Below, piece after piece: positions 1 to 64,000 of a stretch of 64,000 nt of DNA (the first letter of the stretch is position 1; every line of letters begins with the position of its first letter). This stretch comes from Bosea sp. NBC_00550. GTDB lineage: Bacteria; Pseudomonadota; Alphaproteobacteria; Rhizobiales; Beijerinckiaceae. Location: assembly GCF_026020075.1 (NCBI RefSeq), contig NZ_CP102772.1, positions 2,108,001 through 2,172,000 on the forward strand. The letters run 5' to 3'. The notes beneath the pieces were generated by a model. It was not told the origin of the DNA, ran no database searches, and saw only the letters and a list, made by a program, of their open reading frames with translations. A program made the position numbers and the translations under genes.

Positions 1-575
1 ACCGTCCCGTCGGCCGCGATCACGAAAAGCTCCCCTTTGACCTGCCACAACGCGAAGGGCTCGCGCTCGGTGAGCGCGATCGAGACCTCGCCCGGATAGA
101 GCTTGCGCACCGTCGCCTCGCGAATCAGCGGCGTGGCTTCGAGCTGCTTGCGAGCCTCGTCGGCGTCGAAGAACACCAGCGACGTCTTCGAATCGATGCC
201 GGCCGCGACCAGCACCTCCTGCTCCGAGAGCCCCGAGAGGCCCGAGATGGTGACGCGGTCGATGCCGAAGCCGAGTGCGCGAGCCAGCATGTGGCGCGGC
301 TCGCCGTAATTGTCCTGCATGGTCTGCCAGTGGCCGCCCATCACGAAGCCGGTGCCCAGGCTCAGGGTGAGGAAGCCGATCGCGAGCCAGGTGCCGAGGC
401 TGCTCGGCAGGCGCTGCGCCAGCGGCACGGCGATGGCGCTGCGGCGCGAGCGGCGCAGCCACTTGCCCTGCCGCTCGCCGACGAGCAGCTGCGGGCCGGC
501 ATGCTGGACCGGCAGGCGCGAGACAGGTCTCGCCACCGGCGCGCGTCTTGCCACTGAAACGGGTTTCGCCGTCAT
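1..575 (-). CDS. ftsQ: Cell division protein FtsQ (partial, C-terminus outside window)
   Basis: FtsQ is the bitopic inner-membrane divisome protein that links FtsL/FtsB to septal peptidoglycan synthesis. About 191 residues are visible. A basic, proline-rich cytoplasmic tail (about residues 1-58) is followed by one membrane segment (about 60-80, TWLAIGFLTLSLGTGFVMG). A POTRA-like periplasmic domain then begins near residue 105 (DRVTISGLSGLSEQEVL) and continues with the family-typical KLYPGEVSIALTEREPFALW. The ATG at 573-575 is used because an upstream ATG at 580 hits a stop after two codons. It lies 5 nt after ddl, the usual alphaproteobacterial order ddl-ftsQ-ftsA-ftsZ. The gene is open at the left edge, so its length and the presence of ftsA/ftsZ cannot be checked. 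Confidence 0.93.
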   Translation of the reverse strand, partial: MTAKPVSVARRAPVARPVSRLPVQHAGPQLLVGERQGKWLRRSRRSAIAVPLAQRLPSSLGTWLAIGFLTLSLGTGFVMGGHWQTMQDNYGEPRHMLARALGFGIDRVTISGLSGLSEQEVLVAAGIDSKTSLVFFDADEARKQLEATPLIREATVRKLYPGEVSIALTEREPFALWQVKGELFVIAADGT

Positions 576-580
576 CGCAT

Positions 581-1495
581 TCACCGATCGAGGGAGGCGT
601 CCTCCACCATCCATTTGACGAGCTCACCGAAGTTCAGGCCCGCGTGGGCAGCCAGTTCGGGCACCAGGCTGGTCTCGGTCATTCCGGGTTGCGTATTGAC
701 CTCCAGCCAGACGAGCGTGTCGGTCTCGTCGTGGTATCGGAAGTCAGATCTGCTGACGCCCCGGCATCCGATTGCTTGATGCGCCGTTAACGCACACTCT
801 TCGATCTGCTGGTAAATTTTCGGTAAAATTTGAGCCGGACAGATGTGGATCGAGCCACCTTTCGCGTACTTCGCGTCGTAGTCGTAAAACTCACCGGTTG
901 CGGCTTGTATTTCCGTCACACCGAGGCTGCGCTCGCCCATCACCGCGCAGGTCAGCTCGCGGCCGGCGATAAAGGTTTCGGCCAGCAGCATTTCGCCACA
1001 GGGCCAGTCCGGCCGGGCGATTTCCTGCGGCGGATGCTCCCGGCCCTGCTTCACGATCACCACGCCGACAGAGGAACCCTCGTCGATCGGCTTGAGCACA
1101 TAGGGCGGCGGCAGCACATGCTGCTTCGCTGCGGCGAAGCGAGAGACGTTGACGCCATGGGCGACGGGCACGCCGGCCGCCTTCACCACCGTCTTCGTCC
1201 GGTCCTTGCGAATCGCGAGCGCCGAGGCCAGCACGCCGGAATGGGTATAGGGAATCCGCAGGATCTCGAGCACGCCCTGGATCGTGCCGTCCTCGCCGAA
1301 GCGCCCATGCAGCGCGTTGAAGGCGACGTCGGGCTTCAGCCGCGCGAGAACCTCGGCGATGTCCCGCTGCACGTCGACGCGCGTGACGCGGTAGCCGACG
1401 CTCTCCAGCGCTCGCGCGCAGGCCGCGCCGCTATTGAGGCTGACCTCCCGCTCGACGGACCATCCGCCCATCAGCACTGCGACGTGTTTGCTCAT
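581..1495 (-). CDS. ddl: D-alanine--D-alanine ligase
   Basis: Ddl is a cytoplasmic ATP-grasp enzyme that joins two D-alanines for the MurF step. The product is 304 aa, normal for DdlB. The N-terminal [15 protein letters not shown] loop is the usual substrate-binding start. The ATP-grasp core includes [14 protein letters not shown], and the C-terminal [16 protein letters not shown] supplies metal and substrate ligands. The start at 1495 ([11 protein letters not shown]) is preferred over an in-frame upstream ATG at 1537, which would add 14 residues with no family similarity. A CtrA-like palindrome sits about 45 bp upstream, so ddl-ftsQ probably has its own promoter. It is cut off from murB by a MarR gene and an exporter pseudogene. 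Confidence 0.95.
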
Positions 1496-1536
1496 GCCGG
1501 TCCCCGCTCGATGCGATGGCCGAACCTCTGCCCGCA

Positions 1537-1559
1537 ATGGTTAACAGCGCGTTAACCAT
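1537..1559. promoter_or_regulatory. CtrA-like box upstream of ddl-ftsQ
   Basis: The palindrome ATGGTTAAC-agcgc-GTTAACCAT contains TTAA-N7-TTAAC, the CtrA consensus of alphaproteobacteria, including the TTAACCAT variant. It starts 42 bp upstream of the ddl ATG. In Caulobacter CtrA acts on the ftsQA promoter region, so the location fits. Binding is inferred. Confidence 0.6.
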
Positions 1560-1660
1560 GACGAACCGGGCGTTAACGAGGGACGACGGCCCGACGCTCC
1601 GGCCTTGAGAAGGCCATTACGGCTAGGCCTGAAGGCCTCTGTGTATTCACGAAAATCCGG

Positions 1661-1756
1661 GTCATCCCGGCCGGAGCGAAACGCAGAGCCGGGATCCATG
1701 CCTGAAGCTTGATCGGCAAAGCTCCGGCATGGATTCCGGGTCAAGCCCGGGATGAC
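1661..1756. repeat. Dispersed palindromic repeat, type B (copy 1)
   Basis: A 96-bp element opens with GTCATCCCGG and closes with CCCGGGATGAC. Internally it carries CCGGGATCCATGCCTGAAGC and, inverted, CCGGCATGGATTCCGGG. It lies between the convergently placed ddl promoter region and the marR 3' end. Related copies are at 12501, 23207, 24929 and 57665. Confidence 0.85.
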
Positions 1757-1785
1757 CGCGTGATTCCATAGAGAATCAGCAGCCG

Positions 1786-2283
1786 CTAGCCGATCTTGGC
1801 GAGAAGCCGTCGCAGTTGCGCCCGCTCCTCCGGCGAAAGGGCGCCGACCAGCCGCTCCTCCGTCGCGACATGCGAGACGACGATTCGGTCGGCGAGCGCG
1901 AAGCCCGCCTCCGTCAGCACGATGCGCAACGCCCGGCGGTCGGCCGGATCGGCCTGCCGCTCGATCAGCCCGCGTTTCTGCAGGCGGTCCAGCCGATTCG
2001 TCATCGCTGAGGTCGAGATCATCATGTCCTGCGCGAGTTCGGACGGTGAGAGCGCCCGCCCCTTGCCCTGCCGCCGCAGAGTCAGCAGCACGTCGAAACC
2101 GGCGAGATCGAGCTCGTCGGCCACGAGATTGGCGGAAACGCCGTCGCGCACCCGGTCGGCCGCGCGCCAGAGATCGCCGCAGACCGCCATAACGCTGGTG
2201 TCGAGGTCGGGACGCTCCCGCCGCCACTGCGTCAGGATCGAATCCATTGCCCCGCCCTGACCACCGGGCCGCTCCTCGCTCAT
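1786..2283 (-). CDS. MarR-family transcriptional regulator
   Basis: This 165-aa winged-helix regulator has the expected MarR layout. An N-terminal dimerisation helix is followed by the DNA-binding segment SPSELAQDMMISTSAMTNRLDRLQKRGLIER, then the wing with ADPADRRALRIVLTEAG, then a C-terminal dimer helix (SPEERAQLRRLLAKIG). It is transcribed divergently from an EamA-type exporter gene. The 118-bp gap contains a near-perfect 22-bp palindrome, so it probably represses itself and the exporter in response to a small molecule. The ligand cannot be told from sequence. Both genes interrupt the dcw cluster between murB and ddl. Confidence 0.88.
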   Translation of the reverse strand: MSEERPGGQGGAMDSILTQWRRERPDLDTSVMAVCGDLWRAADRVRDGVSANLVADELDLAGFDVLLTLRRQGKGRALSPSELAQDMMISTSAMTNRLDRLQKRGLIERQADPADRRALRIVLTEAGFALADRIVVSHVATEERLVGALSPEERAQLRRLLAKIG

Positions 2284-2313
2284 CCCCGCTCCTTGCCAAG
2301 TAATTTCATATCA

Positions 2314-2335
2314 GATAATTTGATATCGAATTATC
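2314..2335. promoter_or_regulatory. Probable MarR operator
   Basis: Arms GATAATT (2314-2320) and AATTATC (2329-2335) flank TGATATCG, whose core GATATC is itself palindromic. Only one base pair of the 22-bp dyad is mismatched. It lies in an AT-rich stretch between the divergent marR and EamA genes, the classic position for a MarR site. Confidence 0.65.
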
Positions 2336-2400
2336 TTACATCAAATCAAACTAGCATCGGCGCTGTCGGGAGCCAAGCTCCACGCGCATCGGAGGCCGCC

Positions 2401-3290
2401 ATGCCGAGCCTGAACAGAACGCTGCTGACCACGATCCTCGTGCCCTGCCTCTGGGGTTCCACCTACATCGTCTTCACCCAGACGCTGCCCGTGGATCACC
2501 CGCTGCTGGTCGGAGCTCTCCGCGCCTTGCCGGCCGGCCTTCTGCTGATGGCGCTTGGGCCGGGACTGCCGCCGCGCGACAAGCTCCTGCCGCTCGCGGC
2601 ACTCGGGCTCGCCAATATCGGGCTGTTCTTCGCGCTGCTCTTCGTCAGTGCCGCGCGCCTCCGGGCGGGCTTGCCGCCACGGTCGGCTCGATCCAGCCGC
2701 TGATCGTCGGACTGCTGGCCTGGCCGCTGCTCGGCCGGCGCCCCGGCCGGGGCCAGATCGTCGCCGCGCTCGCTGGCCTCGTCGGCGTGGCCCTGCTGGT
2801 GCTCGATCCGCATGCCCGGCCCGATGCCGTCGGCCTGATCGCCGGCCTCGCCAGCGCCGCCTCGATGGCGACCGGCACCGTGCTGATCGAACGCTGGGGC
2901 AAGATGGGCTCGCCGCTCGCTCTGGCGGCCTGGCAACTCACGCTGGGCGGGCTGATCCTGCTGCCGGTGGCGCTGCTGGTGGAAGGGCCGCCGCCGATGC
3001 CGACCGCCCTGAACGGCCTCGGCCTGGGCTATCTCGTCCTGATCGGCACCGCCCTCGCCTACTGGCTCTGGGTCCGGGGCATCACCACGCTCGGCGCCAG
3101 CGTCGCCTTTCTCGGGCTGCTCAGCCCAACGGTCGCGACCATCCTCGGCGCCGTCCTGCTCGGCCAATGGCTTGGCGGGCTCCAGCTCCTCGGCATCGCG
3201 ATCATCCTGAGTTCGACGATCGCCGGCATGCTACTCTCGCGCCGGGCCGCCGCGATGGCGACGATTACGCCGCAACCCCGAGCCGCTTGA
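2401..3290 (+). pseudogene. EamA/DMT-family exporter, frameshifted
   Basis: Drug/metabolite exporters of this family have ten membrane helices in two EamA halves. The reading frame opens at ATG 2401 (TTILVPCLWGSTYIVFTQTLP) and runs through about four helices to near 2660. The expected continuation, GGLAATVGSIQPLIVGLLAW, is found in another frame, which then runs to TGA 3288-3290 and covers the second EamA half (SLALAAWQLTLGGLILLP-like segment onward). One missing base in the run CGCCTCCGGGCGGG near 2660 explains the shift. It may be a true mutation or a sequencing/assembly error. The tail overlaps the 3' end of murB by 26 bp, convergently. Its presumed regulator is the divergent MarR. Confidence 0.85.
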
Positions 3291-4191
3291 TCTCCCAGTG
3301 CAGCTCGAAGCCGGAGTTGTCCTTGACCCGGCGGCGCACTTCTTCGCCCAGCCCCTCGACATCGGCCGCCGTCGCGCCGCCGGTGTTGATCAGGAAGTTG
3401 CAGTGCATCTCCGAGACCTGCGCCCCGCCGACGCGCAGGCCACGGCAGCCGGCAGCATCGATCAGCTTCCAGGCCTTGCCGCCATCGGGATTCTTGAAGG
3501 TCGAGCCTCCCGTGCGCTCCTTGATCGGCTGGGCCGCCTCGCGCGCCTGCGTCACCCGGTCCATCTCGGCCTGGATCGCCGCCTTGTCGCCCGGCCGCCC
3601 CTGGAAGAGCGCCGAGGTGAAGATGATCTCGCGGGTCGCCTCAGCGCTGTTGCGATAGGTGAAGCCCATCTGCGCGTGGCTCAGCGTTACGATCTCGCCC
3701 TTGCGGGTGACGCCACGCGCCTCGACCAGCACATCGGTCGTCTCGCCGCCATGGGCACCGGCGTTCATGCGCAGCGCCCCGCCGATCGAGCCGGGGATGC
3801 CGCGATAGAAGGCAAGCCCATCGAGCGAGGCATCGACCGCCGCCCGCGCCACCTTGACGTCCGGCACTGCCGTGCCGGCCCGCAGCCGATCGCCGGACTC
3901 GATCGCGATCTCGCCGAAGCCCTTGCCGCCGAGCCGGACCACGACGCCGGGAATGCCGCCGTCGCGCACGATCAGGTTGGAGCCGAGCCCGACCACGGTG
4001 ACCGGAATGTCCTCCGGCAGCTTCGAGAGCAGATAGGCCAGGTCCTCGTCATCGGCCGGCGTGAACAGGATCTGCGCGGCACCGCCGACGCGGAACCACG
4101 TCAGACCGGAAAGGTCCTGGTTCGCAAGGAGCCGCCCCCGCAGATCGGGAGCCGAGGCGCGGATGTCGGAGGTGAGGTCTGCAAAGGGCAT
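3265..4191 (-). CDS. murB: UDP-N-acetylenolpyruvoylglucosamine reductase MurB
   Basis: MurB is the cytoplasmic FAD/NADPH enzyme that reduces UDP-GlcNAc-enolpyruvate to UDP-MurNAc. The product is 308 aa, type II length. Visible signatures are the entry [10 protein letters not shown], the FAD-binding [19 protein letters not shown], the GFTYRNS loop, and [20 protein letters not shown], which holds the catalytic serine. It follows murC on the same strand, but a 165-bp gap carrying a palindromic repeat separates them. The stop overlaps the convergent exporter pseudogene. Confidence 0.96.
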
Positions 4192-4203
4192 GGCGTCGCT
4201 TTA

Positions 4204-4335
4204 GAGCATGATGATCCGGGACGGAACAGGTCGTCATGCTCGGGCTTGACCCGAGCATCTCTTGCCGAAGGAGTTTCCGTTGCCTTTTCCTACCTGAGAT
4301 TCTCGGGTCTACGCTTCGCTGCGCCCGAGAATGAC
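4204..4335. repeat. Dispersed palindromic repeat, type C (copy 1) with outer arm
   Basis: The core 4233-4335 begins GTCATGCTCGGGCTTGACC, whose GCTCGGG/CCCGAGC arms form a terminal hairpin, and ends CGCCCGAGAATGAC. An outer arm starting GAGCATGATGATCC precedes it from 4204. Positions 4232-4244 (CGTCATGCTCGGG) are a full match to the target guides of the IS110 bridge RNA at the right edge of the window and are unoccupied. Confidence 0.85.
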
Positions 4336-4356
4336 GGCGGAGAGTGCGGCGCACAT

Positions 4357-5760
4357 TCACGCCAGTGCCTTGAGTTCCCCCGGCAGCGCATAGGCCCATT
4401 GCGTGATGTTGCCGGCGCCGAGGCAGACGACGTAGTCGCCCGGCCCCGCCAGCTCCGCCACGATGCCGGCGAGCTTCTCGGGCCCTTCCAGCGGCAGCGT
4501 GTGGCGATGGCCGCGCGCCTTGATGCCCGCCACCAGCGAATCGCGGTCGGCGCCCGGGATCGGCGCCTCGCCGGCCGCATAGGTGTCGGCCACGATCACC
4601 GTGTCGGCGTCGTTGAAGCAGGCCGCGAAATCGTCGAACAGGCTGGAGAGCCGGGTGTAGCGATGCGGCTGCACGATGGCGATGACCTTGCCCTTGGTCG
4701 AGGCGCGCGCGGCCTTGAGCACGGCGGCGATCTCCACGGGGTGATGGCCGTAATCGTCGAAGATCAGCGCGCCGTTCCACTCGCCGGTCTTGGTGAAGCG
4801 GCGCTTGACGCCGCCGAAGCCGGCCAGCGCCTCGCGGATAACAGGCACGGGAATGCCGAGATCGTAGGCGACTGCGATAGCGGCCGTGGCGTTGAGCGCG
4901 TTGTGATGGCCGGGCATCGGCATGACGAGATCGCGGATCACCTCGTCGCGGCCCGATTTGCGGTCGCGGATAAGAAGCGTGAACTTTGCCTGCCCGCCCG
5001 AGAGATCGATGTCGATCAGGCGGAAATCGGCCTGCGGGTTCTCGCCATAGGTGACGACGCGGCGGTCCTCGATCTGGCCGACCAGACCCTGCACCGTCGG
5101 GTGGTCGATGCACATCACCGCGAAGCCGTAGAAGGGCAGGTTCTCGACGAAGGACCGGAACGCGGCCTTGATCGCGTCGAAGGTGCCGAAATGGTCGAGA
5201 TGCTCCGGATCGATATTGGTGACGATCGCGACGTCGGCCGGCAGCTTCAGGAAGGTGCCGTCCGATTCGTCGGCCTCGACCACCATCCAGTCGCTCTCGC
5301 CCATGCGGGCATTGGTGCCGTAGGCGTTGATGATGCCGCCGTTGATGACGGTCGGGTCCAGCCCTCCCTTCTCCAGCAGCGTCGCGACCAGCGAGGTCGT
5401 GGTCGTCTTGCCATGGGTGCCGGCGATGGCGACGCAGCTCTTCAGGCGCATCAGCTCGGCCAGCATCTCCGCCCGGCGCACCACGGGCAGGCGCAGCTCG
5501 CGCGCGGCGGCAAGCTCGGGATTGTCGCGCTTGATCGCGGTCGAGACCACGACGACCTCGGCCTCGCCGAGGTTTTCCGCCTTGTGGCCGACGAAGGTGG
5601 TGATGCCCTTTTCCGCAAGGCGCTTGACGTTGGCGCCGTCGGAGGCGTCCGAGCCCTGCACCTTGTAGCCGAGATTGTGCAGCACCTCGGCGATGCCGGA
5701 CATGCCGATGCCGCCGATGCCGACGAAATGGATGGAGCCGAGCTTCGGCGGCAGCTTCAT
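4357..5760 (-). CDS. murC: UDP-N-acetylmuramate--L-alanine ligase MurC
   Basis: MurC is the ATP-dependent cytoplasmic ligase that adds the first L-alanine to UDP-MurNAc. Its 467 aa match the family. The UDP-binding Rossmann start is [18 protein letters not shown]. The ATP-binding P-loop is [20 protein letters not shown], the central domain has [13 protein letters not shown] and [10 protein letters not shown], and the C-terminal domain has [12 protein letters not shown]. The gap to murG is 15 bp, so the two are co-transcribed. The next gene, murB, follows after a palindromic repeat that may attenuate or terminate transcription. Confidence 0.97.
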
Positions 5761-5775
5761 GGTCCGTGAATCCTG

Positions 5776-6879
5776 TCAGTTCGAAGAATGGGCCGTGGCG
5801 ATCACGAGATCGGCCAGGCGGTCGGCAGCGTCGGGGATGCCGGCGCTCTTCGCGTTTGCGGCCATCGTCGTCAAGTGCGCCGGCTGCGCGATGAGCTGCG
5901 AGAGCTCGGCGGCGAGGTGCCGCGGCGTGAAGTCCGGCTGCATCATGCGGATGGCGCCACCGGCATCCTGAAGGAACCCGGCATTGGCGGCCTGGTCCTG
6001 ATCGAGCGAGCCCGGCAGCGGCACGAGGATGGCCGGCCTGCCGATCACGGTGAGCTCCGCCACTGTCGAGGCACCCGAGCGTGCGATGACCAGCTGCGCC
6101 GCCGCCATCTGCGCCGGCAGGTCCTTGAAGAAGGGCGCGATCGTCGCCTTCACGCCGAGCTTCTCGTAGATGCCGCGCACTCGTTCGTCATCCTCTGCCC
6201 GCGCCTGCTGGACGATCGCCAGCCGCGCTCGCTCCGCATCGGTCAGGAGCTGGATCGCCGGCGGCACGATGTCCGCCATGATGCGTGCGCCCTGGCTGCC
6301 GCCGAAGACCAGAAGCTGGATCCTGCCCTCGCCCGGCCAGTCATAGTCACGTCCGGCAGCCTCGATCACGGCCGGGCGGACGGGGTTGCCGACATGGCGG
6401 CATTTCGCCTGCTGGGCCTCGGTGAGACCACCCACCTTGGCGAAGCCCGTCGCGATCACGTCGGCACGGCCGGCGAGGAAGCGGTTGGCGCGGCCGATCA
6501 CGGCGTTCTGCTCATGGATGAGGGTGCGGACCCCGGCAAGCGAGGCGCCGAGCACCGGCGGCACGGTCGGGTAGCCGCCGAAGCCGACGACGACGGCGGG
6601 CTTGACCTGCGCGATGATCCGACGCGCCGCGAAGGTGCCCTTGGCGATGCGGAACAGCGCCGCGGCCTTCTGGAAGGGCGAGCGGCCGGACGGTGTCGCC
6701 GCCGGCACGGCATGCACCGCTTCGGCCGGGAAGGTGCCGGCGAACTCGGCGGCGCGCGTATCGGTCATCAGCACGACGCGCATGCCCTTGGCATGGAGCG
6801 CGTGGCTCAGCGCCTCGGCCGGGAAAAGATGGCCGCCGGTCCCGCCGGCGGCCAGCATGACGAGCTTGCCCGCTGCCAT
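5776..6879 (-). CDS. murG: UDP-GlcNAc transferase MurG (lipid II synthesis)
   Basis: MurG is a peripheral inner-membrane GT28 glycosyltransferase that turns lipid I into lipid II. The product is 367 aa. The N-terminal glycine-rich loop MLAAGGTGGHLFPAEAL and the HEQNAVIGRANRFL segment are diagnostic. The C-terminal donor-sugar domain shows LLVFGGSQGA, then ARSGASTVAELTVIGRPAILVPLP, then DQDQAANAGFLQDAGGA. The start lies 3 nt after the ftsW stop, implying translational coupling. Confidence 0.97.
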   Translation of the reverse strand: MAAGKLVMLAAGGTGGHLFPAEALSHALHAKGMRVVLMTDTRAAEFAGTFPAEAVHAVPAATPSGRSPFQKAAALFRIAKGTFAARRIIAQVKPAVVVGFGGYPTVPPVLGASLAGVRTLIHEQNAVIGRANRFLAGRADVIATGFAKVGGLTEAQQAKCRHVGNPVRPAVIEAAGRDYDWPGEGRIQLLVFGGSQGARIMADIVPPAIQLLTDAERARLAIVQQARAEDDERVRGIYEKLGVKATIAPFFKDLPAQMAAAQLVIARSGASTVAELTVIGRPAILVPLPGSLDQDQAANAGFLQDAGGAIRMMQPDFTPRHLAAELSQLIAQPAHLTTMAANAKSAGIPDAADRLADLVIATAHSSN

Positions 6880-6882
6880 CGT

Positions 6883-8016
6883 TCAACGTCCGTAGGAGCC
6901 GAAATCGACCGAGCGCGGCCTGCGCCGGGTCAGCGCCAGCAGGAAGCCGGTGCCGATCGCGAGCGAGAGCAGCGACGAGCCGCCATAGGAGATGAACGGT
7001 AGCGTCATGCCCTTGGCCGGCATCATGTGCAGGTTGACCATCATGTTGATTGCCGCCTGGATGCCGAAGAGCAAAGCGAGCCCCGTCACGGCGAGGCGGA
7101 TGAACGGGTCCTCCGCCTTCTGCGCCACGAAGAGCGACCGGATCACGATGGCCGCGAACAGCGCGACGAGCAGCATGCAGACGAGGATGCCGAATTCCTC
7201 GGCCGTGACGGCGAAGATGAAGTCGGTATGCGCGTCCGGCAGGATGCGCTTGACCGTGCCCTCGCCCGGTCCCTTCCCCAGCCAGCCGCCCTGCGCGAAG
7301 CTCTCCAGCGCCGTGTCGACCTGGAAGGTGTCGCCCGAGCCCTTGTCCATGAAGCGCTCGATGCGGGCGCGGACGTGCGGCACCAGCTCATAGGCGACGA
7401 GGATGCCGGTGGCGCCGATGCCGCCGAGCCCGATCACCCAGAACCAATGCAGGCCGGCGACGAAGAACAGCCCGCACCAGACGAGGCTGACCAGCATGGT
7501 CTGGCCGAAATCGGGTTGCAGCACGAGTGGCACGATCGTGACCGGCAGCAGCAGCAGGGCCATGATCGTGCCCGGCAGGTCCGGCCGGCGCGTGCCCTCG
7601 GCGAAGGCCCAGGCGGCCAGCACGACAAAGGCCGGCTTCAGGAATTCGGAAGGCTGGACCGAGCCTAGCGGGCCGAGCGTCAGCCAGCGCTTGGCGCCCT
7701 TCACCTCGACGCCGAAATAGAGCGTCGCCACCACCATCGCGAGCGAGACGACATAGATCAGCAGCGCCGCGCGACGCACCTGGCGTGGCGTCATCAGCGA
7801 GACGCCGAGGAAGATCGCCAGCGCGACCGCGAGATAGGCCGCCTGCCGGTTGACGAAATGGAAGGTCGAGAGCCCGAGCCGCTCGGCCACCGGCGGCCCG
7901 CCGGCCATCAGCAGCACCACGCCCGAGACCATCAGCGCGACGAGCGCGGTCAGGATCAGGCGATCGATCGACCACCACCAGCGGCCACTGAGAGAAGGTT
8001 CCGCGCGCGAGACCAT
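6883..8016 (-). CDS. ftsW: Septal peptidoglycan glycosyltransferase FtsW (SEDS)
   Basis: FtsW is a polytopic SEDS glycosyltransferase that polymerises lipid II at the septum together with FtsI. The 377-aa product has about ten hydrophobic segments. SEDS landmarks are VEVKGAKRWLTLGPLGSVQPSEFLKP, the LQPDFGQTMLV segment, the periplasmic loop SFAQGGWLGKGPGEGTVKRI followed by LPDAHTDFIFAVTAEEFG, and the final PFISYGGSSLLSLAIGTG. It begins a sub-operon ftsW-murG-murC, being separated from murD by a 4.3-kb inserted cassette. A single GGTTAACC sequence 72-79 bp upstream may be a regulator half-site, but this is weak. Confidence 0.96.
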   Translation of the reverse strand: MVSRAEPSLSGRWWWSIDRLILTALVALMVSGVVLLMAGGPPVAERLGLSTFHFVNRQAAYLAVALAIFLGVSLMTPRQVRRAALLIYVVSLAMVVATLYFGVEVKGAKRWLTLGPLGSVQPSEFLKPAFVVLAAWAFAEGTRRPDLPGTIMALLLLPVTIVPLVLQPDFGQTMLVSLVWCGLFFVAGLHWFWVIGLGGIGATGILVAYELVPHVRARIERFMDKGSGDTFQVDTALESFAQGGWLGKGPGEGTVKRILPDAHTDFIFAVTAEEFGILVCMLLVALFAAIVIRSLFVAQKAEDPFIRLAVTGLALLFGIQAAINMMVNLHMMPAKGMTLPFISYGGSSLLSLAIGTGFLLALTRRRPRSVDFGSYGR

Positions 8017-8196
8017 GACGGCATCCCATCGACAAATTCTGCGCGGCCGAAGCCACGCCTTGCGTGACGAATCACTCTGTCAATGAATGGTTAACCGATT
8101 GATTCCGATGCCGCGGTTTGCCGGACTTGCACACGGCGAACGACCGGCTTGCCGGACGGCACTCCGAAGCCCGCTGTTTTAGGACGGAGCCACACC

Positions 8197-8338
8197 GTCA
8201 TTCCGGGGCGGGCCGAAGGCCTGAGCCCGGAACCCAGAACCGATATCGCTCGTCGGGAAGGCGCTCAAGTTGGCCAGCTCTTTCGTCGCATGCGTCGGCT
8301 CTGGGTTCCGGACTCTTCGCTTGAAGCCCCGGAATGAC
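8197..8338. repeat. Dispersed palindromic repeat, type A (copy 1)
   Basis: The element opens GTCATTCCGGGGC and closes GCCCCGGAATGAC, with inner inverted segments CCCGGAACCCAGAACCGAT and TCTGGGTTCCGG. It fills most of the 350-bp gap between ftsW and the TetR gene. The rest of that gap (8017-8196) shows only GGTTAACC at 8089-8096. Other type A copies are at 14074, 18364, 33152 and 34159. Confidence 0.85.
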
Positions 8339-8366
8339 CGCTTGGTTGCATGCAGAGCCGGGAAGC

Positions 8367-9014
8367 CTATCCCGTCGTCACCGCGGCCGCGAAGACGCGG
8401 GCGATGCCGGCTAGCCGCTCGGCATAGGCCTGGGCACCCGGCGGCTCGCCCGTCTTGGCGCCGGCAGCGGCGAACATCAGCCCAGCGATCCAGTCCTCGA
8501 TGGTGATGGAGCCACGGTTCAGGGCGATCTCGCCCTGGGCTTCCGCTTCCCGAAGCAGCTGGCGCGCGAAGCTGGCGAAGATCTGCTCGAACGCCTGCAA
8601 CTCCCGCGTCGCGATGGCGTTCATCACCGCCTTCAGCTCGACGAGATGCTCGCCGGTGCCGAAGCTCGCATAGGCCTGCCCGTGATGAGCCTGGAGCAGC
8701 GCGGCGAGGCGTTCCGGGAACGGCCCCCTCCTCTCGATCACCTCACGGCAACGTGCCTCGACGCGGCGCGCCAGCAAGTCCAGCATCGCCCGGAAGACGT
8801 CGTCCTTGCCCTTGAAGTGGAGGTAGAGCGTCGCCTTGGCGAGACCTGCCTCTTTGGCGATGTCGTCCATCGAGCTGCGCTTGTAGCCATAGCGGGCGAA
8901 CAGCCGCAGCGCCGCATCGGCGATCTGGTCGACGCGGGCATTCGCCTCGTCGACAGGGAGAGGGCTGGAACTTTCGCTTTCGTCCGGCATTTGCAGCGTC
9001 GGTAGTCTTGACAA
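8367..9014 (-). CDS. TetR/AcrR-family transcriptional regulator
   Basis: The protein is 215 aa. The N-terminal helix-turn-helix is canonical: DQIADAALRLFARYGYKRSS, then MDDIAKEAGLAKATLYLHFKGKDDVFRAML. The remaining all-helical region is the ligand/dimer domain and carries no recognisable ligand signature. It is divergent from iorA, and a large nested palindrome lies in the 178 bp between the two start codons, so it most likely represses the iorA-iorB-cytochrome operon and itself. A later in-frame start at 8990 (MPDESES) is possible. The inducer, presumably an aromatic or N-heterocyclic substrate, is a guess. Confidence 0.88.
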   Translation of the reverse strand: MSRLPTLQMPDESESSSPLPVDEANARVDQIADAALRLFARYGYKRSSMDDIAKEAGLAKATLYLHFKGKDDVFRAMLDLLARRVEARCREVIERRGPFPERLAALLQAHHGQAYASFGTGEHLVELKAVMNAIATRELQAFEQIFASFARQLLREAEAQGEIALNRGSITIEDWIAGLMFAAAGAKTGEPPGAQAYAERLAGIARVFAAAVTTG

Positions 9015-9025
9015 AATCCAAACTG

Positions 9026-9076
9026 CGCGCGACCATCCTAATTAGACTCAAAACGTCTAATTAGTCCAGTCGCGCG
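9026..9076. promoter_or_regulatory. Nested palindrome, probable TetR operator
   Basis: The inner arms CTAATTAGAC (9038-9047) and GTCTAATTAG (9055-9064) are a perfect 10-bp inverted repeat around TCAAAAC. Outer arms CGCGCGAC and GTCGCGCG sit 4 bp further out on each side, giving 18 paired bases per side. The dyad lies between the divergent tetR and iorA genes, as expected for a TetR dimer-pair site. Confidence 0.7.
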
Positions 9077-9192
9077 ACCCAGGGCTACGGATTCATCGCC
9101 CGCCATCTGATATGTCAGATCGGGCCATCGAGGGCGAGCCCTCGATCCGCACCATGGTGCCGCGCTGCGTCTTGCCAGCATCGGAGGCAGCC

Positions 9193-9651
9193 ATGGTCTC
9201 TCTCAAGGTCAACGGGACGACGCATAGCGTCGACATCGACGACGAAACGCCCCTGCTTTGGGCGATCCGCGACAATCTCGGCCTCACCGGCACCAAATTC
9301 GGCTGCGGCGTCGCCCAATGCGGCGCCTGCACCGTCTTCATCGACGGGCAGCCGCTGCGCTCATGCGTGACGCCGGTCTCGGCGGTCGGCACCAGCGAGA
9401 TCACGACCATCGAAGGTCTCGCCGGCAAGGAGGCCGATGCCGTCCAGGCCGCCTGGACCGCACGCGACGTGCCGCAATGCGGCTACTGCCAGTCCGGCCA
9501 GGTGATGAGCGCCATCGCCCTGCTCAAGGAAAACCGCAAGCCGAGCGATCGCGACATCGACCTCGCGATGAACGGCAATATCTGCCGCTGCGCCACTTAC
9601 GTCCGCATCCGCGCCGCAATCCATGACGCCGCCCGCGCGCTGGAGATCTGA
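9193..9651 (+). CDS. iorA: Isoquinoline 1-oxidoreductase-type small subunit, [2Fe-2S]
   Basis: This is the 152-aa iron-sulfur subunit of a xanthine-oxidase-family molybdenum hydroxylase. It passes electrons from the Mo site in IorB. A plant-type [2Fe-2S] domain carries FGCGVAQCGACTVFIDGQPL and a later RSC. A helical [2Fe-2S] domain carries PQCGYCQSGQVM and GNICRCATYVRI. All eight cluster cysteines appear present. The start at 9193 is preferred over 9112 because GGAGG lies 6-10 nt upstream and the 27 extra residues have no similarity. iorB follows after 3 nt. The substrate is unknown: isoquinoline, nicotinate-like compounds and aldehydes are all possible. Confidence 0.93.
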   Translation: MVSLKVNGTTHSVDIDDETPLLWAIRDNLGLTGTKFGCGVAQCGACTVFIDGQPLRSCVTPVSAVGTSEITTIEGLAGKEADAVQAAWTARDVPQCGYCQSGQVMSAIALLKENRKPSDRDIDLAMNGNICRCATYVRIRAAIHDAARALEI

Positions 9652-9654
9652 GCC

Positions 9655-11835
9655 ATGGCCGCGCATGATCCCAAGCTCTCCCGCCGCGCGCTGCTGTCGG
9701 GCGCTGGCGCCCTCGTCATTGGCCTGCACCTGCCGCGTGGCGCCAAGGCCCAATCCGGAGCCGGCGCGGCCTACCGGCCGGGCGGCAACGCCACCTTCGC
9801 GCCCAATGCCTTCATTCGCGTCGCGCCCGACTCGACCGTGACCGTGCTCGTCAAGCACATCGAGTTCGGCCAGGGGCCGTTCACCGGCCTCGCCACTCTC
9901 GCCGCCGAGGAGATGGACGCGGCCTGGAGCCAGATGCGGGCCGAGCATTCCCCGGCCGACGTCAAGCTCTACGCCAATCTCCTCTTCGGCGTGCAGGGCA
10001 CCGGCGGCTCGACTGCCATCGCCAACAGCTGGGAGCAGATGCGCAAGGCGGGCGCCGCGGCGCGTTCCATGCTCGTTCAGGCAGCAGCCGATGCCTGGAA
10101 GGTCCCGGCTGGCGAGATCACCGTCTCCGACGGCGTCATCGCCCATGCCTCCGGCAAGAAGGGCTCTTTCGGCGAGTTCGCGGAAGCCGCCGCGAAGCTG
10201 CCCGTGCCGGAGAACCCGCCGCTGAAGCCGGCCTCGGCCTACAAGCTGATCGGCAAGGAAGGCGCGGTGAAGCGCCTCGACAGCGCCGACAAGGCGCGGG
10301 GCAAAGCGCAGTTCACCATCGACATCCACGCACCCGGCATGCTGACGGTCGTCGTGGCCCGCTCGCCGCGCTTCGGCGGCAAGGTCGCGAGCTTCGACGC
10401 CTCGGAGGCGCTCAAGATCAAGGGCGTGGTCGACGTCAAGCAGATCGGCTCGGGCGTCGCGGTCTATGCCGACGGCATGTGGCCGGCGCTGAAGGGCCGC
10501 GAGGTCCTCCAGGTCACCTGGGACGACAGTGCGGCCGAGAAGCGCGGCAGCGCCGAGCTGATCGCTGAATACCGCAAGCTCGCTCGGCAACCCGGCACCA
10601 TCGCCGGCAGCCACGGCGATGCCGAGGCAGCGCTCGCCAAGGCCGACCGCGTGATCGAGGCCGAGTTCGTCTTCCCCTATCTGGCGCATGCGCCGATGGA
10701 GCCGCTCGACGGCTATCTCGAATGGGACGGCGAGCGGGCGCTCGCCCGCTTCGGCAGCCAGTTCCAGACCACCGAACACCAGACCATCGCGACCATCCTC
10801 GGCCTTCCGCCCGAGAAGGTGAGCCTCGAGACCATGCTCGCCGGCGGCAGCTTCGGCCGGCGCGCGCAGGTCAGCCAGCATCTCGCCGCCGAGCTCGCCA
10901 TGGTGGCCAAGGCGATCGGCCCGAACCGCCCGGTCAAAATCGTCTGGACCCGCGAGGACGACCTCACAGGCGGCTACTACCGGCCGCTCTTCGTGCATCG
11001 TCTCAGAGGGGCGGTGAAGGACGGCAAGGTCATGGCCTGGGCGAACACGCTGGTCGGCCAGTCCTTCTTCCTGGGCACGCCCTTCGAGGCGATGACCGTC
11101 AAGAACGGCATCGACGCGACCTCCGTCGAGGGCGCCAACGAGATCTTCTACGAGGTGCCGGACTTCCACTGCGAGGTGCACAATCCCAAGGTCGGCGTGC
11201 CCACGCTGTGGTGGCGCTCGGTCGGCCACACCCATACCGGCTATGCCGTCGAATGCTTCATCGACGAGTTGCTGCAGGCGGCGGGGCAGGACCCGCTGCA
11301 GGGCCGGCTCGCCCTGATGGGCGACAGGCATCCGCGCGCTGCCGGCGTCCTGAAGGCGGTCGGCGAGCTGGCGAACTGGAAGGGCGCAGGCCCGTTCGAT
11401 GGCCGCGCGCGCGGCATCGCCGTGGTCGAGAGCTTCGATTCCTTCGTCGCCCAGGTCGCCGAGGTCTCGATCGGCCCTGAGGGCGAGCCGAAGGTGCACA
11501 AGGTCTGGTGCGCAGTGGATTGCGGCGTCGCCGTCAACCCCGACATCATCCGCGCCCAGATGGAAGGCGGCATTGGCTTCGGCCTCGGCCATGCGCTCTA
11601 CGGCGAGATAACGCTCGACCAGGGCCGGCCGGTGCAGACCAACTTCCACGAATACCGCTCCCTGCGCATCCACGAGATGCCCGAGGTCGAGGTGAAGATC
11701 ATCGCCTCCACCGAGAAACCGAGCGGGGTCGGCGAGCCCGGCGTGCCGCCGATCGGCCCTGCGGTCGCCAATGCGCTCGCCGCGCTCGGCCATGGCCGGC
11801 CGCGCCAGTTGCCGATGCAGGGAGGAACCGTCTGA
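9655..11835 (+). CDS. iorB: Isoquinoline 1-oxidoreductase-type large subunit (molybdopterin), Tat-exported
   Basis: The 726-aa catalytic subunit should bind molybdopterin cytosine dinucleotide and hydroxylate an N-heterocycle or oxidise an aldehyde. The N-terminus has a twin-arginine-type signal, SRRALLSGAGALVIGL, typical of the IorB branch whose enzymes act in the periplasm with cytochrome partners. Further marks are HIEFGQGPFTGLATLAAEEMD, YLAHAPMEPLDG, MLAGGSFGRRAQ and, near residue 700, GVGEPGVPPIGPAVANA with the catalytic glutamate. The stop TGA overlaps the ATG of the cytochrome gene. No separate FAD subunit is present, which fits a cytochrome-linked enzyme. Confidence 0.93.
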   Translation: MAAHDPKLSRRALLSGAGALVIGLHLPRGAKAQSGAGAAYRPGGNATFAPNAFIRVAPDSTVTVLVKHIEFGQGPFTGLATLAAEEMDAAWSQMRAEHSPADVKLYANLLFGVQGTGGSTAIANSWEQMRKAGAAARSMLVQAAADAWKVPAGEITVSDGVIAHASGKKGSFGEFAEAAAKLPVPENPPLKPASAYKLIGKEGAVKRLDSADKARGKAQFTIDIHAPGMLTVVVARSPRFGGKVASFDASEALKIKGVVDVKQIGSGVAVYADGMWPALKGREVLQVTWDDSAAEKRGSAELIAEYRKLARQPGTIAGSHGDAEAALAKADRVIEAEFVFPYLAHAPMEPLDGYLEWDGERALARFGSQFQTTEHQTIATILGLPPEKVSLETMLAGGSFGRRAQVSQHLAAELAMVAKAIGPNRPVKIVWTREDDLTGGYYRPLFVHRLRGAVKDGKVMAWANTLVGQSFFLGTPFEAMTVKNGIDATSVEGANEIFYEVPDFHCEVHNPKVGVPTLWWRSVGHTHTGYAVECFIDELLQAAGQDPLQGRLALMGDRHPRAAGVLKAVGELANWKGAGPFDGRARGIAVVESFDSFVAQVAEVSIGPEGEPKVHKVWCAVDCGVAVNPDIIRAQMEGGIGFGLGHALYGEITLDQGRPVQTNFHEYRSLRIHEMPEVEVKIIASTEKPSGVGEPGVPPIGPAVANALAALGHGRPRQLPMQGGTV

Positions 11836-12464
11836 TGAGCAGGAATCTCATCCTCGCTGCCGCCGCCGCGCTTGCGGTCTGCGTCACCGGCAGCGCGCTG
11901 ACGCTGGCGCAGAACGCCGGGCAGGCTCAACCCGGCGGCGCGACCTTGAGGCCGGCATCGAGCTTCTCGTCCATCGCCAATCAGCGCGACCGCTCGGTCG
12001 CGGTCTTCAACGAGATGGGCAAGGTGCTCACGCATCCGCGTTGCATGAACTGCCATCCGGCGACGGAGCGGCCGCGCCAGGGCGATCTGCGCAAGCTGCA
12101 CGAGCCCCTCGTCGTGCGCGGCAAGGACGGGCACGGCGCGGCCGGCCTGCATTGCGCGACCTGCCACGGCAAGGAGAACTTCGATCCCGCCCGCATCCCC
12201 GGCAACGAGCATTGGGCGCTGGCACCGGCCTCCATGGCCTGGGAAGGCAAGAGCCTCGCCCAGATCTGCGAGCAGTTGAAGGACCAGAACCGCAACGGCA
12301 GCCGCGACCTCGCTGCCCTGGTCAAGCACGTCACCACCGACAGCCTCGTGCTCTGGGGCTGGAAGCCCGGCAAGGGCCGCGAACCGGCTCCGGGCACCCC
12401 GGCCGAGTTCGGCGCGCTGATGCAGGCCTGGGCCGACAGCGGCTCCGCCTGCCCGGCGTCCTGA
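11835..12464 (+). CDS. Diheme c-type cytochrome, likely electron acceptor of IorAB
   Basis: The 209-aa product has an export signal (MSRNLILAAAAALAVCVTG, with a cleavage-like site near ALTLAQ). Two CxxCH heme-binding motifs follow, CMNCH near residue 74 and CATCH near residue 112. It is translationally coupled to iorB: TGATGA shares one base. The likely role is to carry electrons from the exported hydroxylase to the respiratory chain. Distal heme ligands cannot be assigned. The final CPAS adds a lone cysteine. Confidence 0.88.
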   Translation: MSRNLILAAAAALAVCVTGSALTLAQNAGQAQPGGATLRPASSFSSIANQRDRSVAVFNEMGKVLTHPRCMNCHPATERPRQGDLRKLHEPLVVRGKDGHGAAGLHCATCHGKENFDPARIPGNEHWALAPASMAWEGKSLAQICEQLKDQNRNGSRDLAALVKHVTTDSLVLWGWKPGKGREPAPGTPAEFGALMQAWADSGSACPAS

Positions 12465-12500
12465 CGCCGATCAGCCCAGCCGGATTTGAACGTCCGTGCC

Positions 12501-12584
12501 GTCGTCCCGGACGCAGCGAAGCGGAGATCCGGGATCCATGCCTGAACAGTTCCGGCATGGATCCCGGGTCAAGCCCGGGATGAG
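12501..12584. repeat. Dispersed palindromic repeat, type B (copy 2)
   Basis: The copy begins GTCGTCCCGGACGCAGCGAA and ends with CCGGCATGGATCCCGGGTC followed by AAGCCCGGGATGA. It lies between the convergent cytochrome and murD genes and could terminate transcription from both sides. The outer GTCAT/ATGAC ends have each lost a base (GTCGT, ATGAG). Confidence 0.8.
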
Positions 12585-12613
12585 CACGCTTTTCCGGCTC
12601 ACATCAGCAGGCT

Positions 12614-14062
12614 CTACGGAGCGGTAGATTTTCCGGGTGCCCCGAAGGGCTCGAAACCCGGCAGCGCTGCGACAAGCTTGCGGAACGTGTCGCCGCGCAC
12701 CTCGAAATTCGGGAACTGGTCGAAGGAGGCGCAGGCCGGCGAGAGCAGCACCGCGATCTCGCCCTCGCCCGGCTTGGCGAGCGCATCGCGCGTCGCGTCA
12801 GCCACCCCCTGGTCGAGAGTGACGCTGCGCTCATAGGTGACACGCCCATCCTCGTCGAAGGTCGCGGCGAAGAGATCGCTCGCGGCCCCGATCAGATAGG
12901 CCCTGGCGATATTCGGGAAATAGCGGCGCAGGGACTCGATGCCGCCATCCTTGGCCTTGCCGCCGAGGATCCAGAAGATGTCGCGGAAGGAGGTCAGCGC
13001 CTTTTCCGTGGAATCCGCATTGGTCGCCTTGGAGTCGTTGATGAAGACGACGCGGCCGATCCGGCCGAGCTCCTCCATGCGATGCGCGAGACCCGGATAG
13101 CTCTTGAAGCCGGCCTCGATCTCCTCGGCGCTCAAGCCTACTGCCGAGCAGGCGGCGAAGGCCGCCGCCGCGTTCTGTGCGTTGTGCGAACCGCGCAAGG
13201 AACCGATGCCGGCGAGATTGGCGACGACCTTGGGCTTGCCGTCCTTGACCTCGACGATGCGGGTATCGAGCCGGCCGTGATTGGCGGTGACGCCGGCGAA
13301 GACGCCTTCGTCGAGCGGCTGCTCGCCGCTGATCTTGACGAGCGGGCGGCCTCCGGCGGCGCGGCGCCGCGCCATCTGCTTCGAGGCCTCATCGTCGACG
13401 CCGACGACGGCGATATCGGCGGCAGCAACCAGCCGCTCCTTGATTGCCGCGTAGTTCTCCAGCGAGCCGTGCCGGTCGAGATGATCTGGCGTCAGGTTCA
13501 TCTGAATGCCGACCGTGGGCTTAAGCGATGGCGCGAGGTCGATCTGGTAGCTTGAGCATTCAATGACATGGACGCGCCCGGCCGCGGGCGGCTCCAGCGC
13601 CAGCACCGCAGTGCCGATATTGCCGCCCATCTGCACGTCGCGCCCGGCCTGCTTCAGCACATGCGCGATCAGCGCCGTCGTCGTCGACTTGCCGTTGGTG
13701 CCGGTGATGCAGACGGTCGGAGAGCCCGGCGCGATCCTGGCCCGCTCCAGAAAGAACAATTCGACATCGCCGATGATCGCGGCGCCCACAGCCTTCGCCT
13801 TCGCCACGGTCCAGTGCGGCTCCGGATGCGTCAGCGGCACGCCCGGCGAGAGCACGAAGGCGGCAAAGCCCGACCAGTCGGCGCTGGCGAGATCGACGAC
13901 GGCGATGCCCTCGGCCGCCGCCTTGTCGCGGCTCGTCTCGTTGTCGTCCCAGGCCGCGACATCCGCGCCGCCGGCCTTGAGCGCGCGCGCCGTGGCGAGC
14001 CCCGAGCCGCCGAGGCCGAACAGGGCGACCTTGCGCCCGGCGAAGACCGTAACCGGTGTCAT
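12614..14062 (-). CDS. murD: UDP-N-acetylmuramoylalanine--D-glutamate ligase MurD
   Basis: MurD adds D-glutamate to UDP-MurNAc-L-Ala in the cytoplasm. The 482-aa product begins with the UDP-binding fold [19 protein letters not shown]. The P-loop is [22 protein letters not shown]. The central segment [18 protein letters not shown] and [12 protein letters not shown] are diagnostic of MurD, and [17 protein letters not shown] marks the C-terminal domain. It is split from ftsW by the tetR/ior cassette and from mraY by a type A palindrome, so it may need its own promoter or depend on read-through. Confidence 0.97.
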
Positions 14063-14073
14063 CGAGTACCTCC

Positions 14074-14221
14074 GTCATTCCGGGGCAAGCGCGGAGCGCT
14101 TGAGCCCGGAACCCAGAACCGATGCGGTGTTTCGAAAAGACAGCGGAACACGATCGCCCTCTCGATCAAGAACATCGGGTCTGGGTTCCGGGCTCGGGCC
14201 TGCGGCGCGCCCCGGAATGAC
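14074..14221. repeat. Dispersed palindromic repeat, type A (copy 2)
   Basis: The 148-bp element lies between mraY and murD. It opens GTCATTCCGGGGCAAGC and closes GCGCCCCGGAATGAC, with inner arms AGCCCGGAACCCAGAACCGA and TCGGGTCTGGGTTCCGGGCT. It sits inside an otherwise co-directional operon. Confidence 0.85.
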
Positions 14222-14250
14222 GCGGTGGTACCGGTAGCCACAGACATCGC

Positions 14251-15333
14251 TCAGCGCAGCTTGAGCGTGGAGAGGCCGACCAGCGCCAGCACCACCGAGA
14301 TGATCCAGAAGCGGATCACGACCTGCGGCTCGGTCCAGCCCAGTTTCTCGAAATGGTGATGGATCGGCGCCATCAGGAAGACGCGCTTGCCGGTGCGCTT
14401 GAACACGGCGACCTGGATGATGACCGAGAGCGCTTCTACCACGAACAGGCCGCCGACGATCGCCAGCACGATCTCGTGCTTGGTCGCGACCGCGATGGTG
14501 CCGAGCAGGCCGCCAAGGCCAAGCGAGCCGGTGTCGCCCATGAAGATCTGGGCCGGCGGCGCGTTGAACCAGAGGAAGCCGAGGCCGGCGCCGATCACCG
14601 CGCCGCAGATCACCGCGAGCTCGCCCGAGCCCGGCACATGGTTGATCTGCAGGTAGTTGGCGAAGATCGCGTTGCCGACGAGATAGGAGATGAAGCCGAA
14701 GGTGCCTGCCGCGATCATCACCGGCACGATGGCGAGGCCGTCGAGCCCGTCGGTCAGGTTCACTGAATTGCCGGCGCCGACCACGACGAAGGCCGTCACC
14801 AGCGGGAACAGGATGCCGAGCGGGATGATCGCGTCCTTGAGGAACGGCATGGCAAAGCCCGACGAGATCGCCGGCGGCTGCGTCTGCATCACGAGGTAGC
14901 AGGCGATCAGCGCGACCACGACTTCGATGGCGATGCGCGCCTTGCCCGAGAAGCCCTTATGCGACTGCTTGGTCACCTTGAGATAGTCGTCATAGAAGCC
15001 GATCGCGCCGTAGCAGAACGTCACGCCGAGCACGATCCAGACATAGGGGTTGCGCAGATTGCCCCAGAGCAGCGTCGCGGCGAAGAGCCCGCCCAGGATC
15101 ATCAGCCCGCCCATGGTCGGCGTGCCGCGCTTGGCGAGGTGCGATTCGGGGCCGTCGGTGCGGATCGGCTGCCCCTTGCCCTGCTTGATCCTGAGCCAGG
15201 AGATCGCCGCCGGGCCGAAGAAGAAGACGAAGAGCAGCGCCGTCGCTGTAGCCCCACCAGCCCGGAAGGTGATGTAGCGGAAGACGTTCAGGATCGGGAA
15301 GGTGCCGGAGAAGTCGGCGAGCCAGACGAGCAT
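14251..15333 (-). CDS. mraY: Phospho-MurNAc-pentapeptide transferase MraY
   Basis: MraY is an inner-membrane enzyme with ten predicted helices that makes lipid I from UDP-MurNAc-pentapeptide and undecaprenyl phosphate. The product is 360 aa, standard length. Active-site loops are visible: [27 protein letters not shown] with the paired aspartates, [24 protein letters not shown], and the C-terminal histidine-rich [14 protein letters not shown]. Flanked by repeats on both sides (14074-14221 and 15350-15465). Confidence 0.97.
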
Positions 15334-15349
15334 GCTGATTGATTCTCTT

Positions 15350-15465
15350 ATATCACGATGATTTTGGATCGTTTCGATCCCAAATCACAAAACGTGATCG
15401 ATTCCAAAAGATGAGAGTGGGATTGGTGCGAAAAACCAGCTTCCACTTTCTCGCATCCCGCTCTC
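15350..15465. repeat. Intergenic hairpin repeat, separate family (type D)
   Basis: Between murF and mraY are two successive dyads. TTTGGATCG...CGATCCCAAA spans 15363-15384. A longer hairpin has arms GAGAGTGGGAT (15413-15423) and ATCCCGCTCTC (15455-15465). The style matches short mosaic intergenic elements known from rhizobia, and only this copy occurs in the window. It is unrelated to the GTCAT/ATGAC repeats. Confidence 0.6.
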
Positions 15466-15469
15466 AGGG

Positions 15470-16897
15470 TCAGTCTTCGGCAGGCATGGCGGGGAAGCGC
15501 GCGAGGATCGCCTTGACGATCGGCCCCATGCGCGAGCCGAGCGAACCCTTGACCGTGACGACATCGCCGGCGCGGATCGCATCGAGCACGAGCGGCTCCA
15601 GTTCGCTCGCCCCGGGGGCATAAGCCCCCCGCATGGCGGAAGGCAAGCTCTCATAGAGCCCTTTCATCAGCGGGCCACAGGCGAAGACCTGGTCGATCGT
15701 GTTAGCCACGAGAGGCTCGGCGAGACCGCGATGGAGGTCGCCGCCGCTCGGTCCGAGCTCCAGCATGTCGCCGAGCACGGCGATGCGCCGGCCGCGCCCT
15801 TCCACCGGCAAGCGACCGAGATTCTCGATCGCGGCGCGCATCGAGGCGGGGTTGCCGTTGTAGCTCTCGTCGAGCAGCGTGATCGCGCCGCCCCGCGCCT
15901 GCAGGATCTGCCGCGCCCCGCGCCCGGCCGGCGGCCTGAGGTCGCCGAGCGCGAGCGCGGCCAGCGCGAGATCGGCACCGAGCGCATGGACGACGGCGAG
16001 CACGCCGAGCGAGTTCAGCACGATATGCTTGCCCGGGCTGCCGAGGCGATAGGTGACGGGCTCGCCGAAGACGCGGGCCTCGACCACGGACAGGTCCGGC
16101 TTGAGCGCGCAGGAGATCAGCCGGACATCGGCATCCGGGCTTTCGCCGAAGGTGATGATCCGCCCGGCCGGCCCGGACTTGGCGATATCGCGCAGCAGCT
16201 CCGATTGCGGGATGTCGGCGTTGACGATGGCCGTGCCGCCTTTTTCAAGTTCCCAGAAGACGCCGGCCTTCTCCTCGGCGATCCCCTCCAGCGAAGCGAA
16301 GGCGGCGAGATGCACCGGCTGGATCGTGGTGATGATCGCGACCTGCGGGCGCACCATCCGCGCCAGCGGGACGATCTCGCCGGGGCTGTTCATCCCGATC
16401 TCGTAGACGCCATAGGCGATATCGGCAGGCGTGCGGCAGAGCGTGAGAGGCACGCCCCAATGGTTGTTGTAGGAGGCGACCGGCGCATGGGTCTTGCCCT
16501 GCCGCGAGAGCACGAGGCGCAGCGCCTCCTTGGTGCCGGTCTTGCCGACCGAGCCAGTGACGGCGACGATGCCGGCCTTGAGTTCGGCCCGGCGCGCGGT
16601 GCCGGCCTGCTCCATCGCCTTCAGCACGTCGGGCACGATGGCGAGCGCGCCGGCCCCGGCGAACTCCGCCGCGTGCTCCTCGTCGATGACGGCGAGCGCC
16701 GCGCCCTTGTCGAGCGCGCCCTTGACGAAGTCATGCCCGTCGCGGGCCTCACCCTTGATGGCGAAGAAGACATCGCCCGGCACGAGCGTCCGGGTGTCGA
16801 TCGAGGCGCCGGTCACGACAGGCGGCACGGCGCCTTCGGGTCGCGCGCCCAGCGCCGCGATCAGCTTCTCACCGGTCCAGAGCGGGGCGCTCATCAC
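15470..16897 (-). CDS. murF: UDP-MurNAc-tripeptide--D-Ala-D-Ala ligase MurF
   Basis: MurF adds the D-Ala-D-Ala dipeptide made by Ddl, finishing the cytoplasmic pentapeptide precursor. The 475-aa product shows the N-terminal substrate domain (SIDTRTLVPGDVFFAIKGE), the P-loop VAVTGSVGKTGTKEALRLVL, the central YEIGMNSPGEI and the C-terminal LLDESYNGNPASMRAAIENL. The start overlaps the murE stop by 4 bp, so translation is probably coupled. A second ATG one codon later is equally possible. Confidence 0.97.
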   Translation of the reverse strand: MMSAPLWTGEKLIAALGARPEGAVPPVVTGASIDTRTLVPGDVFFAIKGEARDGHDFVKGALDKGAALAVIDEEHAAEFAGAGALAIVPDVLKAMEQAGTARRAELKAGIVAVTGSVGKTGTKEALRLVLSRQGKTHAPVASYNNHWGVPLTLCRTPADIAYGVYEIGMNSPGEIVPLARMVRPQVAIITTIQPVHLAAFASLEGIAEEKAGVFWELEKGGTAIVNADIPQSELLRDIAKSGPAGRIITFGESPDADVRLISCALKPDLSVVEARVFGEPVTYRLGSPGKHIVLNSLGVLAVVHALGADLALAALALGDLRPPAGRGARQILQARGGAITLLDESYNGNPASMRAAIENLGRLPVEGRGRRIAVLGDMLELGPSGGDLHRGLAEPLVANTIDQVFACGPLMKGLYESLPSAMRGAYAPGASELEPLVLDAIRAGDVVTVKGSLGSRMGPIVKAILARFPAMPAED

Positions 16898-18354
16898 TTG
16901 ATCTCCGATAGCGCTTTCCGGACCACGTCGTGATCGGAGAAGGGCAGCGTGCGGTCGCCTATGATCTGGCCGCTTTCATGGCCTTTTCCCGCCACGACCA
17001 GCAAATCCCCAGGCTTGAGCATCTTCACGGCGGCGCGGATCGCCTCCTCGCGGTCGCCGATCTCGGAAAGCTCTGGCGAGGCGGCCATGATCTCGGCCCG
17101 GATGGTCGCCGGGTCCTCGCTGCGCGGATTGTCGTCGGTGACGATGGCGATATCGGCTTTTTCCGCCGCGATCGCGCCCATCAGCGGCCGCTTGCCCTTG
17201 TCGCGGTCGCCGCCGCAGCCGAAGACGCAGATCAGCCGCCCGGTCGCATAGGGGCGCAGGGTCGTGAGCACGGCTGCGAGCGCATCGGGCTTGTGGGCAT
17301 AATCGACCACGACGAGCCCGCCATTCGCCTCGCCGACGCGTTCGAGCCGCCCGGCGACCCCGGTGAGCCCGGCCATCACCTGCAGCGCCGCCGCCTTGTC
17401 CGCACCGGTCGCGATGGCAAGCCCGGCGGCGACCAGCGCATTGCCGGCCATGAAATCGCCGACCAGCGGCAGGGCGACGGAGAGTTTCTGCCCGTCGAAG
17501 CCGACCGTCAGGCGCTGCGAGAAGCCCTCGCGCTCATTGGCGAGCAGTGTCAGCGTCTCACCCTTGCGGCCGATGCCGAGCACCGGATGCCCCGCTGCCT
17601 CGGCGGCCTGCGCCGCCTCTTCCGCATAGGGCTCGTCGCGGTTGATCACGACCGGCGCGCCGGCCGGCAGCAGCGTCCAGAGCCGCAGCTTGGCGGCGAG
17701 GTAATCCTCGACGCTGGGGTGATAATCGAGATGGTCGCGCCCGAGATTGAGGAAGGCGCCCGCCTTCAGCCTGACGCCGTCGAGCCGGCGCTGGTCGAGG
17801 CCGTGCGAGGACGCCTCCATGGCGAGATGCGTGATGCCCTCGCCCGCCAGCTTGTCGAGCGAGGCGTGCAGCGAGAGCGGATCGGGCGTCGTCAGAGAGC
17901 CGTAATCGGCGCCCTTGCGCGTCACCACGCCGATGGTGCCGACGCTCGCCGCCTCATGGCCGAGCGCCTGGAAGATCTGCCGCGTGAAGTCCGCGACCGA
18001 GGATTTGCCGCTGGTGCCGGTCACCGCCACGATCGTTTCCGGCTGGCGCGGATGGACCTTGGCAGCGGCCAGAGCCAGCGCGAGCCGGGGGTCGTCGACC
18101 TGCGCGAAGGCGACGCCGGCCGGCAGGTCCGCCGGGCGCGGTCCGCCCGAGACGATCGCGACGGCGCCATGCCCCACCGCATCCATGATGAAGCGCGCGC
18201 CGTCCGCCTTCGCGCCGGCGAGCGCGACGAAGACGTCGTCCCCCGTCACCTTGCGGCTGTCGAAGGCGACGCCATGCACCTGCTGGCTGGCAGCCTCGGC
18301 CTCGAAGGTCTCGGGGAAGAGGTCTCCGAGGCTGTATCCGGATATCGAGCTCAT
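16894..18354 (-). CDS. murE: UDP-MurNAc-Ala-D-Glu--meso-diaminopimelate ligase MurE
   Basis: MurE adds the third stem-peptide residue. The 486-aa product has AFDSRKVTGDDVFVALAG near the start. The P-loop VAVTGTSGKSSVADFTRQIF and the carbamylated-lysine region follow. The C-terminal VTDDNPRSEDPATIRAEI carries the DNPR motif that indicates meso-diaminopimelate rather than lysine, as expected for a Gram-negative cell. A type A palindrome separates it from ftsI. Confidence 0.97.
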   Translation of the reverse strand: MSSISGYSLGDLFPETFEAEAASQQVHGVAFDSRKVTGDDVFVALAGAKADGARFIMDAVGHGAVAIVSGGPRPADLPAGVAFAQVDDPRLALALAAAKVHPRQPETIVAVTGTSGKSSVADFTRQIFQALGHEAASVGTIGVVTRKGADYGSLTTPDPLSLHASLDKLAGEGITHLAMEASSHGLDQRRLDGVRLKAGAFLNLGRDHLDYHPSVEDYLAAKLRLWTLLPAGAPVVINRDEPYAEEAAQAAEAAGHPVLGIGRKGETLTLLANEREGFSQRLTVGFDGQKLSVALPLVGDFMAGNALVAAGLAIATGADKAAALQVMAGLTGVAGRLERVGEANGGLVVVDYAHKPDALAAVLTTLRPYATGRLICVFGCGGDRDKGKRPLMGAIAAEKADIAIVTDDNPRSEDPATIRAEIMAASPELSEIGDREEAIRAAVKMLKPGDLLVVAGKGHESGQIIGDRTLPFSDHDVVRKALSEIK

Positions 18355-18363
18355 GCGACCTCC

Positions 18364-18501
18364 GTCATTCCGGGGCTTCGCGCAAGCGAAGAGCCCGGAA
18401 CCCAGAACCGATACCCTGGTATGTCGAAGCGCACCGGCTGATCCTGATCGTCCTGTGTTTCTGGGTTCCGGGCTCAGGCCTGCGGCCTGCCCCGGAATGA
18501 C
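18364..18501. repeat. Dispersed palindromic repeat, type A (copy 3)
   Basis: The 138-bp element between ftsI and murE opens GTCATTCCGGGGCTTCGCGC and closes CTGCCCCGGAATGAC, with inner arms AGCCCGGAACCCAGAACCGA and TTCTGGGTTCCGGGCTC. It starts 9 bp upstream of the murE ATG, so the murE leader in any read-through transcript would be strongly folded. Confidence 0.85.
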
Positions 18502-18527
18502 GGCGCGACAGCGGCGCCGTCAAGATG

Positions 18528-20306
18528 TCACCGCGAACCCCAGGCCCCCAGCTTCGCCATCAGCGGGAAGGGCGACGGCGGCGGGTCGAAGCGCGGGTTA
18601 AGCCCGAGGATCGGTGCCGCGCGCTCGATCACCCTGCCGGTGGTCACGCCGGCATTCCAGGCCGCGGTCGAATAGCCGCCGCTCTCGGCATAGCCCTTCG
18701 GCTCGTCATAGATCGCGAGGAAGAGGTATTTCGGCTTGTCGGAGGGTGCGATCGCCGTAAAGGTCGTGAAGTTCTTGTTCTTGGCGTAGCGGCCGTTGAT
18801 GACCTTCTCGGCCGTGCCGGTCTTGCCGCCGACGAAGTAGCCGGGGATGTCGGCCTTGCGGGCCGAGCCCTTCTCGCCGTTGAGCCGCATGATGAAGCGC
18901 ATCGCCTCGGAGGTCTCCGGCTTGATCACGCGGGTCGCCACCTTGCGCGCATCCTCCTCGGAGCGCTTCAGGAAGGTCGGCTTCATCAGATAGCCGCCAT
19001 TGACCAGCGCGGCGACGGCGGAGAGCGCCTGCAGCGGCGCCACCGCGAGCCCGTGGCCGAAGGCGATGGTCGCGGTGTTGATCTCGCCCCAGCGCTGTGG
19101 AACGATCGGGGCTGCGCTTTCCGGCAGCTCCGTCGTCATCCGGTCGAGCTGCATCATCTTCCGCAGGAAGGCCTTGTGGCCCTCGACGCCGACGGCGAGC
19201 GCCATCTTGATCGAGCCCATGTTCGACGAGTGCAGGAAGACCTCGGGCACCGTCAGCGTGCGGCCGGTGCCGTGGTATTCCTTGATGACCTGGCGGCCGA
19301 ACCGCATCATCCCGCCGGCGGTCGAATAGCTCGAATTGATGTTGGCCTTGCCGGAATCGAGCGCCATCGCGATGGTCAGCGCCTTGAAGGTCGAGCCCAT
19401 CTCGTAGACGCCGACACTCATCCGGTTGATGCGGTCCTTCTCCAGCGCGTCGACCGGGTTGTTCGGGTCGAAATCCGGCAGCGAGGCGAGCGCGATCACC
19501 TCGCCCGTGGTCACGTCGATGATCGCGCCGGCCGCCGCGATGGCCTTGAAGCGCTCCATGCCCTTGAAGAGCTCGTCGCGCAGCAGATGCTGCACGCGCA
19601 GATCGATCGAGAGCTGGACCGGCTTGAGGTCCGAGGCTTCCGTCGCGAGCCCGGCGCCGTTGAGGTCCTGCAGCCCCTGCGAGTCGATGTATTTCTCCAT
19701 GCCGGCGATGCCGACATTGTCGATATTGGCGAAGCCGAGCACATGGGCGGCGGCGGTGCCGTTGGGATAGACGCGCTTGTTCTCGGGCACGAAGCCGACG
19801 CCGGGGATGCCGAGCCGGTGAACCTCGGCCTGCTGGCGCGGCGTGATCTCGCGCTTGACCCAGACGAAGCCCTTCTTGGTGTTGAGCTTGTCGCGCAGAT
19901 CCTTGGCGTCGAGGTCCGGCAGCACGGCGGTGAGAAGCTCGGTCGCCTCGTCCTTGTCGAGGATCTTGCGCGGCTCGGCGAAGACCGAGACCGTGCGGAT
20001 GTCCGTGGCCATCACCTCGCCGTTGCGGTCGACGATGTCGGGCCGCGCGGCGGAAATGGCGGTGGAGGTCGCGCGGCGCAGGCCGACCTGCTCGTTCGGC
20101 AGCGCCCCAAGCATGACGAGCCTGCCGGTGATCGCAATGAACAGGGCGGAAAAGCCGAGGATGACGAGGCCGACGCGCGGCTGGCTCTTCTCCCCGCTCA
20201 TGCGGAAGACGTCGCGCAGCCAGGCCAAGCGCGCGCGCTTGGTGATGGTCTCGGCCGCCTCGCCCTGCTGCTCCATCGGCGCCCCGTTCGGTGTCGGCTC
20301 GGTCAT
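18528..20306 (-). CDS. ftsI: Septal transpeptidase FtsI (PBP3)
   Basis: FtsI crosslinks septal peptidoglycan as partner of FtsW. The 592-aa product has a cytoplasmic tail, one membrane anchor (VGLVILGFSALFIAITGRLVML), a pedestal domain (RPDIVDRNGEVMATDI) and the transpeptidase domain. Catalytic motifs are SxxK in MGSTFKALTIAM, SxN in HSSNMGSIKMAL and KTGT in VGGKTGTAEKVING. The start at 20306 (MTEPTPNG) is chosen because it overlaps the ftsL stop as ATGA. A much longer open frame upstream is the shadow of ftsL and rsmH. Confidence 0.95.
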   Translation of the reverse strand: MTEPTPNGAPMEQQGEAAETITKRARLAWLRDVFRMSGEKSQPRVGLVILGFSALFIAITGRLVMLGALPNEQVGLRRATSTAISAARPDIVDRNGEVMATDIRTVSVFAEPRKILDKDEATELLTAVLPDLDAKDLRDKLNTKKGFVWVKREITPRQQAEVHRLGIPGVGFVPENKRVYPNGTAAAHVLGFANIDNVGIAGMEKYIDSQGLQDLNGAGLATEASDLKPVQLSIDLRVQHLLRDELFKGMERFKAIAAAGAIIDVTTGEVIALASLPDFDPNNPVDALEKDRINRMSVGVYEMGSTFKALTIAMALDSGKANINSSYSTAGGMMRFGRQVIKEYHGTGRTLTVPEVFLHSSNMGSIKMALAVGVEGHKAFLRKMMQLDRMTTELPESAAPIVPQRWGEINTATIAFGHGLAVAPLQALSAVAALVNGGYLMKPTFLKRSEEDARKVATRVIKPETSEAMRFIMRLNGEKGSARKADIPGYFVGGKTGTAEKVINGRYAKNKNFTTFTAIAPSDKPKYLFLAIYDEPKGYAESGGYSTAAWNAGVTTGRVIERAAPILGLNPRFDPPPSPFPLMAKLGAWGSR

Positions 20307-20689
20307 GGCATCGGTCTCGGCGTCGTCGCGCTCGACTTGGCGTTCTTCGGCGTCTCGGTCGGCATGCCGAGCCCGAGATCCGCGAGCTTGCGGCCGATGG
20401 TGTCGACCTTCGGGCCGCGATTGGGGATGTCGGAGGGCTTGACCACCTGCGTCACGACGAAGGGCTGGAGATCGAGATGCCGCTCGGCCAGCGCCTGGAC
20501 GCGGTCGGGGCGGTTGAGGAACTGCCACTCGGCCTTGAGCACCTGGATCGCGTCGCGCTCGCGCTGGGTCTTGCCCTTGAGCTTCTGGAGATGCTCGGCC
20601 GCCAGCGTCGTTTCGTATTTGATCGAGTAGGCATAGACCGCCGAGGAGACCAGCGCGCCGATGGCGATGACATGCAGGAGCTTGATCAC
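20303..20689 (-). CDS. ftsL: Cell division protein FtsL
   Basis: FtsL is a small bitopic divisome protein acting with FtsB and FtsQ. The 128-aa product begins with one membrane segment (LLHVIAIGALVSSAVYAYSI). A periplasmic coiled coil with conserved features follows: LKGKTQRERDAIQVLKAEWQ, then LNRPDRVQALAERHLDLQP. Identity rests on this pattern and on position between rsmH and ftsI. The start lies 2 bp from the rsmH stop and the end overlaps ftsI by 4 bp. Confidence 0.93.
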   Translation of the reverse strand: MIKLLHVIAIGALVSSAVYAYSIKYETTLAAEHLQKLKGKTQRERDAIQVLKAEWQFLNRPDRVQALAERHLDLQPFVVTQVVKPSDIPNRGPKVDTIGRKLADLGLGMPTETPKNAKSSATTPRPMP

Positions 20690-20691
20690 GC

Positions 20692-21732
20692 TCAGGGTCT
20701 CCGGCGCGGCTGCGGGTCGGGAACGGTGGAGAGCGCGACGAGCCCGGCATCGGCCCGGCGCGCCGGCGCCTCATTGCGCTCTGCGGCGCGCAGCTTGGCC
20801 GAGCGCGCCCGCGGATTGGCCCGCATCTCGGCTTCGGAAGGCGCGACGGCGCCCTTGCTGATCAGCCGGAAGGTCGGCTGTTCGGAGGCCACGGCCGGCG
20901 CATGGCGCGAGCCGGACGGCACGCGGCCCGAGCGCTCGGCGAAGAACTGCTTGACGATGCGGTCCTCCAGCGAATGGAAGGTCACGACGACCAGCCGCCC
21001 GCCGGGCTTCAGCACGGCTTCCGCCGCATGCAGCGCCCGCACCAGCTCGCCGAGTTCGTCATTGACCGCGATGCGCAGCGCCTGGAACACGCGCGTCGCC
21101 GGATGGGGCCCGCCCGGCTCGCCCCGCACGATCCCGGCGACGAGGTCGGCGAGCTGCTTTGTCGTCGCCAGCGGCGCCCTGCGGCGCGCCTCGATCACGG
21201 CGCGGGCCACGGCGCGGGAGCGGCGCTCCTCGCCATAGTGATAGAAGATGTTGGCGAGGAGCCCCTCCTCGGCCTCGTTGACGATGTCCGAGGCGCTCTG
21301 CCCTGCTCCGCTCATGCGCATGTCGAGCGGGCCGTCGAAGCGGAACGAGAAGCCGCGCTCGGCCTGGTCGATCTGCATCGAGGAGACGCCGATATCGAGC
21401 ACGACGCCGTCGAGCGGCGTCATCCCGAAGCGCTCGGCCTCCTCGGCCAGCTCGCCGAAGCAGGCCTGCGACAGCGTCAATCGCCCGGCCATCGCCGCGA
21501 CGAGGTCCGCCCCGCCGGCGATTGCGCTCGGGTCGCGGTCGAGCCCGAGCAGCGTCGCCTCCGGCGCCGCGTCGAGGATCGCTTTAGTATAGCCGCCAGC
21601 GCCGAAGGTGCCGTCGAGATAGCGCCCGCCGGGCTGCAGGGCGAGCGCCTCCAGCACCTCGCCCAGCAGCACGGGCACATGACGAACCGGTCCGCTAATG
21701 GCCGCACCGGAACGGTCGCCATGATCCGTCAT
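20692..21732 (-). CDS. rsmH: 16S rRNA m4C1402 methyltransferase RsmH (MraW)
   Basis: RsmH methylates N4 of C1402 in the 16S rRNA decoding centre. The 346-aa product begins [15 protein letters not shown], followed by the SAM-binding motif [16 protein letters not shown] and [50 protein letters not shown] and [18 protein letters not shown] complete the family signature. The start at 21732 (MTDHGDRS) overlaps the mraZ stop by 2 bp and gives normal family length. Confidence 0.96.
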
Positions 21733-22205
21733 GTGCCCGCGCCTCCGGCTGGAACCCCCAAGCCACCCAGGGTGCGCTTGACGTCGCGAAGCCGCGTCCG
21801 CGCCGCATCGAGATGCGCGCGGAACCGTTCCGGCTCCCAGATCTGGAATTTGTGCCCGTGCCCGACGAAGGTCACGGTATCGCCGATGCCGGCATGCGCC
21901 CTGAGCGCCTCGCTCAGCACCATCCGCCCCTCCGTATCGACCTTCAGCACCTCCGAGGTGCCGTTGAGCGCCGTCGAGAGCAGCTCCCACTCGTCCGAGA
22001 ACGGCGAGAAGCGCGCGAGGATGTCGTCGATCGTCGCCCGCAGCGCGTTGCCGCCGGCATCCAGCGCCGGCAGATCGAGCGCCTGATGGACATAGAGCCC
22101 CTCGTACCCGTCCTTGGCCAGGACGGCCCGAAAGCTCGAAGGAATGGAAACGCGCCCCTTGGCGTCGAGGCGATTGGTGAAGTTCGAGACGAAGCGGTCC
22201 ATCAA
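21729..22205 (-). CDS. mraZ: Transcriptional regulator MraZ
   Basis: MraZ is an AbrB-fold, ring-forming DNA-binding protein that represses the dcw cluster in E. coli. The 158-aa product has two tandem SpoVT/AbrB-like modules: [19 protein letters not shown] near the N-terminus and [20 protein letters not shown] near residue 90. It is the first gene of the cluster. Phased TGGG boxes lie about 160-190 bp upstream, consistent with autoregulation. Either of two adjacent ATGs (22205 or 22202) may be the start. Confidence 0.95.
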
Positions 22206-22363
22206 CGCCGCCTCCCGGCCTGCTCTTCACGACGCCGCGGCGCACCGAGGCGGGCGGCGAAAAATCCCTCCGTCGAAGCGGGCAAAGCACGCCTGCAAGC
22301 CAAAATCCGCGCGGCACACGGAGCCTGACCCTTGGATTGCCTGCCGGCTTCGACGGGATGATT

Positions 22364-22397
22364 TGGGATAGCATGGGCCATTATGGGCGTCAATGGA
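22364..22397. promoter_or_regulatory. MraZ-type operator: TGGG boxes at 10-bp intervals
   Basis: On the plus strand TGGG occurs at 22364, 22374 and 22384, exactly 10 bp apart, with TGGA at 22394. MraZ of E. coli binds TGGGN direct repeats with this spacing in its own promoter. The 434-bp gap between mraZ and ohrR holds this array, a partial palindromic repeat from 22555, and no convincing gene. Confidence 0.7.
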
Positions 22398-22554
22398 ATC
22401 GCAGGCACGGAACCGCACCTGCAAGGACTCTCCGCCATCACAGCTCGTTAAGGTTAAGTATCCGTAAACCATGTGGAATCCGCCTTGTGCCGATGCGGGC
22501 GAGGCCGCAGCGGACGACAAATGGACGGAGAAAAAATATCAGGCGCCGCGGCGC

Positions 22555-22634
22555 GTCATGCCGGGGCCTGCCCCGAGCATCTCCGGCAATACGAGATGCC
22601 GGAGCTTCTGCGTCGCGAGAGTGCCGGGTCTCGG
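22555..22634. repeat. Partial or degenerate palindromic repeat
   Basis: GTCATGCCGGGGCCTGCCCCGAGCATCTC resembles the opening of types A and C, followed by a CTCCGGCA...TGCCGGAG hairpin. The far end lacks a clear ATGAC. It lies just downstream of the ohrR stop. Confidence 0.5.
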
Positions 22635-22639
22635 AACGC

Positions 22640-23104
22640 TCAGCCGTCCTTGGACGCCGTCAGCAACGCATCGCGGACGAGATCGAGCTGGTCGCGCAGC
22701 CTTGCGGCGTCCTGAGCCGTCCCGCCCAGCGCCTTGCCGATCGCGTCCTGCACGCAGCGCCCCTGCACGCGCATCCCCTCGCCTTTTTCGGCGAGGCGGA
22801 TACGGACCTGGCGCTCGTCGCGGGCGTCGCGCTCGCGCCGGATGATCCCGGCGCCTTCAAGGCGCTTCAGCAGCGGGGTCAACGTGCCGGAATCGAGCAT
22901 CAGCTTCTCGCCGAGCTCCTTGACCGTAAGCCCGTCCTGCTCCCACAGCACCAGCATCACGAGATATTGCGGATAGGTCAGCCCAAGCTCGGCCAGGATC
23001 GGGCGATACGCCCGGTTGAAGGCGTGGCCGGCCTGATAGATCGCGAAGCAGAGCTGCTGCTCCAGCCGCGACATGCCGTCCCTGGCTTCATCCCGCTGTG
23101 CCAT
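22640..23104 (-). CDS. ohrR: Organic hydroperoxide sensor/repressor OhrR (MarR family)
   Basis: The 154-aa protein keeps the OhrR redox signature: LEQQLCFAIYQAGHAFNRAY contains the peroxidatic cysteine and is followed by LTYPQYLVMLVLWEQDG. The winged-helix region is VKELGEKLMLDSGTLTPLLKRLEGAGII with the wing RERDARDERQVRIRLAEKG. Peroxide oxidation of the cysteine should release DNA and induce ohr. The start at 23104 is favoured by an upstream GAGGG. A longer in-frame option begins at 23158. It is divergent from ohr, with a repeat and tandem operators between. Confidence 0.93.
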   Translation of the reverse strand: MAQRDEARDGMSRLEQQLCFAIYQAGHAFNRAYRPILAELGLTYPQYLVMLVLWEQDGLTVKELGEKLMLDSGTLTPLLKRLEGAGIIRRERDARDERQVRIRLAEKGEGMRVQGRCVQDAIGKALGGTAQDAARLRDQLDLVRDALLTASKDG

Positions 23105-23206
23105 CGCGCCCTCTTGCACCGTCATTCCCACGCAACCTGAAAGCGGCCTCCTAATCAACCGCCCGCTTCATTTCCCGGAGCTGTCGATTCTGCACGGAAT
23201 CACGCC

Positions 23207-23302
23207 GTCATCCCGGGCTTGACCCGGGACTCATGCCGGAGCGCGTCCGCTCAAGGTTCAGGCCTGGATCCCGGATCTGCGCTTCGCTGCGTCCGGGATG
23301 AC
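23207..23302. repeat. Dispersed palindromic repeat, type B (copy 3)
   Basis: The element opens GTCATCCCGGGCTTGACCCG and closes GCTGCGTCCGGGATGAC. It lies between ohrR and the ohr promoter. A partial outer arm (TCTGCACGGAATCACGCC) precedes it. Confidence 0.85.
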
Positions 23303-23338
23303 CAGCGTTTACATGAAAGCGCAGCGAGTCACAAATTA

Positions 23339-23372
23339 ATTGTTGACAATCTAATTGTGCACAATCTAAATA
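23339..23372 (+). promoter_or_regulatory. ohr promoter with tandem OhrR operators
   Basis: Two 12-bp dyads of the form ATTGT-NN-ACAAT start 15 bp apart (23339-23350 and 23354-23365); the second, ATTGTGCACAAT, is perfect. They overlap a good promoter, TTGACA at 23343-23348 and TAAATA at 23367-23372 with an 18-bp spacer. This resembles known OhrR boxes (TACAATT-AATTGTA) and implies direct promoter blocking. Confidence 0.75.
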
Positions 23373-23410
23373 GCAGGCATTGGTTGACCCCACAGAGAAG
23401 GAGCCCTCCC

Positions 23411-23836
23411 ATGAAAATCCTCTACACCGCTCATGGTTCCGCCACCGGCGGCCGCGAAGGCCAGGCCGCGACTGACACCGGCAACGTCAAGCTCGTCCTG
23501 AACACCCCGAAGGAACTTGGTGGCGGCGGCGGCGAAGGCACGAATCCCGAGCAGCTCTTCTCGAATGGCTATTCCGCCTGCTTTCTCGGCGCGCTGAAAT
23601 TCGTCGCCGGCAAGGAGAAGGTGAAGATCCCCGACGAGGCGAAGGTCTCGGCCGATGTCGGCATCGGCCCGCGCGACGACGGCCAGGGCTTCGGCATCGC
23701 CGTGAAGCTGACAATCTCCGTGCCCGGCGTCGACAAGGCCGTGGTCGAGGACCTCGTCCAGAAGGCCCATGTGGTCTGCCCCTACTCGCACGCGACGAAG
23801 GGCAACATCGACGTCGACCTTCAGGTTGCGGCCTGA
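23411..23836 (+). CDS. ohr: Organic hydroperoxide reductase Ohr
   Basis: Ohr is a homodimeric thiol peroxidase that reduces organic and fatty-acid hydroperoxides using lipoyl proteins. The 141-aa product is family length. Both catalytic cysteines are present: the peroxidatic one in NGYSACFLGALKF and the resolving one in AHVVCPYSHATKGNIDV. The TNPEQLFSNGYSAC segment carries the conserved region around the active site. The start at 23411 follows an AAGGAG ribosome site. It is probably controlled by the divergent OhrR. Confidence 0.96.
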   Translation: MKILYTAHGSATGGREGQAATDTGNVKLVLNTPKELGGGGGEGTNPEQLFSNGYSACFLGALKFVAGKEKVKIPDEAKVSADVGIGPRDDGQGFGIAVKLTISVPGVDKAVVEDLVQKAHVVCPYSHATKGNIDVDLQVAA

Positions 23837-23859
23837 GTTCCGGCGACCCATCTTGTTTC

Positions 23860-23884
23860 CGCGGCCGGGTTCGCCCCGGCCGCG
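23860..23884 (+). terminator. GC-rich hairpin after ohr
   Basis: GCGGCCGGG and CCCGGCCGC pair around TTCGC directly after the ohr stop. No U-tract follows, so efficient intrinsic termination is uncertain. Confidence 0.4.
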
Positions 23885-23958
23885 AGACGATCAAGCCCCG
23901 CGCGATTGGCGCGGGCGTCGTTTCCGGAAGCCTCGCCCTCTAGCCTCTGGAAAACATC

Positions 23959-24909
23959 ATGTTGAACCGTCGCCAATGGCTTGCCGGAACGGCAGCCGCG
24001 CTCCTCCCCACCCTGCCCGCCCTCGCCCGCGCCCCGCAGACGGCCGCGCAGGTGCCCGGCATCTATCGCCGCATGCTCGGCGACATCGAGATCACCGCCA
24101 TCCTCGACGGCTATGTGCCGCTCGGGGCCAAATCCTTCACGGGCGGAGACCCCGGCGACGTGCCGCGCCTCGTCGCTGAGGCCGGCCTGACCGAGGCACT
24201 GCCGACCTCGGTCAACGCCTTCGTCGTCAACACGAAGGACAGGACCTACCTCGTCGATACCGGCGGCGGCGCCTGGACCGGCCTTGGCGACACCATGGGC
24301 CGGGCCGAGGCCAATCTGCGCGCCGCCGGCATCGAGCCGGCCCAGATCGACGCCGTCATCCTCACCCACGCCCATCCCGACCACGCCGAGGGGCTGATCA
24401 CCGCGCAGAAGACCGCCCGCTTCCCCAATGCGGAGGTCGTCATCCACGAAACCGAATATGCCTTCTGGCACGATGACGGCATCCTGAGCCGCGTCCCGGC
24501 CGAGGCGAAGCCGTTCTTCGAGTCCGCCCGCAACTCGCTCGCGCCCTACGCCGCCCGCACCCGCAAGGTGAAGGCCGGCGAGATCGCGCCGGGACTGACC
24601 TTGGAAGATGCGCCGGGCCATACGCCGGGTCACAGCATCCTGCGGCTGTCCTCGGGCAGGGAGCAGATCCTGCTGGTGGCCGATTGCGTGCACAACGCCG
24701 CGATCCAGACGGCGCGCCCGGAGATCACCTTCGTCTTCGATGCCGACGGCGCCCAGGCCGCGGCCTCGCGCCGGCGCGTGCTCGACATCATCGCGGCGGA
24801 CGGCATCGCGTTCAGCGGTTCGCACATGCCCTTCCCCGGCTTCGGCACGGTGAAGAAGAGCGGCAACGCCTTCCGCTTCGTGCCCGCCGAATGGAGCTAC
24901 ACGCTCTGA
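23959..24909 (+). CDS. Exported metallo-beta-lactamase-fold hydrolase
   Basis: The 316-aa protein starts with an export signal, MLNRRQWLAGTAAALLPTLPALARA, whose double arginine suggests Tat. The metal-binding motif HxHxDH is present as LTHAHPDHAEG. Later histidine/aspartate ligands are seen in DAPGHTPGHSILRL and LVADCVHN. This places it in the broad glyoxalase-II/lactonase-like group of periplasmic MBL hydrolases. The substrate is not identifiable. Nothing in the neighbourhood (ohr upstream, rnpB downstream) suggests a pathway. Confidence 0.85.
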   Translation: MLNRRQWLAGTAAALLPTLPALARAPQTAAQVPGIYRRMLGDIEITAILDGYVPLGAKSFTGGDPGDVPRLVAEAGLTEALPTSVNAFVVNTKDRTYLVDTGGGAWTGLGDTMGRAEANLRAAGIEPAQIDAVILTHAHPDHAEGLITAQKTARFPNAEVVIHETEYAFWHDDGILSRVPAEAKPFFESARNSLAPYAARTRKVKAGEIAPGLTLEDAPGHTPGHSILRLSSGREQILLVADCVHNAAIQTARPEITFVFDADGAQAAASRRRVLDIIAADGIAFSGSHMPFPGFGTVKKSGNAFRFVPAEWSYTL

Positions 24910-24928
24910 ACCAGCGAGCCGCTTGCTG

Positions 24929-25082
24929 GAGCATGCTGATTTTGCACGGAACCGCTGCGTCATCCCGGACAAGCCGCGAAGCGGCGCCGATCCGGGAACC
25001 ATCGTAGAGCTCCGGCACCCTTCGATGGATCCCGGGGCAAGCCCCGGATGACGGCGTGGTTCGGAGAAAAATGAGCACGCTC
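24929..25082. repeat. Dispersed palindromic repeat, type B (copy 4), with both outer arms
   Basis: The core 24959-25052 (GTCATCCCGG...CCCCGGATGAC) is framed by longer imperfect inverted arms: GAGCATGCTGATTTTGCACG at 24929 and, inverted, a sequence ending GAAAAATGAGCACGCTC at 25082. This copy best shows that the elements have an outer terminal inverted repeat of about 30-37 bp beyond GTCAT/ATGAC. Confidence 0.8.
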
Positions 25083-25100
25083 AAGCCGGAAACAAACGAA

Positions 25101-25122
25101 GGGCCGGGATCGCTCCCGGCCC
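25101..25122 (-). terminator. Intrinsic terminator of rnpB
   Basis: On the minus strand GGGCCGGGA-GCGA-TCCCGGCCC is a perfect 9-bp stem, followed by TTCGTTTGTTT. It lies about 18 nt past the folded 3' end of RNase P RNA. Confidence 0.75.
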
Positions 25123-25139
25123 TTTCGCATTTCTGAAGG

Positions 25140-25562
25140 TGCCAGTCGGCCTGTAAGCCGGGTTCTGGATGGCCGGAGGATCGCTCCCCCGACGTGACGG
25201 CCATTCCTCTGGGATGCACATCGCTGCGCACCTCGAGCAACCAACCCGGACGACAGGGCACAGAAACCTGCCCCTCCCCGCTTGCGCGGGCAGCATCGTC
25301 CCTATTCGGTTTTGCTCCCGGTGGGGCTTGCCATGCCGTCCCCGTTGCCGGGTCCGCGGTGCGCTCTTACCGCACCTTTTCACCCTTACCCCGCGCAAGA
25401 AGGCCGAAGCCAACGGGCACGAGGCGGTTCGATCTCTGTGGCGCTTTCCCTGGGGTCGCCCCCGCCGGACGTTATCCGGCACCGTGTTTCCGTGGAGCCC
25501 GGACTTTCCTCCCCCGAAAGAACCTGAGCTCTTGCGGGAGCGGCCGTCCAGCCGACTGGCGA
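25140..25562 (-). ncRNA. rnpB: RNase P RNA, type A
   Basis: This is the catalytic RNA that trims tRNA 5' leaders. On the minus strand the conserved core GAGGAAAGTCCGGGCTCC lies near 25495-25512. The 3' region has CCCGGCTTACAGGCCGACTG. The ends form helix P1: GCCAGTCGGC at 25551-25560 pairs perfectly with GCCGACTGGC at 25141-25150. The length of about 420 nt fits alphaproteobacteria. A strong terminator follows at 25101-25122. Open frames over this region are spurious. The exact ends are approximate to a few bases. Confidence 0.95.
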
Positions 25563-25616
25563 GGGGGGAGATGCGCGCTGGCGCGGCCCACGTCAAGCGC
25601 GGGCCGGCGCGAAGCC

Positions 25617-26294
25617 TCAGTTGCGCGCCGTGATCGTGCGGACCTTGGCGCAGTAGGTGCGATTGGCGCCGCTCATCCGGCTGGTCATATGGCCGCTCTG
25701 GTACTTCATGACGGTCCGGCAGGTGTCGCCACCGGCAAGCTTGTAGGCCTGCGCCAGATACATCATGCCGTAGCGCGCATTGGTCTCGGCATCGAGCAGG
25801 CCGCCCGCGCTGCCGGTATAGCCCATGCCGCGCGCCGTCTGGTGGCGGATCTGCATCAGGCCGAAATTGCCGGCATGCGCGGCGCGCGGATTGTAGCGGC
25901 TCTCGACCCGCACCACCGCATCGGCGAGCGAGAACGGCACGCCGTTGGCCGCCGCATGGCGCGCGATGATCGCCTTGATGCCTTCGGCACCGGCCGGAGC
26001 TGCCAGCGCGCGGCTGGGACGGGCCTCGCCCTTCTCCGGCTCGGCATGGGCGACGCTCGCCGCATCGGCCTTGGCGGCCCGTGCGGCCTTGCGCCCGGCT
26101 TTGGTGTTCGCCTTGGTCGCGGTCGCCTCAGTCGGCTCGCCCTTCGTCTCACCGGCCTTCTCGCGGGCGATCTCCGCTTCGCGAACGATAAAGGCTCTGG
26201 CGTCCGTTTCCGCGTTCACGAATTCCTCCGCCGAAGCGATCCCGGAGAGGCTAATCAGGCACGCAGCCGCTAGGCCGCCACAGACATACCGCAT
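25617..26294 (-). CDS. Periplasmic lytic transglycosylase (SLT domain)
   Basis: The 225-aa protein has a signal peptide, MRYVCGGLAAACLISLSGIASA, then a charged Ala/Lys/Glu linker (about 25-100). The C-terminal SLT fold shows LADAVVRVESRYNPRAAHAG with the catalytic glutamate, then NFGLMQIRHQTARGMGY, ETNARYGMMYLAQAY and VMKYQSGH. It should cleave peptidoglycan to 1,6-anhydro-MurNAc ends. The start at 26294 gives a clean signal peptide; a longer start at 26330 does not. The rnpB promoter must lie in the short gap beyond its 3' end or within it. Confidence 0.9.
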   Translation of the reverse strand: MRYVCGGLAAACLISLSGIASAEEFVNAETDARAFIVREAEIAREKAGETKGEPTEATATKANTKAGRKAARAAKADAASVAHAEPEKGEARPSRALAAPAGAEGIKAIIARHAAANGVPFSLADAVVRVESRYNPRAAHAGNFGLMQIRHQTARGMGYTGSAGGLLDAETNARYGMMYLAQAYKLAGGDTCRTVMKYQSGHMTSRMSGANRTYCAKVRTITARN

Positions 26295-26645
26295 GTTGAA
26301 CTGAACCCATATTACGCCATGACTGGCCAATGGGGGTGGTCAATTGATGGTTCAATGTGTCGATAATCTGTCACGACTCAAGCAAAAACCTCCAATAAAT
26401 GCGTCAACAGGAATTTATTCTATATTCGACTGTTAAGTATTGATATGTAATTGTCGCCTCGTAAAACTTGGCCGGGTTCCCTGCTCAAAAACGAATCAAG
26501 CACGAGCCCGGCCGGCCGCATTCCAGCCTCATTTCCGGCTCGGGGCGCATTATTGGCGCGGCAGGCCGTCGCAGCCCTGCCCCTTGCATCGGCGCCGTCG
26601 CTCCCCACATCATCCGCCCTCGGATTCACTGGGATCATTGCGTTC
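26295..26645. other. AT-richer intergenic region without a recognised gene
   Basis: The 350 bp between divergent slt and the dnaJ-domain gene include a stretch at 26330-26455 that is clearly richer in A+T than its surroundings, plus a long-range pairing GGCCGGG (26470) with CCCGGCC (26508). It is probably promoter DNA for both genes. No gene or known motif was seen. Confidence 0.5.
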
Positions 26646-27395
26646 ATGGCTTCCTCCTTCTGGGGCGCGCTCGGCGGCGGCGGGCTCGGGCTCGTGCTCG
26701 GCGGCCCCCTCGGCGCGCTGCTCGGCGCAGTGGCCGGCCATGTGCTGGTCGATCGCGAGGGCGCGCCCTTCGGCCCGGCGCCGCGGGAACTCGTCTTCAC
26801 GACGGGGCTCGTCGCGCTCGCCGCCAAGATGGCGCGCTCGGACGGCGTCGTGACCTGCGACGAGATCACCGCCTTCCGCCGCATCATCGAGGTGCCGCCC
26901 GAGCAGCAGCAGCGCATCGAACACCTGTTCGATCTCGCCAAGCAGACCAGCGCCGGCTTCGAGGCCTATGCCGCGCAGATCGCCGCCGCCTTCAAGGACG
27001 AGCCCGCCCTGCTGGAGGACGTGCTCGACGGGCTTTTCCTGATCGCCGCCGCCGATGGCGCGATCCATGAGGCCGAGCACGCCTATCTCCAGTCGGTCGC
27101 CGGCATCTTTGGCATCGCGGACGGCGATTTCGCGCGGATCGAGGCCCGTCACGCACGCCGCCCGGATGATCCCTATCTCGTCCTCGGCGCCAGCCGCGAG
27201 ATGGATGACGCCGAGCTGAAGCGGCATTACCGCCGCCTCGTCGTCGAGACGCATCCCGACCGGGAGATCGCCCGTGGCCTGCCCCAGGAGGCGGTCGCGA
27301 TCGCGACCCGGCGCCTCTCGGCCATCAACGCCGCCTGGGACGCGATCCAGAAAGAGCGCGGCATGAGCCGCAACCTCTCGCCCGAACCCGCCTGA
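26646..27395 (+). CDS. TerB-like / J-domain co-chaperone (DjlA type)
   Basis: The 249-aa protein starts with a glycine-rich hydrophobic segment (WGALGGGGLGLVLGGPLGALLGAVAGHVL), probably a membrane anchor. A TerB-like helical domain follows (FTTGLVALAAKMARSDGVVT, and LFLIAAADGAIHEAEHAYL). The C-terminal J domain is DPYLVLGASREMDDAELKRHYRRLV, then VETHPDRE; the HPD triad is intact, so it should stimulate DnaK ATPase. The order matches DjlA. The start at 26646 gives the anchor at the N-terminus. The amidase gene begins 10 nt downstream, implying an operon. Confidence 0.9.
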   Translation: MASSFWGALGGGGLGLVLGGPLGALLGAVAGHVLVDREGAPFGPAPRELVFTTGLVALAAKMARSDGVVTCDEITAFRRIIEVPPEQQQRIEHLFDLAKQTSAGFEAYAAQIAAAFKDEPALLEDVLDGLFLIAAADGAIHEAEHAYLQSVAGIFGIADGDFARIEARHARRPDDPYLVLGASREMDDAELKRHYRRLVVETHPDREIARGLPQEAVAIATRRLSAINAAWDAIQKERGMSRNLSPEPA

Positions 27396-27405
27396 GCCCG
27401 CACGC

Positions 27406-28224
27406 ATGAACGACACCGCCAAACCCGACGCGGCCACCCCCGACAGCCGCTTCGCCGCCAAGGTCTTTCCCTCGCCCAACCATGGCGAGCGCAAAGGCCG
27501 CGACGGCAAGGATTCCGATGCCCTTCCCGGTCGCCGGCCGGACATGCTGATCCTGCACTACACCGGCATGCCCATCGCGGGCGAAGCGCTGCAATGGCTC
27601 TGCAACCCCGTCTCGCAGGTCTCGTCCCATTATTTCGTCTTCGAGAACGGCCACACGCTCCAGCTCGTGCCGGAGGGCCGGCGTGCCTGGCATGCCGGCG
27701 CCTCGCACTGGGCCGGCGAGACCGACATCAACTCCTGCTCGATCGGCATCGAGATCGCCAATCCCGGCCACCCCGGCGGCCTGCCGGACTACCCGGAAGA
27801 GCAGCTCGCCGCGACGCTGAACCTCTGCCGCGATATCTGCGAGCGCTGGTCGATCCCGCCCGAGCGCGTCCTCGCCCATTCCGACATCGCGCCGGGCCGC
27901 AAGATCGATCCGGGCGAAAAATTCCCCTGGCGCCGCTTCGCCGAGGGCGGCGTCGGCCTCTGGAACGAGCCGGCGTCGATCCGGGGCGGGCGCTTCTTCG
28001 CCCGCGGCGAGAGCGGCCAGCCGGTCGAGGCGCTGCAGGCGATGTTCGCCATGCTCGGCTATGGCATCGGCGTGGACGGTGTCTTCGACGAGAAGACGGA
28101 GGCTGTCGTCGCCGCCTTCCAGCGCCATTGGCGGCCCGAAAAGGTCGACGGCGTCGCAGATTCCTCGACGATCACGACGCTGCGGGACCTGCTCGCCGCG
28201 ACGCAAGCAGCCCGCACCGCCTGA
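27406..28224 (+). CDS. N-acetylmuramoyl-L-alanine amidase, AmiD-like, with peptidoglycan-binding domain
   Basis: The 272-aa protein combines an Amidase_2 (PGRP-like) zinc domain and a C-terminal peptidoglycan-binding domain. Zinc and active-site segments are MLILHYTGM, SSHYFVFENGH, INSCSIGIEIANPGHPGG and LAHSDIAPGRKIDPGEKFPW. The C-terminal domain is GQPVEALQAMFAMLGYGIGV, then DGVFDEKTEAVVAAFQRHWR. It should cleave the amide between MurNAc and L-Ala in peptidoglycan or anhydro-muropeptides. No obvious signal peptide is seen, so it may be cytoplasmic, as in recycling amidases, or exported by an unrecognised route. Confidence 0.92.
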   Translation: MNDTAKPDAATPDSRFAAKVFPSPNHGERKGRDGKDSDALPGRRPDMLILHYTGMPIAGEALQWLCNPVSQVSSHYFVFENGHTLQLVPEGRRAWHAGASHWAGETDINSCSIGIEIANPGHPGGLPDYPEEQLAATLNLCRDICERWSIPPERVLAHSDIAPGRKIDPGEKFPWRRFAEGGVGLWNEPASIRGGRFFARGESGQPVEALQAMFAMLGYGIGVDGVFDEKTEAVVAAFQRHWRPEKVDGVADSSTITTLRDLLAATQAARTA

Positions 28225-28328
28225 ACGCGGGCTAACCCAAAGATTGCAGGAAGTTAACTCGCCTGCCGGCCCGGTTTCTGGCAAGCTCCGTCCAATTGCG
28301 CGCATGCGCATAGGGTGGGGACGCGACC

Positions 28329-29990
28329 TTGCGCAGATGGCTGATCGGAACGGGACTGGTGATCCTCGCTGCGGCCGGCGGCTACTGGGCGCTGCGCCCT
28401 GCCGGCGGCAACGCCAATGAGCCGGCCTATCGCACCGCGGCGCTCGATCGCGGGCGGATCACGGCGGCGGTGCGCGCCACCGGCACGCTGACCCCGGTCA
28501 CCACCGTCCTCGTCGGCTCGCAGCTCTCCGGCCAGATCGTCGAGATCCTCGCCGACTACAATTCGCAGGTGAGGGCCGGCCAGATCGTCGCCCGCCTCAA
28601 CAGCGACCAGATCAAGACGCGGCGCGACGCCGCCCAGGCCGATCTTGAACAGGCCAGGGCCGATCTCCTGGTCAAGCGCGCCCAGCTGGATCGCGCCCGC
28701 ACCGCCCGCACAAAGGCCGACTCGGTAATCCGCGACCTCGAGGCCCAGCGCGACCGCACCACCGCGCAGCTCACCGACGCCAAGCGCACCTTCGAGCGCC
28801 AGAACGAGCTGTTCAACCGCAGCACCGGCTCGCAGCAGAACCTCGACACCGCGCGGACGCAGGTCGAGATCCAGACCGCGAGCCTCGCCTCGAACGAGGC
28901 CCAGCTCACTTCGGCCCGCGCCGAGCTCAAGGGGCTCGATGCCGACATCCAGCTCGCGGAGGGGCAGGTTCAGTCCGGCCAGGCGATGATCGGCAGCCGC
29001 GAGGCCAAGCTCAAGGACATCCTGATCGACCTGGAGCGCACCGATATCCGCTCGCCGGTGGACGGCGTCGTGGTCCAGCGCCAGGTCGATCTCGGCCAGA
29101 CGGTCGCGGCCTCGCTCTCCTCGCCCACCCTGTTCCAGATCGCGCAGGACCTGCGCGTCATCGACATCTACGCCAATGTCGACGAGGCCGATGTCGGCCG
29201 GCTGAAGCCCGGCCAGCCAGTCTCCTTCAGCGTCAACGCCTATCCCAACCGCACCTTCCAGGGCCGCGTCGAGATGGTCAGGCTCGGCGCGCAGACCATC
29301 CAGAACGTCGTGACCTATACCGGCGTCGTCCGCGTCGAGAACCGCGACATGGCGCTGCTACCCGGCATGACCGCCAATCTGCAAGTCGTCACCGAGGACC
29401 GGGCCGATGCGCTGCGCGTGCCCAACGCCGCCCTGCGCTTCCGCCCGGCCGGCGCCGCCGCGCCGCTTCCGGCCGCCACGGCAGACGCCGCCTCCGAGGG
29501 GCCGGCGAACGAGCGCGGCCCCCGCGCCGGCACCGCCTTGCGCGAGCGGATCGAGACCGAACTGCAGCCCACCGCCGAGCAGAAGCAGGCGATCGCCGAG
29601 ATCCTCAGGGAACGCCGCGGCAACCGCGAGGCGATGGCGGGCCTCTCGCCGGAGGAGCGGCGCGCATCCTTCCGCGCCGCGCGGGCGGAAATCGTCGCCA
29701 GGATTGCCGCCGCCCTCGATCCCGAACGTCGCGTGAAGTTCGAGGCCCTGATGCAGGAGGGCGGCCGCGCCGCGCAGCGCCAGGGCATTCCCGGCCGCGT
29801 CTATGTCCTCGACGAGGCCGGCCAGCCCAAGCCGGTGCCGGTGATGCTCGGCCCGACCGACAGCGCCTTCACCGAGCTCCTCGGCGGCGACATCAAGGAC
29901 GGCACCCAGATCGTGGTCGGCGGCGGCCCGCGCCTGACGACGGCGCCGGAACCGCCGGTTTCCCGCGCCCGCGGGCCGCGGCTGTTCTGA
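28329..29990 (+). CDS. MacA-like periplasmic efflux adaptor with an unusual helical insert
   Basis: This 553-aa HlyD/MacA-family adaptor should bridge the MacB-type ABC transporter encoded next to an outer-membrane channel. A TTG start (28329) precedes an N-terminal anchor (WLIGTGLVILAAAGGYWAL). A lipoyl half-motif GSQLSGQIVEILADYNSQVR, a long coiled-coil hairpin (about 95-225), the second lipoyl half (IRSPVDGVVVQRQVDLGQTV) and a beta-barrel region follow. Residues about 375-490 add Ala/Pro-rich sequence and a charged helical block (LQPTAEQKQAIAEILRERRG, AALDPERRVKFEALMQEGG) not found in standard MacA (about 370 aa). This block resembles Spy/LTXXQ-type helices. No outer-membrane partner is encoded nearby. 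Confidence 0.9.
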   Translation: MRRWLIGTGLVILAAAGGYWALRPAGGNANEPAYRTAALDRGRITAAVRATGTLTPVTTVLVGSQLSGQIVEILADYNSQVRAGQIVARLNSDQIKTRRDAAQADLEQARADLLVKRAQLDRARTARTKADSVIRDLEAQRDRTTAQLTDAKRTFERQNELFNRSTGSQQNLDTARTQVEIQTASLASNEAQLTSARAELKGLDADIQLAEGQVQSGQAMIGSREAKLKDILIDLERTDIRSPVDGVVVQRQVDLGQTVAASLSSPTLFQIAQDLRVIDIYANVDEADVGRLKPGQPVSFSVNAYPNRTFQGRVEMVRLGAQTIQNVVTYTGVVRVENRDMALLPGMTANLQVVTEDRADALRVPNAALRFRPAGAAAPLPAATADAASEGPANERGPRAGTALRERIETELQPTAEQKQAIAEILRERRGNREAMAGLSPEERRASFRAARAEIVARIAAALDPERRVKFEALMQEGGRAAQRQGIPGRVYVLDEAGQPKPVPVMLGPTDSAFTELLGGDIKDGTQIVVGGGPRLTTAPEPPVSRARGPRLF

Positions 29991-30013
29991 TGCGGGACAT
30001 GATGACGAGAGCC

Positions 30014-30088
30014 GTCATTCTCGGGCGAGGCACAGCCTCGACCCGAGAATCTCGTCGAAGAGATGCTCGGGTCAAGCCCGAGCATGAC
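30014..30088. repeat. Dispersed palindromic repeat, type C (copy 2)
   Basis: The 75-bp copy opens GTCATTCTCGGGCGAGGCAC and closes CTCGGGTCAAGCCCGAGCATGAC. It lies between the adaptor and ATPase genes of the efflux operon. Positions 30077-30089 (minus strand CGTCATGCTCGGG) are an intact, empty match to the IS110 target guides. Confidence 0.85.
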
Positions 30089-30114
30089 GAGCACTTTCGC
30101 GCGGAGGCACGACC

Positions 30115-30869
30115 ATGCCCCTGATCGAAACCCGCGATCTCTCCCGCGTCTACGATCTCGATTCCGGCCGCGTCACGGCGCTGGACCGGGTCTCGCTCGC
30201 GATCGAGGCCGGCGACCTCGTCGCGGTGATGGGACCTTCCGGCTCGGGCAAATCGACCTTCATGAACCTGATCGGCTGCCTCGACCGGCCGAGTGGCGGG
30301 CACTACGTACTCGACGGCGTCGCGGTCGAGACCCTGTCGAGCGATGGGCTCGCGGAGCTACGCAACCGCAAGCTCGGCTTCGTCTTCCAGCAGTTCAATC
30401 TGCTGCCGCGCATCGACGCCTGCGCCAATGTCGAACTGCCGATGGTCTATGCCGGCGTGCCTCGTGCCGAGCGGCGCCGGCGCGCGCTCGCTGCGCTGGA
30501 CCGTGTCGGCCTGGCGGAGCGCGCGCATCACCGCCCGATGCAGCTCTCCGGCGGCCAGCAGCAGCGTGTCGCCATCGCGCGCGCCCTCGTCAACCAGCCG
30601 CGCCTGTTGCTCGCGGACGAGCCGACCGGCGCCCTCGACAGCCGCACCGCGCTCGAAATTCTCGCCCTGTTCCAGGATCTGAACCGCGAGGGCGTCACCG
30701 TCGTGCTCGTCACCCATGACGGCGAGGTCGCCCGCCATGCGCGCCGCCTGATCCGCTTCCGCGACGGGCACCTGCTCAGCGATATCAGGCAGGAGCCCGC
30801 CGATGCGCGCAGCGCTCTCGCAGCGCTCGATGCCGGCTTGCCGGAGGAAGCTTTGCCGGAGGTCGCGGC

Positions 30870-30873
<4 letters not shown>
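30115..30873 (+). CDS. ABC transporter ATP-binding protein, MacB/LolD type
   Basis: The 252-aa ATPase powers the efflux system with the adjacent permease. Motifs: Walker A MGPSGSGKSTFMNLIG, Q-loop VFQQFNLLPRIDA, signature LSGGQQQRVAIARAL, Walker B LLLADEPTGALDS and H-loop VVLVTHDGEVARHARR. The fold and D-loop match the MacB/LolD group. The stop overlaps the permease start by 4 bp. In classical MacB this domain and the permease are fused, whereas here they are separate genes. Confidence 0.95.
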
Positions 30874-32102
<1,229 letters not shown>

Positions 32103-32185
32103 ATCGCCGCCTTCCGCGCAAGGGCGCAAAGGTCCCTTAACGGACCGCCCGTAGGGTTGCCCTATCGGCAGGCAGGAGCGGCACC

Positions 32186-33127
32186 TTGAACAGCCATCAA
32201 CTCGTGGCAGCGGCACGGCCCCTCTACGACCGCGCCGTCGCGTCGGCCGCCATCGGCGCTTGGGAATGCAATCTCGCCAACGAGACGCTGAGCTGGACCG
32301 ATGGTGTCTATGATCTTTTCGGCCTGAAGCGCGATTCCGCGATCTACCGCAGCGCGACGCTCGATCTTTATGAGGATCGCTCGCGTCGCGAGATGAACCA
32401 GCTGCGCAGCACGGCCATCAGCACCGGCCAGGGCTTCGCGCTCGATTGCCGGATCAGGTCCGCGGCGGGCGAGAAGCGCTGGATGCGACTCGTGGTCGGC
32501 GTCGGCCATCAGCACGGCCGGCCGATCCGCATTTTCGGCTCGAAGCAGGACGTCACGGCCGAGAAGGGGCTGTGGGCCGAGGTCGCGGCGCTGGCGCGTA
32601 CGGAAGCCCCGGTCGGCCTGCAAGCCCATCGCGGCCTGACCGATCTGCTGCGCCAGTTCCGCTACGAGCGCGGACGGGACATCGAGCGCCTCGCTGTCGC
32701 CGTCTTCGAGATCGATGGCTTCCGGGGCGTCCTCGAAAACTATGGCAAGGCGGCCGGCGACGCCCTGCAGCATTGCGTGATCGAACGGCTGAAGCGGTTT
32801 TTCCCCGATGCCCTGGCGGTCGAGCCGGTCGGTCCGGGCACATTCGCGCTGCTGCTGCGGATGCCGGGCGACCGGCACTATCTGAGCACCGTACTCGACG
32901 GCACGCGCCGCCTGCTCTGCCGCCCGATCTCGCACGGCGCGCTCGTGGTGGACTTCACCGTGTCGATCGGCGCCGCCCTGCTGCTGCCGGGCGGCCATCG
33001 CGAGCCGCAAGAGGTCTTCGCCGAGGCCGAGGCGGCGCTCCATGTCGCCGGCATGGCGGGCGGAAACTGCGTCCGCGTTTTCGACGGCCCGGTCGCAGCC
33101 TCGCGCCTCAAGGCCAGCTTCGCCTAG
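32186..33127 (+). CDS. PAS domain protein with degenerate GGDEF domain
   Basis: The 313-aa protein (TTG start after GGAG) has a PAS fold at about residues 20-130 (IGAWECNLANETLSWTDGVYDLFGL and RWMRLVVGVGHQHGRPIRIFGSKQDVT in part). A GGDEF-like fold follows at about 155-300: LAVAVFEIDGFRGVLENYGKAAGD aligns with the nucleotide-binding start, and FTVSIGAALLLPGG with the late strand. Where the catalytic GGDEF signature belongs it reads VGPGTF, so cyclic-di-GMP synthesis is unlikely. It may be a sensory or c-di-GMP-effector protein. It stands alone after the efflux operon. Confidence 0.8.
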   Translation: MNSHQLVAAARPLYDRAVASAAIGAWECNLANETLSWTDGVYDLFGLKRDSAIYRSATLDLYEDRSRREMNQLRSTAISTGQGFALDCRIRSAAGEKRWMRLVVGVGHQHGRPIRIFGSKQDVTAEKGLWAEVAALARTEAPVGLQAHRGLTDLLRQFRYERGRDIERLAVAVFEIDGFRGVLENYGKAAGDALQHCVIERLKRFFPDALAVEPVGPGTFALLLRMPGDRHYLSTVLDGTRRLLCRPISHGALVVDFTVSIGAALLLPGGHREPQEVFAEAEAALHVAGMAGGNCVRVFDGPVAASRLKASFA

Positions 33128-33151
33128 AGCACCGCCTGGCCCGCTTCCTGA

Positions 33152-33360
33152 GAGCTTGCTGGATTTTGACGGAACCACGGCGTCATTCCGGGGCTTCGCG
33201 TCAGCGAAGAGCCCGGAACCATGAACGCGGGGTCAAACGAGAAGACCCGTCGGATCGGCGCGCTTTTGGATGAGCTGTCGTGTTCATGGGTTCCGGGCTC
33301 GGGCCTGCGGCCCGCCCCGGAATGACGGCGCGGTTCCGTATCAAATCAGCAGGGCCCTAG
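33152..33360. repeat. Dispersed palindromic repeat, type A (copy 4), with both outer arms
   Basis: The core 33182-33326 (GTCATTCCGGGGC...GCCCCGGAATGAC) is framed by GAGCTTGCTGGATTTTGACG on the left and, inverted, GGTTCCGTATCAAATCAGCA on the right. The right arm reaches the stop codon of the following GNAT gene. Inner arms read AGCCCGGAACCATGAACGC and GTTCATGGGTTCCGGGCTC, a variant of the CCCAGAACC core. Confidence 0.82.
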
Positions 33361-33773
33361 ACCAGCGCCTTGATGAAGATGATCGATCCGTCCTGTCCCC
33401 GGCCCATGTCGCGCCAGCCATGGTGGCAATAGAAGCGTTCGGCCCGCGTGTCCGATCCCGTCGTCAGCCAGGCCTGTGCGTGGCCGGCCGCCACGAGCCC
33501 GGCCAGCGCCGCATCGAGCAGGGCTTGGCCATGGCCGCGCCCCTCATGGGCCGGATCGACGAACAGCGCCCAGACCAGCCCGGTCTGATGGTTGGCGCAG
33601 GTGAAGGCCACGACCTCGCCGGCCTCCTCCGCCACCAGGAAGATGGCGTGCTCGCGATACCAGTCGACCTCCTCGGGCGTGACCAGCCTCGGATCGCTCA
33701 GGACGTTCTCGTGCACGCCCATGCGGATGGCGTGGATGCGCGCGTTATCGGCAAGGGTCGCTTTGCGGATCAT
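33357..33773 (-). CDS. GNAT-family N-acetyltransferase
   Basis: The 138-aa protein has the GNAT acetyl-CoA site: VWALFVDPAHEGRGHGQALLDAALAGL contains the Q/RxxGxG/A loop (EGRGHG). Strand beta4 (IFLVAEEAGEVVAFTC) and the C-terminal RAERFYCHHGWRDMG are also typical. The acceptor substrate is unknown. The gene lies 18 bp downstream of the phnA-like gene on the same strand, so the two are probably co-transcribed. Confidence 0.9.
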   Translation of the reverse strand: MIRKATLADNARIHAIRMGVHENVLSDPRLVTPEEVDWYREHAIFLVAEEAGEVVAFTCANHQTGLVWALFVDPAHEGRGHGQALLDAALAGLVAAGHAQAWLTTGSDTRAERFYCHHGWRDMGRGQDGSIIFIKALV

Positions 33774-33791
33774 TGAGGGTCGCCCCGCCGC

Positions 33792-34094
33792 TCAGCGCTT
33801 GCGCACGAATTCGGTGCGCAGCACCAGACCCTTGATCGAGTCGTGGCGGCAGTCGATCTCTTCGGGATTCTCGGTCAGCCGGATCGAGCGGATCACCGTG
33901 CCCTGCTTCAACGTCTGGCCCGCACCCTTGACCTTGAGGTCCTTGACCAGGACGACGGCATCGCCATCGGCCAGCACATTGCCGGCGGCATCGCGCACCT
34001 CGACATGCCCGGCAGCAGCGGCGGCCGCTGCCACCTCGGAGGCCGGACGCCATTCGCCCGTCGCCTCGTCGTAAACGTAATCGTCATCGGCCAT
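33792..34094 (-). CDS. PhnA/YjdM-like protein lacking the zinc ribbon
   Basis: The C-terminal two thirds match the PhnA (YjdM) SH3-like domain: VRDAAGNVLADGDAVVLVKD, LKVKGAGQTLKQGTVIRSIR, then a conserved IDCRHDSIKGLVLRTEFVRKR tail. The 100-aa product begins MADDDYVYDEATGEWRPASE and lacks the N-terminal CxxC...CxxC ribbon of the E. coli protein. Despite the family name a role in phosphonate use is not established. The start at 34094 is chosen because the upstream open frame runs into a palindromic repeat. Confidence 0.88.
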   Translation of the reverse strand: MADDDYVYDEATGEWRPASEVAAAAAAAGHVEVRDAAGNVLADGDAVVLVKDLKVKGAGQTLKQGTVIRSIRLTENPEEIDCRHDSIKGLVLRTEFVRKR

Positions 34095-34158
34095 GCCGCA
34101 CTCCCTGAAAGTCGTGAGGGTGGCCTTAGCGCCCGCCGCGCCGAAACGGAACCTCTCC

Positions 34159-34304
34159 GTCATTCCGGGGCGGCCCGCAGGGCCGAGCCCGGAACCCAGA
34201 ACCGATGCGCTCGGGAATTTGGGCACGGAGCTATTAGCGCCTTCACGAAGCACGACATCGGTTCTGGGTTCCGGGCTCATGGCGTTGCCATGCCCCGGAA
34301 TGAC
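34159..34304. repeat. Dispersed palindromic repeat, type A (copy 5)
   Basis: The 146-bp element between metH and the phnA-like gene opens GTCATTCCGGGGCGGCCCGC and closes GCCATGCCCCGGAATGAC, with inner arms CCCGGAACCCAGAACCGATG and CATCGGTTCTGGGTTCCGGG forming an 18-20 bp near-perfect stem. Confidence 0.87.
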
Positions 34305-34323
34305 CGCGAGCGTAATCCGACCG

Positions 34324-38076
<3,753 letters not shown>

Positions 38077-38080
38077 AGGC

Positions 38081-38992
38081 TTACTCCGCCGCCACCGCCT
38101 GCGCCGCCGGCTTCTCGGGCTTCAAGCCGACGAGATGGCAGATGGCATAGACGAGGTCGGCCTTGTTCATCGTGTAGAAATGCAGGTCGCCGACGCCTCG
38201 GTCGATCAGGTCGAGCACCTGTTCGGCGCAGACGGCGGCGGCCACCAGCCGGCGCGTCGCGGCATCGTCTTCCAGCCCCTCGAAGCGATCGGCCAGCCAT
38301 TGCGGCACGCTGGCGCCGGTCTTGCGGGCGAAATTCGCCGTCTGCTTGAAATTCTGAACGGGAACGATGCCGGGCAGGATCGGGATCTCGATGCCCTTCG
38401 CGCGGACCTTGTCGAGATAGCGGAAATAGACGTCGTTATCGAAGAAGAACTGGGTGATAGCCCGCGTCGCGCCGGCATCGACCTTCTTCTTCAGCGCGTC
38501 GATATCGGCATCGAGCGAGGCCGCCTCCGGATGCTTCTCCGGATAGGCGGAGACCGTGACCTCGAAATCGCCGATGCGCTTCAGGCCCGCGACGAGATCA
38601 GAGGTCTGGTCATAGCCCTCCGGATGCGGCTCGTAGGTCGTGCCGAGGCCGCCGGCCGGGTCGCCGCGCAGCGCCACGACATGGCGCACCCCGGCATCCC
38701 AATAGGAGCGGATGACATCGTCCACTTCCGCCCGCGAAGCGGAGACGCAGGTCAGATGCGCGGCCGGCTTCAGCCCGGTCTCCTCGACCATGCGCTTGAC
38801 GGTGGCGTGGGTGCGCTCACGGGTGGACCCACCGGCGCCGTAGGTCACCGAGACGAAGCCCGGAGCGAGCGGCTCGAGCCGGCGCACCGATTCCCACAGC
38901 GCGACTTCCATCTCCGCCGTCTTGGGCGGGAAGAACTCGAAGGAGACCCGGGGGCGGCGTGTGCCGTGACGGCTGGGGCGAAAGGCGTTCAT
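38081..38992 (-). CDS. metF: Methylenetetrahydrofolate reductase MetF
   Basis: MetF is a cytoplasmic FAD enzyme that makes the methyltetrahydrofolate used by MetH. The 303-aa TIM barrel begins [20 protein letters not shown], a family hallmark, and continues with [37 protein letters not shown] and [13 protein letters not shown]. The start at 38992 shares one base with the stop of the ArsR-methyltransferase gene. With metH 4 bp downstream this makes a tight three-gene unit for methyl-group supply. Confidence 0.97.
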
Positions 38993-40005
38993 CACGCAAC
39001 CTCGAAATCGATCGTACGAACCGGGGGATCGGCCTGGACGCGCCGGTCGCGTCCGCGCCAGAGCATGACCGGAAGCTGGCCGGAGCCGCCATCGGCCAGG
39101 GTGACTTCGCGGGAAAGGTCGCAGGCGAGGCCTGCCTCGGCGAACCAGCCCGCGATCTGCACGCGCGAGAAGCCGAGCCGGCGATGCGCATGCTCGGTCC
39201 GCAGGAATTCCATGTCGTGCGGGGCGAAATCGACGACGATCAATCGCCCGCCCGGCGCCAGCATCGCCGCCGCCTCGCGCACGGCGCGTGCGGGATCGTC
39301 GAGGAAGTGCAGCACTTGATGGATGACGACGAGGTCGAAGGAGCCGCGCGCGAAGGGCAGCGCGTAGATGTCGCACTGCCTGAGCTCGACGCGCGAAAGC
39401 CCAGCCTGCTCCAGATTGGCGCGCGCCACCGCCAGCATCGCATGGTTGGCGTCGACGCCTACGGCGCGGCCGAACTTCGGCGCGATCCGCTCCAGCATCC
39501 GGCCGGTGCCGGTGCCGAGATCGAGCATGGCGCCGGGTGTGCCCTCGCCGACCGCCTCCTCGACGGCCGCCTCCACGGCATGGTCCGGCACATGCAGGCT
39601 GCGCAGCCGGTCCCAGTCGCGCGCGACGCTGGCGAAATAGCTCTGCGCCGCCTCCGCCCGCGTCGTCCGCACGGCGGCGAGCCGCTCGCGATCGGCGGCG
39701 AGCACCGGGTCACTCAGATCGAGCCATGCGGCGAGCGAAGCGGCGAAGGCGCCGCCCGGCCCTGTCTCGTCGAGCCGGAAGAAGGCCCAGGCCCCCTCGC
39801 GCGAGCGCCGGACCAGCCCGGCCTCGGCCAGAAGCTTGAGATGGCGCGAGATGCGCGGCTGCGATTGGCCGAGGATATCGGTCAGGTCCGAAACCGAGAG
39901 CTCGCCCTCGGACAGCAGCGCGAGAATGCGCAGGCGGGTCTCCTCGCCCGCGGCCCGCAAGCCGGCGAGAAGCACATCGGAGGACAATGCCGTCGGCTGC
40001 CGCAC
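38992..40005 (-). CDS. ArsR-type regulator fused to a SAM-dependent methyltransferase domain
   Basis: The 337-aa protein joins an ArsR winged helix (about 10-85: EETRLRILALLSEGELSVSD, then LTDILGQSQPRISRHLKLL) to a class I SAM methyltransferase fold (about 150-300: MLDLGTGTGRMLERIAPKFG, VVIHQVLHFLDDPARAVREA, LAPGGRLIVVDFAPHD). The ArsR metal-binding cysteine motif (ELCVC) is absent: the equivalent place reads GELSVSD. It precedes metF and metH, and a 16-bp palindrome lies 33 bp upstream of its start. A plausible role is SAM or SAH sensing to control the methionine cycle, as for SahR-type ArsR proteins. Enzyme activity is not shown. Confidence 0.88.
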   Translation of the reverse strand: MRQPTALSSDVLLAGLRAAGEETRLRILALLSEGELSVSDLTDILGQSQPRISRHLKLLAEAGLVRRSREGAWAFFRLDETGPGGAFAASLAAWLDLSDPVLAADRERLAAVRTTRAEAAQSYFASVARDWDRLRSLHVPDHAVEAAVEEAVGEGTPGAMLDLGTGTGRMLERIAPKFGRAVGVDANHAMLAVARANLEQAGLSRVELRQCDIYALPFARGSFDLVVIHQVLHFLDDPARAVREAAAMLAPGGRLIVVDFAPHDMEFLRTEHAHRRLGFSRVQIAGWFAEAGLACDLSREVTLADGGSGQLPVMLWRGRDRRVQADPPVRTIDFEVA

Positions 40006-40031
40006 GCGTTCGCACTCCCTCGGCTCGAGAA

Positions 40032-40053
40032 AAAGATATAAAGATATCTTTAT
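40032..40053. promoter_or_regulatory. 16-bp palindrome, probable ArsR-family operator
   Basis: ATAAAGATATCTTTAT (40038-40053) is a perfect palindrome. AAAGATAT is also repeated directly at 40032-40039 and 40040-40047. It lies 33 bp upstream of the ArsR-methyltransferase start. The AAAGATATCTTT core resembles sites proposed for SAH-responsive ArsR regulators. Confidence 0.7.
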
Positions 40054-40152
40054 GTCAAAAGGACTGTTCGTGCAAGCGGATTATCGTGCGGAAAACAGGA
40101 CGGAGCGAATGGGGCCTACCGTCGCAAAATACGGCATCAGGGCCGTTGCCAC

Positions 40153-40243
40153 GTCATGCTCGGGCTTGACCCGAGCATCTCGATCAGAAAGGGCGCAGGA
40201 AACTCCTGAAGCATGAGATGCTCGGGTCAAGCCCGAGCATGAC
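40153..40243. repeat. Dispersed palindromic repeat, type C (copy 3)
   Basis: This is the cleanest type C copy: GTCATGCTCGGGCTTGACCC at the left and, as its exact inverse, GGGTCAAGCCCGAGCATGAC at the right. Both ends (40152-40164 plus, 40232-40244 minus) are full 13-nt matches to the IS110 target guides and both are empty. Confidence 0.9.
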
Positions 40244-40377
40244 GCCTCGGCCCGGCGGCGCCGCTGAGCCCAAACTTATCCCCGCCCCGCGAACCCATGC
40301 CTATCCTGCGCGCGTCCTATCCGACCGAGGGGCTTCGCGAGGCATCGTGGGCCGGATGGGATTGCGGGCTTCGCGTC

Positions 40378-40519
40378 CCGGACCGTTGCGGGTCCGCTCG
40401 ATCGCCGCGCGTCCGATTGGACGCGATAACGGTGATCGATTTATCCAATATCGCATCGGAAACATCCGATGCGATAGCGCGGAGGTGCCGACTTCGTCCG
40501 GGCCCAACAGGCAGGCCCG
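40378..40519. other. Run of four stem-loops in a gene-free region
   Basis: The 616 bp between 40244 and 40859 have no credible gene. They hold four consecutive hairpins: CGGACC/GGTCCG near 40379-40396; CGCGTCC-GATT-GGACGCG at 40408-40425; TATCGCATCGGA-AACA-TCCGATGCGATA at 40449-40476, a perfect 12-bp stem; and CGGGCC/GGCCCG at 40499-40519. A further CCCCG...CGGGG hairpin lies near 40695-40718. It may be a structured RNA or decayed DNA. The strand is undetermined. Confidence 0.45.
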
Positions 40520-40859
40520 CTCCTTCGCCGGAACCCAGAACGAAGCGGAACCCCCAGATACCCGTGCGCGGAGCCGAACGGCGCGAGGTCGTCGCTGTTC
40601 GACACCATCGACATCGACTCGACATCGGCACGCAGCCGTCGACTGCGAAACGCCGCCCGGCTCCGCGCATCCCTCGGATGTCCAAGCCCGAAACCCCGCA
40701 GGCTCAGGCCTGACGGGGCTTTCGGTGCATCTCTTCCGGCAAAAGCCGACATCACGCCGGATTCGGCAACGCAGCGCCGATCCGGTCATTATGGCAAGCA
40801 CGAGCCTGTCACGCCCTGAACCATGCGCGGCAGGCGTCTATCGGCAGCAGAAATAACGT

Positions 40860-41063
40860 TCAGAGCACTTTCAGATCGCCCGCCGCGGTCTTGCCGCGTT
40901 CGGTCTTCAGCTCGAACGACACATTCTGCCCTTCCGTCAGCGTCATCATCCCGGCTTCCTTGACGGCGGTGATATGGACGAACACGTCCTTGCCGCCTTC
41001 TGCCGGTTGAATGAAGCCATACCCCTTCTCAGTGTTGAACCATTTGACGGTTCCGGTCGCCAT
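40860..41063 (-). CDS. Cold-shock protein (CspA family)
   Basis: The 67-aa single cold-shock domain binds single-stranded nucleic acid and acts as an RNA chaperone. RNP1 is KGYGFIQP and RNP2 is VFVHITAV, with the entry [17 protein letters not shown]. Length is typical of CspA. The start at 41063 gives the canonical N-terminus. About 240 bp upstream, up to bglX, may hold a long 5' leader as is common for csp genes, but no cold-box was identified. Confidence 0.96.
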
Positions 41064-41303
41064 CGCCACATCCCTCGAAGTCGCGCCTGCCGGCCCGCAC
41101 GCCCTCGAGCCGGATCCGATCAGGTTGAACCAACCTGGTCGGGGAATCCGCCTCCAAGCTACTGATAGAGAACGCGTGATCCGAACAGGTCGCGTTGCGA
41201 TTTGATCGGCGCGTGCCCTAGCGTGTAAGCCGGCAATGGAAGGATTGACCGAAAACCGATCCTTGTCGAGATTAAACACCGAGCAGTCGAAACGGCTGAT
41301 CGA

Positions 41304-43502
41304 TCAAGACTTGGTCAGGATCACCTGCGTTTTCGCTGCGGCGCGGGATGAACCTCCCAGGTAGATTTCGACCTCGCCGGGATCGACGACGTAGCGTCCC
41401 TGTTCGTCATGGGCGCCGAGTTTCGCGGCTTCCAGCCTGAAACGCACGGTTTTCGTCTCTCCGGCCTTGAGCATCACCTTCTCGAAGCCTTTCAACTCGC
41501 GCAGCGGCCGCGAGAGGCTCGCCACCGGCTGGCGGATATAAAGCTGTACCACCTCGTGGCCATCGCGCGCGCCGGTATTGGTGACATCGACCGAAACCTC
41601 GACCACACCCGTCAGCGCCATCGAGGAAGCCGAGACGCGCGGATCGGCATAGGTGAAGCGGCTGTAGGACAGCCCGTAGCCGAAGGGGTAGAGCGGCTCG
41701 TTGAGCTCGTCCATGAAGATGGACTCGTAGCGCTGGCGGATCTTTTCCGGGCGGCCGGTCGGGAGCTGGTTGTAATACACCGGGATCTGCCCGACCGAGC
41801 GCGGGAAGCTCATCGGCACCCGGCCCGACGGGTTGTAGCGCCCGGTCAGGATGTCGGCGATGGCCGTGCGCCCCTCCGTGCCGCCATGGAAGGTCTGCAG
41901 GATCGCGGCGACATGCTCGCTCGCCCAGGTCAGCACGAGCGGCCGGCCCGTCGCCAGCACCAGCACCACCGGCTTGCCGGTCCTGACCAGCGCCTCGAGC
42001 AGTTCCTGCTGCACGCCGGGAAGTTCGAGCTTGGTGCGCGAGGCTGCCTCGCCCATGAATTCGCAGTCCTCGCCGAGCATGGCGACGACGAGATCGCTCT
42101 CCGCCGCGGCGCGGAGCGCAGCCTCCTTGTCGGCGAACTCCGTGCCGCAATTCTTGGCAAAGGCCGGCTGGTAGTTGATCGCGACATCCTTCGGCAGCCG
42201 CTCGCGCAGCGCATCCGGCAGGGGCGTGATGACGCGCCGCCCCAGCCCCGCCGGATCGGTCCAGACCCGCTCATCCTCCGGCACCGCCATGGCGCCGATC
42301 ACCGCGACCGACTTCACCGTGTCCCGGATCGGCAGCGTCTGGTCGGCGTTCCTGAGGAGGATCGCGCCCTCGCGCGCCGCCTGCAGCGCGACCTCGCGGG
42401 CCGCTTCCGTCTGCATCAGCTTCGGTGCGGCGGCAGGGTCGACATCCGGCTTCTCGAACAGGCCGAGATGGTATTTCACGCGCAGCACGCGCCGGACTGC
42501 CTCGTCCAGCACCTTCACCGGCACGCGCCCGGCGCGGACCTCGTTGGCGAGGTGCTTGTGGTAGACGTCGCCCATCATGTCCATGTCGATGCCGGCGATC
42601 AGCGCCTTGCGCGCGGCTTCCGCGTCGTCGCGGGCGATGCCGTGCAGCCGCAGCTCCGTGATCGAGCCGAAATCGGAGGTGACGAAGCCACGGAAACCCC
42701 ATTTCCCGCGCAGCAGATCGGTCAGCATGCCCTTATGCGCCGTCGCCGGCACGCCGTTCAGGGCGTTGAAGGCCGCCATCGCCGTCATCGAGCCGGCCTC
42801 GAACGACGCCTTGAACGGCGGCAGATAGAGGTCGAAGAGCTGGCTCGTCGGGATCCATGTCGAGTTGTAGTCGCGGCCCGCCTCGGCAGCGCCATAACCG
42901 ACGAAATGCTTCACCGAGGTCGCGACGCCACCGCGTTGATAACCGAGGGTGCGCGCCGTCGCGACGATCGAACCGAGCCAGGCATCCTCGCCCGCCCCTT
43001 CGAGCACGCGGCCCCAGCGTGGATCGCGCGAGATGTCGACCATCGGCGCGAAGGTCCAGTTGATGCCGGCGGCCGAGGCCTCCCGCCCGGTCCAATAGGC
43101 GGCCTGCTCGATCAGCGCCGGATTCCAGCTCGAAGCCTGGCCGAGCGGCAGCGGGAAATAGGTCGAGAAACCGTGGACGGCGTCGAGCCCGATGATCAGC
43201 GGTATCTTCAGGCGGCTTTCGCGGACCGCCTTCTGCACCGCCAGAACCTCGGCCGGCACGACGAAGTTCATCACCGCGCCCATGTCGCCGCTGCGGACCT
43301 TGTTGATGTCGAAGCCCTCGCCGCGGCCCGAGAGGTGGAGCTGGCCGACCTTCTCCTCCAGCGTCATCCGCCCGATCAGCGCGTCGACCTTGCGTTCGAT
43401 CTCGCGCGCCTCCCGCCCGGTTTTCCAGGCCACGGGCTGCTGCGCGAAGGCAGCGGAGGCCGTGCAGAACAGCAGAAGGGCAGCGACGAGCCGCAGAACC
43501 AT
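41304..43502 (-). CDS. bglX: Periplasmic beta-glucosidase, GH3 family (BglX type)
   Basis: The 732-aa enzyme hydrolyses terminal beta-linked glucosyl residues in the periplasm. A signal peptide (MVLRLVAALLLFCTASAAFA) precedes the GH3 barrel. Active-site segments are PLIIGLDAVHGFSTYFPLPL and KHFVGYGAAEAGRDYNST, and the nucleophile aspartate lies in GFVTSDFGSITEL. The second alpha/beta domain (LVVAMLGEDCEFMGEAASRT) and the C-terminal fibronectin-III-like domain (VSVDVTNTGARDGHEVVQLY) complete the BglX layout. The ATG at 43502 is used. An in-frame TTG at 43517 would add five residues. Confidence 0.94.
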   Translation of the reverse strand: MVLRLVAALLLFCTASAAFAQQPVAWKTGREAREIERKVDALIGRMTLEEKVGQLHLSGRGEGFDINKVRSGDMGAVMNFVVPAEVLAVQKAVRESRLKIPLIIGLDAVHGFSTYFPLPLGQASSWNPALIEQAAYWTGREASAAGINWTFAPMVDISRDPRWGRVLEGAGEDAWLGSIVATARTLGYQRGGVATSVKHFVGYGAAEAGRDYNSTWIPTSQLFDLYLPPFKASFEAGSMTAMAAFNALNGVPATAHKGMLTDLLRGKWGFRGFVTSDFGSITELRLHGIARDDAEAARKALIAGIDMDMMGDVYHKHLANEVRAGRVPVKVLDEAVRRVLRVKYHLGLFEKPDVDPAAAPKLMQTEAAREVALQAAREGAILLRNADQTLPIRDTVKSVAVIGAMAVPEDERVWTDPAGLGRRVITPLPDALRERLPKDVAINYQPAFAKNCGTEFADKEAALRAAAESDLVVAMLGEDCEFMGEAASRTKLELPGVQQELLEALVRTGKPVVLVLATGRPLVLTWASEHVAAILQTFHGGTEGRTAIADILTGRYNPSGRVPMSFPRSVGQIPVYYNQLPTGRPEKIRQRYESIFMDELNEPLYPFGYGLSYSRFTYADPRVSASSMALTGVVEVSVDVTNTGARDGHEVVQLYIRQPVASLSRPLRELKGFEKVMLKAGETKTVRFRLEAAKLGAHDEQGRYVVDPGEVEIYLGGSSRAAAKTQVILTKS

Positions 43503-43622
43503 GAAGGGAATCCCCAAGCGATAAGGCCATCAAGCAGCCTGCGCCCTACAGGATCGCTCCCTCTGGCTCAACCGTTGCATGGCCTCTGGCGCATGAAGTC
43601 GTCAGCCGATACAGGGCTCGCA

Positions 43623-44246
43623 ATGTCTCAGACCACCATCGCAGCCATGCCGCACAGACACCGCCTCTACGAAGATCTGCTCGCCCTGCCGCTGGGCACG
43701 CTGATGATCAGCTTCGGCATCGTGCTCTTCACCAAGGCCACGGTGCTGACCGGCGGCGCGGCCGGGCTGGCGCTGTTGCTCCAATTCGCCATAGGCGCCG
43801 ATTTCAGCCTGCTCTTCTTCGTCATCAACCTGCCGTTCTACTGGCTCGCCTTCCGGCGGATGGGCTTCGCCTTCACGCTGCGCACCGTCGCGGCCGTCGC
43901 CCTGATCTCGCTCTTCGTCTGGGCGACGCCGGGTTGGTTCCGCATCGAGGCTGTCGCGCCGCTCTATGCCGCGATCGTCGGCGGCGTCGCGATGGGCCTC
44001 GGCCTGCTGGCATTGGCGCGCCACCGCACCGCAATCGGCGGGGTCAACATCCTCGCGCTCTACCTGCAGGAGCGCCACGGCCTGCGCGCCGGCTGGGTCC
44101 AGCTCGCGATCGACGGCGCGATCTTCGCCGCCGCGCTTTTCCTGCTGCCGCTCGACAAGGTCGCGCTGTCCCTGGTCGGCACGCTCGTGATCAACGCCAT
44201 CCTGGCGATGAACCACAAGCCGGGCCGCTACATGGCGGTCTCCTGA
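43623..44246 (+). CDS. YitT-family integral membrane protein
   Basis: The 207-aa protein has five or six hydrophobic segments, including LGTLMISFGIVLFTKATVLTGGAAGLALLL in outline, SLLFFVINLPFYWLAFRRMG and LYAAIVGGVAMGLGLLALARH. The GGAAGLALLLQF region followed by NLPFYWLAFRRMG and RTAIGGVNILALYL fits the YitT/YczE-like family of unknown function. Start ATG 43623 follows AGGG; an upstream in-frame ATG at 43593 would add ten residues. It is divergent from bglX. Confidence 0.8.
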   Translation: MSQTTIAAMPHRHRLYEDLLALPLGTLMISFGIVLFTKATVLTGGAAGLALLLQFAIGADFSLLFFVINLPFYWLAFRRMGFAFTLRTVAAVALISLFVWATPGWFRIEAVAPLYAAIVGGVAMGLGLLALARHRTAIGGVNILALYLQERHGLRAGWVQLAIDGAIFAAALFLLPLDKVALSLVGTLVINAILAMNHKPGRYMAVS

Positions 44247-44341
44247 CGCAGATCGCCCTGCTGCGCATGAGGTTGCGCGCCGCCGTCCGTCATGCGAGTC
44301 CAACCCGAAGGACTGACGGGAAGCGAACGGCGAGACGAGAC

Positions 44342-45511
44342 ATGGCCCAGCCCCTCACCATCGAAGACCTGCGCATTCTGGCCAAGCGCCGCGTGCCGCG
44401 CATGTTCTACGATTACGCCGATTCCGGCGCCTGGACCGAGGGCACCTACCGCTCGAACGAGACCGACTTCGCCAAGATCAAGCTGCGCCAGCGCGTCGCC
44501 GTCGACATGACCGACCGCTCGCTCGCCTCCGACATGATCGGCCGGCCCGTCGCGATGCCGGTCGCGCTCGCGCCCACGGGCCTCACCGGGATGCAGCATG
44601 CCGATGGCGAGATCCTCGCCGCCCGCGCAGCAGCCAAGGCCGGCGTGCCCTTCACCCTCTCGACCATGAGCATCTGCTCGATCGAGGACGTGGCGAACCA
44701 CACCAGCGCGCCGTTCTGGTTCCAGCTCTACGTGATGAAGGACCGCGAGTTCATCTCCCGCCTGATCCAGCGCGCCAAGGCAGCCGGCTGCTCGGCGCTG
44801 ATGCTGACGCTCGACCTGCAGGTCCTCGGCCAGCGCCACAAGGACATCCGCAACGGCCTTTCCGCCCCGCCGAAGCCGACCATCGCCAACCTGATCAACC
44901 TGGCGATGAAGCCGCGCTGGTGCCTGAAGATGCTGGACACGCCGCGTCGGCAGTTCGGCAACATCGTCGGCCACGTCACCGGCGTCGCCGACATGTCCTC
45001 GCTCTCCTCCTGGACCGCCAGCCAGTTCGACCCGAAGCTGAACTGGGACGACGTCCGGTGGATCAAGGACCAGTGGGGCGGCAAGCTGATCCTCAAGGGC
45101 ATCCTCGATCCTGAGGATGCCGAGATGGCGGCCAAGAGCGGCGCCGACGCGCTCATCGTCTCGAACCATGGCGGCCGCCAGCTCGACGGCGCGCTGTCCT
45201 CGATCGAGGCCCTGCCCGGCATCGTCGAGCAGGTCGGCGGCCGCATGGAGGTATTGTTCGACGGCGGCATCCGCTCCGGCCAGGACGTGCTGAAGGCGAT
45301 CGCGCTCGGCGCCAAGGGCACCTTCATCGGCCGCGCCTTCCTCTACGGGCTCGGCGCAATGGGCGAGCAGGGCGTCACCGCCGCGCTCGACATCATCCGC
45401 AAGGAGCTCGACGTCACCATGGCGCTCTGCGGCCTGCGCGACATCAGGGATGTCGACCAGAACATCCTTGTCGGCGGGCGCGAAGGGGCGATGAAGCGGC
45501 TGGCGAGCTGA
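44342..45511 (+). CDS. FMN-dependent alpha-hydroxy acid dehydrogenase (LldD-like)
   Basis: The 389-aa TIM-barrel flavoenzyme oxidises L-2-hydroxy acids, probably L-lactate. Family landmarks: MFYDYADSGAWTEGTYRSNE, VALAPTGLTGMQHADGE, FWFQLYVMKD with the active tyrosine, LTLDLQVLGQRHKDIRNGL and KLILKGILDPEDAEMAAKSG with the catalytic lysine. The base histidine and FMN phosphate site appear in VSNHGGRQLDGALSS, VLFDGGIRSGQDVLKAIALG and FIGRAFLYGLGAMGE. It lacks a membrane anchor. Assignment to lactate rather than another hydroxy acid is an inference. Confidence 0.93.
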   Translation: MAQPLTIEDLRILAKRRVPRMFYDYADSGAWTEGTYRSNETDFAKIKLRQRVAVDMTDRSLASDMIGRPVAMPVALAPTGLTGMQHADGEILAARAAAKAGVPFTLSTMSICSIEDVANHTSAPFWFQLYVMKDREFISRLIQRAKAAGCSALMLTLDLQVLGQRHKDIRNGLSAPPKPTIANLINLAMKPRWCLKMLDTPRRQFGNIVGHVTGVADMSSLSSWTASQFDPKLNWDDVRWIKDQWGGKLILKGILDPEDAEMAAKSGADALIVSNHGGRQLDGALSSIEALPGIVEQVGGRMEVLFDGGIRSGQDVLKAIALGAKGTFIGRAFLYGLGAMGEQGVTAALDIIRKELDVTMALCGLRDIRDVDQNILVGGREGAMKRLAS

Positions 45512-45536
45512 CCGCCCTCGCGCCCCCGCCGCCGCC

Positions 45537-46175
45537 ATGATCCGCGCCGCAAACGATGCACGCTTTTGGGACCGCATCGCCCGCAAATACGCCGCCGATC
45601 CGATCGCGGACATGGCGGGCTATGAGCGCACGATCGAGCGCACCCGGCATTATCTCAAGGGCGAACAGACCGCATTCGAGTTCGGATGCGGCACGGGGAC
45701 GACGGCGCTCAGGCTCGCCCCCGCCCTAGCCCGCATCGTCGCGACCGACATATCCGGCGGCATGATCGCCATCGCGCGTGAACGGGCCGAGGCCGGGAAG
45801 CACGCCAACGTCGAATTTGCGGTTGCCGCTCCCGACGCTGCGCCGTGGCCGGACGAGACCTTCGACATCGCGCTCGGCTTCAACGTCCTGCATCTGGTGG
45901 CAGCGCGGGAAGCAGCCTTGAGCGGCATCCGCCGGCTGTTGAAGCCCGGCGGGCTGTTCATCTCCAAGACGCCGTGCCTGAAGGAGATGAACCCGATTAT
46001 ACGCATCGCCGTTCCCGTCATGCAGCTCCTCGGCAAAGCTCCCTATGTGTCGTCCTTGTCCGCGGGAGAGCTGGAACGCGAGATCGCGGCAGCGGGCTTC
46101 GAGATCGTCGAGCGTGCCCACCATGCCTCGCGCGGTCGGGATCCGCGGCCCTTCCTCGTGGCCAGGAAGCGCTGA
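45537..46175 (+). CDS. Class I SAM-dependent methyltransferase
   Basis: The 212-aa protein shows the SAM-binding motif I in TAFEFGCGTGTTALRLAPAL, followed by IVATDISGGMIAIARERAEA and the motif around TFDIALGFNVLHLVAAREAA. The post-motif LLKPGGLFISKTPCLKEMNP is also typical. It resembles small-molecule methyltransferases of the UbiE/COQ5 superfamily. The acceptor is unknown. It begins 25 bp after the hydroxy-acid dehydrogenase on the same strand. Confidence 0.88.
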   Translation: MIRAANDARFWDRIARKYAADPIADMAGYERTIERTRHYLKGEQTAFEFGCGTGTTALRLAPALARIVATDISGGMIAIARERAEAGKHANVEFAVAAPDAAPWPDETFDIALGFNVLHLVAAREAALSGIRRLLKPGGLFISKTPCLKEMNPIIRIAVPVMQLLGKAPYVSSLSAGELEREIAAAGFEIVERAHHASRGRDPRPFLVARKR

Positions 46176-46282
46176 AGACGTTGCGCCCGGGCGGCAGAAC
46201 GCAACCGAATTCGGTCAGCCAATCTCATGGCTGGTCCGCTCGCGACCCATTGCAGACTTCAGCGAGAGCGCTAGTGTTGGGA

Positions 46283-46801
46283 ATGCTCCCTGCATCCGAG
46301 ACCGCTCGCCTATCGCTCCGGCGCCGAACGATCGCCGATTTTGAAGCATGCCTAGCGATGGATCGCGACCCGGAGGTGGTAAAATACATCCCCGGTCCGT
46401 GGGACGATGCCACGAAGCATGAGGCTTTTTTGCGCGAACGCATCCAAGCTGATTTTGGAGACGGGCTTGGCTACTGGTCGATATATAGTCGAGATGCAGA
46501 GAGGCGTTTTTTAGGCTGGATTCTTTTGATTCCATACGATGGGACAGGGCCCAAGGTAGAAATCGGCTGGCGTCTGAATAGGTCGGCCTGGGGTCGGGGA
46601 TACGGAACGGAAGCGGCCCTGCCGTTTGTGTCTTATGCCTTCGAAGACATCGGACTGCCCGAGATAGTCGCGGACATCGACATTCGAAATGTCGCCTCTC
46701 ACCGCATTGCTGAGAAGATTGGAATGCAGCATGTAGGCGATATAGTCCATGATAGCATTCCTATGAAATCATATGCGCTTACACGTTACGACTGGCGATG
46801 A
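46283..46801 (+). CDS. GNAT acetyltransferase, RimJ/RimL type, in low-GC DNA
   Basis: The 172-aa protein has the RimJ/RimL layout: TARLSLRRRTIADFEACLAM at the start, FLGWILLIPYDGTGPKVEIG and WRLNRSAWGRGYGTEAALPF with the acetyl-CoA loop GRGYGTEA, then RNVASHRIAEKIGMQHVGDI. The coding sequence is visibly richer in A+T and uses rarer codons than its neighbours, suggesting horizontal gain. An IS30 remnant follows 380 bp downstream. An in-frame GTG at 46274 is an alternative start. Confidence 0.88.
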   Translation: MLPASETARLSLRRRTIADFEACLAMDRDPEVVKYIPGPWDDATKHEAFLRERIQADFGDGLGYWSIYSRDAERRFLGWILLIPYDGTGPKVEIGWRLNRSAWGRGYGTEAALPFVSYAFEDIGLPEIVADIDIRNVASHRIAEKIGMQHVGDIVHDSIPMKSYALTRYDWR

Positions 46802-47184
46802 GGCCCGTCTCATTATAGCGCTCACTAGCGCAGGTTACTATCAGACCTTGTGGACTTCCAATCCGAATGAAGCAGTTCATGCCAAATTTTACCTTCCTCG
46901 ACGCATGGTACGCGAACGAGAAAATTGGGAAGTCTGTGTAGACGTGTGTCATCTCGATTTTGCATTACGCGACGTGAGGATTTCTCCGGATCAAGCTCTA
47001 ACGCGATGAAATCTGCGCGGTCACTTGGGCAACAAGGACGCAGCGTAAGGGTATTCGTTTGCAGCACGCGCATCTTAAATCTGCCGGCTGCGCGTGTTCT
47101 AGCCGCGCGGCTGTCTGCTGGCGCCGGTGGTCTCAATCGGTAATCGCAACACGCTACTTTTCCTTTGGAGATGGAGCGTGGGTG
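46802..47184. other. Low-GC intergenic stretch
   Basis: No recognisable gene lies between the GNAT gene and the IS30 remnant. A 78-codon open frame (46773-47009, starting MRLHVTTGDEARLIIAL) overlaps the GNAT 3' end but has no recognised family, weak start context and no supporting neighbour. The DNA shares the low GC of the GNAT gene, so both probably arrived together. Confidence 0.5.
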
Positions 47185-48326
47185 ATGATGCAGCGGCGGC
47201 GGATCTACTATTCGGCGGCCCAGCGGGCTGAGATCTGGGATCGCTGGAAGGCCGGCGAGTCGATGAGTTCGATTGGGCGGCGGTTCGATCGGGAGTCCTC
47301 TTCGGTGTTCTCGGTGCTTTCGCCGACGGGCGGCATTCGGCCTCCAGACCGGCGGCGGGCGCCGCGGGCGCTCACTCTCAGCGAGCGGGAGGAAATCTCC
47401 CGAGGGCTCAGCACCCGCCGGTCGCTGCGCGTGATCGCTCGGCAATTGGGCCGATCACCGTCCACGGTCAGTCGCGAGGTTCAGCGCAACGGCGGGCCGG
47501 ATCGCTACCGCGCGGCGCGCTCCGATCAGGCGGCCTGGGACCGGGCCTTGCGTCCCAAGCCGTGCAAGCTGGCTTGCCGACCCGGTCTGGCCCGGACAGT
47601 ATCCGGCAAGCTGCAGCGGAACTGGTCGCCCGAGCAGATCGCCGGCTGGCTCAAGCGCACCTGCCCCCGGGAGCCACACAATCAAGTGTCGCACGAGACG
47701 ATCTACCGCAGCCTGTTCATCCAGACCCGTGGGGTGCTGAAGAAGGAACTGCTGGACCACCTGAGGGCCCGGCGAACGATCCGCCGCTCCCGGCACGCCA
47801 GCCTGAAGCGGAACGGCCTGGGCCAGATCAGGGACGCCGTCTCCATCAGCGAAAGGCCGGCCTCCGTCGAGGATCGTGCGGTCCCTGGTCACTGGGAAGG
47901 CGACCTGATCGGCGGCTCCCGGAACAGCTACGTCGCCACGCTGGTCGAGCGGCATTCGCGCTACGTGATGCTGGTCAAGGTCGCCAACAAAGACACCGGG
48001 AGCGTCATCACCGCCCTGATCAAGGCGAACTCTATCAGTCCCTGACCTGGGACCGAGGCAAGGAGTTGGCCGACCACAAGCGGCTGGCCCTCGCTTCGAA
48101 CGTCGAGGTCTACTTCTGCGATCCCAGGTCACCCTGGCAACGTGGCTCGAACGAGAACACCAACCGGCTCCTGCGCCAGTATCTTCCCCACGGAACCGAC
48201 CTGTCCCTGCAAAGCCAGGCCCAGCTCAGCGCCATCGCCCGTCAGCTCAACGAACGGCCCAGAAAGACCTTGCTCTATCAAACCCCAGCCGAGAGGTTCG
48301 CCGAGTGTGTTGCGGCGATCAGTTGA
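47185..48326 (+). pseudogene. IS30-family transposase, disrupted by a small deletion
   Basis: The N-terminal part (MMQRRRIYYSAAQRAEIWDR) has the IS30 helix-turn-helix region SLRVIARQLGRSPSTVSREV, and the first catalytic aspartate lies in GHWEGDLIGG. At about 48024 the frame shifts: VITALIK is followed, in another frame, by GELYQSLTWDRGKELADHKR with the second aspartate, and SPWQRGSNENTNRLLRQYLP with the catalytic glutamate. Compared with intact relatives about 19 nt, encoding something like QARKLP, appear to be missing. No convincing terminal inverted repeats were found, so the element is probably a decayed copy. Confidence 0.88.
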
Positions 48327-48571
48327 GCCCGCCACCCATTGCAGACACTACCCTGTGGTCGACGGCGCCCCTGTACGCGCTGGAATTTGCGCTGGCTTCT
48401 GCAGAGGGGCAGCCCTGGCTTGAGCGGCCCTAAGGGGCGCTCGCTGCGTCTGCGGCATGGACGCTGTAAACGCGTTGGCCGTAACCGTTACAGCGGATGC
48501 GGGACTTGACAGAGATTTCTCCGATCGAAGGCGAGGCACCTTGGCGTAGCGCCTCGCCTTCGATACCGGGC

Positions 48572-50230
48572 TTATCTCGGCGCGAGGCGTTCCAGCTCGT
48601 TCAGGCGCTTCAGGGCAGACTGCTGCTGCAGCAGCCCGTAGTTGATGCCGGAGGCGTTCAGCGAACTGCCGGCCTGGTAGGGATACTGGCCGAAGTCGGA
48701 GAAGAACTCCTTCACCTTGGTCTGGACCGGCACCAGCAGCCACATCTGCTGGCCAAAGAACTTCATCGACTCGCCCCCCTCCTTCATGCCGCGCTCATAG
48801 GGATCCATGCGGAGATTGGTGATCATCGCCCATGAGGTCACTTCTCGCGTGGCGGTCGCGATATTGCCTTCGCTGGCAACAGCGAAGCTGACCTTCCAGT
48901 CATTCCAGCGCAGCGCATTGAGATTGCCGCCCTGGTCGAAGTAGAACACCGTCTCGCGCGGCCCCTTCTTCTCGTCGCCCTTCAGGAAGGGCATGAAGTT
49001 GTAGCCATCGAGATGGACCTTGAAGGTCTTGTTGCCGCTCTGGAATCCGGTCTTCATCTTCTCCTTGACGTCGCCGAGGCCGGCGGCGGCGCAGAAGGTC
49101 GGGAACCAGTCCATCAGCGTGATCATCTCGTTGACCTGCGTGCCGGGCTTCACCACGCCCGGCCAGCGCACCCTCATGGGAATGCGGAAGCCGCCTTCCC
49201 AGGTCGTGCCCTTCTCGCCGCGGAACATCGTCATCGCACCGTCCGGCCAGAGCGCGATCTCGGCGCCGTTGTCGGTGGTGTAGAGCACGATGGTATTGTC
49301 GGTGATGCCGAGATCGTCGAGCTGCTTGAGAAGCTGCCCGACATGCCCGTCATGCTCGGCCATGCCGTCGGCATGGATGCCCATGCCGGTCTTGCCCACC
49401 GATTCTTTTTTGAGATGGGTGAAGACGTGCATGCGCGTCGAGTTGAACCAGCAGAAGAACGGCTTCTGAGCCTTCACCTGCCGGTCGATGAAGTCCTTGG
49501 CACCGGCCAGGAATTCCTCGTCGACGGTCGGCATGCGCTTGGTGTCAAGCGGGCCGGTATCCTCGATCTTGCCGTCCGCGCTCGATTTGATCACGCCGCG
49601 TGGGCCGTACTGGCGCTTGAAGGCCGGGTCCTTCGGGTAGAAATAGCCCTCCGGTTCCTCCTCGGCATTGAGATGGTAGAGATTGCCGAAGAATTCGTCG
49701 AAGCCGTGGCGCGTCGGCAGGTGCTCGTCGCGGTCGCCGAGATGGTTCTTGCCGAACTGGCCGGTGGCATAGCCCGCGGTCTTGAGCGCGTCGGCGATCG
49801 TCGGCATCCACTCGGCAATGCCATGCGGATCGCCAGGCATGCCGATCGTCAGAAGGCCAGTGCGGAACGGTTCCTGCCCGATGATGAAGGAGGCGCGGCC
49901 GGCGGTGCAGCTCTGCTGGCCGTAGGCATCCGTGAAGATCGCGCCTTCGCTGGCGATACGGTCGATATTGGGGGTGCGATAGCCCATCATCCCCATCGTG
50001 TAGGCGCTGACCTGCGGGACGCCGATGTCGTCGCCGAAGATGACGAGAATATTGGGCTTTCTTCCGCCGGCCGATGCCGCTGGAGCGGGCGCCGGTTGCT
50101 GGGCCTGCGCCGTCTGGACCGGCGCGCCGGCAAGATAACTCGACGTCGCCGCGAGCACGGTCCCGCCGAGAAGCATCGAGCGTCGATTTAAGGCAGCGTC
50201 CTTCGAAGAGCGTTCATCCTTGGATTCCAC
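48572..50230 (-). CDS. Exported arylsulfatase, cysteine type
   Basis: The 552-aa enzyme has an N-terminal export signal (LNRRSMLLGGTVLAATSSYLAG), possibly Tat since it carries RR. The alkaline-phosphatase-fold sulfatase domain starts KPNILVIFGDDIGVPQ with metal aspartates. The nucleophile motif SCTAGRASFIIGQEPFRTG has the cysteine that must be converted to formylglycine (C-x-A-x-R form). GYATGQFGKNHLGDRDEHLP and NTIVLYTTDNGAEI are further signatures. No sulfatase-maturing enzyme is encoded in the window. The AtsA-like substrate range (aryl sulfate esters) is inferred. Confidence 0.92.
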   Translation of the reverse strand: MESKDERSSKDAALNRRSMLLGGTVLAATSSYLAGAPVQTAQAQQPAPAPAASAGGRKPNILVIFGDDIGVPQVSAYTMGMMGYRTPNIDRIASEGAIFTDAYGQQSCTAGRASFIIGQEPFRTGLLTIGMPGDPHGIAEWMPTIADALKTAGYATGQFGKNHLGDRDEHLPTRHGFDEFFGNLYHLNAEEEPEGYFYPKDPAFKRQYGPRGVIKSSADGKIEDTGPLDTKRMPTVDEEFLAGAKDFIDRQVKAQKPFFCWFNSTRMHVFTHLKKESVGKTGMGIHADGMAEHDGHVGQLLKQLDDLGITDNTIVLYTTDNGAEIALWPDGAMTMFRGEKGTTWEGGFRIPMRVRWPGVVKPGTQVNEMITLMDWFPTFCAAAGLGDVKEKMKTGFQSGNKTFKVHLDGYNFMPFLKGDEKKGPRETVFYFDQGGNLNALRWNDWKVSFAVASEGNIATATREVTSWAMITNLRMDPYERGMKEGGESMKFFGQQMWLLVPVQTKVKEFFSDFGQYPYQAGSSLNASGINYGLLQQQSALKRLNELERLAPR

Positions 50231-50487
50231 GACATGTCCTCCACCACATCCCTCGGGGTCGGCATAGATAACCTGCGCCTTGCGCCGAAGGAGCCTAGGA
50301 CGGTGTCCGCTGTCGTGCAGCGCTGTAACGGTTACGGAAGCCGCTTACCCGGCGCGCGGCCTCACAACTCAACTGAACTCCTGTCGAAATGCTCGTGAGG
50401 GGCCATATTTCGCAAATCGCTTGATCCGCTCATCCCATCTCGGGCATCAGCGGCACCGGATTTTCCCGCCCACTCAGTCCAAAAGAA

Positions 50488-50520
50488 AAGCCCCGCGGCA
50501 CGCTTGGTGCCGCGGGGCTT
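50488..50520 (-). terminator. Intrinsic terminator of ettA
   Basis: AAGCCCCGCGGCA and TGCCGCGGGGCTT form a perfect 13-bp stem around a 7-nt loop. On the minus strand it is followed by TTCTTTTGG, 20 bp after the ettA stop. Confidence 0.9.
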
Positions 50521-50540
50521 TCTGCTTCCGAGACGGGGCC

Positions 50541-52193
<1,653 letters not shown>

Positions 52194-52354
52194 GGGGCGA
52201 GCGGGCTCCGCTTTCAGACGCTTGGCGACGAGATGTCGGGAAATCTGGCCGCTATGTAGCGAGCGGCGCCGCTGGCCGCAACCGCATCGGGCGATTGCGG
52301 CGGGCAAGCGCGTCCTGAACAATGCAGGCGCAAACCGGCCGGGGCCCATCCGAC

Positions 52355-52894
52355 ATGTCAGAGCAGAACGGCAAGGCCACGATCGAACTCAGGCTGCGCG
52401 ACGGCGCGCAGCTCTTCAACACGCTCGACCCCTTCCCCTTCCGCGAGGGCGACATCGCGGCGGAGGCCGATGCGTACATCGTCGATTGGGCGCGCGACCT
52501 GCCGAAGGACGCGCCGATCGCGATCGTGATCCATCTCGAAAGGGCCGATGCCGCCGACCGGCCGGTGCCCGATCTCGCCACGGCGATCACCAGCTGGTTC
52601 GCCAGCCGAGCGCGCACGGAAACCCAGGCCCTGCGCGAGCTGTTTCGCGACGGGCGCCTGGTCTTCGCCATCGGCTTTGCCGGCCTCGCCGCCTGCCTGT
52701 TTCTAAGCTGGCTGCTGACGCAAGGCAGCGAAGGCCCCTTCGCGCGCGTCTTCCAGGAAAGCCTGATCATCATCGGCTGGGTGGTGATCTGGCGCCCGGC
52801 CGAGATGTTTCTCTACGACTGGGTGCCGATCCTGCGCCGCAGGAAGCTGTACCGCCGCCTGGCTGGCGCGCATGTCGAGATCCGGCCGGACTGA
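52355..52894 (+). CDS. Membrane protein of unknown function
   Basis: The 179-aa product has a soluble N-terminal region ([41 protein letters not shown]), two membrane segments at about 118-138 ([20 protein letters not shown]) and 155-168 ([15 protein letters not shown]), and a basic end ([20 protein letters not shown]). The family is not recognised. An in-frame ATG at 52322 is possible, but 52355 gives the more plausible MSEQNGK start. It is divergent from ettA. Confidence 0.7.
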
Positions 52895-52993
52895 ATCGCC
52901 GTGCGCGGTCCGGTTCACGAAACCGCCAGAGCGCTTCCCACGGCCCGCCATTTGCCTGATCGTCGCAGACGAGTGAAAAGCGGGAGCCGGTCG

Positions 52994-53800
52994 ATGAATC
53001 TGTCGCGCACCTTCGGCCTGTTGGCTTTCGTCGCCGCCGCCTTCGGCTTTGCCCCCGCATCGGTCCACGCCCAGTCTGAAGAACCGGGCTGCCGGCCGGA
53101 GATGGCGAGCCTGAAGCTGCCGATCCAGCGTATCAACCTGGCGAAGGACGAGGTGCGGCTCACCTTCGTCGGCCACGCGACCTTCCTGATCGAGACGCCG
53201 GGCGGGATGAAGATCGCGACGGACTACAACGATTATGTCCGTCCCCCGGTCACGCCCGACATCGCCACGATGAACAAGGCGCATTCGACCCATAATTCCC
53301 GCAGCCCCGACCCCGCCATCAAGCGCGTGCTGCCCGGCTGGGACGTTTCGGGACAGGGCGCGGCGAAACACGATGTCACGCTCGGCGACGTCCGCGTCCG
53401 CAATGTGCCGACCAATATCCGCAGCTATGACGGCGGCACCGACTATGACGGCAACTCGATCTTCGTCTTCGAGATCGGCGAGCTCTGTATCGCCCATCTC
53501 GGCCACCTGCATCACCCGCTTGAGCCCGGCCATCTGCGCGCGCTCGGCCGCGTCGACATCGTTCTCTTCCCGGTCGACGGCAGCTACACGCTCGACCAGG
53601 ACGGCATGCTGGAGGTGCTGAAGACGGTCCAGGCCCGCGTCATGATCCCCATGCACTTCTTCGGCGGCGGCACTTTGAACCGCTTCCTCGCCCGGACGCA
53701 GGACCTCTGGCCGGTCGAGCGCCGCGGGCAGTCGACGATCACGCTGAGCAAGGCCACGCTGCCGGCGAAGCCCACCATGATCGTGCTGCCCGGGCATTGA
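52994..53800 (+). CDS. Exported metallo-beta-lactamase-fold protein, UlaG/RomA-like
   Basis: The 268-aa protein has a signal peptide (LSRTFGLLAFVAAAFGFAPASVHA). EVRLTFVGHATFLIETPGGM and KIATDYNDYVRPPV match the beta-lactamase-like L-ascorbate-6-phosphate lactonase/NAPE-PLD branch. The classical HxHxDH is altered to KAHSTHNSRSPD, so metal binding may be changed. Later histidines occur in CIAHLGHLHHPLEPGHL and VMIPMHFFGGGTLN. The substrate is unknown. Confidence 0.78.
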   Translation: MNLSRTFGLLAFVAAAFGFAPASVHAQSEEPGCRPEMASLKLPIQRINLAKDEVRLTFVGHATFLIETPGGMKIATDYNDYVRPPVTPDIATMNKAHSTHNSRSPDPAIKRVLPGWDVSGQGAAKHDVTLGDVRVRNVPTNIRSYDGGTDYDGNSIFVFEIGELCIAHLGHLHHPLEPGHLRALGRVDIVLFPVDGSYTLDQDGMLEVLKTVQARVMIPMHFFGGGTLNRFLARTQDLWPVERRGQSTITLSKATLPAKPTMIVLPGH

Positions 53801-53809
53801 GTCCTTGCC

Positions 53810-53899
53810 GCCATTCTCGGGCGCGACCCGAGACTCTCAGGCCGGAAAAGGCTTCTGCATCATCTGGTCACGAGATGCTCGGGCCAAGCCCGAGCATGC
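53810..53899. repeat. Dispersed palindromic repeat, type C (copy 4, degenerate)
   Basis: Located between convergent genes. The left end is CCATTCTCGGGCGCGACCCG, the right end GATGCTCGGGCCAAGCCCGAGC followed by ATGCC. Both GTCAT/ATGAC ends have mutated, so the IS110 guides no longer match fully. Confidence 0.75.
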
Positions 53900-53902
53900 C
53901 AT

Positions 53903-54643
53903 TCAGGTGTTGACGCCGCCGTCGATGGCGAAGCCGGCGCCGGTGATGAAGCGGCCTTCATCGCTCGCGAGATAGGCGACGGCACCGGCGATATCCTCCG
54001 GCCTGCCGTAGCGCGGGATCGCCATGCGCGACCGCTGCGCCTCGGCGCCCGGACCATCGGCCGGGTTCATGTCGGTATCGGTCGAGCCGGGATGGACGAT
54101 GTTGACGGTGATGCCGCGCGGGCCGAGATCGCGCGCCAGACCCTTGGTGAAGCCGATCAGCGCCGCCTTGCTCATCGCATAGAGCGTGATGTCGGGCTCG
54201 ACCACGCGGTCGGCGAGGCAGGAGCCGATCGAGATGATCCGCCCGCCCTCGCCCAGATGCGCGGCGGCAGCCTGCGAGGCCAGCACCACGGCGCGGACGT
54301 TCACGGCGAGCGTGGCGTCTATATCGGCGAGGCTCCAGTCCGCGACCGGGCCGCCACGATAGATGCCGGCATTGTTGACGAGGATGTCGAGCCCGCCGAG
54401 CGCCTTCGCCGCCTCGTTCACCGAGCGCTTCACCGCTTCGGGATCGGCGCTGTCGGCCGCCCCCGCGACGCCCTTGCGGCCGAGAGCCTCGATCGCCTTC
54501 ACGATTTCGGCCGCCTTGTCGGCCGAACGCTCATAGGTCAGCGCGACATCTGCGCCTTCGGCGGCCAGCCGCTTGGCGATGGCAGCGCCGATTCCGCGGC
54601 TGCCGCCAGTGACGAGCGCGCGCTTTCCAGCAAGGCGTGACAT
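53903..54643 (-). CDS. Short-chain dehydrogenase/reductase (3-oxoacyl reductase-like)
   Basis: The 246-aa Rossmann enzyme has the NAD(P) motif ALVTGGSRGIGAAIAKRLAA, the NNAG motif in LDILVNNAGIYRGG, the catalytic serine in IISIGSCLADRV and the YxxxK pair in ITLYAMSKAALIGFTKGLAR. The arginine-containing TGGSRGIG and an aromatic position later favour NADPH, but this is not decisive. The substrate is unknown. The start at 54643 has GGAG 7 nt upstream. It is divergent from a TetR gene that probably represses it. Confidence 0.92.
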   Translation of the reverse strand: MSRLAGKRALVTGGSRGIGAAIAKRLAAEGADVALTYERSADKAAEIVKAIEALGRKGVAGAADSADPEAVKRSVNEAAKALGGLDILVNNAGIYRGGPVADWSLADIDATLAVNVRAVVLASQAAAAHLGEGGRIISIGSCLADRVVEPDITLYAMSKAALIGFTKGLARDLGPRGITVNIVHPGSTDTDMNPADGPGAEAQRSRMAIPRYGRPEDIAGAVAYLASDEGRFITGAGFAIDGGVNT

Positions 54644-54658
54644 GGGAAACTCCATTTA

Positions 54659-54731
54659 TGTTACGATCGATACATAAATACATGAGGCGCTTGCCCGGGG
54701 GCGTCAAGAGAAATATATATCGATCGACACA
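54659..54731. promoter_or_regulatory. Two inverted operator-like sites between SDR and TetR genes
   Basis: TGTTACGATCGATACAT (54659-54675) and, in the opposite orientation, ATATATCGATCGACACA (54715-54731) match at 14 of 17 positions. Each lies next to one of the two divergent start codons. This is the pattern of a TetR regulator controlling both genes. Confidence 0.55.
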
Positions 54732-54755
54732 GAATAACTTCGAGGGGCAGGCGAC

Positions 54756-55376
54756 ATGGCCGAGCGGGGCCGTCCACGCAGTTTCGACCGGCAGGCCGCG
54801 CTGGAGCGCGCCATGGATGTGTTCTGGGATCGCGGCTACCAGGCCGCGTCGATGAGCGACCTCACCGACGCCATGGGCATCAACTCCCCGAGCCTCTATG
54901 CCGCCTTCGGCAGCAAGGAGGAGCTCTATCGCGAGGCCATCGGCCATTTCGCCGCGACCGAAAGCGACGACATCCTCGCGCCCTTGAGCGACGCGCGGAC
55001 AGCGCGGGCGGCGATCGAGGGCTATCTCATGGCGAGCGCCGCGACCTTCACCCGGCCGGGTCGCCCGCCCGGCTGCATGGTCGTGCTCTCGGCGGTCAAC
55101 GCGGTCGGCGTCGGCGAGGAGACGAGCCGCATCCTGCGCGAAATGAGGGCCGGCAGCGTCACGATGATCGAGGAGCGGCTGAACCGGGCCATTACGGCCG
55201 GCGAACTGCCAGCTTCGCTCGATACGCACCCGCTCTCCAGCTATTACGTCACTGTCCAGCAGGGCATGTCGATCCAGGCCCGCGACGGCGCTTCGCGCGC
55301 AACGCTGGAAGCGATCGTGCGCGGAGCCATGGCGGCCTGGGACAGCCTGACTCAGCCGCGCGACGCCGCAGCTTGA
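54756..55376 (+). CDS. TetR-family transcriptional regulator
   Basis: The 206-aa protein starts AERGRPRSFDRQAALERAMD and VFWDRGYQAASMSDLTDAMG, then INSPSLYAAFGSKEELYREA, a classical TetR helix-turn-helix of the YcdC/AcrR sort with a GRPR leader. The C-terminal ligand domain contains PGRPPGCMVVLSAVNAVG, seen in the TetR_C_6-like branch. It is divergent from the SDR gene, with paired operator-like sequences between. The effector is unknown. Confidence 0.9.
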   Translation: MAERGRPRSFDRQAALERAMDVFWDRGYQAASMSDLTDAMGINSPSLYAAFGSKEELYREAIGHFAATESDDILAPLSDARTARAAIEGYLMASAATFTRPGRPPGCMVVLSAVNAVGVGEETSRILREMRAGSVTMIEERLNRAITAGELPASLDTHPLSSYYVTVQQGMSIQARDGASRATLEAIVRGAMAAWDSLTQPRDAAA

Positions 55377-55470
55377 TCCTCGCCGTTAACGCCTCGCTGA
55401 GGCTGATCCCAGGCTTTCCTTGCCGTAGCGGCCGATCGCGGCATCCTGCCTGCAATCGGGAGACCGCTCC

Positions 55471-55794
55471 ATGCGCCGCATCGCCGCCTTCGCCTGCCTG
55501 CTCGCTGTCGCCGCCCTGCTGCCCATCCAGGCCGAGGCCGCCCGCTTCCGCTCCGGGCGCGGCGGTTCCGCTCCCGCCACCAAGACCAGCCACAGCATCG
55601 TCGTCGTTCCCGGCGCTGCAGGTATCGCCGGCGCCAAGGCCGCGGAAGCCGGCCAACCCGAGCGAGCGCCCTTCCCGGCCTCCGGCGCGCCGCGCGAGGA
55701 GCCTGTCCTGCTCCGCCTGACCGCCAATGAAGGCGCTCAGAAGCCCTGGTGCCGGACCGATGTCGTGGTCGGCGGCTTCTGCATCCTGAACTGA
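55471..55794 (+). CDS. Small secreted protein of unknown function
   Basis: The 107-aa product has a clear signal peptide, MRRIAAFACLLAVAALLPIQAEA. The mature part is low-complexity (Ala, Gly, Pro rich). It ends with a short cysteine-containing motif, WCRTDVVVGGFCILN, where the two cysteines could form a disulfide. Such C-terminal WCR...GGFC patterns occur in small hypothetical proteins of rhizobial relatives, but no function is known. It ends 10 bp before the convergent Kef gene. Confidence 0.7.
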   Translation: MRRIAAFACLLAVAALLPIQAEAARFRSGRGGSAPATKTSHSIVVVPGAAGIAGAKAAEAGQPERAPFPASGAPREEPVLLRLTANEGAQKPWCRTDVVVGGFCILN

Positions 55795-55804
55795 CCCCGG
55801 CGCT

Positions 55805-57619
55805 TCAGTAGTCGCCGCCGAGATCGTCCGGCAGGTTGGCCGGCATCTGCCCCGGCCGCTTCGGCTTGGTCAGCGGCGTCGGCGTCGGCGTGTTGTGCCG
55901 CAGCAGTTCGCGCCCCGCATAGAAATCTCCCGCCAGCTGCAGGTCGAAGCGTTCCTCGTCGCGCCGGCGCACATCCGCCTCGATCTCCTCGGCCTCGTCC
56001 GCGGGAACGCCGAGGCATTTGAGCAGCGCCGTGCCGAAGACCATCGCCGATTCCAAGGTCTCGCGGATCTGGTAGTCGACGCCGGCATGGACCAGGTCGA
56101 GCGCATGGCCGCGGTCATAGGCGCGCACGAACAGCTTGGCATGCGGGAATTCGGCCTGCGCCAGCTGCACGATCGCATCCGCCGTCTGCCGCCGCTCGAC
56201 GCAGACCACGATGACCTCGGCCCGCTCGGCCCCGGCGGCATGGAGGATGTCGCGCCGCGTCCCGTCGCCGTAATAGAGCTTGAAGCCGAACTGCGACGCG
56301 GCGCGGATCATGTCGACGTCGAAATCGATGATCGAGACGCTGATGCCGCGGGCGAGCAGCGCCTGGCTGGCGACCTGGCCGAAGCGGCCGAACCCCACGA
56401 TCAGCGCCTGCGCCCGCAAGCCATCCGCCACCTCGATGCCGTCGAGATCGGTCTTGGGCGCCGGCAGGAAGCGGTCTAGCGCCAGCGCCAGCAGCGGCGT
56501 CAGCGCCATGGAGATGATGACGGTGCCGCTTGCGATGGCGGTGATGCGCGGGTCGAATATGCCGGCCGCCGCCGCAGCCGCGTAGAGCACGAAGGCGAAT
56601 TCGCCGCCCTGCGAGAACAGAGCGACGCGCGTGATCGCCTCGCGCCAGTCCGAGCCGAAGATCTTGGCGACGATGAAGATGCCGAGCGCCTTGACCGCCA
56701 TGAAGCCGATGACGGCAACCAGGACGAGCCGCCACTCGTGCGAGACGACCGCGAGGTCGAGCGACATGCCGACGGCGAGGAAGAACAGGCCGAGCAGGAT
56801 GCCGCGGAACGGCTCGATGTCGGCTTCCAGCTGATGGCGGAAGGTGGATTCCGACAGGAGCACACCGGCGAGGAAAGCGCCCATTGCCATCGACAGCCCG
56901 CCAAGCTGCATGGCGAGCGCCGCGCCGAGCACGACGAGAAGCGCCGCGGCGGTCATCACCTCGCGGGCCTCGGCGGCCGCCAGCACGCGGAACATCGGGT
57001 TTAGCAGCCAGCGCCCCGCCGCGATCAGCCCGCCCAGCGCCCCGCCGGCGATGGCGAAGGAAACCCAGGCGTGCTCGGCGCTGCCGCGCTGCGGCGACAG
57101 CAGCGCGACGATCGCGAGCAGCGGCACGATGGCGAGGTCTTCCAGCAGCAGGATCGAGACGGCTTTCTGGCCCTGCGGCGTCGAGGTCTCGCCGCGCTCG
57201 TTCAGCATCTGCATGACCACGGCGGTCGAGGACAGCACGAAGCCCATCGCCGCGATGAAGGCGACCTTGACGTCGAGTCCGCCGGCCATGCCGAACAGCG
57301 TCAGCAGGAAGCCGCAGGCGAGAACCTGCGCGATGCCCAGCCCGAAGATGCTGCGCCGCAGCCCCCATAGCCGCGAGGGCTGCATCTCCAGGCCGATGAC
57401 GAAGAGGAACATCACCACGCCGAATTCGGCGATATGCAGGATGCCTTCCGGGTTGGAGAACAGCCCGAGGCCGAAGGGGCCGATGACGATGCCCGCGCCG
57501 AAATAGCCGAGCACGGAACCGAGACCCAGCTTGCGGAAGATCGGAACCGCGACGACGCCCGCGCCGAGCAGCGCCACGACCTTCACGAGGTCGCCCGTCA
57601 ATCCTGCCTCGGCCGCCAT
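55805..57619 (-). CDS. Kef-type cation/proton antiporter with RCK/TrkA-N domain
   Basis: The 604-aa CPA2 transporter has about twelve helices over residues 1-385, including GSVLGYFGAGIVIGPFGLGL, MFLFVIGLEMQPSRLW and MGAFLAGVLLSESTFRHQLE. A cytosolic TrkA-N domain follows (about 405-525): AQALIVGFGRFGQVASQALL with GxGxxG, SIIDFDVDMIRAASQFGFKL, then YYGDGTRRDILHAAGAERAE. The tail is acidic, then Pro/Thr rich. It probably exports K+ in exchange for H+, gated by NAD(H) or glutathione adducts as in KefB/KefC. The start at 57619 has GGAGG directly upstream. Confidence 0.92.
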   Translation of the reverse strand: MAAEAGLTGDLVKVVALLGAGVVAVPIFRKLGLGSVLGYFGAGIVIGPFGLGLFSNPEGILHIAEFGVVMFLFVIGLEMQPSRLWGLRRSIFGLGIAQVLACGFLLTLFGMAGGLDVKVAFIAAMGFVLSSTAVVMQMLNERGETSTPQGQKAVSILLLEDLAIVPLLAIVALLSPQRGSAEHAWVSFAIAGGALGGLIAAGRWLLNPMFRVLAAAEAREVMTAAALLVVLGAALAMQLGGLSMAMGAFLAGVLLSESTFRHQLEADIEPFRGILLGLFFLAVGMSLDLAVVSHEWRLVLVAVIGFMAVKALGIFIVAKIFGSDWREAITRVALFSQGGEFAFVLYAAAAAAGIFDPRITAIASGTVIISMALTPLLALALDRFLPAPKTDLDGIEVADGLRAQALIVGFGRFGQVASQALLARGISVSIIDFDVDMIRAASQFGFKLYYGDGTRRDILHAAGAERAEVIVVCVERRQTADAIVQLAQAEFPHAKLFVRAYDRGHALDLVHAGVDYQIRETLESAMVFGTALLKCLGVPADEAEEIEADVRRRDEERFDLQLAGDFYAGRELLRHNTPTPTPLTKPKRPGQMPANLPDDLGGDY

Positions 57620-57664
57620 CCGTCCTCCTTCGCGCCGGCTCACCTCAACCGGTGCCCCAACCTA

Positions 57665-57789
57665 GAGCATGCGGTGTTGCGATGGAAACGCAGGTCATCC
57701 CGGCCGGAGCAAAGCGCAGAGCCGGGATCCAGGCCTGAACCGTGATTGGAAGCGCTCCGGCATGGATCCCGGGTCAAGCCCGGGATGAC
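57665..57789. repeat. Dispersed palindromic repeat, type B (copy 5)
   Basis: The core 57694-57789 (GTCATCCCGGCCGGAGC...CAAGCCCGGGATGAC) is close to copy 1 at 1661. A left outer arm begins GAGCATGCGG at 57665. It lies upstream of the kef gene and downstream of the aldo/keto reductase gene. Confidence 0.87.
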
Positions 57790-57837
57790 GGCGATGGTTC
57801 CATCGGCATTGAACCCCGAACAAGAAGTGGCGCAGCA

Positions 57838-58848
57838 CTATCCCGCGCGGCTGACCCGCCCTTCCAGCGGATAGGCCGGATCGGAATAGCCCGGCGTCGA
57901 GGGGTGGCCCGGCGGCACGAGGCTGTCGACCAGCGCTTCGTCCTCCTTGTCGAAACCAGCATCGAGCGCCGCGAGATAGGCCTCCCACTGCTCGAAGGTG
58001 CGCGGGCCGGCAATGGCTGCCGTGAGGAAGGCGTTGTTCAGCACCCAGCGCACCGCGAACTGGATCGGCGTCAGCCCCTTCCTGGCGGCATGCTCCTTGA
58101 TCGTCCGGGCGATGACGAGGCTCTCCTCGCGCCATTCGGCCTGCATGATCCTGCGGTCGCCACGCCCGGCGCGCGTGCCCTCCGCCGGTGCCTGACCGGG
58201 TGCGTATTTCGCCGTCAGAACGCCGCGCGCCAGCGGCGAATAGGAGGCTACGCCGAGCCCGAAATAGCCGCAGGCCGGCAGATGCTCGACCTCGGGCATG
58301 CGGTTCATCGCGTTGTAATAGGGCTGGCTCACGGCAGGTCGGTCGATGCCGAGCTCGTCGCAGAGCCGGCAGATCTCGGCCAGCCGCCAGGCGCGGTAGT
58401 TCGAGACGCCGAAATGCCGGATCTTGCCCTGCCGGACGAGGTCGGCGATCGCATGTACCGTCTCCTTCAGCGACGTCTGACGGTCCTCCTTGTGGAGGTA
58501 ATAGATGTCGATCGTCTCGGTGCCGAGCCGGCGCAGGCTGTCCTCACAGGCCTGCATGATCCAGCGGCGCGACAGCCCGCCGCTCATCGGCCCCGGCCCC
58601 ATCGCATTGGCCACCTTGGTCGCCAGCACCCAGTCGTAGCGGTTGGCGGCGATAGCCCTGCCGGTGATCTCCTCCGAGCGCCCCTCATTGTAGGCATCGG
58701 CCGTGTCAATGAAATTGATCCCGGCTTCGCGGGCGTGATCGACGATCCGGCGCGAGGCTGCCTCGTCGGTCGGGCCGCCGAACATCATCGTGCCCAGGCA
58801 GAGCGGCGAGACCTGGAGGCCGGAGCGGCCGAGGCGGCGATAATCCAT
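57838..58848 (-). CDS. Aldo/keto reductase
   Basis: The 336-aa TIM-barrel oxidoreductase has the catalytic tetrad in place: Asp and Tyr in FIDTADAYNEGRSEEITGRA, Lys in YDWVLATKVANAMG and His in IDIYYLHKEDRQTS. FGVSNYRAWRLAEI and the C-terminal cofactor region AAIAGPRTFEQWEAYL fit NADP(H) binding. Substrates are carbonyl compounds of unknown type. The ATG at 58848 has GAAGG at proper distance, whereas the ATG at 58857 abuts that site. Confidence 0.92.
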   Translation of the reverse strand: MDYRRLGRSGLQVSPLCLGTMMFGGPTDEAASRRIVDHAREAGINFIDTADAYNEGRSEEITGRAIAANRYDWVLATKVANAMGPGPMSGGLSRRWIMQACEDSLRRLGTETIDIYYLHKEDRQTSLKETVHAIADLVRQGKIRHFGVSNYRAWRLAEICRLCDELGIDRPAVSQPYYNAMNRMPEVEHLPACGYFGLGVASYSPLARGVLTAKYAPGQAPAEGTRAGRGDRRIMQAEWREESLVIARTIKEHAARKGLTPIQFAVRWVLNNAFLTAAIAGPRTFEQWEAYLAALDAGFDKEDEALVDSLVPPGHPSTPGYSDPAYPLEGRVSRAG

Positions 58849-59004
58849 GACGGTCATCCTTCGGATCGGAGATGGCGAAGCGTGCCGCAGCCTCCCCGTG
58901 GATTCCAGAGGCCATGACGCAGGCGCGCCCTGCGTAGCGCAGCCAACGGCAAGGAAATGCTTAATCTTTCCTGACAGAATGACTTGTCGTCACATGGCAG
59001 CCCG

Positions 59005-60606
59005 ATGAACCTCGCCCAGCTCGTCAAGAGCCAGACCTTCGCCACCCTGCTGCAGGCGCTCGACGCGGCAGGCGAGCTGACGGCTGGCCGGACGGTACAG
59101 GCGAAGCTGCTCTCGCTGGAGCCGGACGGCACGGCCACGGCCGCGATCGGCGACACGAAGGTCGCGCTCGTCCTCGCCGGACCGCAGGCACGGCAAGCGG
59201 CGCTGCAGCCGGGGGCGACGCTGCTCCTGCGGCTCGACCCGCCCGAGCAGCCCGGCGGCGATTTACGCGCCACGCTGGTGGAAGTCCGCCCGCCAACCTC
59301 GCCATCCGGCGCTCCGATCGCACAGCAACCCCTCACGCCGCCGCCTGCGACCGGTTCTGCTGCTGCGCCTGCCGCCGTCCTGCCCGCTCCCGCGGCTGCC
59401 CCGCCCGCTTCCAGCTCGCCGCAGCCGAATCAGGCCCCGCAGCAACCCTCCGCTGGCAGCGCTCCACCCATATCTGTCGCAGCCGCTCAGCTGGCGCGCG
59501 CCACCGCAGAACCATCTGCCCCGGCACCCGCGACCGTGCCGCAGGGCGCTGCACCCGCTGCTGCGGCAATACCTGCGATTCCAGCGGCCCTGACCGCAGC
59601 CGCTGCGCGCCTGCTCGCCGGCCCCCTGCTCGGCGCCGTGCTGCATCGGCAGGACAGCCTCGCCCCGCTTTTCGCCAATCTGCGCGGCCTCGCGGAGGGT
59701 TCGATCGCGCTCGCGCTGCCCAAGACCCTGCTGCCGGCGATCGACCGCGTGCTCGCCCAGGCCGTGCCGGCCGAGCGCCAGCCTGTCACGGCGCAGCGCC
59801 TGAAGGAGGCGTTCCAGAGCTCCGGACTGTTCATGGAGGCCCACCAGGCGGCGGGCGAACCGCCACCGCGACAGGGCGACCTGAAGGCCAGCCTGCAGGC
59901 GCTGCGCGAGACCTTGCTGCCGATCGTCGAATCCCTCTCCCCGGATTCGAAGGCGACCCGCCTGGAACGGGCAGCCATTGCGCTCACCGCCGAGCAGCAC
60001 ACCGAGATCGCGCCGGGCACCGCCGCGGACCAAACGGCCCGTGCCGCCCCGCCCCGCCGCGACGGCCCGCTCCTGCCGCAACCCGCCACTGAGCCGACGC
60101 TTGCGCCTGGCGAAAAGCCGCTCGCCATCGCCGAAACCCTGCTCGGCCAGACCGAGGCGGCGCTCGACCGCATCAAGCTGACGCAATACGCCTCGCTGCC
60201 GCTGGAGCCAGCCCGCCAGGACGGCACCCAGCCGGCGCAACGCTGGCTCGCCGAGATCCCCATCGCCTTCCAGCATGGCACCGCGATGTTGCCCCTGCAT
60301 GTGGAGCGCGAGGCGCCGCGCCGGGACGTACAGGGCGTGAGCCCGCCGCTCTGGCGCATCCGCTTCGCCCTCGATGTCGAGCCGATGGGCCCGCTGCAAG
60401 GCGTCGTCACCCTGCAGGGCCGCGATGTCGGCGTGACGCTCTGGGCGGAACGCGACGAAACCAGCCAGATCCTGCGCGGTGCGGCACCCGGCCTGGAGAG
60501 CGCCCTGCTCCATGCCGATTTTGCCAGCGGCGCCGTCGATGTCCATACGGGCCAGCCACGCGTGATGCAGCCGACGGCCGGCCAGTTCCTGGATCGCCTC
60601 TCATGA
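59005..60606 (+). CDS. FliK-like flagellar hook-length control domain protein
   Basis: The 533-aa protein has an ordered N-terminal region (LAQLVKSQTFATLLQALDAA). A long Ala/Pro-rich linker spans about residues 95-200, and a C-terminal Flg_hook-like region follows (IPIAFQHGTAMLPLHVEREA, then PPLWRIRFALDVEPMGPLQG and VVTLQGRDVGVTLWAERDET). This domain order is that of FliK, the ruler for hook length. It overlaps an FlhB-like gene by 4 bp, and FliK-FlhB contact is known to switch export specificity. No other flagellar gene is present in the window. Confidence 0.8.
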   Translation: MNLAQLVKSQTFATLLQALDAAGELTAGRTVQAKLLSLEPDGTATAAIGDTKVALVLAGPQARQAALQPGATLLLRLDPPEQPGGDLRATLVEVRPPTSPSGAPIAQQPLTPPPATGSAAAPAAVLPAPAAAPPASSSPQPNQAPQQPSAGSAPPISVAAAQLARATAEPSAPAPATVPQGAAPAAAAIPAIPAALTAAAARLLAGPLLGAVLHRQDSLAPLFANLRGLAEGSIALALPKTLLPAIDRVLAQAVPAERQPVTAQRLKEAFQSSGLFMEAHQAAGEPPPRQGDLKASLQALRETLLPIVESLSPDSKATRLERAAIALTAEQHTEIAPGTAADQTARAAPPRRDGPLLPQPATEPTLAPGEKPLAIAETLLGQTEAALDRIKLTQYASLPLEPARQDGTQPAQRWLAEIPIAFQHGTAMLPLHVEREAPRRDVQGVSPPLWRIRFALDVEPMGPLQGVVTLQGRDVGVTLWAERDETSQILRGAAPGLESALLHADFASGAVDVHTGQPRVMQPTAGQFLDRLS

Positions 60607-60896
60607 GCGCGCCGCAGCCGCCCCGCATCGCCGTCGCGCTCGAATATGACGGGCACGGGGCGCCGCGCGTCACCGCCAAGGGCCGCGGCGAACTGGCCGA
60701 GCGCATCGTCGCGACCGCGCGCGAGCACGACGTCGCCGTCGAGCAGAACGCCATCCTCGCTCAGGCCCTCTCGACGGTCGAGCTCGACGACCAGATCCCG
60801 GAGGAACTCTACCGGGCGACGGCGCAGGTCATCGCCTTCGTGCTGTCGCTGCGTGGCGAGATGCGCCGGCTGAACCGGGACGGCCATCGACCTTGA
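60603..60896 (+). CDS. FlhB C-terminal-domain-like protein (FlhX type)
   Basis: The 97-aa product equals the cytoplasmic C-terminal domain of FlhB/YscU: RIAVALEYDGHGAPRVTAKG, ELAERIVATAREHDVAVEQN, AILAQALSTVELDDQIPEEL, YRATAQVIAFVLSLRGEM. In FlhB the sequence before AVAL is NPTHY, the self-cleavage site; here it reads PPRI, so cleavage is not expected. Stand-alone FlhB-C paralogs can replace the FlhB cleaved fragment in some bacteria. It is coupled to fliK by ATGA and to the next gene by TTGA. Confidence 0.88.
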   Translation: MSAPQPPRIAVALEYDGHGAPRVTAKGRGELAERIVATAREHDVAVEQNAILAQALSTVELDDQIPEELYRATAQVIAFVLSLRGEMRRLNRDGHRP

Positions 60897-62056
60897 CCAC
60901 CGGAATCGTCGTCAGGCGCATCGGCCCTGCCGCCTACGCGGAGCTGGGACCGGCTTTCGCGGAGCTTGCCGGCCACGCGCTGGAGCCCAACCCGCATATG
61001 GCGCCGAGCGCCGTCACGGCCGCGACGATGCTCGTGCCTGAGGACGACATCATCGTGCTCTGCGCCTGGTTCAGCGAGGCGCTGGATTTCGAGCAACTGG
61101 TGGGCGTCTGGGCCTTCCGGCGCGAGCGCGATTGGCGCAGCGGCTTCGCCAGCGCCCTCGCCGCGCCGCTGGTGCCGCTCTACGAAGTCTCCTCCCTGCC
61201 CGTGCTCGACCGCGACCATGCAGCGGATGCGGCCCGGGCCCTGCTGCGTTATCTCGTCGCCTCCGGCGATCTGCCGCATACGCTGCTGCTGCCGCTCCTG
61301 CCCCTCGACGGCGCCTGCTACGCCACCCTCGCGGAAGCCTGCCGCCAGACCGGCAGCCGGATCTCGACCTATGAGCGCTGGGTCCGGCCCGTCATGATCC
61401 CCCAGCCAGGCGACGACTCCGAACGTTATCTGCGGCGCGCGCTGGGCTCCGGCTACAAGAAGCGGATGCAGCAGTTCCGGGCCGTCGCGAAGCAGGGTGC
61501 GTTGACCTTCCGCCGCAGCCGCGGCCGCGCGGCGCTGGACGCGCTCGATGCGTTCCTCACCCTCGAAGCCGCAGGCTGGAAGGGTGAGACCGGGACGGCG
61601 ATCGCCTGCCTGCCGGCGGACGCCGCCTATATCCGCCGCATGGCCGAGCTCTTCGCAGCCGAGGATACCTTGCAGATCGACACCCTCCTGCTCGATGGCC
61701 AGGTGCTCGCCACCGGCCTGCTCGTCGAAAGCGGAGACCGCCGCCACTTCCTCAAGATCGCCTATGACGAGGCGCAGGCGCGCCATTCGCCGGGCCGCAC
61801 CCTGACGATCGCGATGCTCCAGGCCGACCTCGCCGGCACGCCGCCCGCCCTCTTCGACAGCGGCGCGGGCGAAGGCGTCGATCCCGGCACCTATGTCTGG
61901 GGCGAGCGCCGCGAGATGGCCAACGCCATCATCCGCATCGGGCCCGGCAAGCCCGGCGCAGCGCAGGTCGCCGCCTTCAGCCGGATGTGGCTGCGGCGCC
62001 TGCGGGAGGCCGTCAAGGCTCGGTCGGGGCGGGCGTCTCCTCCGAAAGGGCGTTGA
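60893..62056 (+). CDS. GNAT-fold acetyltransferase, BioF2/CelD-like
   Basis: The 387-aa protein starts at TTG 60893, overlapping the previous stop. The C-terminal half (about 190-350) fits the BioF2-like GNAT domain: YLRRALGSGYKKRMQQFRAV, FLTLEAAGWKGETGTAIACL, LQIDTLLLDGQVLATGLLVE and HFLKIAYDEAQARHSPGRTL. The N-terminal half, with VVRRIGPAAYAELGPAFAEL and the PNPHMAPSAV motif, matches CelD/BcsL-type proteins linked to polysaccharide or lipid modification. Co-expression with fliK and flhB-like genes is unexplained. Confidence 0.82.
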   Translation: MTTGIVVRRIGPAAYAELGPAFAELAGHALEPNPHMAPSAVTAATMLVPEDDIIVLCAWFSEALDFEQLVGVWAFRRERDWRSGFASALAAPLVPLYEVSSLPVLDRDHAADAARALLRYLVASGDLPHTLLLPLLPLDGACYATLAEACRQTGSRISTYERWVRPVMIPQPGDDSERYLRRALGSGYKKRMQQFRAVAKQGALTFRRSRGRAALDALDAFLTLEAAGWKGETGTAIACLPADAAYIRRMAELFAAEDTLQIDTLLLDGQVLATGLLVESGDRRHFLKIAYDEAQARHSPGRTLTIAMLQADLAGTPPALFDSGAGEGVDPGTYVWGERREMANAIIRIGPGKPGAAQVAAFSRMWLRRLREAVKARSGRASPPKGR

Positions 62057-62150
62057 GTAACAGATTGAAGAGCGCGCCCCCGTGCGGCTCACGCGCTTGA
62101 CCGGCCTTCCTCCCGCCCGATAGAGCCGGGTGCTGCGCAGGAGACGCCCG

Positions 62151-62684
62151 ATGACCACGGCCGCCCGGATTGGAATCGTCACCGTCTCCGACCGCGCCTC
62201 GGCCGGCGTCTACACCGACGAGGGTGGTCCCGCGATCCGGGACTATCTGGCGAAAGTGCTGACTTCCCCGTGGGAGGCGGTCGCGCGCGTCATCCCCGAC
62301 GATCGCAGGCTCATCGCCGAGACCCTGATCGAGCTCGCCGACCGCGAGGGCTGCTGCCTCGTCGTCACCACCGGCGGCACCGGCCCGGCCCCGCGCGACG
62401 TCACTCCGGAGGCGACCGAGGACGTGATCGAGAAGCCGATGCCCGGCTTCGGCGAATTGATGCGCCAGGTCAGCCTCGCCAAGGTGCCGACCGCGATCCT
62501 CTCGCGCCAGACCGCGGGCATCCGCGGCAGGACGCTGATCGTCAACCTGCCGGGGCGCCCGCGCGCTATCGCCGAATGCCTGGACGCGGTGATGCCGGCG
62601 ATCCCCTACTGCATCGACCTGATCGAGGGTCCCTACCTCGAAACCGACCCAGCTTTGATCACCGCCTTCCGGCCGAAGAAATAG
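62151..62684 (+). CDS. mog: Molybdopterin adenylyltransferase (Mog/MoaB family)
   Basis: The 177-aa enzyme activates molybdopterin with AMP before molybdate insertion. Family signatures are RIGIVTVSDRASAGVYTDEG, VVTTGGTGPAPRDVTPEATE (TGGTG binding loop), SRQTAGIRGRTLIVNLPGRP and the aspartate-rich start. The ATG at 62151 follows GGAG. It could support the IorAB molybdenum hydroxylase encoded 50 kb away. The IS110 element begins 9 bp beyond its stop. Confidence 0.93.
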   Translation: MTTAARIGIVTVSDRASAGVYTDEGGPAIRDYLAKVLTSPWEAVARVIPDDRRLIAETLIELADREGCCLVVTTGGTGPAPRDVTPEATEDVIEKPMPGFGELMRQVSLAKVPTAILSRQTAGIRGRTLIVNLPGRPRAIAECLDAVMPAIPYCIDLIEGPYLETDPALITAFRPKK

Positions 62685-62694
62685 AAGCACGTCA

Positions 62695-63645
62695 TCAACT
62701 CAGTTTGTTTTGGTCTCTGACGCGGGCATTTGCGATGACGATGATGCGTCGCATGATTGCGGTGAGAGCGACGATTGGCTTTTTTCCGTTTGCGATGAGG
62801 CGTGTGTAGGCGTCGCGCATGGCGGGGTCGTGCCTTGCGGCGGCCATTGCGGGCATGAACAGGGCGGCCTTGATTTCGGCCCTGCCGCCTCTGGTTGGGC
62901 GGTAGGCGTCTCGACTGCCGCTCTGGTTTGGATGAGGAGCCAGGCCTGCGAGTGCGGCGGCCTGGCGCCGGCTGATGCGTCCGAGCTCGGGCATGAGTGC
63001 GATGAGGGTGGCGGCGGTGGTCGTTCCGATGCCGCGGATGGAGCGCAAGGCCTGCTCGCTTCTGTCGGTGCGGGCGATGGTGCGCAGGGTCTCGGCGATG
63101 GTTTGCGCCAGGGCGGCGATCTGGGCTTTGAGGCAGTCGTGCAGGGCCTGGAGCGGGGCTTTGACCGGTTCGATGCCGGGAGCGTTGAGCCGGTTGGTGC
63201 AGGCCGTTCTCTGGGCGACGAGATCGGCTCTGGTCCGCACCAGGACCTGGAGGCGCTCGCGTGCCGGGGCGGGCGCCTGCCAGCGGATCAGCCGAGCGTG
63301 GCGCTCGGCGCCGTAGCGGGCAAGCGCCCTGGCATCGAGCGCATCGCTCTTCCCGAGCGTCCCATAGGAGCGGATGAAGGCCTTGACCTTGCGGGCATCG
63401 GCGCGATGGGCCGGGCAGCCGGCTGAGACGAGCGCCGCCAGCAGGGCGTCCTCATAGCCGCCCGTCGCCTCGCAGACGACGAGGCAGTCCGGGCCGAGCC
63501 CGGCTGCGAAGGCTGCCAGGGCCGAAGCCTCGTTAGGGAGACTGCCGAGGGTGTCGCCGCGGCTGTCGAAGACGACGATCCCGGCCTTGCCGACATCACA
63601 GCCGAGGAAACGGGAGGGTTCAGGGACCGTGGTGCAAACCGGCAT
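62695..63645 (-). CDS. IS110-family transposase (DEDD recombinase)
   Basis: The 316-aa protein has the RuvC-like DEDD domain in its N-terminal half: FLGCDVGKAGIVVFDSRGDT (first Asp), LVVCEATGGYEDALLAAL (Glu), GTLGKSDALDARALARYG (last two Asp). The C-terminal Transposase_20 domain follows (LRSIRGIGTTTAATLIALMP, AALAGLAPHPNQSGSRDAYR, GGRAEIKAALFMPAMAAARH), with candidate catalytic serines in the NQSGSRD segment. Length and frame are intact, so it may be active. The stop codon overlaps the left terminus of the element. With guide RNA it should recombine donor and target at the AT core. Confidence 0.95.
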   Translation of the reverse strand: MPVCTTVPEPSRFLGCDVGKAGIVVFDSRGDTLGSLPNEASALAAFAAGLGPDCLVVCEATGGYEDALLAALVSAGCPAHRADARKVKAFIRSYGTLGKSDALDARALARYGAERHARLIRWQAPAPARERLQVLVRTRADLVAQRTACTNRLNAPGIEPVKAPLQALHDCLKAQIAALAQTIAETLRTIARTDRSEQALRSIRGIGTTTAATLIALMPELGRISRRQAAALAGLAPHPNQSGSRDAYRPTRGGRAEIKAALFMPAMAAARHDPAMRDAYTRLIANGKKPIVALTAIMRRIIVIANARVRDQNKLS

Positions 63646-63659
63646 CGGGAGCTATCCTC

Positions 63660-63830
63660 GAAGGGCTTGTGATTGTCTGCGGGCGTTCGGCTCATGCGAA
63701 GAGGCCCTGGCAACTCACCAAGCGTGACAAGGAAGCGACCCGCAACCTCGATGACGACGGGCGAAAGCCCTGGCTCGGGACGGTCGACGAGTCGCGTCTG
63801 GTCCGGCCGGCCAGCCGGACCAGACATCCC
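63660..63830 (-). ncRNA. Predicted bridge RNA of the IS110 element
   Basis: Reading the minus strand, a 5' stem (arms 63825-63815 and 63806-63796, 11 bp perfect) is followed by two internal loops. The target loop is closed by CGACC/GGTCG and split by a GGGC-TTTC-GCCC hairpin (63770-63759). It holds CCCGAGC (63779-63773) and CGTCAT (63756-63751), matching GCTCGGG and CGTCAT at the insertion site. The donor loop is closed by GCTTG/CAAGC (63723-63719 and 63669-63665). It holds TGAGTTG (63717-63711) and CAGACAAT (63679-63672), matching the left and right IS ends. The order equals that of the IS621 bridge RNA. Exact 5' and 3' ends are not determined. Confidence 0.82.
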
Positions 63831-63873
63831 GCTCACGCGGAACAAAACCTCAATACCCCATCACAAACAGACA

Positions 63874-63972
63874 ATGCTCGGCTTGACCCAAGCATCTCCT
63901 GCCGAAAGAGACTCCCGCGCTTCGTCTTGCCTGAGATTCTCGGGTCTGAGCTTCGCTCCGCCCGAGAATGAC
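63874..63972. repeat. Dispersed palindromic repeat, type C (copy 5), split by IS110
   Basis: The sequence ATGCTCGGCTTGACCCAAGC at 63874 onward continues with CTGAGATTCTCGGGTCTGAG and ends CCGCCCGAGAATGAC at 63972. It is closely similar to copy 1 at 4233-4335. The missing GTC of its left end is at 62691-62693, on the other side of the IS110 element. Confidence 0.85.
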
Positions 63973-64000
63973 GCTCTCGCCAAAGGCCGGGAATGGCGGA

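Follow-up and report, generated by a model that had tools for sequence, protein, structure and literature searches.

The window, a 64,000-nucleotide stretch of the Bosea sp. NBC_00550 genome, closes with an insertion sequence of the IS110 group on the minus strand (62696-63873 plus an AT core), and this element very probably chooses its insertion site by means of a predicted bridge RNA whose guides match both its own ends and a palindrome of the host. Its assignment to the IS110 bridge-RNA type is well supported by the protein domains, an RNA region in the left end, guide-bearing loops and covariation on the target side, all of them read from sequence.

The element is 1178 bases long (63873-62696) and is read on the minus strand in the order AAGCCGAGC flank, AT (63875-63874), element, AT (62695-62694) and GACG. 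Its gene runs into the right end, leaving no non-coding sequence there, and the A of its TGA stop codon is supplied by the core. On the other side, upstream of the gene, the non-coding left end is long, with 230 bases between its core and the start codon, and a 6-base subterminal GTTTGT is found on both sides of the element. The insertion lies about 10 bases beyond the stop of an ORF (62130-62684) that presumably resembles moaB. The IS110 identity proposed in the first-pass annotation is borne out by a Pfam profile search, in which PF01548 and PF02371 both score above cut-off, and by matches of the recombinase to IS621 and ISCro4 at E about 1e-26. In an alignment with these two proteins, D17, E59, D101, D104 and S242 occupy the positions of the published catalytic residues (D11, E60, D102, D105 and S241 in IS621; PMC11208158), D17 being placed through ISCro4 with a residue count corrected for an N-terminal extension of two residues in the PDB chain; the protein thus has a DEDD RuvC-like domain and a Tnp domain with the catalytic serine. 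The features of the element are:

62695..63645, minus strand: IS110 recombinase gene, sole gene of the element (316 aa; PF01548 and PF02371)
62696..62702, minus strand: right terminus, left donor TGAGTTG (copies compared)
63868..63875, minus strand: left terminus including the core, right donor ATTGTCTG (copies compared)
62690..62695, minus strand: core AT and right target GACG (flank comparison of copies)
63874..63882, minus strand: left target remnant GCCGAGC, one mismatch against CCCGAGC, and core AT (flank comparison)

The non-coding left end carries the predicted RNA, with the following parts:

63658..63845, minus strand: predicted bridge RNA region, ends approximate (consensus structure of 21 sequences with controls)
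63796..63825, minus strand: 5' stem-loop of the predicted RNA (consensus fold, guide-open fold, covarying helix)
63735..63795, minus strand: predicted target-binding stem and internal loop (consensus fold, guide-open fold)
63773..63779, minus strand: left target guide CCCGAGC (string match, copies, covariation)
63751..63756, minus strand: right target guide CGTCAT (string match, copies, relatives)
63665..63723, minus strand: predicted donor-binding stem and internal loop (consensus fold, guide-open fold)
63711..63717, minus strand: left donor guide TGAGTTG (string match, relatives)
63672..63679, minus strand: right donor guide CAGACAAT (string match, relatives)

The left donor guide is identical to the right end of the element (62696-62702), and the right donor guide is the reverse complement of the left end (63868-63875). 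On the target side, CGTCAT is the reverse complement of ATGACG in the downstream flank (plus-strand CGTCAT, 62690-62695), and CCCGAGC agrees with the upstream flank (63876-63882) at six of seven positions in the window copy and at all seven in the eight other copies in the genome. String matching thus places all four guides where the first-pass annotation had put them; its sites for the two termini also stand, but its labels follow the window order, since in element orientation the left end is at 63875, on the RNA side, and the right end at 62696. The annotation had further held such matches unlikely to be fortuitous, and when the 188-nt region was shuffled 20,000 times by mononucleotide, the four guides never came up in order. 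This is a weak null, with the first string shortened to CCGAGC; the nine genomic copies and the covariation described below weigh more against chance.

Folded to a consensus without constraints, 21 sequences yield a 5' hairpin, then the target-guide loop, then the donor-guide loop, each with its closing stem, which is the order that had been proposed. Both guide-bearing internal loops end in a helix of the GGGC/GCCC type, and a fold of the window copy with the guides forced open agrees with the consensus. In the consensus structure, 96.8% of cells are paired (shuffled mean 81.8, slid versions at most 47.9), the covariation score is 0.375 (shuffled 0.110, slid at most 0.092), and 13 of 23 pairs are changed on both sides (shuffled 7.7, slid at most 7); all five structure measures exceed 500 of 500 shuffles and every slid version, in an alignment made with MAFFT and not fitted to structure. 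Covariation is concentrated in helix 1 (the 5' stem-loop; columns 25-32/51-58), where all eight pairs have changes on both sides, and helices 4 and 5 of the donor loop are almost invariant. When the whole 230-nt leader is folded as a single unconstrained sequence, none of 200 shuffles is equally stable (z -3.26); in this fold, base pairing between the left terminus and the right donor guide closes the donor loop, against the open-loop model. The predicted transcript start lies past the left terminus. No bridge-RNA family of Rfam was matched in the whole window at the gathering cut-off or in the element at E up to 10. Elsewhere in the window, Rfam identifies a bacterial class A RNase P RNA (25138-25559, minus strand, 298 bits).

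An RNA region directly upstream of a recombinase gene could also serve mainly to regulate that gene without guiding anything, as small RNAs regulate the recombinase gene of ISPpu9 (PMC8450116), and regulation could coexist with guiding; as regulation by itself would leave both the fourfold match to ends and target and the target covariation unexplained, a purely regulatory leader is considered very improbable.

The source genome (6.27 Mb) holds nine copies of the element (L001-L009) that are 98-100% identical, eight of them with the full 316-codon frame; the ninth, L004, is without the right end, and its frame continues beyond the usual stop. The guides are identical in all nine, and leader variation is confined to other sites: a single substitution in L007 and an insertion of one base in L002, L004 and L008. 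Left flanks read CCCGAGC-AT in eight copies and GCCGAGC-AT in the window copy, confirming the single changed base reported for the occupied site, and right flanks read AT-GACG in all eight intact copies.

The target CCCGAGC-AT-GACG, which occurs at 110 exact uninterrupted sites in the genome and never as the reversed pattern, is part of a dispersed palindrome. In an alignment of the first 30 of the 110 sites, conservation spans GAGATGCTCGGGTCAAGCCCGAGCATGACG and ends after GACG, and the site shares its palindromic form and high copy number with REP sequences, which are short palindromes dispersed in many extragenic copies. Both arms contain CCCGAGCAT, found at 345 sites against 34 for the reversed pattern; eight of the 345 are left flanks of copies, and 110 of the other 337 continue with GACG, as only one arm of the palindrome does. 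Seven copies combine an exact left half with an intact right end, and all of them lie at the GACG arm, an outcome with a chance probability of 0.326 to the seventh power, about 4e-4, and this preference fits a right guide that distinguishes the two arms. Four uninterrupted target palindromes lie in the window itself, at 4232, 30077, 40152 and 40232, the last two in opposite orientation and 80 bases apart. Among loci L021-L050, a further palindrome, of the form GTCATTCTCGGGC...CCCGAGAATCTC, stands before many of the target palindromes and gives these repeats a composite look.

Relatives with about 45-70% protein identity extend the comparison beyond one genome. The covariation table comprises 20 of 35 loci and the window element; duplicates (L052 of L157, L132 of L061), same-genome copies of L158 (L156, L159), an interrupted locus (L065), loci with the left end absent or cut (L073, L075, L133) and elements only 31-36% identical (L070, L072, L074, L076, L077, L088, L103) were excluded. 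Left ends were placed by a conserved ATTGTCT, independently of the target. Rows with at least eight flank bases were scored, with the match free to slide over 22 bases whether the target was the element's own or foreign. The left targets are:

Left target CTCGCAAT: nine elements
Left target CTCGCGAT: L051, L066
Left target CCCGGGAT: L157
Left target CTCAGGAT: L057, L058, with guides CTCAGGAC and CTCAGGGT
Left target CACGGGAT: L062
Left target ACAGGAAT: L067, L071
Left target ACAGGCAT: L069, with guide ACAGGAAT
Left target CCGAGCAT: window element, 6/8 match

Over 19 elements, the left guide matches its own target with a mean of 7.74 of 8 positions and differing targets with 5.03, a fit equalled in none of 100,000 permutations; with one row per class, two of 40,320 orderings reach it, the true order included. 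The contigs of L064 and L068 begin six bases before the end and were left unscored; L064 fits at six of six positions and L068 poorly. The left guide of L065, which stands outside both table and model, fits at eight of eight. In that locus (about 1004-1170 and 2940), the predicted RNA is cut within the left donor guide by another insertion, flanked on both sides by GTGAGTTG, possibly an 8-base target duplication.

On the right side, all six target bases fit in 13 of the 16 rows with a right flank, and in L058 target and guide have changed together (ATGAGG with CCTCAT); the right target of L064 has one mismatch, and those of L051 and L157 do not fit their guides. The right end of L157, near 2466, has the flank ACCGGG, without fit to the right target guide; that of L051, near 2760, has the flank ATTGTG, perhaps with the left-end TGT left behind. 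In the recombinase tree, where 7 of 18 inner branches reach good support, L057 groups with L055, L059 and L060 (all CTCGCAAT) and L058 with L062 (CACGGGAT), both well supported; because the two CTCAGGAT elements stand apart, a guide matching CTCAGGAT probably arose twice.

These data bear on whether the recombinase alone might recognise palindromic repeats, the likeness of leader and target being a by-product such as a captured flank. The clade's targets are indeed alike in kind (a palindrome arm, AT, then GACG or GAGG), but the left guide lies within one of the internal loops of the covarying RNA and varies along with the target in otherwise conserved surroundings, and the right guide matches the other strand, which flank capture would not yield; recognition by the protein alone is hardly to be expected here. 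Guidance by a bridge RNA, the annotation's central claim, is upheld by guides that agree with ends and targets in the same-genome copies and by a left guide that follows the target in relatives. The check it had proposed, covariation of guides with termini and targets, succeeded on the target side and found the donor side nearly invariant.

The repeats of the hosts were compared by counting five target patterns in 20 genomes, of which 19 were scored: G737 was excluded, the guide of its element lying outside the five patterns, and G736, which holds both L064 and L066, was scored by L066. The source genome (G000) gave counts of 110, 10, 88, 35 and 0. An element's own target was the most frequent pattern in 12 of 19 hosts (not in G728, G730, G727, G734, G736, G722 and G723), a ranking equalled in 40 of 100,000 label permutations, and the log-count score in none of 100,000, with patterns drawn from the same elements, two of them covering two targets each, and with related hosts, several of them incomplete bins. 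The counts support a tendency, and no rule, for the target of an element to match an abundant repeat of its host.

The donor guides TGAGTTG and CAGACAAT fit nearly all rows and hardly vary, so the donor side is matched without providing a covariation test. One right-end base and the corresponding guide base have changed alike in L068, and the guide of L064 deviates from its right end at one position. The left donor guide reads TGACTTG in L067, L069 and L071, whose contigs stop before a right end with which to compare it; a search of their genomes at E 1e-50 found no second copy.

The right end also coincides with the end of the gene. The A of a TGA stop is the first core base in 17 of 24 cases (23 loci and the window); in L157 and L052 (one locus held twice) the stop is the TGA of TGAGTTG, the genes of L062, L075, L065 and L159 stop before TGAGTTG, and the right end of L053 was not found. 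CTGAGT or a similar sequence before TGA would be read as a protein end of the LS, VS or MS type, and such C-termini occur in 52 among the 120 proteins listed of 1850 found, some of those listed being 70-97% identical. Joining of the ends would moreover create a TTG/ATT -35 box, here from 62698-62696 and 63875-63873, and does so in every one of the 16 rows that include a right end; once the element is integrated, the TTG gives way to target bases (AGC here). The left end offers a partner:

63850..63855, minus strand: possible -10 box TATTGA, 17 bases after TTG/ATT (consensus match only)

In 15 of 21 rows, a TA occupies positions 21-22 of the left end, 17 bases after the -35 box; in two rows the spacing is 16 bases, and a -10-like TA is absent from four (L061, L067, L069, L071). 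A junction promoter has been published for the IS110 family (PMC11208160). The TGAGTTGAT end combines the last codons, the stop, the left donor, the core and, likely, the -35 box. Such an overlap of an end with a stop codon was not found in print, which is weak evidence of absence; the available text of PMC11208160 and PMC11187229 does not mention a stop codon.

Together, these features suggest a cycle in which the element would excise as a circle, whose joined ends would build a TTGATT-17-TATTGA promoter to transcribe the RNA. The recombinase would bind this RNA, whose donor loop would pair with the circle junction (TGAGTTG-AT-TGTCTG) and whose target loop would pair with CCCGAGC-AT-GACG; insertion would follow by exchange of strands at the AT core, with AT left on both sides. 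A broader proposal, nearly as probable as its opposite and put forward tentatively, is that of a clade in which the nine-base TGAGTTGAT does four jobs, an overlap that would lock the donor side and leave the target loop free to be retuned repeatedly to an abundant host palindrome, and in which the window element works with its left guide shifted by one base and the core unpaired on one strand.

The last point stems from the left target guide of the window element, CCCGAGC-CA-GGG, where seven matches are followed by CA at the core places; with CA rather than AT there, the guide does not pair with the core. In most relatives (tabulated rows), the left target guide ends in AT, followed by one base and GG. 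Here the left donor guide TGAGTTG is also followed by CC, not AT, and the right guides do include AT. A core within all four guide pairings, published for IS621 and not given in the source text as a condition of family membership, is a feature absent from this element. IS621 has a strong preference for a core paired on both strands (PMC11208160); here, either it is enough that the right guide pairs with the core, or transposition of the copies came at a cost.

It is conceivable that a former bridge-RNA element is now inactive in this genome and that its copies are remains of a past burst: one of nine is without its right end, and the unpaired core is a state that IS621 tolerates badly (PMC11208160). 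Near identity of the nine copies, with a full frame in eight, speaks against inactivity, as does the odd guide, which is common to all nine and with which they probably spread; inactivity is judged unlikely but carries some weight. Under RNA-guided insertion, the copies of this element are a natural case for whether the left guide must pair with the core.

Within the genus, 7 of 67 genomes match at E 1e-40, the source genome included, and most of the other matches are elements 36-39% identical; with the source genome again counted, 3 of 298 genomes of the family match at 1e-60 and 2 of 385 of the class at 1e-75. A plasmid search at an E limit of 1e-60 gave no match, and nine pattern matches in viral contigs were discarded, none being a relative by tblastn. 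The source genome also encodes a second IS110 recombinase, 38% identical (L155, G000:C1:2466216-2467130). Run on 64 sources, the RNA model gave no more than weak matches outside the clade, with 36.5 bits in L108, 29.4 in L088 and 27.4 in L081, and below 17 in the rest. By eye, L081 (2700-2990, 3860-3960) and L108 (1880-2180, 3050-3186) are distant IS110 elements of like RNA layout, with the donor guide ACAGTTGC and perhaps a GC core; their boundaries are approximate, and they are uncounted in the results. A literature search found no paper on IS110 in Bosea.

The element adds a predicted bridge recombinase with readable guides, small (316 aa in a 1.18-kb element) and far from IS621 in sequence, in a genome where nine insertions have occurred naturally and roughly a hundred natural targets are still free. 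Its clade forms a natural reprogramming series, in which the left guide matches nearly all of at least seven left-target sequences, and, if the host-repeat trend is true, guide change would explain how such elements settle in new hosts. Since bridge RNAs, REP targets and junction promoters have all been published, what is new is the element or clade and not the principle.

Among known systems, IS621 (PMC11208160, PMC11208158) shares with the element the RuvC-like and Tnp domains with their catalytic places, an RNA in the left end with the order 5' stem-loop, target loop and donor loop (here predicted), left guides like the top strand and right guides complementary to it, a two-base core, a junction promoter (here predicted) and a REP-type target (here a candidate). 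It differs in guides, donor and target, the last as the annotation had stated (CCCGAGC-AT-GACG here), in its CT rather than AT core, in the pairing of the left guide with the core, and in its right end, which here is taken up by the gene; the proteins are related at about E 1e-26 only. The annotation's description of a new RNA-guided recombinase with an AT core is therefore kept as regards the element or clade, but the AT core marks no break with IS621, because AT cores also supported IS621 recombination (PMC11208158). The best-scoring solved relative by sequence is the ISCro4 recombinase (PDB 9t56, known here by title). The IS1111 group with its seekRNA (PMC11187229) likewise has an RNA-guided DEDD transposase, an abutted-end circle and a junction promoter (guidance, circle and promoter being predicted here); its RNA lies downstream of the gene and its subterminal inverted repeats measure 7-17 bp (PMC11208160), whereas here the RNA region is upstream and only the 6-base GTTTGT is subterminal. 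Membership of IS1111 was rejected on the upstream RNA region and the lack of a non-coding right end. Finally, ISPpu9, ISPpu10, ISPa11 and ISRm19 (PMC1525189) resemble the element in that all or nearly all of their copies lie in REP sequences of the host (here a REP-like palindrome), and differ from it in their hosts and REPs and in having been described before guide RNAs were known.
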